A DNA stretch of 54,449 nt, taken from the NCBI GenBank assembly GCA_937958625.1, contig CALGNO010000183.1:1-54449 (forward strand). The letters run 5' to 3'. The stretch comes from an uncultured Neomegalonema sp. (lineage in GTDB: Bacteria; Pseudomonadota; Alphaproteobacteria; Rhodobacterales; Rhodobacteraceae). Shown here piece by piece: positions 1-54,449 of the stretch. Each line of letters begins with the position of its first letter. Positions within the stretch are counted from its first letter, which is position 1. The notes under the pieces were generated by a model that had not been told where the DNA came from, did not search any database, and saw only the letters and a list, made by a program, of their open reading frames with translations. Position numbers and translations under genes: made by a program.

Positions 1-405
1 GCCAACATAGTCCGCCTTCAACGCGGCCATCACCGGCCCCATATCCTTCAGCGATTGCGCGCCAAGGGCGGCGATCTTCTCGTCAATCGCGGCGGAGACC
101 GCCTCGTCGCTCATCGGTTCGGGCAGGAACTCGCGGATCACGACGATTTCCTCGCGCTCGCGTTCGGCGAGTTCGAGGCGGCCCCCATTATCGTACTGTG
201 TGGCCGAGTCCTCGCGCTGTTTGATCATTTTGCCCAAGAGAGCCATGATCTCGGCATCATCGACGCTGTCCTCATCGCCACGCCCGCTGCGCAGGGCGAT
301 ATCGCGTTCCTTGATGGCGGCGTTGATCAGGCGAAGGGTGGCAAGACGCACCGTGTCCTTTTCCTTCATCGCCGTTTTCATTGCCGAGTTAATTCTGGTT
401 CTCAT
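1..405 (-). CDS. GatB/YqeY domain-containing protein, 3' end cut by window edge
   Basis: The reading frame runs leftward from an ATG at 405 to the window edge without a stop, giving 135 codons of a family that is usually about 150 residues long. The start MRTRINSAMKTAMKEKD, the stretch LATLRLINAAIKERDIA and the later EREEIVVIREFLPEPMS are typical of the YqeY family, which resembles the tRNA-binding tail domain of the GatB amidotransferase subunit. The stand-alone protein is thought to act in tRNA or translation-related work, but its exact role is unsettled. The gene is divergent from carA, with 76 bases between the start codons. That arrangement is common in alphaproteobacteria. Confidence 0.85.
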   Translation of the reverse strand, partial: MRTRINSAMKTAMKEKDTVRLATLRLINAAIKERDIALRSGRGDEDSVDDAEIMALLGKMIKQREDSATQYDNGGRLELAEREREEIVVIREFLPEPMSDEAVSAAIDEKIAALGAQSLKDMGPVMAALKADYVG

Positions 406-415
406 GGCCTGCCCC

Positions 416-445
416 TTGACCTTGGCGAGCCGTCCCCCCTAGACA
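416..445 (+). promoter_or_regulatory. Candidate sigma-70 promoter of carA
   Basis: TTGACC at 416-421 and TAGACA at 440-445 are separated by 18 bases, and the -10 box ends 36 bases before the carA ATG. This is a motif match by eye in the short divergent yqeY/carA gap. No operator for pyrimidine or arginine control was recognised. Confidence 0.45.
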
Positions 446-481
446 CACGCCGGAACGCGCGCAAGGCCGTGGAGACGACTC

Positions 482-1681
482 ATGACCCCCTCAGATACCG
501 CAATCGTAGAGGCGAGCAAGCCCGGCGATGATATTTCGACGCGCCCGACGGCGTGTATTGCCCTCGCCGATGGGACAATTTTCCTCGGCAAGGGCTTTGG
601 CGCTGCCGGTGAGGCGGTCGGAGAGCTGTGTTTTAACACCGCGATGACCGGCTATCAGGAGGTGATGACTGATCCGTCCTATGCGGGGCAAATCATCGCC
701 TTTACCTTTCCGCATATCGGCAATACCGGCGTCACGCCCGAGGACGAGGAATGCGGCGAGGCCGTTGCACTTGGCATGGTCACGCGGCTTGATCCCACCG
801 ATCCGTCAAACTGGCGCGCAACCGCAGACCTGCGAAGCTGGATGCACAAGAACGGGCGTATCGGCATTGCCGGCGTCGATACGCGCCGGATCACGCGCAG
901 GGTGCGTGATCTCGGGATGCCCCATGCGGCCATTGCCTACGACCCCGATGGCAATCTGGATACCGATGCGCTGATCGAGCGTGCGCGGGGCTGGAACGGT
1001 ATCGAGGGCGCCGATCTCGCAAAGGATGTGACGTGCTCTGCCCCCTATGAATGGCGCGAGAAGCGCTGGACATGGGAAGACGGATACACTGATCAGACAG
1101 CTCCGAAACGTAAGGTCGTTGCTATCGATTATGGTGCCAAGCGCAATATCCTGCGGTGTCTGGCCGATGTCGGCTGCGACGTTACCGTCCTGCCCGCCTC
1201 GGCGACGGCGGACGAGGTATTGTCGCACAACCCCGACGGCGTTTTCCTGTCAAACGGCCCCGGCGATCCGGCGGCGACCGGCGCATATGCGGTTCCAACG
1301 ATCAAAGCAATCATCGACAAGGGTTTGCCCATCTTCGGCGTATGCCTTGGCCACCAGATGCTATCCCTCGCGCTGGGGGCCAAGACCGAGAAGATGAAGC
1401 AGGGCCATCACGGCGCGAACCATCCGGTCAAGGATATGGACACTGGCAAAGTCGAGATCACCTCGATGAATCACGGCTTTACCGTGGATCGCGAAAGCCT
1501 GCCGGGCGGTGTTGTCGAGAGCCATATCTCCCTGTTCGACAAGACGAATTGTGGCCTGCGAGTCGAAGGCAAGCCGATTTTCTCGGTCCAGTATCATCCC
1601 GAGGCCAGCCCCGGCCCCCGTGACAGCCACTATCTGTTCGAGCGGTTCGCAGAAACGATAGACGCGCATCGCAAAGACTAA
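482..1681 (+). CDS. carA: Carbamoyl-phosphate synthase small (glutaminase) subunit
   Basis: CarA hydrolyses glutamine and channels the ammonia to CarB, which makes carbamoyl phosphate for arginine and pyrimidine synthesis in the cytoplasm. The 399-residue product has the CPSase small-subunit N-terminal domain (FNTAMTGYQEVMTDPSYAGQ) followed by a class I glutamine amidotransferase domain. The nucleophile Cys288 sits in GVCLGHQM, and His372 and Glu374 in QYHPEASPGP complete the triad. Length is close to the E. coli enzyme (382), with about 20 extra N-terminal residues. carB is not in the window, as is usual in alphaproteobacteria, where the two genes are often apart. Confidence 0.97.
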   Translation: MTPSDTAIVEASKPGDDISTRPTACIALADGTIFLGKGFGAAGEAVGELCFNTAMTGYQEVMTDPSYAGQIIAFTFPHIGNTGVTPEDEECGEAVALGMVTRLDPTDPSNWRATADLRSWMHKNGRIGIAGVDTRRITRRVRDLGMPHAAIAYDPDGNLDTDALIERARGWNGIEGADLAKDVTCSAPYEWREKRWTWEDGYTDQTAPKRKVVAIDYGAKRNILRCLADVGCDVTVLPASATADEVLSHNPDGVFLSNGPGDPAATGAYAVPTIKAIIDKGLPIFGVCLGHQMLSLALGAKTEKMKQGHHGANHPVKDMDTGKVEITSMNHGFTVDRESLPGGVVESHISLFDKTNCGLRVEGKPIFSVQYHPEASPGPRDSHYLFERFAETIDAHRKD

Positions 1682-1795
1682 TCGGTTGCGCTAAACCTCT
1701 TGCACACGCGTCCGTCGGTTGTGCCTGCCTCTCTATCCGTCAGTATGCGTCTTAACGGCGACTTCCTCGCCGATTGAGGCAACGGGTGAGGCGGG

Positions 1796-3517
1796 ATGTT
1801 TCGGAATGTCAGTCGAGATCTGGACGATCTGTGGCTGGATGACGGATCCAATATAAAGTCCCTTTACTGGTATGGCGCGACTGACAGCCTGATTGAACGG
1901 CTCGATCCGATACTGGCTCTTTCCTATCACGGCTCATTTGAGCGGCTGTTACAGCGGCGCACCATGCCAATCCGGCACGCCAACGGCAGCGTGACGCTGG
2001 TGTGCGACCGCTGGCCGGGTCGGACCGTTGACCGGGATATTGGCACCGTAATCGTTAAGCCCGATGTTATCGACGGCTTTTTGCGCGATCATTTCGGGCG
2101 CGAACTGTCGCGGCGCGCAACATCTCTGCTGCGACAACGGGTTCCTGCCATGTCGGCGGCTACGCTCGCCGGAAAACCCGTCAATCCATGGGTGATGTTT
2201 GCGGCCTTTACAGGATTGATCGCGGCAATCCTTGCTCCGACCCAGATGCTGACCGCCCTGCTCGGCCTTGTGCTAACCTATTGTTTTGGTTCGATGTGCC
2301 TGAAAGCCCTGTTGACCGTTGCTGCGATAGTGCCGCGCAGGGTGCCCGCACCCGCTCTGCCCGGCGACCTGCCGACCGTCACCCTGTTCCTGCCCGTATT
2401 TGACGAAGGCATGACCCTCGCCGCGCTGGTCGCCGCCATCGAGCGGCTGGATTATCCCCGCGACCGGCTCGATGTGAAGTTTCTGGTTGAAGCGGGCGAT
2501 CGCAAGACCCTGTCGGCACTCGATCAAATCGCCCTGCCCGATTTCTTCGAAATCCTCGCCATCCCCAAAAGCGCGCCGCAGACCAAGCCGAAGGCGATGA
2601 ACTACGCCCTGCCCTTCGCGCACGGCGAAATCGTCGGCATCTATGACGCCGAGGACATTCCCGAGCGCGATCAACTGCGCAAAGCCGTCGCCGCCCTGCA
2701 TTCGAGCGGACCGGAGACCGTTTGCGTTCAGGCGCGCCTCAACCACTACAATGCGTCCGAGGGATGGATGCCGTGCTGGGCGTCGATGGAATATACGCTG
2801 TGGTTCGACGTGCTGCTGAACGGCCTGAGCCGTCTCGGGTTGCCGGTGCCGCTGGGCGGTACCTCGCTTTTCATCCAGACCAGCGCCTTGCGGGCGGTAC
2901 ATGGATGGGATCCGGCGAATGTGACCGAGGATGCAGATCTCGGCGTCCGTCTGGCGCGGCGCGGCTGGCGGGCTGAGGTGATCGATTCGACGACGTGGGA
3001 AGAGGCCCCCGGTCAGTGCCGAGACTGGATCAAACAACGGACGCGCTGGATCAAGGGGTTCATGGTCACTTGGTTGGTGCATTGCGCAAATCCGCTATCG
3101 CTTTGGCGTGATCTGGGCGCGCGGAGCGCCGCCGCGATCAATCTCATGCTGCTGGACGGATTTCTGGCCTTTCTGCTGCAACCAATCTTCTGGGGCTTGA
3201 TCCTGTCAACGCTGTTTGCAGCGCCATCGGATTGGCTGCCCGCGTCTGCCGCCGGGTTATTGGCCGCGACGGCAATTCCGTTCATGGTCGGTCACGTCTT
3301 TCTCGTTGCGGCTACTTTTTGGGCCTGTAGCAGGCGGTTCGGCGCGCGCAGGGCTGCGCTTGCGCCAAGCCTCTGGATTTACTGGCAGATCGCGACCGTT
3401 TCGGCCTATCGCGCCCTGATCCAGATGTTCCACGACCAGACGGGCTGGGAGAAAACCCGCCATGGTTTTAGCCGTGCTGCACGGCGGCAAAGGGTATCGG
3501 CTCAACGTCAAGGCTGA
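1796..3517 (+). CDS. Membrane family 2 glycosyltransferase with extra N-terminal domain
   Basis: This 573-residue protein looks like a processive inner-membrane glycosyltransferase of the cellulose/poly-hexose synthase kind. The catalytic domain shows DAED at 284-287 (metal/UDP site), TED at 377-379 (catalytic base) and QRTRW at 414-418 (acceptor site). Hydrophobic segments flank it, at about 130-175 before and several after residue 440. The first 110 residues are soluble and vaguely resemble the MshEN/GspE_N fold found in some glycosyltransferases and type II/IV secretion ATPases; that match is weak. The start is preceded by GAGG. The polymer made cannot be told, and no export or cyclic-di-GMP partner gene is adjacent. 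Confidence 0.8.
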   Translation: MFRNVSRDLDDLWLDDGSNIKSLYWYGATDSLIERLDPILALSYHGSFERLLQRRTMPIRHANGSVTLVCDRWPGRTVDRDIGTVIVKPDVIDGFLRDHFGRELSRRATSLLRQRVPAMSAATLAGKPVNPWVMFAAFTGLIAAILAPTQMLTALLGLVLTYCFGSMCLKALLTVAAIVPRRVPAPALPGDLPTVTLFLPVFDEGMTLAALVAAIERLDYPRDRLDVKFLVEAGDRKTLSALDQIALPDFFEILAIPKSAPQTKPKAMNYALPFAHGEIVGIYDAEDIPERDQLRKAVAALHSSGPETVCVQARLNHYNASEGWMPCWASMEYTLWFDVLLNGLSRLGLPVPLGGTSLFIQTSALRAVHGWDPANVTEDADLGVRLARRGWRAEVIDSTTWEEAPGQCRDWIKQRTRWIKGFMVTWLVHCANPLSLWRDLGARSAAAINLMLLDGFLAFLLQPIFWGLILSTLFAAPSDWLPASAAGLLAATAIPFMVGHVFLVAATFWACSRRFGARRAALAPSLWIYWQIATVSAYRALIQMFHDQTGWEKTRHGFSRAARRQRVSAQRQG

Positions 3518-3559
3518 AAACCGCTTGCCTCCGCGCGCGGCCTCGCACAGAACGCGGCC

Positions 3560-4903
3560 ATGACAGATCAGAAATCGCCGCCGAAAATCGGGATGGTCAG
3601 CCTTGGCTGCCCTAAAGCCCTCGTGGACTCCGAACGCATCCTGACCCGCCTGCGCGCCGAGGGCTATGCGTTCTCGACCGATTATGACGGGGCCGACGCG
3701 GTGGTCGTCAACACCTGCGGATTTCTCGACAGCGCCAAGGCCGAAAGCCTCGACGCCATCGGCGAGGCCCTGCGCGAGAACGGCAAGGTCATCGTCACCG
3801 GCTGCCTCGGGGCCGAGGCGGAGACGATCACCGCTGTTCATCCGTCTGTGGTCGCGATCACGGGGCCGCAGCAATACGAGCAGGTCATGGACGCGGTTCA
3901 CTCGGTTTCGCCGCCGCGCCCCGATCCATTCACAGACTTGCTGCCCGCCCCGCGTGACGGCGTGCGCCTGACGCCGCGTCATTATGCTTATCTAAAGATT
4001 TCAGAAGGCTGCAACCATTCTTGCCGCTTTTGCATCATCCCGGATATGCGCGGCAAGCTGGTCTCGCGCCCCGTCCATGCCGTCTTGCGTGAGGCAGAGC
4101 GGCTGGTCGAATCCGGGGTGAAGGAACTGCTGGTTATCAGTCAGGATACCTCGGCTTACGGTGTCGATCTGCGCGGCGACGCGCGCATCGGCAAGCCTTG
4201 GCGGGGCGAGAGCTATGATCCGACGATGCTCGACCTGTGTCGCGGCCTTGGCGAATTGGGGGTTTGGGTGCGCCTGCATTACGTTTATCCTTATCCCAGC
4301 GTCGATAAGGTCATTCCGTTGATGGCCGAGGGAAAGATTCTCCCCTATCTCGACATCCCGTTCCAGCACGCCTCGCCCAAGGTGTTGAAGGCCATGCGTC
4401 GGCCCGCAGACCACGAAAAGGTGCTGGACCGGATCAAGGCTTGGCGCGAAATCTGCCCGGATCTGACGATCCGCTCGACCTTCATCGTCGGGTTTCCCGG
4501 CGAGACCGAAGAAGACTTCCAGTTCCTGCTCGATTGGCTCAGCGAGGCGCGGCTCAACCGGGTCGGGTGTTTCAAATACGAGAATGTCGCCGGGGCGGCG
4601 GCGAATGACTTGCCAGACCATGTGCCGGAAGACGTCAAGCAAGACCGCTGGGAACGCTTCATGGCCCATATGCAGGTCATCAGCGCACAGCTTTTGGCAG
4701 AAAAGGTCGGTCGCCGCATGACGGTGATCGTGGACCAGATCGACGACGACGGCGCTGAATGCCGTTCCGCCGCCGATGCGCCGGAGATCGACGGCAATGT
4801 CTTTATCGATGAGGGGTTCGAAGACCTGGCCGTCGGCGATTTTGTCGAGGTCGAGATCGACGAGGCCAATGACTACGACCTCTGGGCGCATCGGGTGCGA
4901 TAG
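3560..4903 (+). CDS. rimO: Ribosomal protein uS12 methylthiotransferase
   Basis: RimO is a radical SAM enzyme that adds a methylthio group to an aspartate of ribosomal protein S12. The 447-residue product has all expected parts. The N-terminal UPF0004 domain carries three cluster-binding cysteines (C17 in SLGC, C53 in NTCGF, C82 in TGCLG). The radical SAM motif CNHSCRFC has C151, C155 and C158, and a TRAM-like RNA-binding tail lies after residue 375. [10 protein letters not shown] near the start and DIPFQHAS are RimO rather than MiaB signatures. It follows the glycosyltransferase by 42 bases and ends convergently with the DAHP synthase gene. Confidence 0.95.
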
Positions 4904-4923
4904 GATCACGCCATGGGCTGGTC

Positions 4924-4945
4924 ATGCTCGCGCTCGCGCGAGCAT
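4924..4945 (+). terminator. Hairpin after rimO
   Basis: ATGCTCGCG at 4924-4932 and CGCGAGCAT at 4937-4945 form a perfect 9-bp stem with a 4-base loop, followed by CTTTCTC. It lies 20 bases past the rimO stop in the convergent gap. The T-tract is weak, so it may be a 3'-end-protecting hairpin as much as an intrinsic terminator. Confidence 0.55.
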
Positions 4946-4959
4946 CTTTCTCAGCGTCG

Positions 4960-4987
4960 AAAAGGCCCTCGGGTCAGGCCCGAGGGC
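4960..4987 (-). terminator. Intrinsic terminator of the DAHP synthase gene
   Basis: A 9-bp GCCCTCGGG/CCCGAGGGC stem (4965-4973 with 4979-4987) with a 5-base loop is followed, on the minus strand, by CCTTTTC. It lies 8 bases past the stop of the leftward DAHP synthase gene. Confidence 0.75.
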
Positions 4988-4995
4988 GGTGGCAG

Positions 4996-6339
4996 TCAGA
5001 GCTTGTCCAGCTCATCCGCCAGCAGAAATGCGACCTCCAACGCCTGACTCGCGTTGAGACGCGGATCGCAGGCCGTGTGATAACGGTCTGAAAGATCGGC
5101 ATCCTTCAGATCTTGCAGGCCGCCAGTACACTCGGTTACGTCCTTGCCGGTCATCTCCAGATGCACACCGCCGGGATAGACACCCTCGGCGCGGCAAATC
5201 TCGGCATATTCCTTGATTTCAGTGAGGATCGACTGGAACGGGCGGGTCTTGTAGCCGCCCTCGGCCTTGATCGTGTTGCCGTGCATCGGATCACAGCACC
5301 AGACGACATTGTCGCCAGACTCCTTCACCGACTCGATTAGGCGCGGCAGATGATCGCCGACCTTGCCCGCCCCAAAACGACCAATCAGCGTAATGCGCCC
5401 TGCTTCATTATTCGGGTTAAGCTTGTCGAGCAGCACCTTGAGATCATCGGTTGTCATCGACGGCCCGCATTTGATGCCGAGGGGGTTCATGACGCCGCGG
5501 CAATATTCGACATGGGCACCGTCGGGCTGGCGCGTGCGGTCGCCGATCCACAGCATATGCGCGGACCCGGCCAGCATCTCGCCGGAGATCGAATCCTTGC
5601 GCGTCAGTGCCTCTTCGTAGGGTAGCAGCAGCGCCTCGTGCGAGGTGTAGTAATCAACCTGGGTCATAAGATGCGTGGTGTTGGAGTTGATCCCGCACGC
5701 ATCCATGAACTCAAGCGATCCGGCAATTTTCTCGGCCAGTTGCTTGTACTCGTTGGCGTTTTCGCCATCGGCAAAGTCGAGGTTCCAGGTCGCAACGCGA
5801 TGCAGGTCGGCATAGCCACCGGTCGCAAAGGCGCGAAGCAGGTTCAGCGTTGCCGCCGAGTGCAAATACGCCTCCAACATCTTTTCGGGCTTGGGCTGCC
5901 GTGCCTCGGGCGTGAAGGGCAGATCGTTGATGATGTCGCCGCGATAGCTGGGCAGCTCGACCCCGTCGATCGTCTCGGTCGGGGCCGAGCGCGGCTTGGC
6001 GAACTGGCCCGCCATGCGGCCAACCTTCACGACCGGCTTTTTCGCACCGAACGTGAGCACGATCGCCATTTGCAGCATCACGCGGAACGTGTCGCGGATA
6101 TTGTCGCTGGAAAACTCGGCAAAGCTCTCGGCGCAATCGCCCCCTTGCAGCAAGAACGTCTCGCCACGAGAGACAGCGGCCAGCCGTTGCTTGAGCGAGC
6201 GCGCCTCGCCTGCAAAAACGAGCAGCGGATAAGAGGACAGCTTGTCGGTTGCCGCCTTCAGCGCTGCTTCATCGGTGTATTCGGGCAGCTGCAAAGCGGT
6301 CCGGTTGCGCCAGCTATTCGCGCTCCAGTTCATCGTCAT
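4996..6339 (-). CDS. Class II 3-deoxy-7-phosphoheptulonate (DAHP) synthase
   Basis: DAHP synthase condenses phosphoenolpyruvate and erythrose 4-phosphate, the first step of the shikimate route to aromatic amino acids. The 447-residue product matches the plant-like class II family across its length: FAGEARSLKQRLAAVSRGE near the start, LLQGGDCAESFAEF with the metal-binding Cys, GRMAGQFAKPRS, and the C-terminal WCCDPMHGNT and GGVHLEMTG motifs. I chose the ATG at 6339 (MTMNWSANSW) because AGGA precedes it and the family starts here. An upstream in-frame ATG at 6408 would add 23 unlike residues. The gene is divergent from the DUF937 gene. Confidence 0.95.
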   Translation of the reverse strand: MTMNWSANSWRNRTALQLPEYTDEAALKAATDKLSSYPLLVFAGEARSLKQRLAAVSRGETFLLQGGDCAESFAEFSSDNIRDTFRVMLQMAIVLTFGAKKPVVKVGRMAGQFAKPRSAPTETIDGVELPSYRGDIINDLPFTPEARQPKPEKMLEAYLHSAATLNLLRAFATGGYADLHRVATWNLDFADGENANEYKQLAEKIAGSLEFMDACGINSNTTHLMTQVDYYTSHEALLLPYEEALTRKDSISGEMLAGSAHMLWIGDRTRQPDGAHVEYCRGVMNPLGIKCGPSMTTDDLKVLLDKLNPNNEAGRITLIGRFGAGKVGDHLPRLIESVKESGDNVVWCCDPMHGNTIKAEGGYKTRPFQSILTEIKEYAEICRAEGVYPGGVHLEMTGKDVTECTGGLQDLKDADLSDRYHTACDPRLNASQALEVAFLLADELDKL

Positions 6340-6479
6340 CGATCTATCCTGCGTTCGATGGGGGGTCTGAGCCGCGCTTATGGCGCAGGCCAGCGGTGGT
6401 GTCCACAACCGTCGTGAGTATCATTGAGATGCCGTGCCATCCGCGCTACGGTCGCAACAAGCAACCGATGAGGCCAGAC

Positions 6480-7304
6480 ATGAATATGCTCGATCTTTTG
6501 CGTTCCGCCCAGGGCGGCAGCGGCATCGAAAACCTTGCGCGGCAGTTTGGCCTCGGACGTGATGAAACCGAAGGTGTGTTGCGGCAAGTGCTGCCCGCCG
6601 TCTCGACCGGCTTCAAGCGAAAGACCCGGCAAGAGGGGGGGCTCGCCGGTATCCTGCGCGGTATTCAGGGCACGGATTACGAGGACGTCTATGACGATCC
6701 CAATGCCTTGCAGCGCGGTGACATCCGCGACCGCGGTGACCGGGTGCTGGCAGAGATTTTCGGCGATAAGGAAATCAGCCGCAACGTCGCCCGCCGCACG
6801 GAACAGCGTTCCGGTGTCGGTGCCGATGTGGTCAAGAATATGCTGCCCGTCATCACCTCGATGATCATGGGCGGGATGCAGAAACGCGCGACTGCCGATG
6901 CGGGCGTGAATAGCGGTGTCGGCGATTTGCTGACCGGTCTACTCGGCGGCGGAACCGCAAAACCGGCCTCCGGTGGCGGCGGTCTCGATGATATTATCGG
7001 CAGTGTCCTCGGCCATACCCGCGCCCCAACCCCGGCGCAGCGCGAGAGACCATCGGGTGGCCTCGGCGGTATCCTTGGGGGATTGCTGCGCGGTCGGCGT
7101 AAAGCGCCGCAACCACAGCCGAGGCAGGCTCAGCCGCGTGGCGATGGCCTTGACGATCTGCTCGGCGGTATCTTCGGCAAACAGCCTCGGCAACGCCAAA
7201 GCACCGGCGACCCGCGTCTCGATTCGGTTATCGGCATGTTCGACTCGAACGGCGACGGCGAGGTCGATATGGATGTTCTGCGCGAATTGTCCGGTAGGCG
7301 CTAG
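6480..7304 (+). CDS. DUF937 protein with a C-terminal EF-hand-like calcium loop
   Basis: The product is 274 residues from the ATG at 6480, which has GAGG six bases upstream. The N-terminal half (LARQFGLGRDETEGVLRQVL, then VVKNMLPVITSMIMGGMQK) fits the DUF937 family, helical proteins of unknown function. The middle is low-complexity, with repeated Gly-rich blocks (GVGDLLTGLLGGG, GGLGGILGGLLRG, GLDDLLGGIFGK) alternating with Arg/Gln/Pro-rich linkers, which suggests a short repeated amphipathic unit. The C terminus has DSNGDGEVD, a canonical EF-hand loop. No signal peptide is seen. Function is unknown; calcium binding is inferred from the loop alone. Confidence 0.75.
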   Translation: MNMLDLLRSAQGGSGIENLARQFGLGRDETEGVLRQVLPAVSTGFKRKTRQEGGLAGILRGIQGTDYEDVYDDPNALQRGDIRDRGDRVLAEIFGDKEISRNVARRTEQRSGVGADVVKNMLPVITSMIMGGMQKRATADAGVNSGVGDLLTGLLGGGTAKPASGGGGLDDIIGSVLGHTRAPTPAQRERPSGGLGGILGGLLRGRRKAPQPQPRQAQPRGDGLDDLLGGIFGKQPRQRQSTGDPRLDSVIGMFDSNGDGEVDMDVLRELSGRR

Positions 7305-7315
7305 GCCCCCGCCCC

Positions 7316-8764
7316 TCAGCGCCGCCAGAAATCGGGGGCGAGCATCACGAACACGCTCAACAGCTCTAGCCGCCCGATCAGCATCGCAATGATACAGGTC
7401 CATTTCGCAGAAACCGGCAAATCCTGATAGTTGCCGCTTGGCCCGATCACATCGCCAAGACCGGGGCCGACATTGCCCAGCGTCGCCGCCGCCGCCGACA
7501 ATGCCGTCAGAAAATCCAGCCCGATCAGGCTCAGGACCAGCGTCACGATGGCCAACGTGGCGTAGAACAGCATGAAAAACGCCATGACCGACGAGAGTAC
7601 TTGCTCTGAAATCGGCCTGCCGTCATACCGTGCGCGCATCACCGATGAGGGATTGTGAATGGCGCGGATCTGCGCCCTCACCGCCGCCGCGAGCACCTGA
7701 TAGCGGAATATCTTGACCGAACAACTCGTCGATCCGGCACAGCCACCGCACAGCGAAATCAGAAAGAAAACCGTCATCGAGAACGGTCCCCAAAGGCTGT
7801 AATCCTCCGTCGCGTAACCCGTGCCGGTGATGATCGAGACGGTGTTGAACAGCGCGCTGCGAAAGCTCGGCTCGACCTCCGTCGTCAAATCCCAGCGCAC
7901 CAGCGTCAGGACCAGAACGACCAACCCGACAACGGCAAAGAATGTCCGCACCTGCGGGTCTCGCAACAGAGGGCGGGCCGATCCGTTGAGCAACTGCACG
8001 AACCGTACATAGGGCAATGCCGAGGCCAACATGAAGAACGCGCCGAAATAGTGGATCATCGGTTGCTGGTAATGGCCCATGGAGGCATCGTAATTGGCCA
8101 ACCCGCCCGTCGCGATCGTCGTCATCGCATGGACCAACGCATCGAACGGCTCCATCCCCGACGCCGCATAGGCCAGCATAGCGGCCACGGTCAGGCCGAG
8201 ATAAATATAGCCAAGCTGCGCCGCGATCTCCGCCGCCCTCGGCAGGATTTTCCCAAAAGTATCGAACGCTTCGGAGCGGAACAGCTGCATCCCGCCGACC
8301 TGTAGCTGGGGCAGAATGGCGATGGCGACGACGACGATCCCGATGCCACCGATCCATTGCAGGATACCGCGCCAGAGCAGAATTCCCGCCGATGTCGTAT
8401 CCAGCCCCGAAAGCACCGTGGCCCCGGTCGTCGTAATCCCCGACATAGCCTCGAATATTCCGTCCGTCAGGCTGAGGGCCGTGCTTCCGAACATCAGCGG
8501 CATGGCCCCGAAGGCCGGTAACACGATCCAGGCCGCCGTCGTCAGGATGAATGTCTGCTGGATCGATAGCGCGCCGGTCCGGCGACCTCGGCATGTGAAA
8601 ACCATCCCGAGGCCGCAGACCAGCGTGATCACCGCGCTGAACAGAAAGGCGCGCCAGTCACTATCCGCCGACAACGCATCGGTAATGGCAACCGGCAGCA
8701 TCGCGACGCCGAGAACTGTGACGAACAGACCGATCACATAACCGATGGGGCGAATATCGAACAT
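7316..8764 (-). CDS. trkH: Potassium uptake protein TrkH family
   Basis: TrkH is the ion-conducting membrane subunit of the Trk potassium uptake system, which works with the cytoplasmic NAD-binding subunit TrkA. The 482-residue protein is hydrophobic throughout and carries the four pore-loop segments of the family, including ISGITTTGATVL, TTIATGGLANYDAS, SIITGTGYATEDYS and AAATLGNVGPGLG, each with the selectivity-filter glycine. Length matches TrkH (about 480). No trkA is adjacent, so the regulatory subunit must be encoded elsewhere. It converges on the DUF937 gene with an 11-base gap. Confidence 0.92.
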   Translation of the reverse strand: MFDIRPIGYVIGLFVTVLGVAMLPVAITDALSADSDWRAFLFSAVITLVCGLGMVFTCRGRRTGALSIQQTFILTTAAWIVLPAFGAMPLMFGSTALSLTDGIFEAMSGITTTGATVLSGLDTTSAGILLWRGILQWIGGIGIVVVAIAILPQLQVGGMQLFRSEAFDTFGKILPRAAEIAAQLGYIYLGLTVAAMLAYAASGMEPFDALVHAMTTIATGGLANYDASMGHYQQPMIHYFGAFFMLASALPYVRFVQLLNGSARPLLRDPQVRTFFAVVGLVVLVLTLVRWDLTTEVEPSFRSALFNTVSIITGTGYATEDYSLWGPFSMTVFFLISLCGGCAGSTSCSVKIFRYQVLAAAVRAQIRAIHNPSSVMRARYDGRPISEQVLSSVMAFFMLFYATLAIVTLVLSLIGLDFLTALSAAAATLGNVGPGLGDVIGPSGNYQDLPVSAKWTCIIAMLIGRLELLSVFVMLAPDFWRR

Positions 8765-8831
8765 TGATGGCAGCTTTCGCGCGGCCAGCCCGACCTGTCA
8801 ACGCGGCATCACTGGAACCAGCGACAACGTC

Positions 8832-9620
8832 TCACGAATGAGGCCCACTCCGGAACGGCGCGGCGAGGAGCGCGTGCAGGTCGTCGGCGCGCTCCTCCGG
8901 AAACTGCTTCAAGCCATAACGAAACGCCGCTGCAGAGCGTTTCGGCTCCGCCAGATAAGTCCCGAATAGCCGATCCCACAGCGCGAGATCATGCCCGTAA
9001 TTGGAGTCAGTCTCCGGGTGATAGTCTGAATGGTGAATATGGTGCAGAGCCGGGGTCATAATGTAGGATCGCAGAGACCGGTCGATACGTGCCGGAACGC
9101 GCATCCGCGAATGGTGCGCAAGGTCGATTACCAGAACCACAAACGCGTAAATCGTCACCGCCACCGCATCCAGTCCGAGGGCGACGATGGTCATCGCATG
9201 GAATATCGCGATGGCCGCGTACATCACGGGATGAACGCGGAATGTCGTCGTAATGTCGAGCGCCCGGTCGCTGTGATGGATCTTGTGAAACCGCCAGAGC
9301 ACCGGAACCTTGTGACAGGCGAGGTGTATGGCGTAATCGCGCAGGCTTAGCATGAGAAAGCTTGCAACAAAAACAACCGCATACGGCAAATCAACCAGCG
9401 ACAGCGCGCCATAGCCCGCCTCCTGCGACCAGTGAGCCGCCGCAATACCGCTGACCGGCACCGCCGCCGCCATCCCCGCCGATATAGCCACCAGAGCGGC
9501 ATTGGCGGGCCATCGACGGCGGGCACTATCGCGATCTGCCTCGTCGCCAAACCATAGTTCGATGCCCGCAATAACGAGCAAAAGGACGATCCAGTATCCG
9601 AGGGCGGTTTCAAGGGCCAT
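8832..9620 (-). CDS. Fatty acid hydroxylase / sterol desaturase family membrane protein
   Basis: This 262-residue membrane protein has the eight-histidine di-iron signature of the fatty acid hydroxylase superfamily: HLACH, HKIHH, a further DLAHHSR and HHIHH. Members hydroxylate or desaturate lipids at the membrane surface. The start is the ATG at 9620, which overlaps the stop of the upstream gene (TGATG), so the two are translationally coupled. It is the last gene of the exosortase operon. Whether its lipid substrate has anything to do with surface sorting is not known. Fatty acid or carotenoid hydroxylation are equally possible from sequence. Confidence 0.85.
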   Translation of the reverse strand: MALETALGYWIVLLLVIAGIELWFGDEADRDSARRRWPANAALVAISAGMAAAVPVSGIAAAHWSQEAGYGALSLVDLPYAVVFVASFLMLSLRDYAIHLACHKVPVLWRFHKIHHSDRALDITTTFRVHPVMYAAIAIFHAMTIVALGLDAVAVTIYAFVVLVIDLAHHSRMRVPARIDRSLRSYIMTPALHHIHHSDYHPETDSNYGHDLALWDRLFGTYLAEPKRSAAAFRYGLKQFPEERADDLHALLAAPFRSGPHS

Positions 9621-10147
9621 CAAAGCGCCCCACGACGTGGCTCATCGCGCCACACGGCGCTCCAATCGACGTCCGGTTCGGCGCAATCCTTCGGCCACAG
9701 AACGACGATCTGGTTCCGCACGCTCGACTCCGTGCCAATCCCCAGCGCCCCCATCAAGAGGTGCCGGCCCCAATGCAGCACGAGCGATGGCCGGGCCGAC
9801 GTCTCATAGCTGAAATCATGGAAAAAATAGCGATGGCTGTCGCCGCCCGTTGTCAATTCTTCGGTAAATGCCTTGGCGATCTTGGTGATGGGAAACTCGG
9901 CAACGGTCATATCCGCCGGGCATGTTCCATCCGAAAAACGAGAGCCAACGGTCGCCCTCAGGTCGTGGGGATCACCAATCTCGCCCACGATCTCGAAACC
10001 GCCTTCGGTCAGCACCCGTTCGATTGCGGCGGCCAGCGGTTGTCCCGTATTGGTTGAGGCATAGGCCTGCCGCGCCTCGTAGCGCAGCGTCGAGGCGACG
10101 ACGACAATGGCCAGCACCAGCATCCACCATCCCGTCAGGCGCGCCAT
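9620..10147 (-). CDS. One-TM protein of unknown function in the exosortase operon
   Basis: The 175-residue product starts at the ATG at 10147, overlapping the end of the exosortase gene by 13 bases. It has one N-terminal membrane segment (about residues 7-23, WWMLVLAIVVVAS) and a soluble, presumably periplasmic remainder with two cysteines (in DGTCPADM and PKDCAEPDV) that could pair. I do not recognise a domain. Many exosortases are encoded next to an EpsI-like (DUF3485) membrane-anchored partner of similar topology, and this could be a very divergent version, but no EpsI motif is convincing. Its position between exosortase and hydroxylase argues for an accessory role. Confidence 0.6.
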   Translation of the reverse strand: MARLTGWWMLVLAIVVVASTLRYEARQAYASTNTGQPLAAAIERVLTEGGFEIVGEIGDPHDLRATVGSRFSDGTCPADMTVAEFPITKIAKAFTEELTTGGDSHRYFFHDFSYETSARPSLVLHWGRHLLMGALGIGTESSVRNQIVVLWPKDCAEPDVDWSAVWRDEPRRGAL

Positions 10148-10962
10148 GGTTGCCTCGCACTTGGCAGGGAGACCATGGCAATCGCCGCAATCGCGATCAT
10201 CTGCGCCAGCCCAAACCATGCCGCGCCATCGCCGTGGTGCCAGAATTCGTAGGCATCGACGCTCGGCAGCATCATCCCGATCCGAACGGTGTTCATCAGG
10301 ATCAGGCACAGTGCCAACGCCAACAGCAAACCGATATCCCGTCTTGCGTAGCCGAGCCGAAAGAACGCCTTGAACGACGCATAGCCGAGAAACGCGAGGC
10401 TCAGGTTCGAGAATACCGAACATCCCCCGATCATCTGCAATCGCAAGCCATCCTCCAGTCGCAGACGCGCGCCATTCGTGGTCACGTCAAAGCCGACCAG
10501 GCCGGTGACGAATGCCACCAGGTCGACCTCGCCGACCAGAAACGCATCCTTGAACAGCATAAAAACCAGCGGCGCGACGAAGCCGTTCACGCCTAGGGCA
10601 AGATAAACAAGGCCGATATGTCGCCCGTCGGTGCGCGAAATCAGACCCGTGAGATAAGCAACCGCGAGGGGCAGGCAGAGCAAGGCGATGTCGAATCGCG
10701 TGCCGACAAGGCCACCCAGAACGGCGAAAACCACCACCGCGCCCAAGACACCGAAGTCTATCGCCTGGGATGGCTTGTCATCGCGCGTATCTGTCAAAAG
10801 ATGAAAAACGACCAGAAAGGCCACGATCACCAGTAAGCTGCCCGAGGCAATGCTGTTCAGCCAATCCTCGGGCGCCTTGACGGCAATCTTCGCGACAACG
10901 GTCTGGCTCAGAACAAAGAGCCAGAGCGCAAGGTGGACATGTCGCTGCGGAAGTGCCGTCAT
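10135..10962 (-). CDS. Divergent exosortase/archaeosortase-family protein
   Basis: Exosortases are multi-pass membrane cysteine proteases/transpeptidases that cut proteins carrying a short C-terminal motif, a TM helix and a basic tail. The 275-residue product has about eight hydrophobic segments and the family triad in order: Cys181 in GGCSVFSN, Arg227 in NTVRIG and His242/His243 in WHHGDG. The spacing and the following hydrophobic end fit the exosortase core. It is much shorter than EpsH-type exosortases fused to EpsI, and the usual CSG signature is CSV here, so it belongs to a minor branch. The 55-residue sorting-signal protein just upstream is its obvious candidate substrate. Confidence 0.75.
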   Translation of the reverse strand: MTALPQRHVHLALWLFVLSQTVVAKIAVKAPEDWLNSIASGSLLVIVAFLVVFHLLTDTRDDKPSQAIDFGVLGAVVVFAVLGGLVGTRFDIALLCLPLAVAYLTGLISRTDGRHIGLVYLALGVNGFVAPLVFMLFKDAFLVGEVDLVAFVTGLVGFDVTTNGARLRLEDGLRLQMIGGCSVFSNLSLAFLGYASFKAFFRLGYARRDIGLLLALALCLILMNTVRIGMMLPSVDAYEFWHHGDGAAWFGLAQMIAIAAIAMVSLPSARQPWRA

Positions 10963-10998
10963 AGAAATCAGTCCCGGCCCGATAAGGGCCAGCCGCCG

Positions 10999-11166
10999 TT
11001 ATTTACGGCGGCGCAGGACGCGGTATCCGACGTACCCTGCGACAACGACCGCGAGGCCAACGGGCCCGGCGGCACCGGCAATTGGCAAAGGCGCAGGCGC
11101 TCCAGAAAATGCCGGGGAAACAGCAAGTCCCGCGCTGATTGTGAGAAGTAAAGTTGAAAAACGCAT
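10999..11166 (-). CDS. 55-residue microprotein: signal peptide plus VPLPA-like sorting tail
   Basis: A start at 11166 follows AGGAA at good spacing, and the frame ends in TAA at 10999-11001. Residues 1-21 form a signal peptide (Arg at 2, Leu-rich core, then SPAFSG). After only a few residues comes APLPIAG, close to the VPLPA motif of roseobacter exosortase substrates, then a hydrophobic helix (about 32-48) and a basic end RVLRRRK. So nearly the whole protein is export and sorting signal, with a predicted mature peptide of only a few residues. It is 36 bases upstream of the exosortase gene on the same strand. It could be a substrate, a decoy or a regulator of the exosortase. Confidence 0.7.
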   Translation of the reverse strand: MRFSTLLLTISAGLAVSPAFSGAPAPLPIAGAAGPVGLAVVVAGYVGYRVLRRRK

Positions 11167-11310
11167 CGTATGTTCCTTTCTGGTCGATAATGAAATTGAA
11201 CGCTAAAATTGCAGACTTTCAGAGTCAATACCTTCAGGAAATCGCCAACGTCATCAAAATGCGACTGTTTCGGACTGGCGCATTGCTGCCATCTGCCCTA
11301 TCTTGTTGGG

Positions 11311-11478
11311 CGGCGGATCCTGGACTTCTCGTTATGGAGTCTGAACCCACTGGCCTTAAGCATCTCTGCGGGAGCTGTCCCTGCTCTGGACCGTGGTCCT
11401 AGGTATATGGCGCCCACCTGGTTTACCAGGCTCGCGGGGTTTCTAAACACTCCGACGGTTGCTCCGGGTCCGCCACTT
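11311..11478 (+). ncRNA. ssrS: 6S RNA
   Basis: The 16-base gap before fthC begins after a structured sequence with a long closing stem (GGCGGATCC at 11312-11320 with GGGTCCGCC at 11466-11474). Inside are a conserved-looking asymmetric bubble region (CCTTAAGCATCTCTGCGGGA) and an apical hairpin around CCTGGTTTACCAGG. Length about 165 bases, an open rod-like fold and position directly upstream of the 5-formyl-THF cyclo-ligase gene are the hallmarks of alphaproteobacterial 6S RNA. This RNA binds the sigma-70 RNA polymerase holoenzyme and mimics an open promoter in stationary phase. Ends are estimated from the closing stem. No convincing promoter was seen beyond TATCTT at 11299-11304. Confidence 0.75.
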
Positions 11479-11493
11479 TTCTAGACAGCATCC

Positions 11494-12075
11494 ATGACAG
11501 ATTTGCATGAGATCAAGACCCGCGCCCGCCGAGAGGCGCGTGCGCGCCGCAAGACCGCCGCTGAGGCGGTGCCAGACGCGGGCGAGCGGGCCTGCACGGC
11601 ATTTCTTTCGGATATTGCCGTTCGCGAGGGCGATGTGGTGGCGCTTTATCGCGCCATTCAGTCCGAACTCGACCCTGCTGCCCTTGTCGACGCCCTGCGC
11701 GTGCGGGGGGTCGTGACGTGCTTTCCCGTGGTGATGGCCGAGGCGACGCCGCTCGAATTTCGCGCCGCAGACGCGGAGACGCCGTTCGTACCGGGCGCAT
11801 TCGGCGCGGCAATCCCGGTGGAGGGATCGGCTGTCGTGACGCCGACCATCGTCGTCGCGCCGCTGTTGTCCTTCGACCGCCGCCTCTATCGGCTGGGGTA
11901 CGGAGGTGGGTTCTATGACCGCACGCTAGAGCGCCTGCGCGCCGCCGCCCCCACCCGCGCCTATGGCTATGCCTATGCGGCGCAGGAGGTAGAGGACGTG
12001 CCCATCGAACCAACGGATCAACAACTCGACGGGGTGGTGACCGAGGCGGGCCTCATCACGCAGCACCAGAACTGA
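11494..12075 (+). CDS. fthC: 5-formyltetrahydrofolate cyclo-ligase
   Basis: This enzyme uses ATP to convert 5-formyl-THF to 5,10-methenyl-THF, recycling a folate by-product. The 193-residue protein is of normal length. It starts with a basic helix (TRARREARARR) that holds the ATP-binding region, and ends with the family motif RLGYGGGFYDRTLERL, which binds ATP and magnesium. The C-terminal YAAQEVEDVPIEPTDQQLDGVVTE is also typical. It follows 6S RNA, with which it is probably co-transcribed, as in many proteobacteria, and converges on the DUF985 gene. Confidence 0.93.
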   Translation: MTDLHEIKTRARREARARRKTAAEAVPDAGERACTAFLSDIAVREGDVVALYRAIQSELDPAALVDALRVRGVVTCFPVVMAEATPLEFRAADAETPFVPGAFGAAIPVEGSAVVTPTIVVAPLLSFDRRLYRLGYGGGFYDRTLERLRAAAPTRAYGYAYAAQEVEDVPIEPTDQQLDGVVTEAGLITQHQN

Positions 12076-12078
12076 GCG

Positions 12079-12513
12079 TCAGCCCTTGCGCGGCACGGGG
12101 CGCCAATCGGGCGGGGCCATCTCGAAACCGTCGAACTCGAAGCCCGGCGAGACCGTACAGCCGACCAGCGTCCACTCGCCGAGCGAGGTCGCGCATTGCC
12201 ACCAGTTCGGCGGCACGATCCGCTGGGGCAATTGCCCGGCCATAATCTCCGGCCCCAGAACCCATGCCTCGGCGTCATGACCATCGGGAGAGACCGTCAA
12301 CGACAGCGGCGCCCCCGCATACCAATGCCAGACCTCCGCCGCATCGACCCGGTGCCAATGCGAGAAATCGCCGGTATCGAGCAGGTAATAGATCGCCGTC
12401 CCGGCGGCACGCTGGCCCTCCCCCGCCTCTGCCCGCCATGTCTCGCGATACCACCCGCCCTCGGGATGAGGTTTCAAGCCAAGGCGGTCGATGATCTCGC
12501 GGGCGGTCGGCAT
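12079..12513 (-). CDS. DUF985 family cupin
   Basis: The 144-residue product is a small beta-barrel cupin of the YML079w-like DUF985 family. Family features are REIIDRLGLKPHPEGGWYRETW at the start, GTAIYYLL, HWHRVDAAEVWHWYAG, which supplies barrel histidines, and the C-terminal GCTVSPGFEFDGFE. Structures of the family resemble sugar-isomerising cupins such as RmlC, but no reaction is established. The start at 12513 (MPTAREII) is chosen because the second, broken copy of this gene (21295 onward) shares the same start context. The stop is 3 bases from the fthC stop, tail to tail. Confidence 0.88.
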   Translation of the reverse strand: MPTAREIIDRLGLKPHPEGGWYRETWRAEAGEGQRAAGTAIYYLLDTGDFSHWHRVDAAEVWHWYAGAPLSLTVSPDGHDAEAWVLGPEIMAGQLPQRIVPPNWWQCATSLGEWTLVGCTVSPGFEFDGFEMAPPDWRPVPRKG

Positions 12514-12676
12514 GGGTGATGCACTCGGTGGTGGTTTCAGGCAACCGATGAGATGGTGCACCTCCGCCGGTTGCCCACCCGATCCAACAGGCGTGCGCGA
12601 GACAATGTGCCGGACCTCTCTGAGCGCTTCGCGTGGACGCAGTCGGTGGCGCTGAATTTCAAAGCGCCGATATGCG

Positions 12677-13225
12677 TCAGGCTGCGATCAATTGCCGGAT
12701 CAGCGCGGCCTTTTCATCGGGGTCGAAAAAGCCAATCCGCTGATAGGCAATGCGGCCTTCCTTGTCGATGATCGCGACCTCGGGCGTGCCGCGCGTGCCG
12801 TAGAGGATCATCGTGTTGGGCAGACGGTCGCTGACATCGTGGCGGTCATGGCCGACCGGATGACCAAAGCCGGTCTCGTCAACGAACTTGCGCAGGCGGC
12901 TGACCGTCTGGTGTTCGTGGCCCTCGAAGACGGTGTGGATGCTGACGATCTTCATCTGGTCGGCGGCAATCTCGGCGGCGAAGTCGGATTCCCACTGTTT
13001 CATCAACGGGATGCTGAAGCTCTTGCAGCCCGGGCACCAAAGCTGGAAGAAGTCGATCACCACGACTTGTCCGCGCAAATCGAACAGGCGCAGCGGCTCT
13101 GAATTGATCCACTGGGCAATATCCCACTCGGGGGCCATCGTGCCCTCTGGCAGAGACAGGGCGGGAGTTGCCGCGGTTGCCGTCGTGGCGGCGATGCCTG
13201 CTAGGGCGGTTCTTCTGCTCAACAT
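12677..13225 (-). CDS. Exported TlpA-like thioredoxin-fold protein
   Basis: The 182-residue product begins with a signal sequence (SRRTALAG then an Ala/Thr-rich core), with a twin arginine that could direct Tat export. The mature part has the thioredoxin-like active site WCPGC (Cys64, Cys67), preceded by VVVIDFFQLW as in TlpA/ResA proteins, and a cis-proline region GTPEVAIIDKEGRI. The middle is longer than in ResA and has an unusual HTVFEGHEHQT segment. It probably acts as a periplasmic thiol-disulfide reductase or a metal/peroxide-linked redox protein. No cytochrome c maturation genes are nearby to fix the partner. Confidence 0.8.
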   Translation of the reverse strand: MLSRRTALAGIAATTATAATPALSLPEGTMAPEWDIAQWINSEPLRLFDLRGQVVVIDFFQLWCPGCKSFSIPLMKQWESDFAAEIAADQMKIVSIHTVFEGHEHQTVSRLRKFVDETGFGHPVGHDRHDVSDRLPNTMILYGTRGTPEVAIIDKEGRIAYQRIGFFDPDEKAALIRQLIAA

Positions 13226-13343
13226 TGTTCATTCTCCGATTTTTCAGCATCTTGCGAGGTCACACGAACAAACGGAAATCACACCTGCTTGAACCGAGGG
13301 TGCAGATTGGACTTTCCCGCCATCTCATGAAAGCCTCGTGCCC

Positions 13344-14057
13344 ATGAGAGTTCTCGCCGCTGCCGGACTGGCCTTTATCGCAAGCGTTGCCGTGCCGGAT
13401 GTATCACGCGGGCAGGAGTCGCGTTGCGGTCTTGCGCTGGTCTTGTCCGTCGATGTGTCGAGCAGTATCGATGCCGGGGAATATTACCTGCAGACCCGTG
13501 GCCTCGCCCGAGCGTTTCGCCGGTCGATCCTGCGCGATGCACTGCTTGGCCTGAAACGAGAGCCCGTCGTCGCCACGGTGGTCCAATGGAGCGGGTATCA
13601 CCATCAAGAGCAGGTGGTCCCGTGGACGCGGCTCGATACGCCCGGTGCGATTGAGAGCTTTGCCAAGCGCATTATCGCCGTGCCGCGCGGGGCGCGTGAT
13701 CAGCCGACGGCGCTGGCCAAGGGATTGCAGTTTGCCGCCAATCTTCTCGCGCCCATGCCCTGCACGCGGCTCGTGATCGACGTGTCCGGTGACGGGGTCA
13801 ATAACTGGGGGGTCGAGCCGTCCTATTTCGCAGAGCGCGGCGTTTTCGACGGCATGACGATCAACGGCCTCGTCATCAAGGGCGCATCGCCGGACCCGGA
13901 GCCGTATTACCGAGACCATGTGATACGCGGCCCCGGTGCGTTTGTGATGATCGCCGAGGACTACGAAGCCTATCCCGAGGCAATTCTGGAGAAACTGTTG
14001 CGCGAGATCGTGCCGCAAGTCTCCTCGATCAGCCCGACCCCCACCGACCTTCGGTAG
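13344..14057 (+). CDS. DUF1194 exported von Willebrand A-like protein
   Basis: The product is 237 residues with a clear signal peptide ending near SRGQES. The mature part starts CGLALVLSVDVSSSID, in which DVSSS is the metal-ion-dependent adhesion site of a vWA fold. DVSGDGVNNWG supplies the second metal-site loop. This is the DUF1194 family, common in Rhodobacterales and Rhizobiales, with no assigned function; a periplasmic protein-binding role is inferred from the fold. I prefer the ATG at 13344 over a GTG two codons upstream, although neither has a strong ribosome site. It converges on amtB with a 17-base gap. Confidence 0.85.
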   Translation: MRVLAAAGLAFIASVAVPDVSRGQESRCGLALVLSVDVSSSIDAGEYYLQTRGLARAFRRSILRDALLGLKREPVVATVVQWSGYHHQEQVVPWTRLDTPGAIESFAKRIIAVPRGARDQPTALAKGLQFAANLLAPMPCTRLVIDVSGDGVNNWGVEPSYFAERGVFDGMTINGLVIKGASPDPEPYYRDHVIRGPGAFVMIAEDYEAYPEAILEKLLREIVPQVSSISPTPTDLR

Positions 14058-14074
14058 GGATCGGGCCGTCGCGG

Positions 14075-15271
14075 CTAGCTCACCCAGTCATAGGCGCGCT
14101 CGCCATGGGCCGTGTAGTCCAGCCCTTCGATCTCTTCTTCCTCGCTGACGCGCAGGCCAAAGATGCCCTTGCACAGCACAGCAATCGCCGCCGTGACGAT
14201 CAGCGTGAAGATGCCGACGGCGATCAGTGCGATGATCTGGGTCATGAGGCCCTGACCCTCTTCCAGCGCGCTCGTGGCAAGCAGCGGAGCCATCAACGTG
14301 CCGAAGATGCCGCCGATGCCGTGGACCGCGAACACATCGAGCGAATCGTCGATCTTCATTGCGTTCTTCACCACACCGCACATGATCTGGCACAGAACAC
14401 CGGCGACGGCTCCGATCAGCAGCGCGCCGACCGGCCCGACAAAACCCGAGGCGGGGGTGATCGAAGCAAGGCCCGCAATGGTGCCGGTCACCAGACCGAC
14501 CATCGAGAACTTGCCATACTTGATCCGCTCGTAGGCCGCCCAGGTCAACGAAGCAGTCGCCGCAGAGATATGAGTGACCACCAGCGCCATTGCGGCCCCG
14601 CCATCGGCGGCAAGCTGCGACCCGCCGTTAAAGCCGAACCATCCGACCCACAGCATCGCGGCACCAATCATCGTCATGCCGGGATTGTGGGGCGGTTTAA
14701 GGTCGGTCGGAAAGCCGCGCCGCGCTCCCAGCATGAACGCCAGCACAAGCGCGGCGATACCCGCCGTCTCGTGGACCACGATACCGCCCGCGAAATCCAT
14801 CACGCCCATTTCGGCCAGCCATCCGCCGCCCCACACCCAGTGCGTCACCGGCGCATAGCAAAGCAGCATCCAGAGCGACGAAAACGCGATGACAAAGCCA
14901 AAGCCGATCCGCTCCACATACGCTCCGACGATCAGAGCCGGGGTGATGATGGCAAAGGTCATCTGGAAGGCAAAGAACAAGACCTCGGGAATCGTGCCGC
15001 TCAGGGTATCGGCTTCGATACCGATCAGGAACATCTTGCCCAGCCCGCCCCAATAGGCATTGGCCGCGCCGCCACCGCCGAAGGCAATGGAATAGCCGAC
15101 CGCCAGCCACAGCACCGACATGACACAGGCAATCGCAAAGCACTGCATCAGAACTGACAGCACATTCCTCGACCTGACCAGCCCGCCATAAAACAGGGCC
15201 AGTCCCGGCAAGGTCATAAAGAGCACAAGCGCTGTCGCGACAATTATCCAGGCGGTATCCGCACCGTTCAT
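14075..15271 (-). CDS. amtB: Ammonium transporter
   Basis: Amt proteins conduct ammonium/ammonia across the inner membrane as trimers and are gated by the PII protein GlnK. The 398-residue product has eleven hydrophobic segments and family motifs: LPGLALFYGGLVRSRNVLS, FGFNGGSQLAADGGAAM, and the twin-histidine pore residues in THWVWGGGWLAEMG and VHGIGGIFGTLMA. Unlike the classic glnK-amtB pair there is no PII gene upstream. The 158-base leader to the methyltransferase gene holds no recognised gene, and I found no clear sigma-54 promoter in it. Confidence 0.94.
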   Translation of the reverse strand: MNGADTAWIIVATALVLFMTLPGLALFYGGLVRSRNVLSVLMQCFAIACVMSVLWLAVGYSIAFGGGGAANAYWGGLGKMFLIGIEADTLSGTIPEVLFFAFQMTFAIITPALIVGAYVERIGFGFVIAFSSLWMLLCYAPVTHWVWGGGWLAEMGVMDFAGGIVVHETAGIAALVLAFMLGARRGFPTDLKPPHNPGMTMIGAAMLWVGWFGFNGGSQLAADGGAAMALVVTHISAATASLTWAAYERIKYGKFSMVGLVTGTIAGLASITPASGFVGPVGALLIGAVAGVLCQIMCGVVKNAMKIDDSLDVFAVHGIGGIFGTLMAPLLATSALEEGQGLMTQIIALIAVGIFTLIVTAAIAVLCKGIFGLRVSEEEEIEGLDYTAHGERAYDWVS

Positions 15272-15429
15272 GATTTTCTCCCCAAATTTTGAAGGGGAAC
15301 GTCTTCAATTATGACCGTGAGTCAAGCGACTTGGGGGGCGTCATTGCATTTTGAAGGGCAGATAAATGCCTTTGCCTGAAACTTGTGCAGATTATTGGGC
15401 AGATGCGACGAGGATCGACCCTAGAATCA

Positions 15430-16113
15430 TCATTCCTTGCGCAGCGCAATCGCGATCATCGGTTGATCCAAGGCTGGCCCGCGGGGCGTTTGGCGGACGT
15501 GCTTGGCGAATAGTTCGGTGACTTCGTCGCGCTTTTCATCGATCAGCGCCGCGCGAGCCGGGTTTACGCGCAGGCCCCCCGCCAGCACGCTCTCGGCGCT
15601 TTCCTCGGGCACGAGGGTCTCGTATTCGGTGCGTAAGATGACTTCGGCTCCGGTTTCGGCGATGAACCGGTCGAGTTGGTCAAGCGCCATCGCCCGCACC
15701 TCGGTTTCATCGTCGATTGGGGCGAAAACCTCTTGATAGCCGCCGCGTGCCAGCGGCTCCAGCACTAGAAAGACCCCGCCGGGGCGCACGACCCGCATCG
15801 CCTCGGATAGGGCCGCCCCGATCACGGCCCCGGGCACATGATGCAGGCTGTTAAGAATCACGGCTCCGTCGAAAGTCGCATCCTCGAAGGGCAGCGCCTC
15901 TGCTCCAGCCACGCGGAAATCGCCTTCGGGCGCTGCCTCGTGGGCAAGTGCGACCATCGCGTCCTGCGGATCAATTCCGCTGACCCGCGCGCCGCGCCTC
16001 ACCAATGCCCGACTGAGCCGCCCGCGCCCGCACCCGATGTCGAGCAAGTGCTTTTCCATCAGCGGATCGAACAGGTGATGGATCGGATCGAGATTCGTCT
16101 GAAACGCCGTCAT
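15430..16113 (-). CDS. Class I SAM-dependent methyltransferase
   Basis: The 227-residue product has the class I methyltransferase order: LLDIGCGRGRLSRAL (SAM-binding motif I), VSGIDPQDAMV (acidic residue after strand 2), DGAVILNSLHHVP (motif IV region of the Methyltransf_11 group) and VVRPGGVFLVLEPL (motif V/VI). The substrate is unknown. The start at 16113 follows CAGGAG and overlaps the stop of the upstream DMT transporter by ATGA, so both are translated from one message with the SLC13 gene. A role in modifying something that the two transporters handle is possible but unproven. Confidence 0.85.
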   Translation of the reverse strand: MTAFQTNLDPIHHLFDPLMEKHLLDIGCGRGRLSRALVRRGARVSGIDPQDAMVALAHEAAPEGDFRVAGAEALPFEDATFDGAVILNSLHHVPGAVIGAALSEAMRVVRPGGVFLVLEPLARGGYQEVFAPIDDETEVRAMALDQLDRFIAETGAEVILRTEYETLVPEESAESVLAGGLRVNPARAALIDEKRDEVTELFAKHVRQTPRGPALDQPMIAIALRKE

Positions 16114-16976
16114 GAAACTCTCCTGAATGAGGTGAACGACGCGACGACGATTGCGCCAATGATCACCGCGCCGCCAAGCAGGGCGGTATTGCTCGGCTCC
16201 TCGCCAAGGGCCATCCAAACCCAGAGCGGGCCGAAGGTGGTCTCCAATAGCATCATCAAGCTGACCTCGGCACTTGTCAGATAGCGCGGGCCTATTGTCA
16301 CCAACGTGAACGCAATCGGCGTCAGCAGCAGACCCAGAAAGACGGCCCAAAGCAAGGGCATCCCCGACAAAGAAAGCGGCGCTCCCAGCATCAAGCCGAG
16401 GAGGCCGACCACCGCCGACCCGATAAACACCGCCGCGACGTTGTCAACCTCCGGCCACGCGCGAAAAGCGGTGAATTGTGCGGCCAGCATCGTCGTTGTC
16501 GACAGCGAGGCAGCGATACCGAGCAGCGACCCTGCCGACGCTCCACCGATAGCCGAAATGCACACGCCGACAGCGCCCAGCACGATTGCGATTGCCGTGG
16601 TGCGTTGCGGCGTTTCTCTCAAAACCACCCAAGCCATCGCAGCGGCGATCAAGGGCGTTGCAGCGAGGATCACCAGCACATCGGCGACCGAGGCATTCCC
16701 GATGGCGACGACGAACGTCACCGTGTTCAGGGCATACATTGCCCCGATGGCAAGCAATCTCCACCCTCCGCGCCCCAGCTTGGCGGGCAAAGCCCGACCA
16801 TCTCGCCAGACCAGATACAACAACAATGTCAGGGCCGATAACCCGCCGCGATAGGCAAGAATCGTCAGCGCATCGGCGTCAATCAACTTCAGCAACAGCG
16901 CATCGGGCGACAACCACATCACCCCGAGAAACGTAATCAAAAACCCCTTGCGCCGATCCGCCGCCGCATCGCTCAT
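16110..16976 (-). CDS. EamA/DMT-family transporter
   Basis: The 288-residue protein has ten predicted membrane segments in two five-helix EamA repeats. The first repeat starts FLGVMWLSPDALLLKLIDADALTI and ends VVLRETPQRTTA. The second ends with the family's LMMLLETTFGPLWVWMALGEEPS. Drug/metabolite transporters of this kind export small metabolites or amino acids, and the substrate cannot be told here. It overlaps both neighbours by ATGA (SLC13 upstream, methyltransferase downstream), so the three genes form one tight operon. Confidence 0.88.
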   Translation of the reverse strand: MSDAAADRRKGFLITFLGVMWLSPDALLLKLIDADALTILAYRGGLSALTLLLYLVWRDGRALPAKLGRGGWRLLAIGAMYALNTVTFVVAIGNASVADVLVILAATPLIAAAMAWVVLRETPQRTTAIAIVLGAVGVCISAIGGASAGSLLGIAASLSTTTMLAAQFTAFRAWPEVDNVAAVFIGSAVVGLLGLMLGAPLSLSGMPLLWAVFLGLLLTPIAFTLVTIGPRYLTSAEVSLMMLLETTFGPLWVWMALGEEPSNTALLGGAVIIGAIVVASFTSFRRVS

Positions 16977-18748
16977 GTCAGGGGCCAGAGCCAGGCGATC
17001 AGCGCGACCGCAACGACTCCGGTAACAAGCTTCATGGGCACGCCAATCAGCAGGTAATCAGTAAACCGGTATCCGCCGGGGGCATAGACCAGCATATTCG
17101 TCTGATAGCCGATGGGCGTCGCGAAACTCGCATTTGCTGCGATCATGACCGCCACGACAAAAGCGCGGGGGTCGAGGCCGAGTTGCTGGGCCAGCGTTAT
17201 CGCAATGGGCGTTATCACGACGGCGACAGCGTTATTGGTCACCATCTCAGTCAGGATGGTCGTCACCACAAAAATCACCGCCAGTGCCATCAGCGGCGAG
17301 GTCTCCGCAAGTATCGGCGCAATCGCATCCACGATCAGCTGCACGGCTCCTGTTGATTGCAGGGTCACGCCGATGGCCAGCATCGCGACGATCAGCGCCA
17401 GCAAACGCCCCTCAATATGCGAAAAGGCTTCGTCGGGGTCCATCACCCGCGTGACGAGAATGACCGCGACCCCGAGAATTGCTGCCCCCGCAATCGGCAT
17501 CACCCCGGTCGCCGCCAGCAACACGACACCGACCATGGTCGCGATGGCCACCGGCGCGAGGGACCGGCGGAGCGGAATGGTTTTCGTGTCTCGCGTCAGG
17601 TCGATCAACTCGGCATCTTCGATCAGCCGGGTGATGTTTTCGCGGGGCCCCTCGACCAGCAGAGTATCGCCGATGGAGAGCCGAACGGCCTCAAGTTGCG
17701 GCGCGATTGCGCGGCCCCGGCGATGCACAGCGAGGGGATAGACGCCATAACGACGGCGCAGGCGCAGTTTGCCGATAATCCGCCCGACCAGCCGTGAACC
17801 GGGACCGATCAGCACCTCCATGGTGACGGAGTCGGTGGAGGAGACCTTCGACGTGCCGCCAACGTCCAGCCCATCCTCGCGCATATCCATCAAGTCCTGC
17901 ACGGTGGTGCGCAGGACGACGCGGTCACCGGATTGCAGGGTCACATCCGCGAGCACCCGGCGCAGCGAAACCTCGCCGCGGATCACGTCGATGACCTTGC
18001 CGTCGCTGCGCTGAAACACCGTCGCCTCACGCAGCTCCGAGCCGACAAGGGGCGAGTCGTCGGGGATCAGCACTTCGGTCAAAAACGCCTGCTTTCGCGT
18101 CTCCCCGGTCATCTCGGCGAGGGTCTTGCGGTTGGGCAGCAGGAACCGCGCGGTCAAAGCCGTGAAGGCGACACCGCACAGCGCGACCCCGATGCCGACC
18201 GACGAAATCTCGAAGATCGAGAACGGCGCCATCCCGTTCTCCTGCGCCACGCTATCGACGAGCAGGTTGGTGGAGGTGCCGATCAGCGTACAGCCCCCGC
18301 CGAGGATCGCCGCATAGGAAAGCGGCATCAGCAGGCGAGAGGCGGGCCAACTGCTCGCCTTGGCGAATTGCAGGGCGAGCGGGATCATCACCATGACAAT
18401 CGGCGTGTTGTTCAGAAACGCCGACCCGAACAGCACAAACACGGTCAGCGCAGCCAGCGTTTGCACGGGCGATGTCTGCGCCCCCGCCATGGCCATCTGA
18501 CTGACCCGCTCTAGCGCTCCTGTCCTCAGCAAGGCCCCAGACAGAATGAACAGAGCACCGATGGCAATGGGCGCACCGTTGGCGAAAACGCCGATAAAAG
18601 CCTCGGTTTCCAGCAATCCCGTGGCCAGAAACACCCCGACCGCCGCCGTCGCGATCACGTCAGGGGGAAACACTTCCCAGACAAAGCCAATGAACATGAC
18701 GGCGATCACCGCGAGGGCGAAATAGGGCGCGATCTCGGCGGGGATCAT
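16973..18748 (-). CDS. SLC13 (DASS) family permease with two RCK_C domains
   Basis: The 591-residue protein has the split layout of bacterial DASS permeases: membrane helices (about 1-205), a soluble insert with two TrkA-C/RCK_C-like domains (about 210-290, LTEVLIPDDSPLVGSELREA, and 300-385, EVLIGPGSRLVGRIIGKLRLR), then a second membrane half from about 390. The sodium/substrate motifs LIGTSTNLL and NNAVAVVITPIA are present. Relatives move sulfate, dicarboxylates or other anions. It starts the three-gene operon with the DMT transporter and methyltransferase. The RCK_C domains suggest nucleotide or ligand gating. Confidence 0.9.
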   Translation of the reverse strand: MIPAEIAPYFALAVIAVMFIGFVWEVFPPDVIATAAVGVFLATGLLETEAFIGVFANGAPIAIGALFILSGALLRTGALERVSQMAMAGAQTSPVQTLAALTVFVLFGSAFLNNTPIVMVMIPLALQFAKASSWPASRLLMPLSYAAILGGGCTLIGTSTNLLVDSVAQENGMAPFSIFEISSVGIGVALCGVAFTALTARFLLPNRKTLAEMTGETRKQAFLTEVLIPDDSPLVGSELREATVFQRSDGKVIDVIRGEVSLRRVLADVTLQSGDRVVLRTTVQDLMDMREDGLDVGGTSKVSSTDSVTMEVLIGPGSRLVGRIIGKLRLRRRYGVYPLAVHRRGRAIAPQLEAVRLSIGDTLLVEGPRENITRLIEDAELIDLTRDTKTIPLRRSLAPVAIATMVGVVLLAATGVMPIAGAAILGVAVILVTRVMDPDEAFSHIEGRLLALIVAMLAIGVTLQSTGAVQLIVDAIAPILAETSPLMALAVIFVVTTILTEMVTNNAVAVVITPIAITLAQQLGLDPRAFVVAVMIAANASFATPIGYQTNMLVYAPGGYRFTDYLLIGVPMKLVTGVVAVALIAWLWPLT

Positions 18749-18754
18749 CGCGGG

Positions 18755-19597
18755 TCATGCCTCCAGCGAGACCGGCGCGGCCTCCGTATCCGGCCAAGTC
18801 TGTATCAACCGTCCCTTGATGCGCAAGGGCGCGATACGCGTGGCGAGACCCGTTGCGTCGTCGCTCTCGACAAAAACACCGCAAACCGTGGCCTCGCCAA
18901 CGGCTGGCTCAAACCGCCCGCTCGACATGCCGGTGATAAAGCGGCGCAGGGGTTCGGATTTCTCCACCCCGATGACCGAGTCGAAATCGCCGCACATGCC
19001 CGCATCGGTTTGATAGGCGGTGCCGCGCGGCAGGACTTGCGCATCCGCTGTCGGAATATGCGTATGCGTGCCCACGACCAGCGTCGCCCGCCCGTCGCAC
19101 CAATGCCCCATGGCGCATTTTTCGGAGGTCGCCTCGGCGTGAAAGTCCACCACCGCCGCGTCGCAAGCGGTGCCGATGGGGCAGGCTTCAAGCTCGGCCT
19201 CGATGGTCGAGAACGGGTCATCGACCGGGTTCATGAACACCCGGCCCAGCGCATTGATGACCAGCACGCGGTGCCCGCTTTTGGTTTCGATCAGGGTCGA
19301 GCCGCGACCGGGTGCGCCCTTGGGCAGGTTCGCGGGGCGCACGATGCGGTTTTCCTGCGCCAGATGGGGGATGATCTCGCGGTTGTCGAAAGCGTGGTTG
19401 CCGAGGGTGATGACATCGGCCCCGGCCTCGAACACCGCCTCGGCAATCTGGCTGGTGACGCCAAAGCCACCGGCGGCGTTCTCGGCATTGACGATCACGC
19501 AATCGGGCTTTAGCCGCCGTTTTATCGAAGGCAGCGCGTCAATGGCAGCCGACCGCCCTGCACGCCCGAACAGGTCACCAAGAAAGAGAATTTTCAT
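18755..19597 (-). CDS. TIGR00282 (YmdB-type) metallophosphoesterase
   Basis: The 280-residue product carries the di-metal phosphoesterase motifs of the YmdB family: MKILFLGDLFGRAGR, VNAENAAGGFG, DVITLGNHAFD and VVGTHTHIPTAD. Bacillus YmdB is a 2',3'-cyclic nucleotide phosphodiesterase with broad effects on gene expression. The role in alphaproteobacteria is not settled. I start at 19597 because MKILFLGD is the family start. It ends 6 bases before the SLC13 gene on the same strand, so it may lead that operon. Confidence 0.88.
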   Translation of the reverse strand: MKILFLGDLFGRAGRSAAIDALPSIKRRLKPDCVIVNAENAAGGFGVTSQIAEAVFEAGADVITLGNHAFDNREIIPHLAQENRIVRPANLPKGAPGRGSTLIETKSGHRVLVINALGRVFMNPVDDPFSTIEAELEACPIGTACDAAVVDFHAEATSEKCAMGHWCDGRATLVVGTHTHIPTADAQVLPRGTAYQTDAGMCGDFDSVIGVEKSEPLRRFITGMSSGRFEPAVGEATVCGVFVESDDATGLATRIAPLRIKGRLIQTWPDTEAAPVSLEA

Positions 19598-19708
19598 GGC
19601 CGCCTTGTGCGGCGGCATTGGATTGGGGGCAAGGGGAAATTGCGGGGCTGTATATCGGGCTTGCGGGTTGCGATGGTTGCGTTAGGCTGTACATGAGGGG
19701 CGGGGGCC

Positions 19709-21310
19709 ATGCCAAACGAGACCAAAGTTCTGGGACGCTGGAGCGTCGATCCGAGCGCGATTTCGCCCGAGGATCAGCGCAGCCTCGATCATGTGGCCGA
19801 AGTGTCCCGCAACGCGAGGGCGACGTGGTTCAGCCTAATCCTACTGCTGCTGTTCTGCGGCGTTACGCTGCTCGGGGTGGAAGACAAAGATTTCTTCGAA
19901 TACGGCGTCAGCACGCAACTGCCGCTGGTCGGTGTATCTGTTCCCACCAAGAGCTTTTTCTGGGCCGCACCGCTGCTGGTGACGGGCCTGTTCACTTACC
20001 TGCATCTTTATCTCGACAAGCTGTGGCGAGCACTGGGGCGACTGGGGGACGAGGTCGGCGGACGTCCGGTGACGGAGGTCGTCTATCCGTGGTTTATCTC
20101 TGACTGCGCCCTTGGAATGCGCGGGCCGAGGGTGGCGCGGGGGCGGTACTGGATGATCACCCGCGTCGTTTCGCTATTCCTCTGCTGGCTGATCGGCCCG
20201 TTGATCATGTACCTGTTCTGGATCAAGAGCTGGGCACCCCATGATGAATGGATGACGAGCCTGATCGGCGCGCAACTTGTCTGGAGCGGCGTGATTGCGC
20301 TGGCCAGTTGGGCGGGGATGCACCGCGAGACGCCGGGACGCGAGACTCTATGGCAGAGGGTTGGAACACCTGTGATCGGATATATCGGCCTTGCAGCAGT
20401 GATCGTGATTGGCGGTCACGGATGGAGCAAGACTGAGAACATCAATCCTGACAAGCTTTATAGCGCACAGCTTTTGCGAGCAAATTTTTCAAAAACTACT
20501 GAAGGATCGTTCGCTCGAATGCCTGCCTTAAAAGAATATGAGCGAAACAATAGACAGCATGTAGTCGCTGATTTAAAACGCGAAGAGAAAAATGAAAAGA
20601 GACCAGATGAGGATATAATTTCTCAGAGATTGCTGTTCGAATTTAACGAACAGCGCCAAAATAAACTAACGGTATTTGAACAAAAAGATTTTTCAGAAGT
20701 TGACTTGCGAAACGCCAACCTTAGAAAAGCAATTCTTGTTGGTTTAGATTTAAAAAGTGCAACTTTCGACGGATCAGATCTTAGGTGGGCGCTCCTTGAA
20801 GAGGCAGACTTGACAAGAGCATCCTTTGTAGGTGCGAATTTAAGGCACGCGAAACTTGCTGGCGCAAAGTTAATTAATGCTCGACTTCAGAATGCAAGTT
20901 TTAGGGCGGCGCGACTGCAGCACGCGATCTTTCGCAGGGCTAAACTCAATAGCGTAAATCTAAAAAATGCTTGGATGCAAGGTGCAGACTTGCGGAGGGC
21001 GCAGATCGAAGACGCTAATTTTCAAGAGACTAAAATGGACGGAGTAAATACGAAATACGCTTCCGTCATCGGTGCAGATTTTCGCAGATCGCGAAACCTC
21101 ACACAGACACAGTTGGATGCGATGTATGGTGATAGCAGTACGAATATAGACGGCTTAGATCTAAAGCATCCCAATCATTGGCCTTCTGTTATTATCCCTA
21201 GAGAGCAACGCATAGCATGTTGGATTGAATGGGCAATCTCCGACGGCGCGCCATCTCGTTGGTTCCCCGAAACCACCGTCGAGTGTACCACCCATGCCGA
21301 CCGCCCGTGA
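19709..21310 (+). CDS. Chimeric membrane protein with C-terminal pentapeptide repeats
   Basis: The 533-residue product is a mosaic. Residues 1-240 contain about five hydrophobic segments, GC-rich codons and no recognised domain. From about nucleotide 20440 base composition falls sharply (AT-rich codons), covering a charged linker and then about 24 pentapeptide repeats of the A(N/D)LxxA kind (FSEVDLRNANLRKAIL to ANFQETKMDGVNTKYASVIGADF, residues 325-455), which build a right-handed quadrilateral helix. The last 30 or so codons lie in DNA homologous to the upstream flank of the DUF985 gene at 12.5 kb. Function is unknown; pentapeptide proteins often mediate membrane-side protein contacts. The composition step and borrowed tail indicate recombination. 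Confidence 0.75.
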   Translation: MPNETKVLGRWSVDPSAISPEDQRSLDHVAEVSRNARATWFSLILLLLFCGVTLLGVEDKDFFEYGVSTQLPLVGVSVPTKSFFWAAPLLVTGLFTYLHLYLDKLWRALGRLGDEVGGRPVTEVVYPWFISDCALGMRGPRVARGRYWMITRVVSLFLCWLIGPLIMYLFWIKSWAPHDEWMTSLIGAQLVWSGVIALASWAGMHRETPGRETLWQRVGTPVIGYIGLAAVIVIGGHGWSKTENINPDKLYSAQLLRANFSKTTEGSFARMPALKEYERNNRQHVVADLKREEKNEKRPDEDIISQRLLFEFNEQRQNKLTVFEQKDFSEVDLRNANLRKAILVGLDLKSATFDGSDLRWALLEEADLTRASFVGANLRHAKLAGAKLINARLQNASFRAARLQHAIFRRAKLNSVNLKNAWMQGADLRRAQIEDANFQETKMDGVNTKYASVIGADFRRSRNLTQTQLDAMYGDSSTNIDGLDLKHPNHWPSVIIPREQRIACWIEWAISDGAPSRWFPETTVECTTHADRP

Positions 21311-21520
21311 CATCATCGACCGTCTTGGCCTGAAACCCCATCCCGAGGGTGGGTGGTATCGGGAGACTTGGCGTGCCGAGGCGGGGGAGGACCAGCGCGC
21401 CGCCGGGACGGCGATCTATTACCTGCTCGATACCGGCGAATTCTCGCATTGGCACCGGGTCGATGCGGCGGAGGTTTGGCATTGATATGCGGGTGCGCCG
21501 CTGTCGCTGACGGTTTCGCA
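21217..21520 (+). pseudogene. Truncated second copy of the DUF985 gene with a nonsense codon
   Basis: From the ATG at 21295 the reading MPTARDIIDRLGLKPHPEGG and onward matches the DUF985 gene at 12079-12513 almost residue for residue for 64 codons. The codon for Trp in VWHWYAGA is then TGA (21483-21485). Past the stop the homology continues in frame (YAGAPLSLTVS) to about 21520 and then ends abruptly in unrelated DNA, so the last 60 or so codons are missing. Homology also covers about 78 bases upstream of the start, shared with the flank of the intact gene. This is a partial gene duplication that has decayed. It overlaps the end of the pentapeptide reading frame. Confidence 0.88.
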
Positions 21521-21772
21521 GCTCCGGGCGCGGCCTCGGACCAGAGCAGCATGACTGCGTGCTGCGGCACATCTAGAAAAGCGTCGGGCAGAGGCTCCAA
21601 CTTAATCTGCTCCCCCGCACTCGATACGGAGCCTCGTCGCGCAATGCGCAAGGGGATCCTGCACAGGATCGGGTTGCAAAGTTTCAAAGAGACGGATGAT
21701 CCGCGCGTCCGCCTAGGCTATCCTCCACCTGCCCTGCCTGTAGGGCAGACGTAGCCGATGGCGGAGGTTGAC
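21521..21772. other. Non-coding junction with a degenerate palindromic repeat and a hairpin
   Basis: No gene is recognised between the broken DUF985 copy and the enolase-superfamily gene. The stretch holds a decayed copy of the CCCCGCACT-type repeat seen at 22906 (21609-21633). It also holds a short hairpin TGCCCT/AGGGCA with a 6-base loop near 21732-21750, just upstream of the next gene's ribosome site. A minus-strand frame here reads DVPQHAVMLLWSE and might be the remnant of a lost gene, but nothing supports it further. Confidence 0.4.
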
Positions 21773-22882
21773 ATGACGTCGATTGCGAAAGTCGAACCAC
21801 AGCTTTTTACCGTGCCGCTGGCAGAGGTGCTCAGCGACGCGAAACACGGCGACCATACGCATTTCGAGTTGATCACCGCCACCGTGCACCTGTCTGACGG
21901 GTCCGAGGGCACTGGCTATACCTATACCGGCGGCAAGGGCGGCCACGCGATCCTCGCGATGATCGAACACGACCTCGCGCCGTTTCTGATCGGACAGGAT
22001 GCAAGCGCGGTCGAGGCGCTATACGAGGCAATGCAATGGCATGTGCACTACGTGGCGCGGGGCGGGATTGCATCTTTTGCGATTTCAGCTCTCGATATTG
22101 CGCTGTGGGATTTACGCGGGCGCAAGGCGGGCCAACCGCTGTGGCAGATGGCGGGCGGCGCGGGCAATCGCTGTAAGGCCTATGCGGGTGGAATCGACCT
22201 GAATTTTCCGATGCCGAAGCTGCTTGAGCAGACGCGGGGCTATCTGGCGCGGGGGTTCAACGGGATCAAGATCAAGGTTGGCCAGCCTGCACTGGTGCAA
22301 GACGTCGAGCGAGTGGCCGCAGTGCGTGACCTGATCGGCCCGGACATCGCCCTGATGGTCGACGCGAATTACGCGCTCAGCGTGGAGGAGAGCATCGCGG
22401 CGGCAGCGGCGTTCAAGCCCTTCGACATTGTCTGGTTCGAAGAACCGACAATTCCCGACGATTACAAGGGCTACGGACAGATTGCCGAGGCAACCGGCGT
22501 GCAGCTCGCCATGGGCGAGAACCTGCATACGATTCACGAGTTTGAGTACGCTTTCGCTGATGCGCGGCTGTCCTTTATCCAACCCGACGCCTCGAATTGC
22601 GGAGGCATCACCGGATGGCTCGCCGTCGCGGCGCTGTCGCGGGAGCATGGTGTTCCGGTATGCAGCCACGGGATGCAGGAGTTGCATGTCAGTCTGGTGT
22701 CGGCCCAGCCCAATGCCGGATGGCTGGAGGTGCACTCGTTTCCGATCGACGAATACACGACGCGGCCCTTGGTGGTCGCGGATCACCTCGCCGTGGCACC
22801 GGACGCGCCCGGAACCGGGGTAGTGTTTGATGGGGGCAAACTGGCGGCGCATCGAACAAGGGGTGTTACGATTTCAGGTTAG
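21773..22882 (+). CDS. Mandelate racemase/muconate lactonizing enzyme family protein
   Basis: The 369-residue product belongs to the enolase superfamily, whose members abstract a proton next to a carboxylate and stabilise the enolate on magnesium. Metal ligands are Asp197 (in VDANYAL), Glu223 (WFEEPT) and Glu249 (MGENLHT). Lys166-x-Lys168 (GIKIKVG) and His299 (CSHGMQE) make up the two-sided acid/base set of the mandelate racemase subgroup. This suggests a sugar-acid dehydratase or racemase, but specificity is not predictable. The ATG at 21773 is preferred to one five codons upstream because GGAGG lies 5 bases before it. Confidence 0.9.
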
Positions 22883-22905
22883 GCGTTTGCGCTCAGATCT
22901 AATTT

Positions 22906-22981
22906 GCTGCCCCGCACTTGATGCGGGGCCTGTCGGAGTGATGCGCCTTACATGCAGAGGCCCCGCATTGAGTGCGGGGCA
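22906..22981. repeat. Inverted pair of palindromic intergenic repeats
   Basis: Two copies of the same short palindrome (core CCCCGCA, then 4-5 bases, then TGCGGGG, with flanking TGCTG and GGCCT) lie head to head at 22906-22930 and 22955-22981. They sit between two convergent genes. Each copy can fold alone and the two can pair with each other. Related copies with a slightly changed core are at 49199-49262, so this is a dispersed REP-like family. The site could serve as a bidirectional terminator or message-end protector. Confidence 0.7.
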
Positions 22982-22993
22982 GCGTTAAAACCC

Positions 22994-23620
22994 TCAAATC
23001 AGCGCCGCCTCGGTCGCCTCGCGGACTTGGTCCTCGGTCACGTCGGGGGCGAGTTCGACCAGTTTCAGGCCGCCCTCAACCACATCGAACACACCGAGAT
23101 TGGTGATGATGCGATCCACGACCGCCGTGCCGGTCAACGGCAACGTGCACTCTTTCAGCAGCTTGCTGTCACCATGCTTCGAGGTGTGGTCCATGATGAC
23201 GACCACGCGCTCGACCCCGGCCACGAGGTCCATGGCTCCGCCCATGCCCTTCACGAGTTTGCCGGGGATCATCCAGTTCGCCAGATCGCCATTCTCGGCC
23301 ACTTCCATCGCGCCCAGAATGGCGAGGTTGATGTGACCGCCCCGGATCATGCCGAAACTGTCAGCGGAGGAGAAATAGCTGGTGCGGTCAAGCTCGGTAA
23401 TCGTCTGCTTGCCCGCATTGATGACATCGGCGTCGATGGTGTCTTCGGTTGGGAACGGCCCCATGCCGAGCATTCCATTCTCGGATTGCAAGGTCACGTC
23501 CATCCCGTCAGGGATATAGTTCGAGACCAGCGTCGGAATCCCAATGCCGAGATTGACGTAAAAGCCGTCTTCCAGTTCCTGTCCGGCGCGTTCCGCCATC
23601 TGATTGCGATCCCAAGGCAT
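22994..23620 (-). CDS. scoB: 3-oxoacid CoA-transferase subunit B
   Basis: Subunit B carries the catalytic glutamate of the succinyl-CoA:3-ketoacid (or acetoacetate) CoA-transferase, which activates acetoacetate for entry into central metabolism. The 208-residue product has Glu47 in [11 protein letters not shown], the covalent CoA-thioester residue, plus [12 protein letters not shown] and [14 protein letters not shown]. It is of normal length for a separate B subunit. It follows the small 87-residue gene by 12 bases and subunit A beyond that, all in one direction, so the three form one operon. Confidence 0.93.
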
Positions 23621-23632
23621 GGGCGTGTCCCC

Positions 23633-23896
23633 TTAATTCTCTGTCAGATCGTCTTCGTCGATCGCGTTCAACATGTCTTCCCAGCCATCCATCTGCGGTG
23701 CCATGGCAAGCGCGGACTGGATGAAGGTGGAAAGATTGGTGGAGCTTGCGGTGATATAGGCCGCGACCAGCGCCGGATTTTCCTTGGCGTAGCCGTTGCC
23801 GAAAACCGAGTCGAGTTTCAGAACGGCGGAGTCCACGAACTGGTCGGTATATTGGCTCGCCGCCTCGCCCGCCTGAGCGTCTTCATCGTACATCAC
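23633..23896 (-). CDS. Small acidic protein between the CoA-transferase subunit genes
   Basis: The 87-residue product is acidic (DDLTEN end, many Asp/Glu), with no membrane segment or recognised domain and a likely all-helical fold ([32 protein letters not shown]). Its start codon overlaps the stop of scoA by 4 bases and its stop is 12 bases before scoB, so it is translated with both. The position suggests a subunit-linked or regulatory role, but no homologue of known function is recalled. The first codons MM leave two possible starts one codon apart. Confidence 0.65.
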
Positions 23897-24591
23897 GCAG
23901 CCTTCATCGTGCGTTGTTCGATCCGTTTTTCGTGCTCGCCCTGAATGATGCGCTGGACGAAAATGCCCGGAGTGTGGATCAGATCAGGATCGAGGCTTCC
24001 GACCGGCACGATCTCTTCGACCTCGGCGATGGTGACCTTGCCCGCCGTGGCGCAGAGCGGATTGAAGTTTCGCGCCGTTTTGCGGTAGATCAGATTGCCT
24101 TGGGCATCGCCCTTCCAGGCCTTCACGATGGCAAGATCAGCCCGGATGCCGCGTTCGAGAATATACGTCTCACCATCGAAATCCTTGTGCTCCTTGCCCT
24201 CGGCAATCACCGTACCGACGCCGGTTTTGGTATAGAAACCGGGGATGCCTGCCCCGCCCGCGCGCAGGCGTTCGGCCAACGTGCCTTGGGGGTTGAACTC
24301 AAGTTCCAGCTCGCCCGACAGGTATTGGCGCATGAACTCGGCATTCTCGCCGACATAGGACGAGACCATCTTTTTCACTTGCTTGGTCTGAAGCAGGATG
24401 CCGATGCCGAAATCATCGACGCCCGCATTGTTGGAATAGAAGGTCAGGTCCTTCGTGCCCTTCTGCTTGATCGCTTCGAGCAGGTTTTCGGGAATGCCGC
24501 ACAGGCCAAAGCCCCCCGCCGCAATACTCATCCCGTCCGAGAGCACGCCCTCGAGCGCCGCCGCCGCGCTGTCATAGACTTTCTTCGCCAT
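23893..24591 (-). CDS. scoA: 3-oxoacid CoA-transferase subunit A
   Basis: The 232-residue A subunit supplies the CoA-binding half of the transferase. Typical stretches are [38 protein letters not shown], and [20 protein letters not shown], the oxyanion/glycine loop. The start at 24591 (MAKKVYD) has GGGGA upstream and fits the family. A longer in-frame start adds eight unlike residues. It leads the scoA-small gene-scoB operon. Together they convert a 3-oxoacid to its CoA ester using succinyl-CoA as donor; the preferred 3-oxoacid is not decided by sequence. Confidence 0.93.
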
Positions 24592-24683
24592 GTCGATCCC
24601 CGGTTTGCAGTGCAATATGACCGGAGTATCTAGCGGGGTCCGTCGCCAAGTTCAATCGGTTCGCGCGGGTTTGGCGAGTTGTC

Positions 24684-24995
24684 TCAGAAATGTTCGGGCC
24701 GCACCACGGCGACATCGGAGACGGTGACGATGCCAATCTGGCGCGTCACGAGGTTGAACAGCGGGTCCAGAACCGTGTCAATGCGCTCCTCGTCGAGGAT
24801 TACGACGATCTGAACCACCGACCCGACGCGCCCGACCATGCCGTCGCGATGCCAGGTGCCGTCATTGCCCTTGCCCGCCAGTGCGGGAAACACGGTGTAG
24901 CCGCTGACATCGAGGTCATCGAGAATACCGATGACCCGGTTCATGAGCGGTGCCTCGACCATGACTTCGATGCGTTTTTTCGGGTAAGTCTTCAT
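24684..24995 (-). CDS. sbtB: SbtB-like PII-family regulator
   Basis: The 103-residue product has the small ferredoxin-like PII fold: RIEVMVEAPLMNRVIGILDDLDVSGYTVFPALAGKG at the start and the C-terminal TVSDVAVVRPEHF. The flexible T-loop region GKGNDGTWHRDGMVGRVGS differs from GlnB/GlnK and lacks their uridylylated Tyr motif. In cyanobacteria SbtB binds adenyl nucleotides, including cAMP, and holds the bicarbonate transporter SbtA shut. It starts 9 bases after the sbtA stop, the canonical pair order, so the same partnership is expected here. Confidence 0.88.
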   Translation of the reverse strand: MKTYPKKRIEVMVEAPLMNRVIGILDDLDVSGYTVFPALAGKGNDGTWHRDGMVGRVGSVVQIVVILDEERIDTVLDPLFNLVTRQIGIVTVSDVAVVRPEHF

Positions 24996-25004
24996 GGGAA
25001 TGCC

Positions 25005-25970
25005 TCAGGACAGGGCGCTGGCGAGGAAGATATAGAGCGGGATGCCGACGGTCAGGTTGAACGGAAAGGTAATGCCGAGGGACATGGGCAGGTAGATCGA
25101 CGGCTTCGCCTCGGGCAAGGCCAGCCGCATCGCCGCCGGAACCGCGATATAAGACGCGCTCGCCGCCAGCGTCGCCAGCAAAGCAATACCGCCAGCAGAA
25201 AGCCCGATGGCCCAGCCAAAGCCAAGCCCGAAGGCCGCACCGATAAGGGGCATGTAGACGCCGAACAGCAGCAGCGGCAGGGTAAAATTCTTGCGCCCGT
25301 CGCGCAATCCACGTCCGGCGATCAGCCCCATATCGAGCAGGAACAGGCACAACACACCCTTGAACGGAGCGACAATAAAGGCCGAAATCGCGTCGAGGCC
25401 CTCGGTGCCCGCGATAATTCCGATAAAGAACGATCCGGTCAGCAACACGATGGACCCGTTCAGCCCAACTTCGCGCAACGTCTCCTTGTCGAAACTCGCG
25501 CCCTGCCCCCTTGCCAGCCATAGCGCGACGAAAATCGCCGGGGTCTCCATGATCGCCGCGACGGCAACCATATAGCCCTCGGCCTCCATCGCCAGCCCTT
25601 GCAGGGCTTGGGACGCCGCCAGAAACGTCACGATGGAAATCGACCCGTAATGCGCCGCCACCGCCGCCGCATCGACCCGCGACAGGCCGGTGGTGAGCAC
25701 CAGCAGTCGAAAGGCGATCAGCGGGATTCCCGCGCTTAACACGATACCGGCCAGCAGCGCGAGAACCATCGTCAGATCAATGCCGTGCTGGGAGACCCCG
25801 ACCCCGCCCTTGAAGCCAATGGCGAGCATCAGATAGAGCGACATGCCTTTGGCAATCGCCTCGGGCACGTTTAGGTCAGAGCGGGTCAACGCCGCGAGCA
25901 ACCCCAGAATGAAGAACAGGATCATCGGGGTCGTCAGATTCGCAATCGCCAGTCCCAGAACCGAATCCAT
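25005..25970 (-). CDS. sbtA: Sodium-dependent bicarbonate transporter SbtA
   Basis: The 321-residue protein has ten membrane segments in two inverted halves. It shows SbtA family stretches: LTTPMILFFILGLLAAL, LMLAIGFKGGVGVSQ, and AAHYGSISIVTFLAASQAL, where Ser-rich loops bind bicarbonate and sodium in the known structure. The second half contains LLDMGLIAGRGLRDG and LALPEAKPSIYLPMSLGITFPFN. It feeds bicarbonate to the cytoplasm. No carboxysome, RuBisCO or carbonic anhydrase gene is in the window, so a carboxylation or pH role in a heterotroph is more likely than autotrophy. Confidence 0.9.
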   Translation of the reverse strand: MDSVLGLAIANLTTPMILFFILGLLAALTRSDLNVPEAIAKGMSLYLMLAIGFKGGVGVSQHGIDLTMVLALLAGIVLSAGIPLIAFRLLVLTTGLSRVDAAAVAAHYGSISIVTFLAASQALQGLAMEAEGYMVAVAAIMETPAIFVALWLARGQGASFDKETLREVGLNGSIVLLTGSFFIGIIAGTEGLDAISAFIVAPFKGVLCLFLLDMGLIAGRGLRDGRKNFTLPLLLFGVYMPLIGAAFGLGFGWAIGLSAGGIALLATLAASASYIAVPAAMRLALPEAKPSIYLPMSLGITFPFNLTVGIPLYIFLASALS

Positions 25971-26037
25971 AACGCGCCTTTCATGCCGGTTCGCCCATGG
26001 GTAGCGGGTGCGGGGCGAAGTGCAAGGGTCGTCCTGA

Positions 26038-27600
26038 CTATTTCAGGTCATCGGTCCCCAACGCATCGGTGGGCCGCGCCATCGCATAGCGGGTGACCCA
26101 GCACAGACGATCCTGCGCCCGCGTAATCGCGACATAGGCGAGCCGTTTCCACAGGGGCAGTCCGGCCTCGTCCCGGTTCGGGCGTGACGCGGCATAGAGG
26201 TCGGGGGCAAAGACCTGAACCGTCGGCCATTGCGAGCCTTGCGCCTTGTGGATCGTACAGGCGGCCCCGTGCAGGAAAGATGCGCCCATGCGCGCTGCGG
26301 TGGGGATGATCGGCTCTGCATCCTGCCGCTCGATCTGGATAATCGCCGCCACCGACAGGCGCGGGGCCTCGACACCATCGACATAAAGCCGCGCAAAGCC
26401 GGGTTTCTTGCCAGGGCCAAGATAGAAAGTCTGCGCGCCTTTCACGAGGCCCGCTTGCTCCAGCTCGATCCGTTTCTTGCGCTGGCGGGCGGGCAGTTCG
26501 GCGCCGTCGCAGATCAGCGGCTCACCGGGTGCCAGCATGGTCTCGCCGAGGCCGTAGGCGGTGCGAAAGGCCCAGATCAGGCGGATGCGGGTCGCATTGC
26601 GCCACACCAGCATCGGCGAGCGCGCCATCAGTTCCGGGTCCGCACGCGGTGCGATCACCACCCGCTCGTCGCGCTCGGCAGCCTCGCGGATCAGGCCCTC
26701 GAACCCTGCAAAATCCAGCTCTGGGTCCGCAAGGGCATAGGCCAAATCAATGATCGGATTGCCCGCCTCCTGCCGGAAAACCCGGCTGAGCATCGCCTTG
26801 GATTGATCGGGCAGCTTGTCGAAGGGCATCTCGCCCGACTCGCCGACGGGGGCAAGTTGCGCGGGATCGCCGAAGAGGATCAGCGTGCCAAAGACGGCGC
26901 GTAAATCGTCGAGCTGTTTCTGATCCAGCATCGACGCCTCGTCCACAAGGCCGATACCGACGGCATCGTCGCGCCGGGTCCAGCCGGTAATGAACTCCGA
27001 CCCGCGTACCCCCACAGTGGCCAGCGCCGCCGGAACCGATTCGACCTCGAGATAATATTCCAGCGCACGGTCGAGGGCCTCTTCGGTCAGCAGATCATGG
27101 GTCGGACGCTTGCCCTCGCCCTTATCGCGCAGCCATTCGGCGACCTTTTCGTATTCGGGATCGTAAACGGGGGTGTAGATAATCCGATGGATCGTGGTCG
27201 CCGCGACCCCGCGCTGGCGCAGGACGTTGGCGGCCTTGTTGGTGGGCGCAACGACGGCAAAGCTGCGCTTACCCGCGCGCTGGCCCTCTCCATCCGGGCC
27301 AATCTGCACCGCATCGGCATCGAGCAACGCCGTGGTCAGCATCGCCAGCAGTTGTGTCTTGCCTGACCCGGCCTTGCCCAGGACCGAAAAGACCCGGCCC
27401 TCTTTGTCGTCAATACTGCCGCGATCACCCAGGGCAGCGGTCGGCACCCCCGCAAGCGTAAGGCCCGCTTGGGCAATCAGCGCGGCGACACGGGTATAGG
27501 CGTCGTCCTGATCATCCGAAAGATCGACGGCAACGGCCCGCGGCAATGGATCATCGCCGGGCAGTCCAAGGCTCAATGCCGGTTCGGTCATGCCGGGCAT
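26038..27600 (-). CDS. RecD-like superfamily 1 DNA helicase
   Basis: The 520-residue product has the SF1 helicase motifs: GKAGSGKT at 75-82 (Walker A), VVAPTNKAANVLRQRG, GLVDEASMLD (Walker B), FGDPAQLAPVG (motif III), LSRVFRQ (motif IV) and the UvrD_C_2-type end with ACTIHKAQGSQW and VAITRAQDRL. This is an exonuclease V alpha-chain-like, stand-alone RecD-type helicase, not part of RecBCD, because no recB or recC is near. It probably unwinds DNA 5' to 3' in repair. A second in-frame ATG at 27591 is also possible. It sits beside the DUF4123 toxin cassette. Confidence 0.88.
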   Translation of the reverse strand: MPGMTEPALSLGLPGDDPLPRAVAVDLSDDQDDAYTRVAALIAQAGLTLAGVPTAALGDRGSIDDKEGRVFSVLGKAGSGKTQLLAMLTTALLDADAVQIGPDGEGQRAGKRSFAVVAPTNKAANVLRQRGVAATTIHRIIYTPVYDPEYEKVAEWLRDKGEGKRPTHDLLTEEALDRALEYYLEVESVPAALATVGVRGSEFITGWTRRDDAVGIGLVDEASMLDQKQLDDLRAVFGTLILFGDPAQLAPVGESGEMPFDKLPDQSKAMLSRVFRQEAGNPIIDLAYALADPELDFAGFEGLIREAAERDERVVIAPRADPELMARSPMLVWRNATRIRLIWAFRTAYGLGETMLAPGEPLICDGAELPARQRKKRIELEQAGLVKGAQTFYLGPGKKPGFARLYVDGVEAPRLSVAAIIQIERQDAEPIIPTAARMGASFLHGAACTIHKAQGSQWPTVQVFAPDLYAASRPNRDEAGLPLWKRLAYVAITRAQDRLCWVTRYAMARPTDALGTDDLK

Positions 27601-27675
27601 CCTATCGATGTTCGGTGCGCGTTCTTTTCATGAAATGCTGACAAAGGCAATGCTCGCACTGCCTACCGGCGAATT

Positions 27676-28101
27676 TCATGTACTAAAAAAAGGACGACGG
27701 CCAAAGACATATCGGGCGTCGCCGTCATCCTCTGTGTAGACCAAAGTGGCATCTTCAGAACGCCGATCCGGTGAGTAGGCGACAACGCCGTCGTTCATTT
27801 CCTCCGCCTCCGCGTCATAGAGGACGATGCTCTCGAGAGTTTGGGCCAGATTGAACAGCGTGTCTTCGAGTCCTCGAGAAAGATGTGACGCAACGTCGAT
27901 TTTCCATGACACGTCGCTCGCCATTAGCCTGTAGACGAAGGCATGGGCCGGGTTGTCGTCCCAACGAGAGGTATCGCCGTCTTCAAAAAAGATATTCGTT
28001 TTCGGAATATCGAATGCCTCTGCCAGAGCCGAGATCAGCGCAGGCCGCTCGCATCGCTCCTGCACAAACAAATCGTTTAAGGACTGTGGTCGTTTCGTCA
28101 T
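27676..28101 (-). CDS. Candidate immunity protein of the DUF4123-linked toxin
   Basis: The 141-residue product starts at the ATG at 28101, which overlaps the toxin stop by ATGA. An earlier GTG in frame is less likely. It is acidic (many Asp/Glu: FEDGDTSRWDDNP, YDAEAEEMNDG, YTEDDGDARY) with mixed alpha/beta prediction and no signal peptide. An acidic cytosolic protein coupled directly behind a very basic candidate toxin is the usual form of a cognate immunity protein that masks a nucleic-acid-binding face. I do not recognise the family. The frame ends inside an inverted repeat (CATGAAAT at 27629, ATTTCATG at 27673). Confidence 0.55.
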   Translation of the reverse strand: MTKRPQSLNDLFVQERCERPALISALAEAFDIPKTNIFFEDGDTSRWDDNPAHAFVYRLMASDVSWKIDVASHLSRGLEDTLFNLAQTLESIVLYDAEAEEMNDGVVAYSPDRRSEDATLVYTEDDGDARYVFGRRPFFST

Positions 28102-28721
28102 CTCGACCTGCACTTACGATACATCTGCTTAACCCGCTCGCGCTGCTCTGGCGTCAGATCACTGTTCATCCGATCCAGTTCGAATGCCGCCGCTTCCTCG
28201 CCGACCGAATTGAGGCGTGTCAGATACTTATGTTCGCCACGCGACAGGTTCACGATTCCAGGCCCTTCTTTCGGGAAAAGCGTTCCACCATGCTCGCCGT
28301 AAGTCCGGCCACTTTTTGCAATCCAAGTATCGCCGTCTTTGACGACTTTTCCGGCAATAATATCATCCAGCTCCTTATTCACTGATTTTGCGGCATCCGG
28401 ATCAATCATCGAGTTGTTCTTCTTTGACGGGGTATTTTTCGCCTTACAAGGATTGTGGCGGTTCGATTTCTTGCAGTTCTTACACGGCGTCTTTTTCCTG
28501 CGCCGCCATTTTTTATATTTGTCACGTCCCCATTTCCAGCCGCGCCTGATACCTTCGGCGGCAGCTTTACCGCCTTTTACCGCTCCGGCAACGACATAAG
28601 GTGCAGCCCGCTTGACCCCTTCGCGCGCCAAGGCACCGGCTATCGGAATAAGGGGACCAGGCACAGTATTAAGCGCCCATGCTATCGAATTGGCGTTGCA
28701 TTTCGAGCAGTGTGGCCTCAA
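28098..28721 (-). CDS. Candidate basic toxin (type VI effector cargo)
   Basis: The frame can start at TTG 28721, inside the DUF4123 gene, or at GTG 28667 just after it. Up to 207 residues result. The first part has hydrophobic/Gly-Ala stretches (GPLIPIAGALA, YVVAGAVKGGKAAAEG), then a strongly basic run (KYKKWRRRKK) and a Cys cluster PCKNCKKSNRHNPC that could bind zinc. The last 95 residues (GDTWIAKSGRTYGEHGGTLFPKEGPG, LSRGEHKYLTRL) resemble the compact tip domains of polymorphic nuclease toxins, though I cannot name the family. The first residues lack PAAR or VgrG domains. Order chaperone, toxin, immunity supports the call. Confidence 0.55.
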   Translation of the reverse strand: MRPHCSKCNANSIAWALNTVPGPLIPIAGALAREGVKRAAPYVVAGAVKGGKAAAEGIRRGWKWGRDKYKKWRRRKKTPCKNCKKSNRHNPCKAKNTPSKKNNSMIDPDAAKSVNKELDDIIAGKVVKDGDTWIAKSGRTYGEHGGTLFPKEGPGIVNLSRGEHKYLTRLNSVGEEAAAFELDRMNSDLTPEQRERVKQMYRKCRSR

Positions 28722-29577
28722 TCACCTCGTCAGGGGAGCCATCCGCACTTGCAACACTTTCCTGTAAGCCCGGTATAGTTGCCATCTCTCCATTGGTCAG
28801 CAAGCACAAACAGGCCCAGTGAAAATATGCTTCCTCAGAAACGAGTCCAAGGGCTTCGCCTGAATACTCGGAATTTCTTACAAGACGATACAGATCATCA
28901 TCGGAAAAATGCGCGGTGTAGTCAGGAAAGCTGTCCTCTAGACCTTCGATAACAGTATAGGTCGCTGCATCATCTGCGACTTCGGCAAGGGCTTCATAAT
29001 GTTGCAGATGCAGCCGCAGCATTCCGCGCGGTTGGCCAGGCAACCCTTCTGGCACATCAAATGTCCGCAAGCCGCCATACTCCGGCGCGTCCACGATCAC
29101 CGACCTCGCTCGCCCAAAGAACCTCGCGACCTGCTCCTCATAAAGGATCGGTAAGATCGACATCACCACATTCGGATCGGCATGGCGGAACAGAACGGTT
29201 TCGAACCCGGAACTGCGGGCATCCTCGTCGTCCTGATCAGGACGATCACGGGGGATTTCGACCATGTTAAGCCCCCGCAGGTGGCGATACATAGCCTCCG
29301 GTGCGTCCGGTTCGTCTGGCCAGACCCACCATACGCAAGCAGCTTCGTCGCCGATAATGCTGCGTACAACGGCGATGTCGTGGTCTTGGCGAATTGTCAC
29401 GAGATGAGGGCCAGACGCGATTGAGGGCGCGTCGATCTCATCGAGATAGAGTGGATCAAACCTCAAACGGGCCAGCGTCAACTCGTCTTGCAGATAGTCG
29501 CGCTTCGCCGCATCAATAACGGCGAAGAGACGCCCTGAAACTTTCGCCAGTGCTTCACCAAGTGGATCATTCAACAC
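28669..29577 (-). CDS. DUF4123 type VI effector chaperone/adaptor
   Basis: The 302-residue product starts with GTG and matches the DUF4123 pattern: GRLFAVIDAAKRD near the N terminus, and aromatic and leucine-rich blocks (VWWVWPDEPD, FRHADPNVVMSILPILYEEQVARFFGRARSVIVD). DUF4123 proteins (Tap-1/Tec) bind a particular effector and load it onto VgrG or PAAR at the tip of a type VI secretion machine. Here the gene overlaps the following candidate toxin, as expected for a dedicated chaperone. No VgrG, PAAR or other T6SS structural gene is in the window, so the machine would be encoded elsewhere. GC is lower than the flanks. Confidence 0.7.
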   Translation of the reverse strand: MLNDPLGEALAKVSGRLFAVIDAAKRDYLQDELTLARLRFDPLYLDEIDAPSIASGPHLVTIRQDHDIAVVRSIIGDEAACVWWVWPDEPDAPEAMYRHLRGLNMVEIPRDRPDQDDEDARSSGFETVLFRHADPNVVMSILPILYEEQVARFFGRARSVIVDAPEYGGLRTFDVPEGLPGQPRGMLRLHLQHYEALAEVADDAATYTVIEGLEDSFPDYTAHFSDDDLYRLVRNSEYSGEALGLVSEEAYFHWACLCLLTNGEMATIPGLQESVASADGSPDEVIEATLLEMQRQFDSMGA

Positions 29578-29644
29578 AACTGACGCATCCAGTACTCAAA
29601 AATACATCGCTTAATTGTACACAACCGCGATCTGAGGACAAGCG

Positions 29645-30661
29645 TCAAGCGGTACAGCTCCCCCCGCCCAGAACGCAGAACTTGGCGCAATGCTGGTGGT
29701 TCAGCTTGATCGGGCGCTCGGCCTCTTTAAGGGTCGCGCCCAGCTCGAATTCCTTGTCATAGGCCAGCAGGGTGCAAGCGAGGACCGCCGGTTTATCGGC
29801 CCCGCGCCGTTTCACGATCATGCGTGAGGTTGCGCACATCACGTCCTTCGGATCAAGTCCGAGTATTCCCCAGCAGGCCGTTGTAATCTCTGGAACTTCC
29901 GCCTTTTCATCCATCTCCGGGAACAGGATGCAGCGCGCAGGATCGAAGGCGTCGATAGGGACGCCTTCGCGGGCGAACATGGCGCGGTAACCCTCGCGCG
30001 ACTCGGCATCGGTCTCGCCCCAGCAAGTGCGCCCTGCTGCATCGAGGCGAAAGCCGTGCCCGGCCAGCCAGCGCACACCCTCCATCGCTTTTGCGAAAGA
30101 GCCTTTGCCGCGTTCGGTATCGTGCAGTTCATCGCTGTAATGATCGAGGGAGATGCGCAGGGTCAGCTTGTCGCCATAGCGGGCCAGCAGGTCGAGGAGG
30201 CCCTTCTGCACCCGTGGGCGCATCATCGGCTGCATCGCATTGGAAAGGATCAGAACTTTATAGCCGCGGGCCAGCGAAGCCTCGGCAATCGCTATCATTT
30301 CGGGGTTCATGAACGGCTCACCGCCCGTAAAGCCGATTTCCTCGACCGGCCAGCGCGCGGGCGCGGCGGCGCGGCGAGCCTCGATCTGCTCGAGGTAATC
30401 CGTCACCTCGGCCTCGGTGATATAAACCAACGCATCGTTGGTGGGGCTGGAGAGGATATAGCAGTTCTCGCACTCGATATTGCAGAGCGTGCCGGTGTTG
30501 AACCACAGGGTCTGAACCCCCGCGAGAGGAACCCGCGCCCGCCGCTCACCCTTGGCGGTGATGTCGGGATCGCTGAATTTTTTCGGCAGTGGCGCGGCCT
30601 CGTCGCCGGACTCGCTCGGCTGACGCGAAAGGGGCTCGCTTGGGTAGTCCATGAAACTCAA
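29645..30661 (-). CDS. Radical SAM protein with extra C-terminal cysteines
   Basis: The 338-residue product has the radical SAM cluster motif CNIECENC (CxxxCxxC), followed by the SAM-binding glycine motif TGGEPFMNPE and ISLDHYSDELHD. The C-terminal part has further cysteines (ACWGIL, MCATSRM, ACTLLAY, CAKFCVLGGGSC) that could hold a second iron-sulfur cluster, as in SPASM or twitch domains. Such enzymes often modify peptides or make cofactors. No small peptide substrate gene is obvious next to it. The call stays general. It is divergent from the GspL-like operon. Confidence 0.85.
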   Translation of the reverse strand: MSFMDYPSEPLSRQPSESGDEAAPLPKKFSDPDITAKGERRARVPLAGVQTLWFNTGTLCNIECENCYILSSPTNDALVYITEAEVTDYLEQIEARRAAAPARWPVEEIGFTGGEPFMNPEMIAIAEASLARGYKVLILSNAMQPMMRPRVQKGLLDLLARYGDKLTLRISLDHYSDELHDTERGKGSFAKAMEGVRWLAGHGFRLDAAGRTCWGETDAESREGYRAMFAREGVPIDAFDPARCILFPEMDEKAEVPEITTACWGILGLDPKDVMCATSRMIVKRRGADKPAVLACTLLAYDKEFELGATLKEAERPIKLNHQHCAKFCVLGGGSCTA

Positions 30662-30754
30662 TCTCCGCCGGATCTATCGATTTGCTCTAATCGGCTAAGG
30701 GCAGGTCGGCCAAGTGTCAACGATACCAGACATTTCTCACAATACTGTCAGGAC

Positions 30755-30796
30755 AAAAGCGCCCATTTCCGCAAGAAAAGCGCCGGTTTCCAAAAG
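30755..30796 (+). promoter_or_regulatory. Tandem 21-bp direct repeats upstream of the GspL-like operon
   Basis: Two adjacent 21-base units share AAAAGCGCC, TTTCC and AAG at fixed positions (17 of 21 bases identical). The repeat period is two helical turns, as for side-by-side binding of a regulator. TATTAT at 30803-30808 could be the -10 element, with no good -35, which fits an activator-dependent promoter reading into the operon at 30870. Confidence 0.45.
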
Positions 30797-30869
30797 AAAC
30801 GATATTATCTGGCGACAGCGCGCATCGTTCTGCATATATCGACTGACGTAACTCAGGCAGACCGGCAGC

Positions 30870-31892
30870 ATGGCGAAACAACGCGGATTTTTCTCCTGGT
30901 GGACAGGCGAGTTGCGGGAGGTGTTCTCGGGCCGTCCCGTTCCCGTCCATGCGCTCGTAATGTCGTCGCATGAAGTTGCCCTGATCGAAAAGGGCGTCGA
31001 AGCGCCGCTGGGCGTGGTCGATCTGCAAGGCGAAGACTGGCGCGAGCAAATCGAAGGGCTGCGCTCGCGTATTCTCGGGCGGCGCGGAAAAAATCCGATA
31101 GTCGAGGTCCAGCTACCGCCGGAACAAGTGCTGTTTACCCGAATCGTCGTCGGGACAGAGACATCGAATGCCTCCAAAGTCGCTGAACAAGTCGGGATCG
31201 TCAGTGGCCAGTCCGTCGATACGCTCAGCTATGACGTCGCCGCCAAACCCGATCCCGATGGCAGCGCCGTGGTCGCAATCGCACTGAATACGACCGTTGC
31301 CGAGGCGGCACGCTATGCCGATGCGTGGGGATTCGGTGCGGTACGGATCACCAGTATGGAGGCTCCAGCCGCCTTTCCTCGTGGTCCCGATTTCGATCAC
31401 CATGCGTCCCGCGCTGCCGGTTCGGTCTTGCCGAAAGTCGTGCTGGCGGCTGCAGCGGTGGCTGTTCTGCTCGCCGCCGTCGCGGGCGGGCGTATTCTTA
31501 GCCAGCGCGCCGACGTTACCGCGCAAGCGCAGGCCGATGCCGCCGCCCTGCCCGCTGCAACGGAAGACTTGCAGACCAAGCAACTCGAACTCGTCGAATT
31601 TGCCCATGCTGCCGCGACCGCAACCGACCTGCGCGACACAAGAATGCCGGTCTGGCGTATCCTGGCCGAAGCCGCGTCGATCATTCCGTCGGATACGATC
31701 ATAGACAATTTCGACTATCGCACGGGTCAGGTCACGTTGCGGGGCACCACCGCGTCGACCGTGGCGCTGGAGGAATCGCTGGACCGCTCGCCGGTTTTCA
31801 GCGCGCCCAGCCTGTCCGGCACCAGCCGATCCAGCACGGGACGCGCGAATTTCGTTATCGAGGCGACGATCGACGAACGGAACGTGCGATGA
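30870..31892 (+). CDS. GspL/PilN-like inner-membrane assembly protein
   Basis: The 340-residue product has an N-terminal actin-like (ASKHA) cytoplasmic domain fragment (VALIEKGVEAPLGVVDLQ, IVEVQLPPEQVLFTRIVVG), one membrane helix (about 187-210, LPKVVLAAAAVAVLLAAVAG), a coiled-coil-like stretch, and a periplasmic ferredoxin-like PilN/GspL_C domain (MPVWRILAEAASIIPSDTIIDNFDYRTGQVTLRG). GspL anchors the cytoplasmic ATPase GspE to the type II secretion inner-membrane platform. The N-terminal domain is shorter than in classic GspL. It overlaps the next gene by ATGA and leads a three-gene operon. Confidence 0.75.
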   Translation: MAKQRGFFSWWTGELREVFSGRPVPVHALVMSSHEVALIEKGVEAPLGVVDLQGEDWREQIEGLRSRILGRRGKNPIVEVQLPPEQVLFTRIVVGTETSNASKVAEQVGIVSGQSVDTLSYDVAAKPDPDGSAVVAIALNTTVAEAARYADAWGFGAVRITSMEAPAAFPRGPDFDHHASRAAGSVLPKVVLAAAAVAVLLAAVAGGRILSQRADVTAQAQADAAALPAATEDLQTKQLELVEFAHAAATATDLRDTRMPVWRILAEAASIIPSDTIIDNFDYRTGQVTLRGTTASTVALEESLDRSPVFSAPSLSGTSRSSTGRANFVIEATIDERNVR

Positions 31893-32440
31893 GTGCCGGG
31901 GGCCGCAGTCGCACGGCGGCAATCGTGTTGCTGCTCGGCGTCATTGCGGTTGCCTTGGCCGCGATGGTCGTGCCGATTGCCCTCTATTGGTCCAATACCG
32001 GCAAGGCCATCAACGAGGCTCGGGCAGCGATACAGCAGGCCGAGGAGAGGCAATCGTCAAGCCTTGCGGCGGATGACGCCCGGCAACGCTGGACACGCTT
32101 TGTCGGCACCCCTGCATCGCGGTTCGTGCTTGCGGATACCGATGAGGCCGCGGCTGACATACTGGAGGGACGTCTGGCGCGGCTGTTCAGCGAGTTGAAC
32201 GGCGACGCCGGGTCTATCGAGGTCGAGGCGAGCGAAGGCCCACGCGCCGGGGTCATTGCCCTGAAGGTCGAGGCCAGCGGCACGCTTGCCAAGTCGTCCC
32301 TTGGGTCATTTTTGACAGCGCTGGAGAGCGGCGAACAGGTCGTAATCCTCAGCCGATTTTCCGCGCGCAGCATAGACCGCAATCGTCTGCGCGTCAGCCT
32401 TGGTGGCACGGCATATCGTATGGGAGAGCCGGGAATATGA
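31889..32440 (+). CDS. GspM-like membrane protein
   Basis: The 183-residue product has one N-terminal membrane helix (AIVLLLGVIAVALAAMVVP), then a helical region (GKAINEARAAIQQAEERQ) and a small periplasmic alpha/beta domain (VIALKVEASGTLAKSSLGSFLTALESGEQVVILSRFSAR) typical of GspM/PilO. GspM binds GspL in the type II secretion platform. It overlaps the GspL-like gene upstream and the GspC-like gene downstream by ATGA each. Sequence similarity is low, so the call rests on topology, fold pattern and operon order. Confidence 0.7.
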   Translation: MSAGGRSRTAAIVLLLGVIAVALAAMVVPIALYWSNTGKAINEARAAIQQAEERQSSSLAADDARQRWTRFVGTPASRFVLADTDEAAADILEGRLARLFSELNGDAGSIEVEASEGPRAGVIALKVEASGTLAKSSLGSFLTALESGEQVVILSRFSARSIDRNRLRVSLGGTAYRMGEPGI

Positions 32441-33051
32441 AAAAGGACGCTTGGTATGCGGCACTCGCCGCCATTGGTCTGTGCGCGCTGACCGCTGGCT
32501 ATGGCGTGGTGTCGGCGAGCGACATTGCCGATCCCGGCCAAGACACGCGCCGTGCGCCGCTGAAGGCGTCTTTGCCGATGCCTCCCGCGCCGGATAGGGA
32601 CCGACCAACCGAAGCCGCCGCCGTGGCGATTCTGGAGGGACGCAACCCGTTTCTTCCGCGCGAGTCTGACGCAGAACTGGCGCGGCGGGGTCTCAACCTG
32701 CCGAAACTGGCACCCCCAGTTCGCTTTTCGCAGCCGGGAGATCGCACCACTGTAACCGCTGTAGACTCGCCATCGCGAACCGCCGCCGCCGCGCCGCCGC
32801 AACCGTCGCGGGCGGTCTCCGAGGCCCCGGTATCGCCCGCACCGGCCCCGCAAAGTCAGGGCAGCCTGACCCTACGCGGTGTCTTTCCATCCCCGAATGG
32901 CGGGCGAGCGCTGGTCGCCTTACCCGATGGCAAGGTCATGAGCGTTGGTGTCGGTGGGGTCGTCGGCGGCTGGCGCGTGCTTGGCATCGAGCAAGGCGCA
33001 ATCCGCATCGGGCGCGGCCAGCGCAAGATCCTGCTCTCGATGCCACGCTGA
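32437..33051 (+). CDS. GspC/PilP-like protein
   Basis: The 204-residue product has an N-terminal membrane helix (about 7-25), a Pro/Ala-rich linker (PSRAVSEAPVSPAPAPQSQ) and a small C-terminal beta domain (LTLRGVFPSPNGGRALVALPDGKVMSVGVGG, WRVLGIEQGAIRI). This is the layout of the GspC homology region or PilP, which joins the inner platform to the outer-membrane secretin. No secretin, pseudopilin or ATPase gene follows; the operon ends and mgtE converges 7 bases beyond the stop. Confidence 0.65.
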   Translation: MKKDAWYAALAAIGLCALTAGYGVVSASDIADPGQDTRRAPLKASLPMPPAPDRDRPTEAAAVAILEGRNPFLPRESDAELARRGLNLPKLAPPVRFSQPGDRTTVTAVDSPSRTAAAAPPQPSRAVSEAPVSPAPAPQSQGSLTLRGVFPSPNGGRALVALPDGKVMSVGVGGVVGGWRVLGIEQGAIRIGRGQRKILLSMPR

Positions 33052-33058
33052 GGAAACA

Positions 33059-34444
33059 TCAAAGCAGTACAATCGCCGCCAGCCCCAGAAACGCAAAGAA
33101 ACCAACCACATCGGTCACCGTTGTCACAAAAACGGCAGATGCCAGCGCAGGATCGGCCCCTATTTTCTCCAGCCCGATCGGGATCAGAATACCCGCCAAC
33201 GCGGCGACGAGCATATTGACGATCATCGCAACGCCGAGCACGACCCCAAGACCCGGATCGCCGTACCACAACCACGTCGCCACCCCCATGACGACGCCGA
33301 AGACGATGCCGTTGACGATCCCCACGAGGCACTCGCGAGAAATAATCCGCCAAGCGTTCGTCGAGGTAATGTCCTTCGTTGCGAGGGCGCGCACGGCCAC
33401 GGTCAGCGTCTGGGTTCCGGCATTGCCGCCCATCGACGCAACGATGGTCATCAGCACCGCGAGCGCGACGATCTGCTCTATGACCATGTCGAACTGCGCG
33501 ATGATCACCGACGCGATAATGGCGGTCGCGAGGTTCACCGCGAGCCACGGAAGGCGCTGTTTGGCGATTTCCGAGACGGTATCCGACAAGTCCTCATCGC
33601 CCACACCGCCGAGGCGCATCAGATCTTCTTCGCTCTCCTCGTCCAGCACTTGCATGGCGTCGTCAATCGTGATGACCCCGGCAAGCCGCCCGGTTTCATC
33701 CAGCACCGGGGCGGAGACGAGGTGGTACTGGTTAAAGGCGTAGGCAACGTCTTCCTGGGGCTGTTCGACCTTAAAGCTGCGGTAATCGCGGTCCATCAAC
33801 CCGTCCAGAGTCGCCGGACGCTTTGCCCCCATGATCTTCGACAGGGCAATCGTGCCCATGGGCCGGTGGCTGGGGTCGACCACGATGATCTCGTAGAAGT
33901 CTTCGGGCAGGTCATCGCGCGCACGCATCATGTCTATGGTCTGGCCCACGGTCCAGAAAGCCGGGGCCGCGACAAGCTCCCGTTGCATCATGCGTCCAGC
34001 GGAATAGTCCGGGTAATCAAGCGACCGCTGGATAGCGACCCGGTCCGCAATCGGCAGGGCATCCAGAACCTCGCGCTTTCGCGCATCGTCCATATCCTCA
34101 AGCAGATAGACGGCATCGTCGGTATCCAGATCACCGACGACCTCGGCCAGAAAATCGTCATCCAGGGCTTCGACCACATCATCGCGGACGCCCTCTTCCA
34201 ATTCGGCAAGAATGTCGGTCGGCAGATCATCGCCCGCCAGTTCGACAAAGGCTTTGCGGTCTTCGGGGGGCAGTTGCTCCAGCAGATCGGCGATGTCGGC
34301 GGGGTGAACATCTTCGATAGAGGCGAGCAGGACAGCCCGGTCTGAGTCGCCTAACGCTCCAACGACCCGGCGGACAGTATCCGGCGAAACCGCGAGGTCG
34401 TTTTCATCGTCGGTCGGGGTCGATTGTGGGTCACTGGATGCCAT
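33059..34444 (-). CDS. mgtE: Magnesium transporter MgtE
   Basis: MgtE is a homodimeric magnesium channel gated by intracellular magnesium. The 461-residue product has the family's three parts: an N domain (HPADIADLLEQLPPEDRKAFVELAG), a pair of CBS domains (about 145-265, MIVVDPSHRPMGTIALSKIM-like and VLDETGRLAGVITIDDAMQVL) and five membrane helices containing GGNAGTQTL and GIVFGVVMG, where the acidic pore residues lie. Length fits (about 450). It follows the DUF2244 gene by 43 bases on the same strand. Confidence 0.94.
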   Translation of the reverse strand: MASSDPQSTPTDDENDLAVSPDTVRRVVGALGDSDRAVLLASIEDVHPADIADLLEQLPPEDRKAFVELAGDDLPTDILAELEEGVRDDVVEALDDDFLAEVVGDLDTDDAVYLLEDMDDARKREVLDALPIADRVAIQRSLDYPDYSAGRMMQRELVAAPAFWTVGQTIDMMRARDDLPEDFYEIIVVDPSHRPMGTIALSKIMGAKRPATLDGLMDRDYRSFKVEQPQEDVAYAFNQYHLVSAPVLDETGRLAGVITIDDAMQVLDEESEEDLMRLGGVGDEDLSDTVSEIAKQRLPWLAVNLATAIIASVIIAQFDMVIEQIVALAVLMTIVASMGGNAGTQTLTVAVRALATKDITSTNAWRIISRECLVGIVNGIVFGVVMGVATWLWYGDPGLGVVLGVAMIVNMLVAALAGILIPIGLEKIGADPALASAVFVTTVTDVVGFFAFLGLAAIVLL

Positions 34445-34487
34445 GCCGTCGATGTAGCCCGCGATAACGGGTGCGGCAACTAGTCCT

Positions 34488-35000
34488 TCACGCGTTACTC
34501 GCGTTAAAGCGGCTAAGCGCCGTGCGGATTTCTTCGGCGAGGTCGGTGCGTTCTTCGGGCGTCAGGAAGCCGCCGATGGCAACGGCGCGATCCTGTTGGC
34601 GCAGGATCAGCTGGTTCTCGACCTCTCGGGTCGTGCGCACCATCACGCGGGTCCAATAGGGCTGAAACTCCCAGCGTTTGGGCGCGCGCTTGGGATGGTC
34701 GGCCTCGATCACCAGACGGTCGCCATCGAAATGCAGGCGCTCGGTATAGCGGCCCTCGCGGTTGTTGGCGGCAAAGGCCCAGACGACGCAGCCGAACACG
34801 ACGACGATGAACGGGATGATCATCAACAGCGCGGTGGCGAGGCCGGGGCGCGAGACTGTCGAACCAGGTGCCGTCGCGGTCATCAGGAAAAAGACGCCGA
34901 AGCAAAGCGCGAGCAATATCAGAAAGATACGCAACCCGCCGCGTGTCAACGACCGGCTCGGCCACAGCTCGACATGCCAGCCTCGCACGCCCTGCGACAC
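34488..35000 (-). CDS. DUF2244 membrane protein
   Basis: The product is 170 residues from the GTG at 35000. It opens with VELWPSRSLTRGG, the DUF2244 start pattern, followed by two membrane helices (LRIFLILLALCFGVFFLM and LLMIIPFIVVVFGCVVWAFAA) and a C-terminal soluble part (LHFDGDRLVIEADHPKRAPKRWEFQPYWTRV). DUF2244 proteins are common in alphaproteobacteria next to cytochrome oxidase genes and have no known function. A longer frame from a TTG at 35057 is possible, but it would run through the ctaD terminator hairpin, so I reject it. A second GTG at 34988 is an alternative start. Confidence 0.7.
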   Translation of the reverse strand: MSQGVRGWHVELWPSRSLTRGGLRIFLILLALCFGVFFLMTATAPGSTVSRPGLATALLMIIPFIVVVFGCVVWAFAANNREGRYTERLHFDGDRLVIEADHPKRAPKRWEFQPYWTRVMVRTTREVENQLILRQQDRAVAIGGFLTPEERTDLAEEIRTALSRFNASNA

Positions 35001-35001
35001 G

Positions 35002-35035
35002 AAAAAGCCGCCCGAAGACTGGTCTCCGGGCGGCT
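35002..35035 (-). terminator. Intrinsic terminator of ctaD
   Basis: AGCCGCCCG (35006-35014) and CGGGCGGCT (35027-35035) form a 9-bp stem that continues inward with AGA/TCT around a CTGG loop. On the minus strand it is followed by TTTTTC. It starts 28 bases past the ctaD stop and just before the DUF2244 start. Confidence 0.85.
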
Positions 35036-35062
35036 CGTATGGTGCTTGAGTACCCAAGGGAC

Positions 35063-36691
35063 TTAGTGAGCCGGTGTGTCTTTAATGACGGGCAGCGTCT
35101 CGAAGGTGTGCGCCGGTGGCGGCGACGTCAGGGTCCATTCCAGCGTATCCGCGCCGTGGCCCCAGTAATTCGGCTCGACCTGACGGCCCCGCAGGATCGT
35201 GTAGAACACGATGCCGATGAACAGCAGAAACGACAGACCGGAGATAAAGGCACCGATGGACGACACGAAATTCCAGCCCGCGAACGCCTCGGAATAATCG
35301 AGATAGCGGCGCGGCATACCCTGGAAACCGAGGAAATGCTGCGGGAAGAACGTGATGTTCACGCCGATGAACATCGACCAGAAGTGCACTTTGCCCCAAA
35401 ATTCAGGGTACTGGCGACCGGACATCTTGCCGAGCCAGTAATACATCCCGGCGAACAGGCCCATCGCCGCACCAATCGACATGACGTAGTGGAAGTGGGC
35501 AACGACGTAGTAAGTGTCGTGCAAAGCGCGGTCTACGCCAGCCTGCGACAGAACGATGCCGGTCACACCGCCGAGGGTGAAGAGGAAGATGACCCCGACC
35601 GCAAACAGCATCGGCGTGTCGAAGCGGATCGACCCGCCCCACATCGTCGCGATCCACGAGAAGATCTTGATCCCCGTCGGCACCGCGATCACCATCGTCG
35701 CGAGCATGAAGTAGGCTTGGGTATCGACCTTGATCCCCGACGTATACATGTGATGCGCCCACACGACGAAGCCGAGAATACCAATCCCGATCATCGCCCA
35801 GACCATGCCCATATAGCCGAAGACCGGCTTGTTGGAAAACGTCGCGATAACGTGGCTGACGATGCCGAAGGCAGGCAGAATGATGATGTAGACCTCGGGG
35901 TGTCCGAAGAACCACAGCAGATGCTGATAGAGAATCGGATCACCGCCACCGGCAGGATCGAAGAACGCCGTCGAGAAGTTACGGTCCATCAGCAGCATGG
36001 TGATGGCACCGGCCAGAACCGGCAGGGCGAGCAGGATCAGCAGTGCGGTGACAAAGATCGACCAGGGGAACAGCGGCACCTTGAACAGGCTCATGCCCGG
36101 TGCGCGCATGTTCAGGAACGTGGTGATAATGTTGATCGCACCGAGAATAGACGACGCACCCGACAGGTGAACCGCAAAGATCGCAAGGTCGGTCGCCATC
36201 CCCGGCGATCCGCTGGTCGAGAGCGGCGCATAGAGCACCCAGCCGACGCCGGACCCCCCATCCACAAAGGCAGAGACACAGGCCAGCGTGCCGCCTGCCG
36301 TGAACAGCCAATAGCTGAGGTTGTTCAGCCGCGGGAACGCCATATCCGGCGCACCGATCATCAACGGCATGAAATAGTTACCGAAACCGCCGAACAGGCC
36401 GGGGATCAGCACGAAGAACATCATCAGGATGCCGTGGGCCGTGATTGCCACGTTCCACATCTGACCGTCCGGCGCGCCGGTTTCGTCGGTCATGAACTGC
36501 ACGCCGGGATACATCAGCTCGGCGCGCATCGCCATCGAGAACAGAATGGCGATGAGGCCGAAAAAGCCCGCCGTCCAGAGGTAGAGAACCCCGATATCTT
36601 TATGGTTCGTGGAACAGAACCAACGGGTAAAAAACCCCATTTCCTCGTGATCGCCGTGGGCGTTGTCCTGCCCGACGCTGACTTCGGCCAT
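35063..36691 (-). CDS. ctaD: Cytochrome c oxidase subunit I (aa3-type)
   Basis: Subunit I reduces oxygen to water and pumps protons, using heme a and the heme a3-CuB centre in the inner membrane. The 542-residue product has twelve membrane helices and the ligand motifs: [11 protein letters not shown] (heme a His), [17 protein letters not shown] (CuB His and cross-linked Tyr), [10 protein letters not shown] (two CuB His), [10 protein letters not shown] (heme a3 and heme a His). [21 protein letters not shown] and the His-Asp-rich N terminus fit alphaproteobacterial CtaD. The start at 36691 has AAGGAG upstream. The other oxidase genes are not adjacent. Confidence 0.97.
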
Positions 36692-36764
36692 ATTGGCAGC
36701 TCCTTGTCGTGTTTCCGGCGCGCAACGGCGCACCGAGTCACATACTCTCTTGCGGTTGTTTCGT

Positions 36765-36793
36765 GAACTAGCCGAATGCACTCAATTTGACAA
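36765..36793 (-). promoter_or_regulatory. Candidate promoter of ctaD
   Basis: On the minus strand TTGTCA (36793-36788) and TAGTTC (36770-36765) are 17 bases apart, about 75 bases before the ctaD start. The -10 element is weak. This is a by-eye match only. Confidence 0.35.
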
Positions 36794-36833
36794 TGCGACG
36801 GCGTTGTTTTCGTGCGGGGCGAAGCGTCGCGGC

Positions 36834-36851
36834 GAAAGGGTTAACCCTTTC
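36834..36851. repeat. Perfect 18-bp palindrome at the end of the COG3146 gene
   Basis: GAAAGGGTTAACCCTTTC is a perfect palindrome spanning the stop codon of the gene at 36841-38016. It may be a protein-binding or chromosome-organisation site. It has no T-tract and is too short to be a convincing terminator. Confidence 0.4.
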
Positions 36852-38016
36852 TGAACGGGGTATGCGCGCCCAGCACCTCGATCTCGTAATCCACCGCCCT
36901 CCGTTCCTGTTCGAGATAGTGGGCGATGGCGCGGCGAAAGTCGGGGTTGGTGATCCAGTGGGCCGACCAGGTTTCCGTCGGCTCATAGCCGCGTGCCAGC
37001 TTGTGTTCGCCCTGGGCACCCGCCTCGACCGTCTTCAGCCCATGGCGGATTGCGTAGTCGATGGCGCGGTAATAGCAGATCTCGAAATGCAGGCACGGGT
37101 GGTCTTCAAGGCATCCCCAGTAACGCCCGTAGAGCGTGTCCCGTCCGATGACGTTCAACGCCCCGGCGACCCACTCACCCTCGCGGCGGGCAAAGACGAG
37201 CAGAATATCGTCGCGCAGCGCCCCCTGCGCGATCTCGAAGAACGAGCGGGTCAAGTAAGGCCGCCCGTATTTTCGCGCCCCGGTATCCTGATAGAACGAC
37301 CAGAACGCATCCCAGTGCTCGGGCTGGATGGCATCACCGGTCAGCTCGACGATCTCGACATTCTCGATCGCCTTTGCCCGTTCCTTGCGGATCGCCTTGC
37401 GCTTGCGCGAGGCCAGACTGGCGAGGAAGGCATCAAAATCGGCGTAGTCGTAGTTTTTCCAGTGAAATTGCTGGTTCTTGCGAGTCAAAAACTCCCGGTC
37501 TTCCAGCCGCTCGGCCTCCCCGGCGGTACAAAAGATCAAATGCAGCGAGGACAGCTCGTTATCGCTGGCAATCTTCGAGGCGCCCGCCACCAGTGCCGCC
37601 TCGGCCAGCGCAGCATCCGCATCGGGGGCAAGCAGCAAACGCTTGCCGGTCACGGGGGTAAAGGGCGTGGCCGACAGCAGCTTTGGATAATAATCACCGC
37701 CCGCGCGCTCGAACGCCTGCGCCCAGCCATGGTCAAATACGTATTCGCCCTGAGAGTGACTTTTTGCATAGAGCGGCATCGCCCCCAGCAAGGCCCCGTC
37801 CGCATCCTCGGCAAGCATATGCTTGGGGTCCCAGCCCTGCCGCCAATGGGCCGACCCGCTCTCCTCGAAGGCATCAAGCCAGCGATGGGTCAGAAAAGGG
37901 TTCAGCGCCCTGCCCCCGTCCGCCGCCTCTGGCGCGGCACAGGCATCCCATGTCTTTGCGTCAACGTCACTGATAGTGTTCAGCAATCGGATCGAGATGG
38001 CGGTGCCGTTTTCCAT
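36841..38016 (-). CDS. GNAT-like acyltransferase, COG3146/DUF482 family
   Basis: The 391-residue product matches the family annotated as peptidoglycan biosynthesis/recognition or GNAT N-acetyltransferase (COG3146). Features include LNPFLTHRWLDAFEESGSA near the start, the charged ASRKRKAIRKERAKA, YQDTGARKYGRPYLTRSFF, and the C-terminal ALNVIGRDTLYGRYWGCLEDHPCLHFEICYYRAIDYAI and GAQGEHKLARGYEPT. The fold is a tandem GNAT like FemX, but the acyl donor and acceptor are not known. It lies between ctaD (same direction, downstream) and the divergent MATE gene, with 64 bases between start codons. Confidence 0.85.
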   Translation of the reverse strand: MENGTAISIRLLNTISDVDAKTWDACAAPEAADGGRALNPFLTHRWLDAFEESGSAHWRQGWDPKHMLAEDADGALLGAMPLYAKSHSQGEYVFDHGWAQAFERAGGDYYPKLLSATPFTPVTGKRLLLAPDADAALAEAALVAGASKIASDNELSSLHLIFCTAGEAERLEDREFLTRKNQQFHWKNYDYADFDAFLASLASRKRKAIRKERAKAIENVEIVELTGDAIQPEHWDAFWSFYQDTGARKYGRPYLTRSFFEIAQGALRDDILLVFARREGEWVAGALNVIGRDTLYGRYWGCLEDHPCLHFEICYYRAIDYAIRHGLKTVEAGAQGEHKLARGYEPTETWSAHWITNPDFRRAIAHYLEQERRAVDYEIEVLGAHTPFRKG

Positions 38017-38080
38017 CCCTTGCTAGATGCTGCGGCGGCAATGGTGGTCAAGGGCGGTAAAACCTGCGTTAGTCCGCGTC

Positions 38081-39427
38081 ATGAAGACTGACGACGACCT
38101 CACCCAAGGCTCCATCATTCAACATCTGATCCGCCTGTCGATCCCGGCGTCGATGGGGATGGTTTTCAACACCCTCTACAACCTGACCGACCTGTGGTTT
38201 GCGGGCGGCATTTCGGACGCCGCTCTCGCGGGCATGTCGATTGCCGGAAGTGTCTTTTTCCTGCTGATCGGCATCGGTGCAGGGGTCCAGACCGGAACAT
38301 CGGCCATGGTTGCCTCGGATGTGGGGCGCAAGCGGTCCGATCTGGTGCAAGGTTGGGTCGATCACGCTTTCGGGATTGCGATAGCGGCCTCGGTTATCGC
38401 GATTATCGCCGGATGGTGGGCGGGCGACCCGCTGATCGCGCTGTTGGGTGCCGAGGCAGACAGTGCGCCGCTGGCGTGGGCTTATCTGAGTGTCACACTG
38501 CTCGGGACAGTGTTCTTTCTGCTGACATCCGTGGCGGCGGGCGCGTTGATTGCGCTGGGTGATACCAAGTCGAACCGCAATGCTCTGGCAGCGGGTCTTG
38601 TCGCCAATTTCGCTTTGAACCCGCTCTTGATCTACGGATTTGATTTCGGCGTTGCCGGACTGGCCGGAGCAACCGTCATTATCAAGGCGGCGACGGCCCT
38701 TTTCCTGTTTTACGTGCTGCGCAAGCGGCTGGGCCAGTGGAGCAAGCCCCGCTTTGCAGCCGATGCTTGGCGCAGGCTGCTGGGCCAAATCCTGCCCGCC
38801 AGCTTCAACATGCTGACGATCATTCTGGGCAGCTTCATCACGATCTATTTTATCGGCAGGTTCGGCGACAACCGGGTTGCGGGGTACAATGTCGGCTTGC
38901 GGCTGGAGCAAGTGCTGCTCTTGCCCGCCCTCGGCATGAATGCGGCAGTGATGGCGGTTGCGGGCCAGAATTTCGGCGCGGGCCAGCCCGAGCGGGTTCG
39001 CGAGACCTACCTGTCTGCAATCAAGCTCGGCCTCGCCATGGCGGCGGTATTCATACCGGTGATGGTTTTCGGCGCGCCGACGCTTGTAAGGTTCTTTTCC
39101 GATGATCCGGTGATTGTGGAGACGGGCAGCACCTATCTGCGCATCGATGCGATTGCTTATTTTGCCTACACCGTGCTGTTCCTGTCCGTCGCCGTTCTTC
39201 AGGCGCAGCAAAGGCCGATGTTCCCGATGGTCCTTGGCATTGGCAGGCAGCTTGTCGTCCCGGCGCTGATCAATTTCGTGCTGATCGTGTGGCTCGGGAT
39301 GCCGATGATCTCGATATTCATCACGCTGGTCTGTGTCGTGGTTCTCGCGGCGGCCCTGTCACACTGGTGGACGATGAAACAGCTCAGCGGGGCGATCAAA
39401 CCTCCGGCAGATAGCCTTCAAACGTGA
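38081..39427 (+). CDS. MATE family efflux transporter
   Basis: The 448-residue product has twelve hydrophobic segments in two homologous halves and the MATE features: LIRLSIPASMGMVFNTLYNLTDLWFAGG at the start (helix 1 and the cation site region), GAGVQTGTSAMVA, and GMNAAVMAVAGQNFGAGQPERVRETY in the second half. MATE pumps export cationic drugs or metabolites in exchange for sodium or protons. The start at 38081 gives the usual N terminus; a longer frame upstream adds unrelated residues. Its last 32 bases overlap the 3' end of the convergent phosphodiesterase gene. Confidence 0.92.
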   Translation: MKTDDDLTQGSIIQHLIRLSIPASMGMVFNTLYNLTDLWFAGGISDAALAGMSIAGSVFFLLIGIGAGVQTGTSAMVASDVGRKRSDLVQGWVDHAFGIAIAASVIAIIAGWWAGDPLIALLGAEADSAPLAWAYLSVTLLGTVFFLLTSVAAGALIALGDTKSNRNALAAGLVANFALNPLLIYGFDFGVAGLAGATVIIKAATALFLFYVLRKRLGQWSKPRFAADAWRRLLGQILPASFNMLTIILGSFITIYFIGRFGDNRVAGYNVGLRLEQVLLLPALGMNAAVMAVAGQNFGAGQPERVRETYLSAIKLGLAMAAVFIPVMVFGAPTLVRFFSDDPVIVETGSTYLRIDAIAYFAYTVLFLSVAVLQAQQRPMFPMVLGIGRQLVVPALINFVLIVWLGMPMISIFITLVCVVVLAAALSHWWTMKQLSGAIKPPADSLQT

Positions 39428-40157
39428 TCTGGTCACAGTGTTTCAGCGCCGCTTGCGCTTGTTGTTCAGAACGGATCGTCCAGCAAAAGACGGGAACGCC
39501 CTGCCCCCGTATCTCCGCAATACGCGGCGAGGGAAAGCTGGTCGCGCCGTAGGAGATGAACTCGCCCCCCACCTCCTCGAACCACCGCATCGACGCCAGA
39601 TCCTGACGATGACCGCTGGGCAGGTGTGCGTCACTCGGATGCCTGAAATCGTAGGAAACAAGGCCGCGCACGACCTCGGGCAATGTCTGCCGCACATGGT
39701 TGGCCGAGAACGGATTGAACGACATCACCGCGCAAGTGTCGACACAGCCCGCCTCGCGCAAAACCTCGCAAACCCGGCGTTCCAGAGAACCATCGGTGGC
39801 CGTAAACCTGCCGCTCTGATCCTTGATCTCGATCATGATCGGCGCGCGCCCCCGCACCAGCGCCAGCGCCTCGGCAAGCGTCGGGATGATCTCGGCACTG
39901 TCCGCCAATTGCGTCAGGCGAAGGGTTTCGGTCGAGTGGCGCTCGATCCGGCTCTCATCACCGCACAGCCGTTCTAGCGTATAGTCGTGAAACACCATCG
40001 CCTCGCCATCGGCTGAGGGCTGAATGTCGATTTCAATACCATACCCGCCATCGACGGCGGCTTCGATAGCGGCAAGAGAGTTCTCCGGGCGACCATCGCC
40101 GTGCAGCCCGCGATGGGCAAACGGTTTGGCCCAAAACGCCGGTTGCAGGCGGCTCAT
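39396..40157 (-). CDS. Glycerophosphodiester phosphodiesterase
   Basis: The 253-residue TIM-barrel product hydrolyses glycerophosphodiesters to glycerol 3-phosphate and an alcohol. Catalytic and metal motifs are present: AHRGLHGDGRPENSLAAI (catalytic His, metal Glu), GIEIDIQPSADGEAMVFHDYTLERL (Glu/Asp metal ligands and second His) and MIEIKDQ. No signal peptide is seen, so it should act in the cytoplasm. Its start overlaps the stop of the RidA gene by ATGA, showing a two-gene operon. Confidence 0.92.
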   Translation of the reverse strand: MSRLQPAFWAKPFAHRGLHGDGRPENSLAAIEAAVDGGYGIEIDIQPSADGEAMVFHDYTLERLCGDESRIERHSTETLRLTQLADSAEIIPTLAEALALVRGRAPIMIEIKDQSGRFTATDGSLERRVCEVLREAGCVDTCAVMSFNPFSANHVRQTLPEVVRGLVSYDFRHPSDAHLPSGHRQDLASMRWFEEVGGEFISYGATSFPSPRIAEIRGQGVPVFCWTIRSEQQAQAALKHCDQITFEGYLPEV

Positions 40158-40621
40158 TCGCTCACTTCGAACAGGCCCTCGACTTCGACCGACACACCGC
40201 GAGGCAGGGCCGCGACGCCGACCGCCGCCCTTGCATGAGCACCGGCCTCGCCGAATACCGCCGCCATTAGGTCGGATGCGCCGTTGATAACCGTCGGATG
40301 CTGTTCAAACTCCGGCGTCGACGCGACGAAGCCGCCAAGACGCACAACCCGAGTCACCCGCGAGAGGTCACCGTCACAGGCGGCCTTTACCTGTGCGAGA
40401 ATGTTGATCGCGCACAGCCGCGCGGCCTTCACGCCCTCTTCCAGATCGACATCATCGCCAAGCCGCCCGAGATAGCGGCACTCGCCATCGACCATGGGCA
40501 GCTGTCCTGACACGAACACGAGATTCCCCGTCTTGACGAAGGGGACATAGTTCGCCGCCGGTGCCGGTGCATCGGGCAACGTCACGCCCTCCGCGATCAG
40601 TCTCTCGTCGATACTGTCCAT
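40154..40621 (-). CDS. RidA family protein
   Basis: The 155-residue product belongs to the YjgF/YER057c/UK114 (RidA) family, trimeric enzymes that deaminate reactive enamine/imine intermediates released by PLP enzymes. Family stretches are NLVFVSGQLPMVDGECRYLGRLGDDVDLEEGVKAARLCAINIL and RVVRLGGFVAST. The canonical catalytic Arg-Glu region near the C terminus is only partly recognisable (ARAAVGVAALPRGVSVEVEGLFEV). It fits the longer RidA subgroup (about 150 residues). It is upstream of and coupled to the phosphodiesterase gene and divergent from betI. Confidence 0.9.
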   Translation of the reverse strand: MDSIDERLIAEGVTLPDAPAPAANYVPFVKTGNLVFVSGQLPMVDGECRYLGRLGDDVDLEEGVKAARLCAINILAQVKAACDGDLSRVTRVVRLGGFVASTPEFEQHPTVINGASDLMAAVFGEAGAHARAAVGVAALPRGVSVEVEGLFEVSE

Positions 40622-40672
40622 GACGGTCCCCTGTTATTCCGTACAAGAACCCTAATCATGCCCGCCCTCATT

Positions 40673-40704
40673 CCTCAAGCAGAACGGGCCTCAAGCAGAA
40701 CGGG
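40673..40704. repeat. Two perfect 16-bp tandem repeats upstream of betI
   Basis: The unit CCTCAAGCAGAACGGG occurs twice without a gap in the ridA/betI intergenic region, ending 13 bases before the betI -35 box. It could be a replication-slippage duplication or a pair of regulator sites. Confidence 0.6.
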
Positions 40705-40717
40705 CTTCGCGGCGGGA

Positions 40718-40745
40718 TTGACAGGCGCGCGATTTTTTATTGAAT
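40718..40745 (+). promoter_or_regulatory. betI-betA promoter
   Basis: TTGACA at 40718-40723, a perfect consensus -35, and TTGAAT at 40740-40745 are 16 bases apart. The -10 half lies inside the palindromic operator, so repressor binding would block RNA polymerase. Confidence 0.6.
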
Positions 40746-40760
40746 GACCATTCAATAAAA
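40735..40760. promoter_or_regulatory. BetI operator
   Basis: A perfect 26-bp palindrome has arms TTTTATTGAATG and CATTCAATAAAA around two central bases. Its core, ATTGAA with an inverted ATTCAAT, matches known BetI boxes, from which choline releases the repressor. It sits 12 bases before the betI start, giving autoregulation and control of betA. Confidence 0.85.
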
Positions 40761-40772
40761 ACGAGAGCGCCC

Positions 40773-41351
40773 ATGCCCCGACTCGGAATGGCCCCCCTGC
40801 GCCGCACCCAGCTTATTGATGCGACGATCCAGTGCATCCATGAGGAGGGCGTCGGTCGTGCCTCGGTCCAGCGGATCAGCCGTCGGGCGGGTCTCTCCCC
40901 CGGCATTGTCGCGCATTATTTCGATGACAAGGAGGGCTTGCTGGTCGCGACGTTGCGTCGCCTGAACAAGAGGCTATCGGATGAGACGATCCGCCGGATG
41001 CACCAAGCGAAAACACCGCGCGACCGCCTCTGGGCGATCATCGACGCCCATTTCGAGCCTGTGCATTTTGCCCCCGACACCGTCGATGCGTGGTTCGCGC
41101 TCTGGGGCAAAGTCCGCGAAATACCGGAATTACAGCGCGTTCATCGCGTCTATGAGGCGCGCCTGCGCTCGAACCTGCGCCATTCAGTACGGCCCCTCGT
41201 CGCGGCGGAGCGGGTGTTGCCGGTCGCCGATGCCCTTGGCGCGATGATCGACGGGCTTTGGGCCAAGGCCGCGCAGCCGACCACCGAGATCGACGCCGAT
41301 GCCGCTCGGGCCGTCTTCGCTGACGTTCTAGACCGCGTGCTGGATCACTGA
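40773..41351 (+). CDS. betI: TetR-family repressor of choline catabolism
   Basis: The 192-residue product matches Bet[27 protein letters not shown], a helix-turn-helix ([28 protein letters not shown]) and the effector domain ([29 protein letters not shown]). BetI represses glycine-betaine synthesis genes until choline is present. The start at 40773 is the family start; an upstream ATG would lie inside the operator. betA follows by one base, so both are one transcript. Confidence 0.93.
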
Positions 41352-41352
41352 C

Positions 41353-43014
41353 ATGGAAGCGGATTTCGTCATCATCGGGTCGGGATCAGCGGGCAGCGCC
41401 CTCGCCTATCGTCTCAGCGAAAGCGGCGAGCATACTGTTCTGGTGTTGGAATATGGCGGCTCGGATTGGGGACCGTTTATCCAGATGCCGGGTGCGCTGT
41501 CCTATCCGATGAACATGAAGCGCTACGATTGGGGGTTCGAATCCGACTCCGAACCGCATCTCGGCGGACGTCGCCTGCATTGTCCGCGCGGCAAGGTTCT
41601 CGGCGGATCGAGTTCGATCAACGGCATGGTCTATGTGCGCGGCCACGCGCGCGACTTCGACCACTGGGCCGAGAATGGCGCGACCGGCTGGGGCTACGCC
41701 AATGTCGCGCCCTATTTCGACCGGATGGAAAGTTGGCATCCCGGTCCCCATGGCGGCGATCCAGACTGGCGCGGAACCGATGGCCCGCTGCATGTCACCC
41801 GGGGCAAGCGCGCGAACCCGCTCTACACCGCCTTCGTCGAGGCGGGTGTGCAAGCGGGGTTCGAGCGAACCCACGACTACAATGGCGAACAGCAAGAGGG
41901 CTTCGGCCCGATGGAGCAGACGGTCTGGAAAGGCAGACGCTGGTCGGCGGCCAATGCCTATCTCCGACCTGCCCTAAAGCGAGAAAACTGCAACCTCGTA
42001 TCCTGCCTTGCCCGCAAGGTCATTGTCGAACATGGCCGCGCCACGGGCGTCGAGATTCAGCGCGGCAAAAAGATCGAAACCATTCGCGCCCGGCGCGAAG
42101 TCATCGTCGCAGCCTCCTCGATCAACTCACCGAAACTCCTCATGCATTCCGGCATCGGTCCCGCCGCCCATCTGGCCGAACACGGGATTGATGTCGTCGC
42201 GGACCGTCCGGGCGTGGGGCGAAACCTTCAAGATCACCTCGAACTCTATATCCAGCAGGCAAGCTCACAGCCGATCACCCTCTATCGCTATTGGAACGTG
42301 CCATCGAAGGCCGCCATCGGAGCCCAATGGCTGTTCTCGAAAACCGGCATCGGGTCGAGCAATCAATTCGAGAGCGCTGCCTTCGTGCGCTCGCGGGCCG
42401 GTGTCGACTATCCCGACATCCAATTCCACTTTCTGCCGCTCGCCGTGCGCTATGACGGGAAGGTCGCCGCCGAGGGCCACGGCTTTCAGGCCCATGTCGG
42501 CCCGATGCGGTCTGTCTCGCGCGGGCGCATCGCCCTCAAATCGAGCGATCCGACCGATGCCCCGTCGATCCTGTTCAATTACATGAGCGACGAGACGGAC
42601 TGGAGAGACTTCCGGCACTGCATCCGCCTCGCCCGTGAAGTCTTTGCCCAAGAGGCGTTTTCGGCGTTCCGGGGCAAGGCCATTCAGCCTACGGATGATG
42701 TACAATCCGACGACGACCTCGACAGCTTTATTCGCCACAATGTCGAAAGCGCCTATCACCCCTGCGGCACCTGCCGCATCGGGGCCGCTGACGACCCCAT
42801 GGCCGTCGTTGACCCGGAGTGCCGCGTGATTGGCATCGACGGCTTGCGCGTTGCGGACAGCTCGATCTTCCTGCGCATCCCCAACGGCAATCTGAACGGC
42901 CCCTCGATCATGGTCGGCGAGAAGGCATCGGACCATATTCTCGGCAAAACGGCCCTACCCGCATCCAACCGGGAGCCGTGGATTAATCCGAGATGGCGCG
43001 AGAGTGATCGTTGA
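41353..43014 (+). CDS. betA: Choline dehydrogenase
   Basis: BetA is a membrane-associated GMC-family flavoprotein that oxidises choline to betaine aldehyde, and can take it on to glycine betaine, an osmoprotectant. The 553-residue product has the FAD-binding GSGSAG (9-14), the GMC signature 1 region ([21 protein letters not shown]), signature 2 ([19 protein letters not shown]) and the C-terminal catalytic His-rich [13 protein letters not shown], with NPNGNLNG-type end ([18 protein letters not shown]). No betB or betC follows, unlike the four-gene order common in rhizobia and some roseobacters. Confidence 0.95.
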
Positions 43015-43036
43015 CCGTGAAGGCATACTAATTTAT

Positions 43037-43053
43037 TGAGACTCGTAGTCTCA
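43037..43053. promoter_or_regulatory. Inverted repeat between betA and the SulP operon
   Basis: TGAGACT, three bases and AGTCTCA form a perfect 7-bp inverted repeat in an AT-rich pocket, 23 bases past the betA stop and about 170 bases before the SulP start. It looks like a dimeric regulator site. No promoter was fixed next to it, and it could also be part of the betA 3' end. Confidence 0.4.
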
Positions 43054-43225
43054 TTTGAAAACGAGTATCGGAGCTGCCGACGACGATGAGCCAAAGACAT
43101 CGCCAGCGCAGTCGGCCTGAACCACTCGATATGAGTGTGTGGCCTTGTGCCGCGCCGTCAGCGAGTCTATTGCAAACAGGACCGTCACCGGTTTCCTCCG
43201 TTGTTCCTCTAGCCGCGAGATTGCA

Positions 43226-45061
43226 ATGAGTCTTGGCTGGCACGCTCTTATTCCAGCCAGAAGGTGGGCGGATAGCGTCACCAAGGAGACTTTGCGCGCC
43301 GACCTGATCGCGGGCTTTACCAACGCCACCATTGTTCTGCCCCAGGCCGTCGCCTTTGCGACGATTGCGGGCCTTCCCCCGGAATACGGCCTTTATACCG
43401 CGATGGTAACGCCGATCATCGCGGCCCTGTTCGGGTCGTCCATGGTGATGATCTCTGGCCCCACGACCGCCATTTCCGCCGTGGTGTTCAGCACCGTTTC
43501 GGGCCTGCATGTTCCCGGCTCCGAGGCCTTTATCCAGATGGTTCTGCTGCTGACCCTGATGGTGGGGTTGATCCAATTTGCGCTGGGTTTTGCGGGAATC
43601 GGCAGGCTGGTCGCGTTTGTCTCGCATTCCGTGATGCTCGGCTTCACCGCCGCCGCCGCCGTCCTCATCGCCGCCAGTCAGCTTGCCGATGCCCTCGGCG
43701 TCGAGACCGAGCGCGGCGGGTCGGTTTTCGACCGGATCTACCGAACCATCGACGTGGCCGATGCCGCGAACTGGCGCGCCATTGTGATTGCCGTGACCGC
43801 TTTGGTGGTTGCCGCGGCGGTCAAGATGATCTCGAAGCGTGCGCCGAATTTCATCATCGGCCTCGCCGCCGCCGCCGTGCTTGCATATTTTCTCGATGCC
43901 CAGGCGCACGGCGTCAAGATGGTCGGTGCCCTGCCCTCGGTGATCCCGAGTTTGTCGCTGCCACAGGTCGATACCGCGACGCTCGCCATCTCGATCGAGG
44001 GCGCATTCGCTATTGCTCTTATTGGTCTTTTGGAGGCGATTTCAATTGGCCGCGCCTTTGCCTTCAAGTCCGGTGGCCGCTTCGATGCGGATCAGGAAAT
44101 CGTCGGTCAGGGCATGTCGAACATCGTAGGCAGTTTCTTTCAGGCCTATCCCGGCTCCGGTTCCTTCACCCGCAGCGGCGTCAATTTCGAAGCCGGTGCG
44201 CAGACGCCGATGTCGGCCATCGCCGCCTCGATATTCCTGTTCCTGCTGCTGTTGTTGCTGTCACCGCTGGCGGCGAGCATCCCGATCCCGGCGCTCGCGG
44301 GCATCATCCTGCTGGTGGCCTACAAACTGATCTCATTCTCCGAGATTGCGCTGATCGTCAAATCGAGCAAGGCAGAGCTGGCGATCATCCTGGCCACTTT
44401 CCTCGCCGGTCTGTTCGTGAAGCTGGAATTCGCGATCTATGTCGGTGTGATCCTGTCGCTGCTGATCTTCCTGTCGAAATCGGCGCGTCCGACCCTCGCC
44501 ATCAGCGCGCCGGACAAGGACGGCGTGTTCCGAAACGCGCAGGTCTATGGCATCGACCAATGCCCCCAGGCGGTCGTGACACGGTTGGACGGCGCGCTCT
44601 ATTTCGGCTCGGTCGAGGCCATCGAGCGGGCCTTTCGCCGGATCGAACGCCAGAGTCCGTCGCAAAAGCACATGATCATGGTGCTGAAGGGCGTTGGCGA
44701 CATCGACATGCCCGGCGGCATGTGCATCGTCGAAGAGGCGCGCAGGCGCAGGCGGCGGGGCGGCGGCCTTTATATCGTCGCCCGCTATCCACCGCTGCTG
44801 GTCCAGCTCAAGAAGCTCGGCGTCACCGATGGCATCGGCGGGCAACAAAACCTCTATGCCAACAAGGGCGATGCGGTGGCGGGGGTTCTGGAGCGGCTCG
44901 ACGGGCCACCCTGCGCGACCTGCAAAAAGCGGATATTCATGGAATGCGCCCTGCGCCCCGGCGGCACCGGCATCATGGTGCCCCGCGCGCCAGCCAAGAC
45001 CACCATGGATGATGACCTGCGCGCCACCCGCGACGCAAAATCATCCCCCGACGCCGGCTGA
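43226..45061 (+). CDS. SulP/SLC26 anion transporter with STAS domain and cysteine tail
   Basis: The 611-residue product has ten or more membrane segments with SulP signatures (LRADLIAGFTNATIVLPQAVAFATIAGLPPEYGLYTAM, MISGPTTAISAVVFS, SGSFTRSGVNFEAGAQTPMSAI), followed by a STAS domain from about residue 445 (LDGALYFGSVEAIERAFRR, MIMVLKGVGDIDMPGGM). Relatives transport sulfate, bicarbonate or other anions. After the STAS domain is a tail with CATCKKRIFMEC, a CxxC plus a third Cys not usual in SulP proteins. The start at 43226 is the first Met before the family region. It heads a six-gene run with short gaps. Confidence 0.88.
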   Translation: MSLGWHALIPARRWADSVTKETLRADLIAGFTNATIVLPQAVAFATIAGLPPEYGLYTAMVTPIIAALFGSSMVMISGPTTAISAVVFSTVSGLHVPGSEAFIQMVLLLTLMVGLIQFALGFAGIGRLVAFVSHSVMLGFTAAAAVLIAASQLADALGVETERGGSVFDRIYRTIDVADAANWRAIVIAVTALVVAAAVKMISKRAPNFIIGLAAAAVLAYFLDAQAHGVKMVGALPSVIPSLSLPQVDTATLAISIEGAFAIALIGLLEAISIGRAFAFKSGGRFDADQEIVGQGMSNIVGSFFQAYPGSGSFTRSGVNFEAGAQTPMSAIAASIFLFLLLLLLSPLAASIPIPALAGIILLVAYKLISFSEIALIVKSSKAELAIILATFLAGLFVKLEFAIYVGVILSLLIFLSKSARPTLAISAPDKDGVFRNAQVYGIDQCPQAVVTRLDGALYFGSVEAIERAFRRIERQSPSQKHMIMVLKGVGDIDMPGGMCIVEEARRRRRRGGGLYIVARYPPLLVQLKKLGVTDGIGGQQNLYANKGDAVAGVLERLDGPPCATCKKRIFMECALRPGGTGIMVPRAPAKTTMDDDLRATRDAKSSPDAG

Positions 45062-45082
45062 CCGAAAAGCGGAGGCCATGCG

Positions 45083-45811
45083 ATGCACGCCGAGAACACG
45101 CTGCTAAAGGCCCAGGATGTCTCGGTTTCTCTCGGAGGCCGCCGCATCCTGCACGGCATCACGCTATCGGTCGTCCCCGGCGAGGCGATCACCGTCGTCG
45201 GGCCGAACGGGTCCGGCAAGACCACCCTCCTGCGCGCGCTCACCGGGTCGATCAAGCCATCGGGCGGCACGCTGGAACGCGCGCCAAACTTGCGCATAGG
45301 CTACGTCCCCCAGCGTCTCGCCATGGATGCCACTATGCCGCTGACCCTCGACCGGTTCCTGTCATTGGTCGGCGGCACGACGCGGGAACAGCGGGCATCC
45401 GCCATGGAAGATGTCGGCGTCGAAGCAAAGGCATCGGCGCAGCTTTCGACGCTGTCAGGGGGACAATTCCAGCGCGCCTTGCTCGCCCGGGCCATCCTGC
45501 GCCAGCCAAACCTGATCGCGCTCGACGAGCCGACCCAGGGCCTCGACCAACCGGGCACCGCCGCCTTCTATCGCTTGATCGAAGACATTCGCGCCCGAAC
45601 GGGATGCGCGATTGTGATGGTCAGCCACGACCTGCACGTCGTGATGGGCTCGTCGGACAGGGTGCTCTGCGTCAACGGTCATATCTGCTGCGAAGGCACC
45701 CCGACGGTCGTGTCCGAAGCCCCGGAATACCGCGCCATGTTCGGCACCGGCACGGCGGGCACGCTGGCGCTTTACCGGCACGAGCATGACCACAGCCACG
45801 GCACCGAATGA
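45083..45811 (+). CDS. ZnuC-like metal ABC transporter ATPase
   Basis: The 242-residue product has a full set of ABC motifs: GPNGSGKT (Walker A), LSGGQFQRALLARAIL (signature), LIALDEP (Walker B) and VSHD (switch His). VPQRLAMDATMPLTLDRFLSL and the His-rich end YRHEHDHSHGTE are typical of ZnuC, which drives zinc uptake with ZnuB and ZnuA. No permease or binding protein gene is next to it, which is unusual for znuC. Instead it overlaps a histidine kinase gene by ATGA, so its partner permease is elsewhere or its role is different. Confidence 0.82.
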   Translation: MHAENTLLKAQDVSVSLGGRRILHGITLSVVPGEAITVVGPNGSGKTTLLRALTGSIKPSGGTLERAPNLRIGYVPQRLAMDATMPLTLDRFLSLVGGTTREQRASAMEDVGVEAKASAQLSTLSGGQFQRALLARAILRQPNLIALDEPTQGLDQPGTAAFYRLIEDIRARTGCAIVMVSHDLHVVMGSSDRVLCVNGHICCEGTPTVVSEAPEYRAMFGTGTAGTLALYRHEHDHSHGTE

Positions 45812-47433
45812 GTCGGCGGCGCGGCATATCCCTTCGCGCGCGGCTGATTGCCGGGGCCGGGATGATTGCCGCCATCGCCGCCCTCGGGGCCATGCTGTCG
45901 CTCTACGGTGCGCGCGAAATCAGCCGCCGGATCGATACGGCTGTCGCGGCACAGCAAAGGATGGAGCTGCTCTCGGTCCTGTCCTCGCGCGTCAATGATT
46001 ACGGTATGGTCGCCGCTGAAGTAACGCGGATCGGATCACGAACCCCCGAAGAGCGCCTGTCGATCCTGACATCACGGTCAGAGATCGTGGACGACGTGTT
46101 CGACCGTATCGACCGCGCCATCGCGGACTCGGTCAATGCGGCGGCGCGCGACGGCGATTTCGAACAGAACCGACGCGCGACCCAGGGCCTCGGCGTCGCC
46201 CGAATGCGGGCGCAGTTTAATCAGTTGCGGCGGACTCTCACCGAACATAACGGCATTGATCCGTCCCGCCTGCGCACGGCTCTGGATAGTTTCGCGACCC
46301 AGTTCTCGCCGTTGCTCGATCAAGCCATCGCCCAAGAGCGGCGCGACCGTGATGCCGCCTTTCGCAAGGCAAAAGACTTTCGCGCCACCCTTGGTTGGAG
46401 CGCAGCAGGCGTCGTCTTGCTCGCGATTCTGGCGCTGTCGATGTTCCAGCTCGGCCTCGTGCGACCTCTGATGAACCGGATCGAGCGGATCACCCGAACC
46501 GCCGACCGCATCGGCGGTGGCGATCTCGACAGTCGCCTCGGGATCGAGCGGCGGGACGAGCTGGGGCTGCTGTTCGCCAATATGAACCGCATGGCCGCAC
46601 GGTTGCGGCGTCAGCGTCGGGCAGTCGATGACGACCGCGCCGCCTTGAACGACATCATCCGCGAGCGCAGCGCCGAACTGACCGAAGCAAACCAGCGGCT
46701 CGAGCGCGCCGATGCCCAGCGGCGGCGGTTCTTTGCCGATGTCAGCCACGAACTGCGCACCCCGCTGACCGTCATTCTCGGCGAGGCACAGCTCGGGATG
46801 CGCGCCGATGATCTGGACGGCGAGGACGCGCGCGAATCCATGGCCCTGATCCATACCCGCGCCCGCCGCCTCAACCGGCGCATCGACGATCTGTTGCGCG
46901 TTGCCCGTTCGGAATCGGGCGAGATCGACCTCGCGAGCGCCCCGTTCGATCTGCACCGAGCCGCGCACGACGCGATGGACGACCTGAGCGCGGTGGCAAG
47001 ACGGCGCGGTATCGACCTGACGTTAGGCGTCGAGGGCGACACGACCGCCCTCGGCGATGAGGACTGGACCCGGCAGGTGATCAGCGGCCTGCTCGACAAC
47101 GCCCTGCGCCATTCGGCAGACGGCACCCCCATCGCCCTGACCCTCACCGCGCAGGATGACACCGTCAGCCTGTCGATCGAGGATCAGGGCACCGGCATCG
47201 CACTGGCGGACCAGAGCCGGGTCTTCGAACGCTTTCGCCGGGGCAGCGATGCGACAGAACGCACGGGGTTCGGCGTCGGCCTCTCCCTTGCCAAGTGGAT
47301 CATCGAACGCCAAGGTGGCCTGATTGCACTCGAAAGCCCCGCCAAAGACAATAAGGGGACACGGGTGACGCTGCGCCTCAGACGCGGCACCGGGGAGGAT
47401 ATGGATGACGTCACGGCGCGTCCTTATAGCTGA
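45808..47433 (+). CDS. Membrane sensor histidine kinase
   Basis: The 541-residue product has a membrane helix at about 12-33, a periplasmic helical sensor part (34-190, no recognised fold), a second helix at about 193-215, a HAMP linker (PLMNRIERITRTADRIGGGDLDSRLGIERRDELGLL), a HisKA domain with His314 in FFADVSHELRTPLTV, and an HATPase_c domain (GLLDNALRHSADG, IEDQGTGIAL, FGVGLSLAKWIIERQGG). It should phosphorylate the adjacent response regulator, whose gene overlaps its 3' end by 29 bases. The ligand is unknown; metal or anion sensing is only suggested by neighbours. Confidence 0.93.
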   Translation: MSRRRGISLRARLIAGAGMIAAIAALGAMLSLYGAREISRRIDTAVAAQQRMELLSVLSSRVNDYGMVAAEVTRIGSRTPEERLSILTSRSEIVDDVFDRIDRAIADSVNAAARDGDFEQNRRATQGLGVARMRAQFNQLRRTLTEHNGIDPSRLRTALDSFATQFSPLLDQAIAQERRDRDAAFRKAKDFRATLGWSAAGVVLLAILALSMFQLGLVRPLMNRIERITRTADRIGGGDLDSRLGIERRDELGLLFANMNRMAARLRRQRRAVDDDRAALNDIIRERSAELTEANQRLERADAQRRRFFADVSHELRTPLTVILGEAQLGMRADDLDGEDARESMALIHTRARRLNRRIDDLLRVARSESGEIDLASAPFDLHRAAHDAMDDLSAVARRRGIDLTLGVEGDTTALGDEDWTRQVISGLLDNALRHSADGTPIALTLTAQDDTVSLSIEDQGTGIALADQSRVFERFRRGSDATERTGFGVGLSLAKWIIERQGGLIALESPAKDNKGTRVTLRLRRGTGEDMDDVTARPYS

Positions 47434-48100
47434 AGACGATCCTGACATCGCGCGCACCCTCGCGCGGGGTTTCACGATGGAAGGCTACAGCCCCGTTATT
47501 GCTGCCGATTGCGCAAGCGCCTTGAGCGAGTGCGAGGCTGAGCGTGTCTCCGCCGCCGTCGTTGATATGATGCTCGGCGATGACCGCGGTGACGATCTGG
47601 TCCGGTCCCTGCGCGAAAAAGGAATGCACGGTCCGATCCTGATGCTAAGCGCCCTGACGAGTGTCGATGACCGCACGACGGGCATGGATGCCGGGGCCGA
47701 TGACTATATCGCAAAACCGTTCGATTTCAACGAGTTGATGGCCCGCCTTCGCGTCCACGAAACCCTGCGCGAGCGCGCGGGCACCCCGGCATCGGTTCTG
47801 TCCCTCGGCCAAATGACCTATGATGTCGAAACCCGCACGGTCAATGGCACGACCCGCACGGCCTCGCTGACCGAACGCGAAGGGGATCTCTTGTGCTTTT
47901 TGCTGGCGAGAGCAGGCAAAGTGACGACCCGGGGCGAGATCTACGATGCTTTATGGGCGCGGGATTCCGGCGGCTCGGAGAATGTCGTCGATGTGTATCT
48001 CGGGTATCTGCGCCGAAAACTCGCGCCGATGGACGATTTCGGAATTACATTGAAGACGATCCGCTCGCGCGGGTTTGTTCTGACGGAAAGCAAAGAATGA
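47405..48100 (+). CDS. OmpR-type response regulator
   Basis: The 231-residue product has a receiver domain with Asp54 as phosphoacceptor in AAVVDMMLG, acidic pocket residues in IAEDDPD and the conserved Lys in DDYIAKPFDFNEL, then a winged-helix DNA-binding domain (LTEREGDLLCFLLARAGKVTTRGEIYDALW, VDVYLGYLRRKL). It pairs with the kinase encoded just upstream. Likely targets include its own operon, but no binding site could be assigned. Its stop overlaps the next gene's start by ATGA. Confidence 0.94.
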   Translation: MTSRRVLIAEDDPDIARTLARGFTMEGYSPVIAADCASALSECEAERVSAAVVDMMLGDDRGDDLVRSLREKGMHGPILMLSALTSVDDRTTGMDAGADDYIAKPFDFNELMARLRVHETLRERAGTPASVLSLGQMTYDVETRTVNGTTRTASLTEREGDLLCFLLARAGKVTTRGEIYDALWARDSGGSENVVDVYLGYLRRKLAPMDDFGITLKTIRSRGFVLTESKE

Positions 48101-48756
48101 TGCTTAAAACGGCTCTGATGACGCTTACATTGGCCCTGACGGTGCCAGCCCTTGCCAGCGAGAAAACCGGCACGGAGATGCTGTTCGATTCCTCGGCGCT
48201 GGAGGGGGTCGAGACGGGAACGATCCTGCGTTACAGCCACACCAGAACGGCGGATGAGAAAATTCCCACCCAGCCGATCATCGACCGTTCTTTCATCATC
48301 ACCCTCGTCGAAGGTGAGAGCGGTCCGATCAGCCGGGTCAGCAGGCTGGACGGCAATGCGCCCAGCGGCGAACAGGAATTTCGCGCCTCGAATGGCAACC
48401 CGATGCCGCCGATCTTCCTGACCTCCAGCGTGAACGCCACTGCCTTCGCCACCAAGGGCAGCGGATTTTACATCAAGAACCGCTTTCAGGATGCGATCTA
48501 TAACGGCGGCGACGTGACCGACATCGAGGTCGAGCTGGACGGCGACACGGTAGATGCCAAGCGCGTCAGCTACCTGCCCTTCAAGGACGATCCAAACGCC
48601 GCCAAGATGGGCGCGGCGTTCGAGGCGCTGTCGATTACCGCCATTCTCTCCGATGCGGTGCCGGGGAAGATCATTTCGTTGACCACACGCTCCGAGGTCG
48701 ACGGGGTCGAGTATTTTAGCGAGGAAATCCGCCTCCTCGACGCTGAGAAGGACTAA
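48097..48756 (+). CDS. Exported protein of unknown function in the two-component operon
   Basis: The 219-residue product starts at the ATG at 48097, overlapping the response regulator stop, with GGAAAG upstream. It has a signal peptide cut after PALAS. The mature protein looks all-beta (EKIPTQPIIDRSFIITLVEGESGPISRVSRLDG, YNGGDVTDIEVELDGDTVDAKRVSY, KIISLTTRSEVDGVEYFSEEIRLLD), with no cysteines or membrane anchor. I do not recognise the family. Coupling to the sensor genes suggests an accessory or output protein in the periplasm. Confidence 0.7.
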   Translation: MMLKTALMTLTLALTVPALASEKTGTEMLFDSSALEGVETGTILRYSHTRTADEKIPTQPIIDRSFIITLVEGESGPISRVSRLDGNAPSGEQEFRASNGNPMPPIFLTSSVNATAFATKGSGFYIKNRFQDAIYNGGDVTDIEVELDGDTVDAKRVSYLPFKDDPNAAKMGAAFEALSITAILSDAVPGKIISLTTRSEVDGVEYFSEEIRLLDAEKD

Positions 48757-48759
48757 GCC

Positions 48760-49092
48760 ATGAGGTTATTGATCCCCGCTCTGCTCGTCGCGGCAAGCGG
48801 CGCGAATGCGCAGGTCGTGAACGATTATCCGACCGAGGCACGGGCCGATTACGTCTTCGGCTGCATGGCGGTGAACGGCCAGACCCGCGAGGCGCTGACG
48901 AAGTGTTCGTGCTCCATCGACGTGATCGCGTCGATCCTGCCCTACGAGAATTATACCGAGGCCGAAACCGTCCTCTCGATCACCCGCCTGCGCAGCGAAC
49001 GCACCGCCGTCTTGCGCAATGCACCGGGCGCAAAGAACGCCGTCGTCGACCTCCGCCGCGCACAGGCCGAGGCCGAAATCCGGTGTTTCTAG
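48760..49092 (+). CDS. Small exported cysteine-containing protein
   Basis: The 110-residue product begins three bases after the previous stop. It has a signal peptide cut after GANAQ and a helical mature part with four cysteines: FGCMAVNGQ, KCSCSID and the very last IRCF. The spacing suggests two disulfides or a metal site. CSCS is not a heme motif, since no CxxCH is present. Family not recognised. As the last gene of the SulP-ZnuC-kinase-regulator run it may be a periplasmic sensor partner or chaperone. The gene ends just before a structured palindromic region. Confidence 0.65.
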   Translation: MRLLIPALLVAASGANAQVVNDYPTEARADYVFGCMAVNGQTREALTKCSCSIDVIASILPYENYTEAETVLSITRLRSERTAVLRNAPGAKNAVVDLRRAQAEAEIRCF

Positions 49093-49097
49093 AGCGG

Positions 49098-49190
49098 CTT
49101 GCGTTCAACAGATAACGGCAAGCGTCAGTTTTCGTGCGGCTCTTGGCGCGAAAACTGACTCGATCAATACGCAAGGCGCTCGAAAAGCGC
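49098..49190. repeat. Nested palindromic element after the two-component operon
   Basis: An outer inverted pair, CTTGCGT (49098-49104) with ACGCAAG (49169-49175), encloses an 11-bp perfect stem GTCAGTTTTCG (49124-49134) with CGAAAACTGAC (49149-49159). A further small hairpin GCGCT/AAGCGC follows at about 49177-49190. The whole can fold as a branched structure of about 80 bases. It contains no gene. It may be a small repeat element or structured 3' region. Confidence 0.6.
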
Positions 49191-49198
49191 ATCTTCTC

Positions 49199-49262
49199 CT
49201 GCCCCGGACTTTGATCCGGGGCCTCTCGTAACCCGCTGCCCCGGACTTGATCCGGGGCCTCT
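49199..49262. repeat. Two direct copies of a REP-like palindrome
   Basis: Two copies of TGCCCCGGACTTGATCCGGG plus GGCCTCTC (the first with one extra T) lie at 49199-49226 and 49236-49262. Each is a near-perfect palindrome around the CCCCGGA/TCCGGGG arms. They sit just past the end of the monooxygenase gene and are related to the pair at 22906-22981, with the same TGCCCCG and GGGGCCT edges. Confidence 0.75.
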
Positions 49263-49278
49263 CTCCGCTCAAAGACGA

Positions 49279-51078
49279 TCACCCCGTGTGGTGAACCTCC
49301 TGCAACCCATAGACCGGTGTTTCCAGCCCGGCCTGCCGCGCCTTTAGCTGCAAAGCGAGGAACAGCGAATAGTGCCGCGACTGGTGCAGGTTACCGCCAT
49401 GGAACCACAGCGACTCCTGCTGGGTCGGCTTCCACATATTCCGCTGTTCCCCCTCCCAGGGGCCGGGGTCTTTCGTGGTGTCTGAGCCGAGGCCCCAGAC
49501 CTTGCCGACCTTGTCCGCAACTTCCTGCGAGATCAGATCGGCGGCCCAGCCGTTCATCGAACCATAGCCGGTGGCATAAACGATCAAATCCGCCTCCAGC
49601 TTCGTGCCGTCTTCCAGCACCACGCCATCCTCGACGACTTCGGCCACCTGCCCTTGGGCGAGTTTGACTTTCCCGTCGATCACGAGCTGGCTCGCGCCGA
49701 CATCGATGTAATACCCGGACCCGCGCCGCAGGTATTTCATGAAGAGACCGGAGTCGTCATCGCCCCAGTCATGCTGGAACCCGGCCTTCTCAAGCCCCGC
49801 ATAAAAATCCGCATCCCGCTCTTTCATCTGAGCATAGAGCGGAATCTGGAACTCATGCAGGATGCGATAGGGCAAGGAGGCGAAGATCATGTCGGCCATC
49901 TCGGTCGTCATGCCGCCCTTCACCGCTTCTTCGGAATAAAGCGCGCCGAGGCCGATATCCATCAGCGTATCCGACCGCACGATATGGGTCGAGGACCGCT
50001 GAATCATCGTCACATCGGCCCCGTTCTCCCAAAGCGCGGCGCAGATGTCGTGGGCGGAGTTGTTCGACCCGACGATCACACATTTCTTGCCCGCCCATTG
50101 ATCCGGGCCACTATGTTCGGAGGAGTGCTGCTGGGTGCCTTTGAATATTTCCATACCGGGGAAATTCGGCACGTTTTTCTTTCCCGACATGCCGGTGGCC
50201 ATCACCAGTTCCTTGGGCCGCAGCGTCACCTTCTCGCCGTCGCGATCCACCTCAACGGTCCATTCGCCGCTGGCCTCGTCATAGGACGCCGAGGTCGCCT
50301 CGCTCTTGGTCCAATAGTTCAGCTCCATGACCTTCGTGTACATTTCCAGCCAGTCGCCCAGCTTGTCCTTGGGGGCAAAGACGGGCCAGTTATCCGGAAA
50401 CTTGATATAGGGCAAGTGATCGTACCAGACCGGATCATGCAAGCAGAGCGACTTGTACCGCTTGCGCCAGCTATCGCCGGGGCGCTCGTTCTTTTCGATG
50501 ATGATGCAGGGCACACCGAGTTGGCGCAGGCGCGCGCCAAGGGCAATGCCGCCCTGTCCGCCGCCGATGATGACGGTGTGCGGCTGGGTCTTGTAGCCAA
50601 GCTCGGCCTGCTCTTGCTCGCGCGCCTCTTTCCAGGTCGTGCGGTCCTTGTCGGCGCCGTGCTGCACGCCCATCGGGCGGCCCGTGCCCGCGGGTTCCTC
50701 GTGGCCCTTCAGCTCGCGCATCGTCGTCAGCAGAGTCCATATCTTGCCGCCGCGCACCCGCATCAGGCCCCAGCCCCGCCCTTGCGAGGTCTCGAAGGTC
50801 AGCCAGATGGTGGCGACGCCGTCAGCCTCGCTGGGGGCGAGATCGGGATCGACTTTCCAATCGGTCGGGGCCACGTGGTCGAGCTGACTGCGCAGCATAT
50901 CCGTTACGCCCGCCGGCCCCTCGACGGTTTTCAGGTTCCAGGTAAAGGAAACGAGATCGCGCCAATAGCTGTCATCGAGAAACATTCCCGCAGCAGCATC
51001 AATGTCGCGCGCCGCCAGCGCCTTGCCGAAATCATCGAGATAGGCTTGGGCGTCGGTAACCGTGGAAAAGTCGAGCAT
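49279..51078 (-). CDS. Flavin-containing monooxygenase with N-terminal NTF2-like domain
   Basis: The 599-residue product starts with an NTF2/SnoaL-like domain (about 1-125, FGKALAARDIDAAAGMFLDDSYWRDLVSFTW), followed by a two-dinucleotide-fold flavoprotein. FAD is bound by VIIGGGQGGIALGARLR at about 170, and NADPH by VIVGSNNSAHDICAALWENGADV. FPGMEIFKGTQQHSSEH and LIVYATGYGSMNG are FMO/Baeyer-Villiger-like signatures. Substrate is unknown. Such fused monooxygenases occur widely in actinobacteria and proteobacteria. It runs leftward, with the ilvN stop 79 bases upstream of its start. Confidence 0.88.
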   Translation of the reverse strand: MLDFSTVTDAQAYLDDFGKALAARDIDAAAGMFLDDSYWRDLVSFTWNLKTVEGPAGVTDMLRSQLDHVAPTDWKVDPDLAPSEADGVATIWLTFETSQGRGWGLMRVRGGKIWTLLTTMRELKGHEEPAGTGRPMGVQHGADKDRTTWKEAREQEQAELGYKTQPHTVIIGGGQGGIALGARLRQLGVPCIIIEKNERPGDSWRKRYKSLCLHDPVWYDHLPYIKFPDNWPVFAPKDKLGDWLEMYTKVMELNYWTKSEATSASYDEASGEWTVEVDRDGEKVTLRPKELVMATGMSGKKNVPNFPGMEIFKGTQQHSSEHSGPDQWAGKKCVIVGSNNSAHDICAALWENGADVTMIQRSSTHIVRSDTLMDIGLGALYSEEAVKGGMTTEMADMIFASLPYRILHEFQIPLYAQMKERDADFYAGLEKAGFQHDWGDDDSGLFMKYLRRGSGYYIDVGASQLVIDGKVKLAQGQVAEVVEDGVVLEDGTKLEADLIVYATGYGSMNGWAADLISQEVADKVGKVWGLGSDTTKDPGPWEGEQRNMWKPTQQESLWFHGGNLHQSRHYSLFLALQLKARQAGLETPVYGLQEVHHTG

Positions 51079-51156
51079 AGGATCCTCCCATTATTTTTAT
51101 GGGAGAAAGCTGACGCAGGGTTGCCCTGTTGCGCAACCCCTATTTGTGTCGCGTTC

Positions 51157-51741
51157 CTACATGCCCTCGGGACCGCGCGAGATGGCGGCGACGCCCGTGC
51201 GACTGACATCCACAAGACCGAGGGGGCGCATCAGATCGACAAAGGCGTCGATTTTCTCGGGGCTGCCGGTCAACTCGAACACAAAGCTGTCGAGGGACGC
51301 GTCGACAACGCTGGCCCGAAACGAGTCTTTCAGGCGCAGGGATTCGACGCGGCTCTCACCAGTATTGGCAACCTTCACAAGCGCCAGTTCGCGCTCGACC
51401 GATGGTCCCTCGACGGTCAGGTCACGGACGCGATGGACCGGCACCATTCGGTCGAGTTGCGCCTTGATCTGCTCGATCACCATCGGCGTACCGGTGGCGA
51501 CGACGGTGATGCGCGAGCGGTGGCCTGTGTGATCGGTCTCGGCGACGGTCAGGCTCTCGATATTGTACCCGCGCCCCGAGAATAGCCCGATAACCCGCGC
51601 TAGAACCCCGCTTTCGTTATCGACGAGGACGGACAAGGTCCGCCTCTCCTCGCCCTCTGGCAAGGCGGGACGCAGGTTATAGGCGCTGTGCGAGGTGCTT
51701 CCGCGTTTCAGGTCCATGTCGAGTCTTTCGGTTCGTTGCAT
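51157..51741 (-). CDS. ilvN: Acetolactate synthase small (regulatory) subunit
   Basis: The 194-residue product has the N-terminal ACT domain (RTLSVLVDNESGVLARVIGLFSGRGYNIESLTVA) that binds valine for feedback inhibition, and the ALS_ss C-terminal domain (ELALVKVANTGESRVESLRLKDSFRASVVDASLDSFVFELTGSPEKIDAFVDLMRPLGLVDVSRTGVAAISRG). The start at 51741 has GAGAGGG upstream; a later Met (MDLKRG) is possible. It follows ilvB by 121 bases that hold a REP-like element, and shares its attenuated transcript. Confidence 0.95.
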   Translation of the reverse strand: MQRTERLDMDLKRGSTSHSAYNLRPALPEGEERRTLSVLVDNESGVLARVIGLFSGRGYNIESLTVAETDHTGHRSRITVVATGTPMVIEQIKAQLDRMVPVHRVRDLTVEGPSVERELALVKVANTGESRVESLRLKDSFRASVVDASLDSFVFELTGSPEKIDAFVDLMRPLGLVDVSRTGVAAISRGPEGM

Positions 51742-51744
51742 TTA

Positions 51745-51850
51745 CCCTCTCCCTCTGCGAGAGGGTTGGGTGAGGGTCTTGCCGCTGCGATTATTATTCA
51801 AAATAGGAAGTCAGCTTCCCCTCACCCCGACCCTCTCCCAAGGGAGAGGG
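51745..51850. repeat. Inverted REP-like pair between ilvB and ilvN
   Basis: The left unit has CCCTCTGCGAGAGGG, then TTGGGTGAGGG. The right unit has CCCCTCACCCCGA, then CCCTCTCCCAAGGGAGAGGG, a perfect 9-bp stem. The two are mirror images around a 45-base AT-richer centre. The layout is like a bimeric interspersed palindrome, and on the transcript it would be a strong double hairpin between the two cistrons. Confidence 0.75.
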
Positions 51851-51862
51851 GGAAGAGGAGGG

Positions 51863-53650
51863 TTACACCATCACCGCACCACCGGCCTCGATGGCCTGAC
51901 CAATCTGGCCGGGGTCGAGGGACGCCGCGAGCAGCATCTCGTTATGGGCCTTGCCCGACGGGATCATCGGGAAGCAGTTTTCGTGCTTCTCGACCAGGCA
52001 ATCGAAGATCACGGGCCCGTCATAGGCGATCATCTCGGCAATCGCCTCGTCCAGATCACCGGGATTGTCGCACTGAATACCGTGGCCGCCAAACGCCTCG
52101 GCCAGCTTCACAAAGTCCGGCAGAGCCTCGGAGTAGCTGGACGAATACCGCTCGCCATGCAGCAATTCCTGCCACTGGCGCACCATGCCGAGGCGCTCGT
52201 TGTTCAGGATGAAAATCTTGATCGGCAGGCGATATTGAACCGCCGTCGCAATCTCCTGCATATTCATCATAAACGATGCCTCGCCGGAGACATCGACGAC
52301 CAGCGATTTCGGATGCGCCATCTGCACCCCGACCGCCGCGGGCAGGCCATAGCCCATTGTGCCGAGGCCGCCGGAGGTCATCCAGCGATTGGGTGCCTCG
52401 AACGGGATATACTGCGCCGCCCACATCTGGTGCTGTCCGACCTCGGTGGTGACGTAGTAATCGCCATGGGCAACCATCGCCGCCGCCAGACGCTGAGTCG
52501 CATATTGCGGCTTGATGACCGTGTCGGAGTTCTCGTAGCTGAAGCAATCGACGGCCCGCCACGTCTGGATGGTCTTCCACCACTCGGCCAGCCCGGCCTT
52601 GTCCGACTGCGCCCCGCCCGAGCGGAAAATGCGCAGCATATCCTCCAGAACATGACCGACATCGCCGACGATCGGCACATCGACCTTGACGTTCTTGTTG
52701 ATCGAGCTGGGGTCGATGTCGATGTGGATTTTCTTCGAGTCCGGCGAAAACGCATCCAGCCGCCCGGTGATCCGGTCATCGAACCGCGCGCCGATACAGA
52801 TCATCAGATCGCAGCCATGCATCGCCAGATTGGCCTCGTAAGAGCCATGCATCCCCAACATCCCGAGCCATGCTTCACCCGACGCGGGATAAGACCCAAG
52901 GCCCATCAGGGTCGAGGTGATCGGAAAGCCCGTCGCCGCCACCAACTCGCGCAGCAGTTGCGACGCCTGCGGACCCGAGTTGATGACCCCGCCACCGGTG
53001 TAAAAGATCGGGCGCTTGGCTTGCTGGATCAGCGCAACCGCTTCCTGAATCGCCGTCGGGTCGCCCTTGACCTTGGGTTCATAGGTTTTCGGCTTCGCAT
53101 TGCGTGGCGAGACATAGGTGCCGTCGGCGAACTGAACATCCTTCGGAATATCGACGAGGACAGGACCGGGGCGGCCATTGGTGGCGACATAGAACGCCTC
53201 GTGGATCGTCTTGGCCAGCTTGTCCGTGTCCTTCACCAGCCAATTATGCTTGGTGCAAGGGCGGGTGATACCAACCGTATCGGCCTCCTGAAACGCATCG
53301 CCGCCAATCATGAAGGTCGGAACCTGCCCGGTCAAAACAACCATCGGGATCGAATCCATCAGCGCGTCCTGCATTCCCGTGACCGCATTGGTCGCGCCGG
53401 GGCCGGAGGTCACCAGAACAACACCCGGCTTGCCGGTCGAGCGGGCATAGCCCTCGGCGGCATGGGTCGCGCCCTGCTCGTGGCGGACGAGGACATGGCG
53501 AATCTTGTTCTGCTTGAACATCTCGTCATAGATCGGCAGGACAGCACCGCCGGGATAACCGAACACTGTATCGACGCCCTGATCAATCAGCGCCTTGATG
53601 ACCATTTCCGCCCCGGTCATCGTTCCGTTCATCGCATCCGCCATAACCAT
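51863..53650 (-). CDS. ilvB: Acetolactate synthase large (catalytic) subunit
   Basis: The 595-residue enzyme uses thiamine diphosphate, FAD and magnesium to make acetolactate, or acetohydroxybutyrate, for valine, leucine and isoleucine. It shows GYPGGAVLPIYDEM, the catalytic Glu in VRHEQGATHAAEGYARSTGKPGV, the FAD region (GLGSYPASGEAWLGMLGMHG) and the thiamine motif VDVSGEASFMMNMQEIATAVQYRLPIKIFILNN. The start at 53650 (MVMADAMNGTM) follows AAGGA; the next Met two codons on is also possible. It is preceded by a leader peptide and terminator. Confidence 0.96.
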   Translation of the reverse strand: MVMADAMNGTMTGAEMVIKALIDQGVDTVFGYPGGAVLPIYDEMFKQNKIRHVLVRHEQGATHAAEGYARSTGKPGVVLVTSGPGATNAVTGMQDALMDSIPMVVLTGQVPTFMIGGDAFQEADTVGITRPCTKHNWLVKDTDKLAKTIHEAFYVATNGRPGPVLVDIPKDVQFADGTYVSPRNAKPKTYEPKVKGDPTAIQEAVALIQQAKRPIFYTGGGVINSGPQASQLLRELVAATGFPITSTLMGLGSYPASGEAWLGMLGMHGSYEANLAMHGCDLMICIGARFDDRITGRLDAFSPDSKKIHIDIDPSSINKNVKVDVPIVGDVGHVLEDMLRIFRSGGAQSDKAGLAEWWKTIQTWRAVDCFSYENSDTVIKPQYATQRLAAAMVAHGDYYVTTEVGQHQMWAAQYIPFEAPNRWMTSGGLGTMGYGLPAAVGVQMAHPKSLVVDVSGEASFMMNMQEIATAVQYRLPIKIFILNNERLGMVRQWQELLHGERYSSSYSEALPDFVKLAEAFGGHGIQCDNPGDLDEAIAEMIAYDGPVIFDCLVEKHENCFPMIPSGKAHNEMLLAASLDPGQIGQAIEAGGAVMV

Positions 53651-53682
53651 CGTCCTTCGTTCGAGTTTTCGTCCGCAAGCAT

Positions 53683-53706
53683 AAAAAAAGGCCCCGGTGG
53701 GGGCCT
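53683..53706 (-). terminator. Attenuator terminator of the ilvB leader
   Basis: On the minus strand AGGCCCC, a short loop and GGGGCCT form a strong hairpin followed by a run of seven T. It lies between the leader peptide and ilvB. Upstream, GCGCATCG and CGATGCGC arms (53712-53719 and 53750-53758) flank the end of the leader peptide and can form the competing pause structure. Confidence 0.88.
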
Positions 53707-53732
53707 GCACAGCGCATCGTACCCGAGGAGGC

Positions 53733-53783
53733 TTAAACCCCTCGCGCCCCGATGCGCCGCCGTACTACAAGAATTGCGTTCAT
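53733..53783 (-). CDS. ilvB leader peptide (attenuation)
   Basis: The frame ATG at 53783 to TAA at 53733 encodes 16 residues, MNAILVVRRRIGARGV, preceded by AGAGGAAA. Ile, Leu and two Val codons sit together near the start. Lack of charged branched-chain tRNAs would stall the ribosome there and let the message fold into an antiterminator. The leader is followed by the pause-stem arms and the terminator, the complete set for ribosome-mediated attenuation. It is too short for normal gene calling. Confidence 0.88.
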   Translation of the reverse strand: MNAILVVRRRIGARGV

Positions 53784-53810
53784 CACGCGGTTTCCTCTCG
53801 CCAGTGCCTT

Positions 53811-53839
53811 TTGGTAGCCAGCCCTGCCCCGGGGGTCAA
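53811..53839 (-). promoter_or_regulatory. Promoter of the ilv leader and operon
   Basis: On the minus strand TTGACC (53839-53834) and TACCAA (53816-53811) are separated by 17 bases. Transcription would start near 53804, about 20 bases before the leader peptide ATG. Confidence 0.6.
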
Positions 53840-53957
53840 GCGCCATTGGAGAAAAAACTGCCACAAGGGGCAAAAACGAAATATTATTGCGCGGAATCCG
53901 GTCGGGTCCGGGGACCAACCCGCCTATTCTGACCGCCAAAACCTCCCGCAAGGCCCC

Positions 53958-54449
53958 ATGCTTCAAATCTTCAACATCGTTGCGCCGGTCTTCCTGCTGG
54001 TCGGGTTCGGATATGCGGCCTCGGCCAGCAAGCTGTTTTCCGATGCGGCGGTGGATGCGCTGATGCGGTTCGTGACCCTCTTCGCGGTGACGTGCCTGCT
54101 GTTCAGGGCCACCGCTACCATCGACATCGCGGCGTCGATGCAGGCGGACGTGCTCGCATCCTATTACCTGCCTGCCTTCATCTGTTTTTTCATCGGCATC
54201 ATCATCGCCCGCAAGATCTTCGGCAATCGTCCCGGCGAGTCGGTGGCGGCTGGCTTCACGACCCTCTTCGCGAACTCGCTGTTCATCGGTATTCCCGTCG
54301 CCCAGCGCGCCTATGGCGAGGCGGCGATGCCGACGGTTTTTGCGATCATCTCGATCCACGCCGCGACCATGTACGCCCTCGGCGTGGTGAGCATGGAGGT
54401 CAGCGCGAGAGACGGCGCGGGAGCTGTGGCGGCGATGCGTAAGGTGATC
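53958..54449 (+). CDS. AEC family transporter, 3' end cut by window edge
   Basis: The frame opens at the ATG at 53958 and runs off the end of the window after 164 codons, about half of a normal AEC protein (around 310 residues). The start MLQIFNIVAPVFLLVGFGY and the segments SKLFSDAAVDALMRFVTLFAVTCLLF and ESVAAGFTTLFANSLFIGIPVAQRAYGEAAM are typical of the auxin efflux carrier family, which in bacteria exports organic acids. It is divergent from the ilv leader. Confidence 0.88.
   Translation, partial: MLQIFNIVAPVFLLVGFGYAASASKLFSDAAVDALMRFVTLFAVTCLLFRATATIDIAASMQADVLASYYLPAFICFFIGIIIARKIFGNRPGESVAAGFTTLFANSLFIGIPVAQRAYGEAAMPTVFAIISIHAATMYALGVVSMEVSARDGAGAVAAMRKVI

Follow-up and report, generated by a model that had tools for sequence, protein, structure and literature searches.

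We report a compact cassette of four genes in a contig of an uncultured Neomegalonema sp. and interpret it, with a probability of about 0.5, as a dedicated exosortase system that works as a four-gene unit. A microprotein with practically no passenger (MP) would be trimmed and joined to an acceptor by a divergent exosortase, with a 175-residue protein (P175) as the partner of the enzyme and a protein of the fatty acid hydroxylase family (FAH) acting on the lipid. Exosortase-type sorting is itself known; the variant described here combines an exosortase with a passenger-free candidate target and a hydroxylase-family enzyme. The features are given below in coordinates of the window, i.e. the whole stretch of 54,449 nucleotides that was analysed.

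10999..11166, minus strand: MP, microprotein and candidate substrate, 55 aa (alignment and codon-position bias)
11104..11166, minus strand: MP residues 1-21, a likely signal peptide (8/10 rows have AxA in front of the cut, 10/10 a small residue at -1, by eye)
11068..11103, minus strand: MP residues 22-33, 12 residues rich in proline that lead from the likely signal-peptidase site to GPVG (by eye)
11002..11097, minus strand: sorting-type C-terminus of MP, residues 24-55, with P.P..G..GPVG, a transmembrane (TM) stretch, YVGYR and RRRK (10-row alignment)
10135..10962, minus strand: divergent exosortase, 275 aa (Cys181, Asn224-x-x-Arg227, His242-x-x-x-Gly246)
9620..10147, minus strand: accessory protein P175, 175 aa (N-terminal helix and predicted alpha/beta domain, Cys76, Cys155)
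8832..9620, minus strand: FAH, fatty-acid-hydroxylase family enzyme (PF04116 match; a TTG start at 9623 is also possible)
8806..11294, no strand: extent of the cassette as a unit that is present or absent, with trkH on one side and the 6S RNA/5-FCL end on the other (ends of homology to the cassette-free genomes G004 and G007)

The four open reading frames (MP, exosortase, P175 and FAH) lie on the minus strand at 8832-11166, the place and strand given in an earlier note on this DNA. That note also described overlapping ends. This is true of exosortase and P175 (13 bp) and of P175 and FAH (1-4 bp, depending on the start of FAH), but not of MP and exosortase, which are separated by a 36-bp gap. 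The ATG at 9620 is the more likely start of FAH than the TTG at 9623, judging from its TGATG overlap with the stop of P175.

We scanned named genome contigs with patterns taken from an exosortase alignment and found six further loci, i.e. they were located by the exosortase alone. These are three uncultured Neomegalonema contigs, a Pseudooceanicola MAG, Sulfitobacter sp. CW3 and an uncultured Roseovarius MAG, with exosortase identities of 44%, 46% and 26% for the last three, respectively. Homologs of each of the four proteins are present in all seven loci, and the complete gene set is thus found in 7/7, in Neomegalonema, Sulfitobacter sp. CW3, Pseudooceanicola and Roseovarius. The earlier note had proposed a search for the same genes in conserved order, and had made its case depend on P175 and the hydroxylase being kept beside the exosortase. 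Both adjoin it in the seven loci. The order MP-exosortase-P175-FAH is found in 6/7, while FAH comes first in L101, where all four genes are still present. An eighth relative, L050, encodes a passenger-free MP and an exosortase; its contig stops within the accessory gene, and the locus stays outside the 7/7 count. Across the seven loci, pairwise distances between exosortases correlate with those between P175 proteins (r = 0.90, 10/5040 permutations as high) and between FAHs (r = 0.88, 96/5040 permutations as high), an agreement that may partly reflect shared descent.

When 61 genomes were searched at the protein level (the window's own and 60 relatives), four had the exosortase, all of them in the window's genus (4/14 there). 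An exosortase profile matched 17 of the 394 genomes of the family. Apart from the window, three of these matches are stand-alone relatives (L050-L052), and the other 13 are open frames of 533-624 aa with weak E-values, most likely XrtA-EpsI fusions. There were matches in 2/292 genomes at the order level and in 11/385 at the class level (12 matches), both counts including the window. The family, order and class searches combined gave 15 more distant exosortase loci, which we used for comparison.

By its invariant residues and detectable homology, the window protein appears to belong to the exosortase/archaeosortase superfamily. In 19 exosortases (four of the window's genus and those of the 15 distant loci), Cys181, Asn224, Arg227, His242 and Gly246 are the only invariant columns, and Cys181, Arg227 and His242 are invariant in the seven cassettes also. 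The first reading of the sequence had singled out Cys181, Arg227 and His242/243; position 243 does not belong in this list, as it is variable and is Glu in 2/7 cassettes. The motifs of EpsH are given as C-x-G, N-x-x-R and H-x-x-x-G (PMC1569441). The last two are present in the window exosortase, whereas the first reads C-S-V or C-S-A in the seven cassettes and lacks the Gly. An hhalign comparison of the 19 rows with nine XrtA-type rows gave 92.9% (E = 3.6e-7), with the motifs aligned.

The enzyme is nevertheless divergent, as the earlier note had it: its scores stay below every exosortase cut-off of Pfam and NCBIfam, and there is no match to PF09721. Its best NCBIfam match is cyanoexosortase A (E = 1.1e-5, 25.1 bits versus a cut-off of 150), and it scores 8.8 against TIGR04178 (cut-off 23). 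Over the 19 members, NCBIfam matches at E <= 0.01 were to TIGR04178 (7), CrtA (4), CrtC (2), ArtE (2), ArtD (1) and XrtX (1). A search of the window's own genome with PF09721 found only C76, a separate exosortase. In a tree of 31 rows, in which XrtA rows stood for the named branches, the seven cassette exosortases are on one side of a branch that separates them from XrtA (100/99) and, among all rows, on one side of a weaker branch (88/78); together with L050 they form one group (98/96). By the model cut-offs, and for XrtA also by this tree, we reject an assignment of the enzyme to XrtA or another named branch. An AlphaFold2 model made with seven sequences (pLDDT 80.6, pTM 0.75) has nine helices of at least 15 residues, and C181, R227 and H242 are near helix ends in the sequence. 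A fold search of the PDB with the exosortase and P175 models retrieved nothing at E <= 0.001, and a sequence search of solved structures with the exosortases retrieved two designed proteins (E about 0.03).

P175 had been described as a one-TM protein without a known domain, in line with our finding no Pfam or NCBIfam family for it. The NCBIfam search of 17 accessory proteins gave a single chance-like match, and no model fits. The structural model has a long N-terminal helix followed by a predicted alpha/beta domain (pLDDT 80.3). Cys76 and Cys155 are invariant in 17/17 aligned rows, which cover the seven cassettes and 10/15 distant loci (L050, L052, L072, L074 and L077 were left out). We could reject the identification of P175 as EpsI, with an hhalign value of 0.2% against nine EpsI-type domains. 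By eye, 15/15 distant loci encode a similar short protein directly after the exosortase, but the P175 profile matches only two of these accessories (L068, E = 4e-5; L069, E = 8e-6). In L074, the first Cys of the accessory protein appears to be missing, again by eye.

FAH matches PF04116 (E = 6.2e-23, 82.1 bits versus a cut-off of 31). Its histidines 100, 104, 113, 116, 117, 194, 197 and 198 are invariant in 7/7 cassettes, and we take them to be metal ligands. The nearest named NCBIfam model is OlsE (NF052566), but with 74.3 bits versus a cut-off of 475, FAH is not an OlsE by this test. Some roseobacters are reported to have homologs of OlsE (PMC11631085). The search of solved-structure sequences gave no match for FAH. 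Among the 14 genomes of the genus, FAHs of the cassette score 441-470 bits and are confined to the four genomes that have it, with a profile that was built from those four FAHs and so favours them. A paralog scoring about 200 bits is present in 12/14 genomes, and two genomes have further matches of about 80 bits. In a tree with the paralogs, only a weakly supported branch (80/12) sets the cassette FAHs apart.

These data bear on the question of whether FAH is part of the system at all. One may propose that exosortase, accessory protein and MP make up the system, and that FAH is a lipid enzyme with a separate task that only shares their transcript. The widespread paralog points to independent uses of the family. 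In addition, there is no FAH match in the sequence around the 15 distant exosortases (4931 bp for L067, about 9-12 kb for L051 and L052), hence the wider exosortase branch seems to do without FAH. However, FAH is kept in all seven loci, across one change of gene order, and it lies inside the presence/absence unit, whose end is about 27 bp beyond it. We therefore regard a separate FAH as unlikely, and favour the four-gene system.

MP could in principle be a chance open reading frame. This is ruled out by its homologs in all seven loci and by the codon-position bias, i.e. differences are more frequent at the third position than at the first or second in 10/10 pairs (five rows compared). An alignment of 10 rows, read by eye, shows how MP is built: a signal peptide is followed by about 12 residues, then by the Pro/Gly motif, a TM stretch and a basic tail. 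Signal peptidase sites have a small residue at -1, typically as AxA, and a signal-peptide-like start is present in 10/10 rows. From the expected cut to GP[VWI]G there are 12 to 16 residues, followed by the TM stretch, Y.[GA]Y[RL] and the basic tail. P26, P28, G31, G34, P35, G37, Y45 and Y48 are invariant in the 10 rows. Residues 22-33 would thus be the only possible passenger. The alignment leaves no other, and bears out the description of MP as a microprotein with only signal and sorting parts. All 10 rows have, by eye, the four-part layout of PEP-CTERM proteins (signal peptide, motif, TM stretch, basic tail). The window MP has no NCBIfam family, so no PEP-CTERM model matches it, and its Pfam matches are all below the cut-off (DUF202, E = 0.0027; DUF3188, E = 0.093).

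The earlier note had proposed a dedicated system with a single substrate. An MP profile searched over eight genomes (the seven and G191, which holds L050) found 10 strong copies (E <= 1.7e-21), all adjoining a cassette-type exosortase, and the next-best matches had E-values of 0.005 and 0.06. A first profile gave strong matches in the 14 genomes of the genus only at the four exosortase loci (five copies), the next match having E = 0.0086 and a stop. When up to 16 candidates were scored in each of the 394 family genomes, two genomes (that of the window and G191) had MP at E <= 1e-6, in each case next to an exosortase of this kind. All these profiles had been built from copies that were among their later matches, and hence show absence elsewhere rather than discovery. 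A single target beside the enzyme, as in a dedicated sorting system, is found in 5/7 loci, and the absence of any further strong copy in the eight genomes agrees with dedication; the claim of a single substrate does not extend to L101 and L102, which have two MPs in tandem.

The distant loci inform on the role of MP. A protein with a sorting-type tail adjoins 10/15 of their exosortases. Six were found by a simple filter (L050, L052, L067, L069, L075 and L077) and four by eye (L051, L073, L074 and L078). Seven filter matches, in the window, L006, L007, L052, L071, L077 and L078, were dropped as unlike a target. The tail protein of L069 is encoded on the opposite strand and, by the filter, lacks a signal peptide, and that of L074 has 345 aa. 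The MP profile matched at L050 (E = 3.5e-8), L067 (E = 0.0015) and L069 (E = 0.003). Of 10 related proteins, only that of L073 is above any NCBIfam cut-off (LPXTG_anchor, 18.5 versus 15.9), and its PEP_CTERM score is 12.9 (cut-off 16). No neighbouring target was recognised at L068, L070, L071, L072 and L076. Exopolysaccharide-type genes are present at several distant loci, by eye.

The near absence of a passenger in MP, the well-conserved TM end (Y.GYR) and the five distant exosortases with no recognised neighbouring target would suit a small membrane protein that serves the exosortase as subunit or regulator, with the true targets elsewhere in the genome and their signal too degenerate to find. 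Such a role is improbable in view of the signal-peptide-like start in every MP row and of the proteins with three-part tails beside 10/15 related exosortases, one of them with 345 aa. MP may also fall outside the usual notion of a sorting substrate, because almost no protein remains after both cuts. It could be the precursor in a ribosomal lipopeptide pathway, with the signal peptide as leader and the TM tail as follower, where the exosortase would couple a lipid modified by FAH to a proline-rich core of about 10 to 16 residues. The product would be a short lipid-linked peptide and not a surface protein. We give this possibility little weight, and retain MP as the candidate substrate of a dedicated exosortase.

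The cassette is present or absent as a unit. It is flanked by trkH and the 5-formyltetrahydrofolate cyclo-ligase gene (5-FCL; flank genes named by eye), and the spacer between these genes is 2729 bp in the window versus 286 bp in G004, 288 bp in G007, 268 bp in G011 and 287 bp in G012. In the two congeners for which we aligned the DNA, trkH and 5-FCL are joined without the cassette. Homology extends on one side up to window position 11312 (G007) or 11295 (G004), and on the other from 8804 (G007) or 8805 (G004); the variable part thus begins about 27 bp past FAH and 130-146 bp before MP. The empty site in G011 and G012 is read from coordinates only, and G012 has the short spacer together with a cassette on a different contig. 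The rest of the genus is uninformative on this site: eight genomes have trkH and 5-FCL on separate contigs or no trkH match (G010), and G013 has no 5-FCL match. The G+C content of the cassette (0.603 versus 0.613 for the window) gives no sign of foreign origin. The longest inverted word common to the two short stretches compared at the cassette ends has 9 bp, with no direct word of at least 8, and tblastn of the L100 and L102 exosortases found no plasmid match. In the exosortase tree, Neomegalonema L101 (L008) and Roseovarius L102 fall together (100/99), which reflects either transfer between genera or an old duplication followed by loss. A drifting or selfish cassette, maintained by transfer and devoid of a fixed host role, would fit this grouping and the patchy distribution (4/14 genomes of the genus, an empty site in congeners), but is very improbable given the intact catalytic residues of the exosortase, the absence of a mobility gene among the four genes, the lack of longer end repeats and of plasmid matches, and the usual composition.

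How might a dedicated exosortase system of four genes work? MP would be exported and lose its signal peptide, leaving about 12 periplasmic residues, the Pro/Gly recognition motif, the TM anchor and the basic tail. For exosortase, cleavage close to the motif by way of a Cys intermediate has been proposed (PMC1569441). Here, the enzyme (Cys181-Arg227-His242) would cut at or near P.P..G..GP.G, the TM tail would be released, and the short proline-rich peptide would be passed through a Cys thioester to the acceptor. P175 could be the partner that positions the substrate or the acceptor. The acceptor is probably a membrane lipid, and FAH would hydroxylate either this lipid or the finished product. 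Lipid modification by FAH is suggested by the enzyme family and by the precedent of archaeosortase A, whose substrate cleavage and lipidation need homologs of PssA and PssD (PMC7157517). From this and other published work (PMC1569441, PMC7157517, PMC11631085), we infer that the cassette may yield a short lipid-linked peptide, with FAH acting on the lipid.

The interest of the cassette lies in the acceptor. Enzyme, accessory protein, tiny candidate substrate and lipid-type enzyme are all within 2.5 kb, and a substrate that leaves only about a dozen residues should be easy to track by mass spectrometry. To our knowledge, the acceptor to which bacterial exosortases join their targets is an open question. 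The compact cassette, the relatives that naturally lack it and the availability of Sulfitobacter sp. CW3 as a named strain make this question directly testable. Among open-licence papers, we found none on an exosortase together with a fatty acid hydroxylase. By title or start of abstract, none on exosortase, hydroxylase and lipid described such a system; by title, none of the listed matches on exosortases and PEP-CTERM concerned this gene set; and none of the listed matches on roseobacters had the word exosortase.

The cassette shares several traits with known systems. As in EpsH/XrtA (Haft 2006, PMC1569441), the enzyme has an invariant Cys, Asn-x-x-Arg and His-x-x-x-Gly, the target has a signal peptide, a motif, a TM helix and a basic tail, and a protein of unassigned function (EpsI in that system) is directly downstream or fused. 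Unlike EpsH/XrtA, the cassette has C-S-V/A in place of C-x-G, an accessory protein that is not EpsI-like, one or two targets without PEP motif and passenger, and FAH in addition, and in the window we recognised no exopolysaccharide genes next to it. For cyanoexosortase B, too, an associated protein of unassigned function is encoded directly downstream (PMC12188702). Among the cyanoexosortases A, B and C, the window exosortase matches A best but is far below its cut-off (25.1 versus 150 bits), and P175 matches no associated-protein model. The ornithine-lipid hydroxylase OlsE (NF052566) is the closest NCBIfam model to FAH, which is below its cut-off. In dedicated sorting systems (PMC3237569), the enzyme adjoins its only target, as here, whereas the cassette differs in a target virtually without passenger and in the hydroxylase-family enzyme of the unit. 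The closest parallel for a link with lipids is archaeosortase A, where the processing of the substrate by the sorting enzyme depends on enzymes of lipid metabolism that are adjacent in Methanosarcina (PMC7157517). These are homologs of a serine-headgroup synthase and a decarboxylase, and the named substrate is the S-layer glycoprotein (PMC7157517), whereas the cassette has an enzyme of the hydroxylase family and a microprotein. In archaeosortase A, nearby lipid enzymes gave the clue to the acceptor.

The position of the cassette seems to differ between congeners, because its neighbours at 8688-11070 of L006, a region from a congener, resemble by eye the type II secretion-like genes at 30870-33051 (31-33 kb) of the window. 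Within the window, a 6S RNA lies between the cassette and the 5-formyltetrahydrofolate cyclo-ligase gene:

Window 11314-11474, plus strand: 6S RNA (RF00013), 46.4 bits, equal to its gathering score

This RNA is absent from the listing of the whole-window search at gathering thresholds.

Proteins with sorting-type tails were observed beside more distant exosortases, at loci L074 and L075:

L074 5731-6768, minus strand: 345-aa protein with an APAPP-TM-basic tail, adjoining a related exosortase
L075 5291-5596, plus strand: protein with a VPGPLEGVGLP tail motif, on one side of the exosortase
L075 7400-7789, minus strand: protein with a VPGPLEGVGLP tail motif, on the opposite side of the same exosortase

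The 345-aa protein is possibly a target with a real passenger. The tail motif is identical in both proteins flanking the single L075 exosortase.

The window's own genome encodes a separate exosortase, among neighbours that resemble exopolysaccharide synthesis genes by eye:

L053 (contig C76 of G000) 4833-6416, minus strand: PF09721 exosortase, 527-aa frame

Its C-terminal part is probably EpsI-like.

In the tree, the exosortases of loci L051, L052 and L078 form one supported group (100/99). Downstream of each, we observed a small protein; by eye, these proteins share an NC[NK]ASF pattern and an AP..xLG-type motif ahead of the TM stretch.
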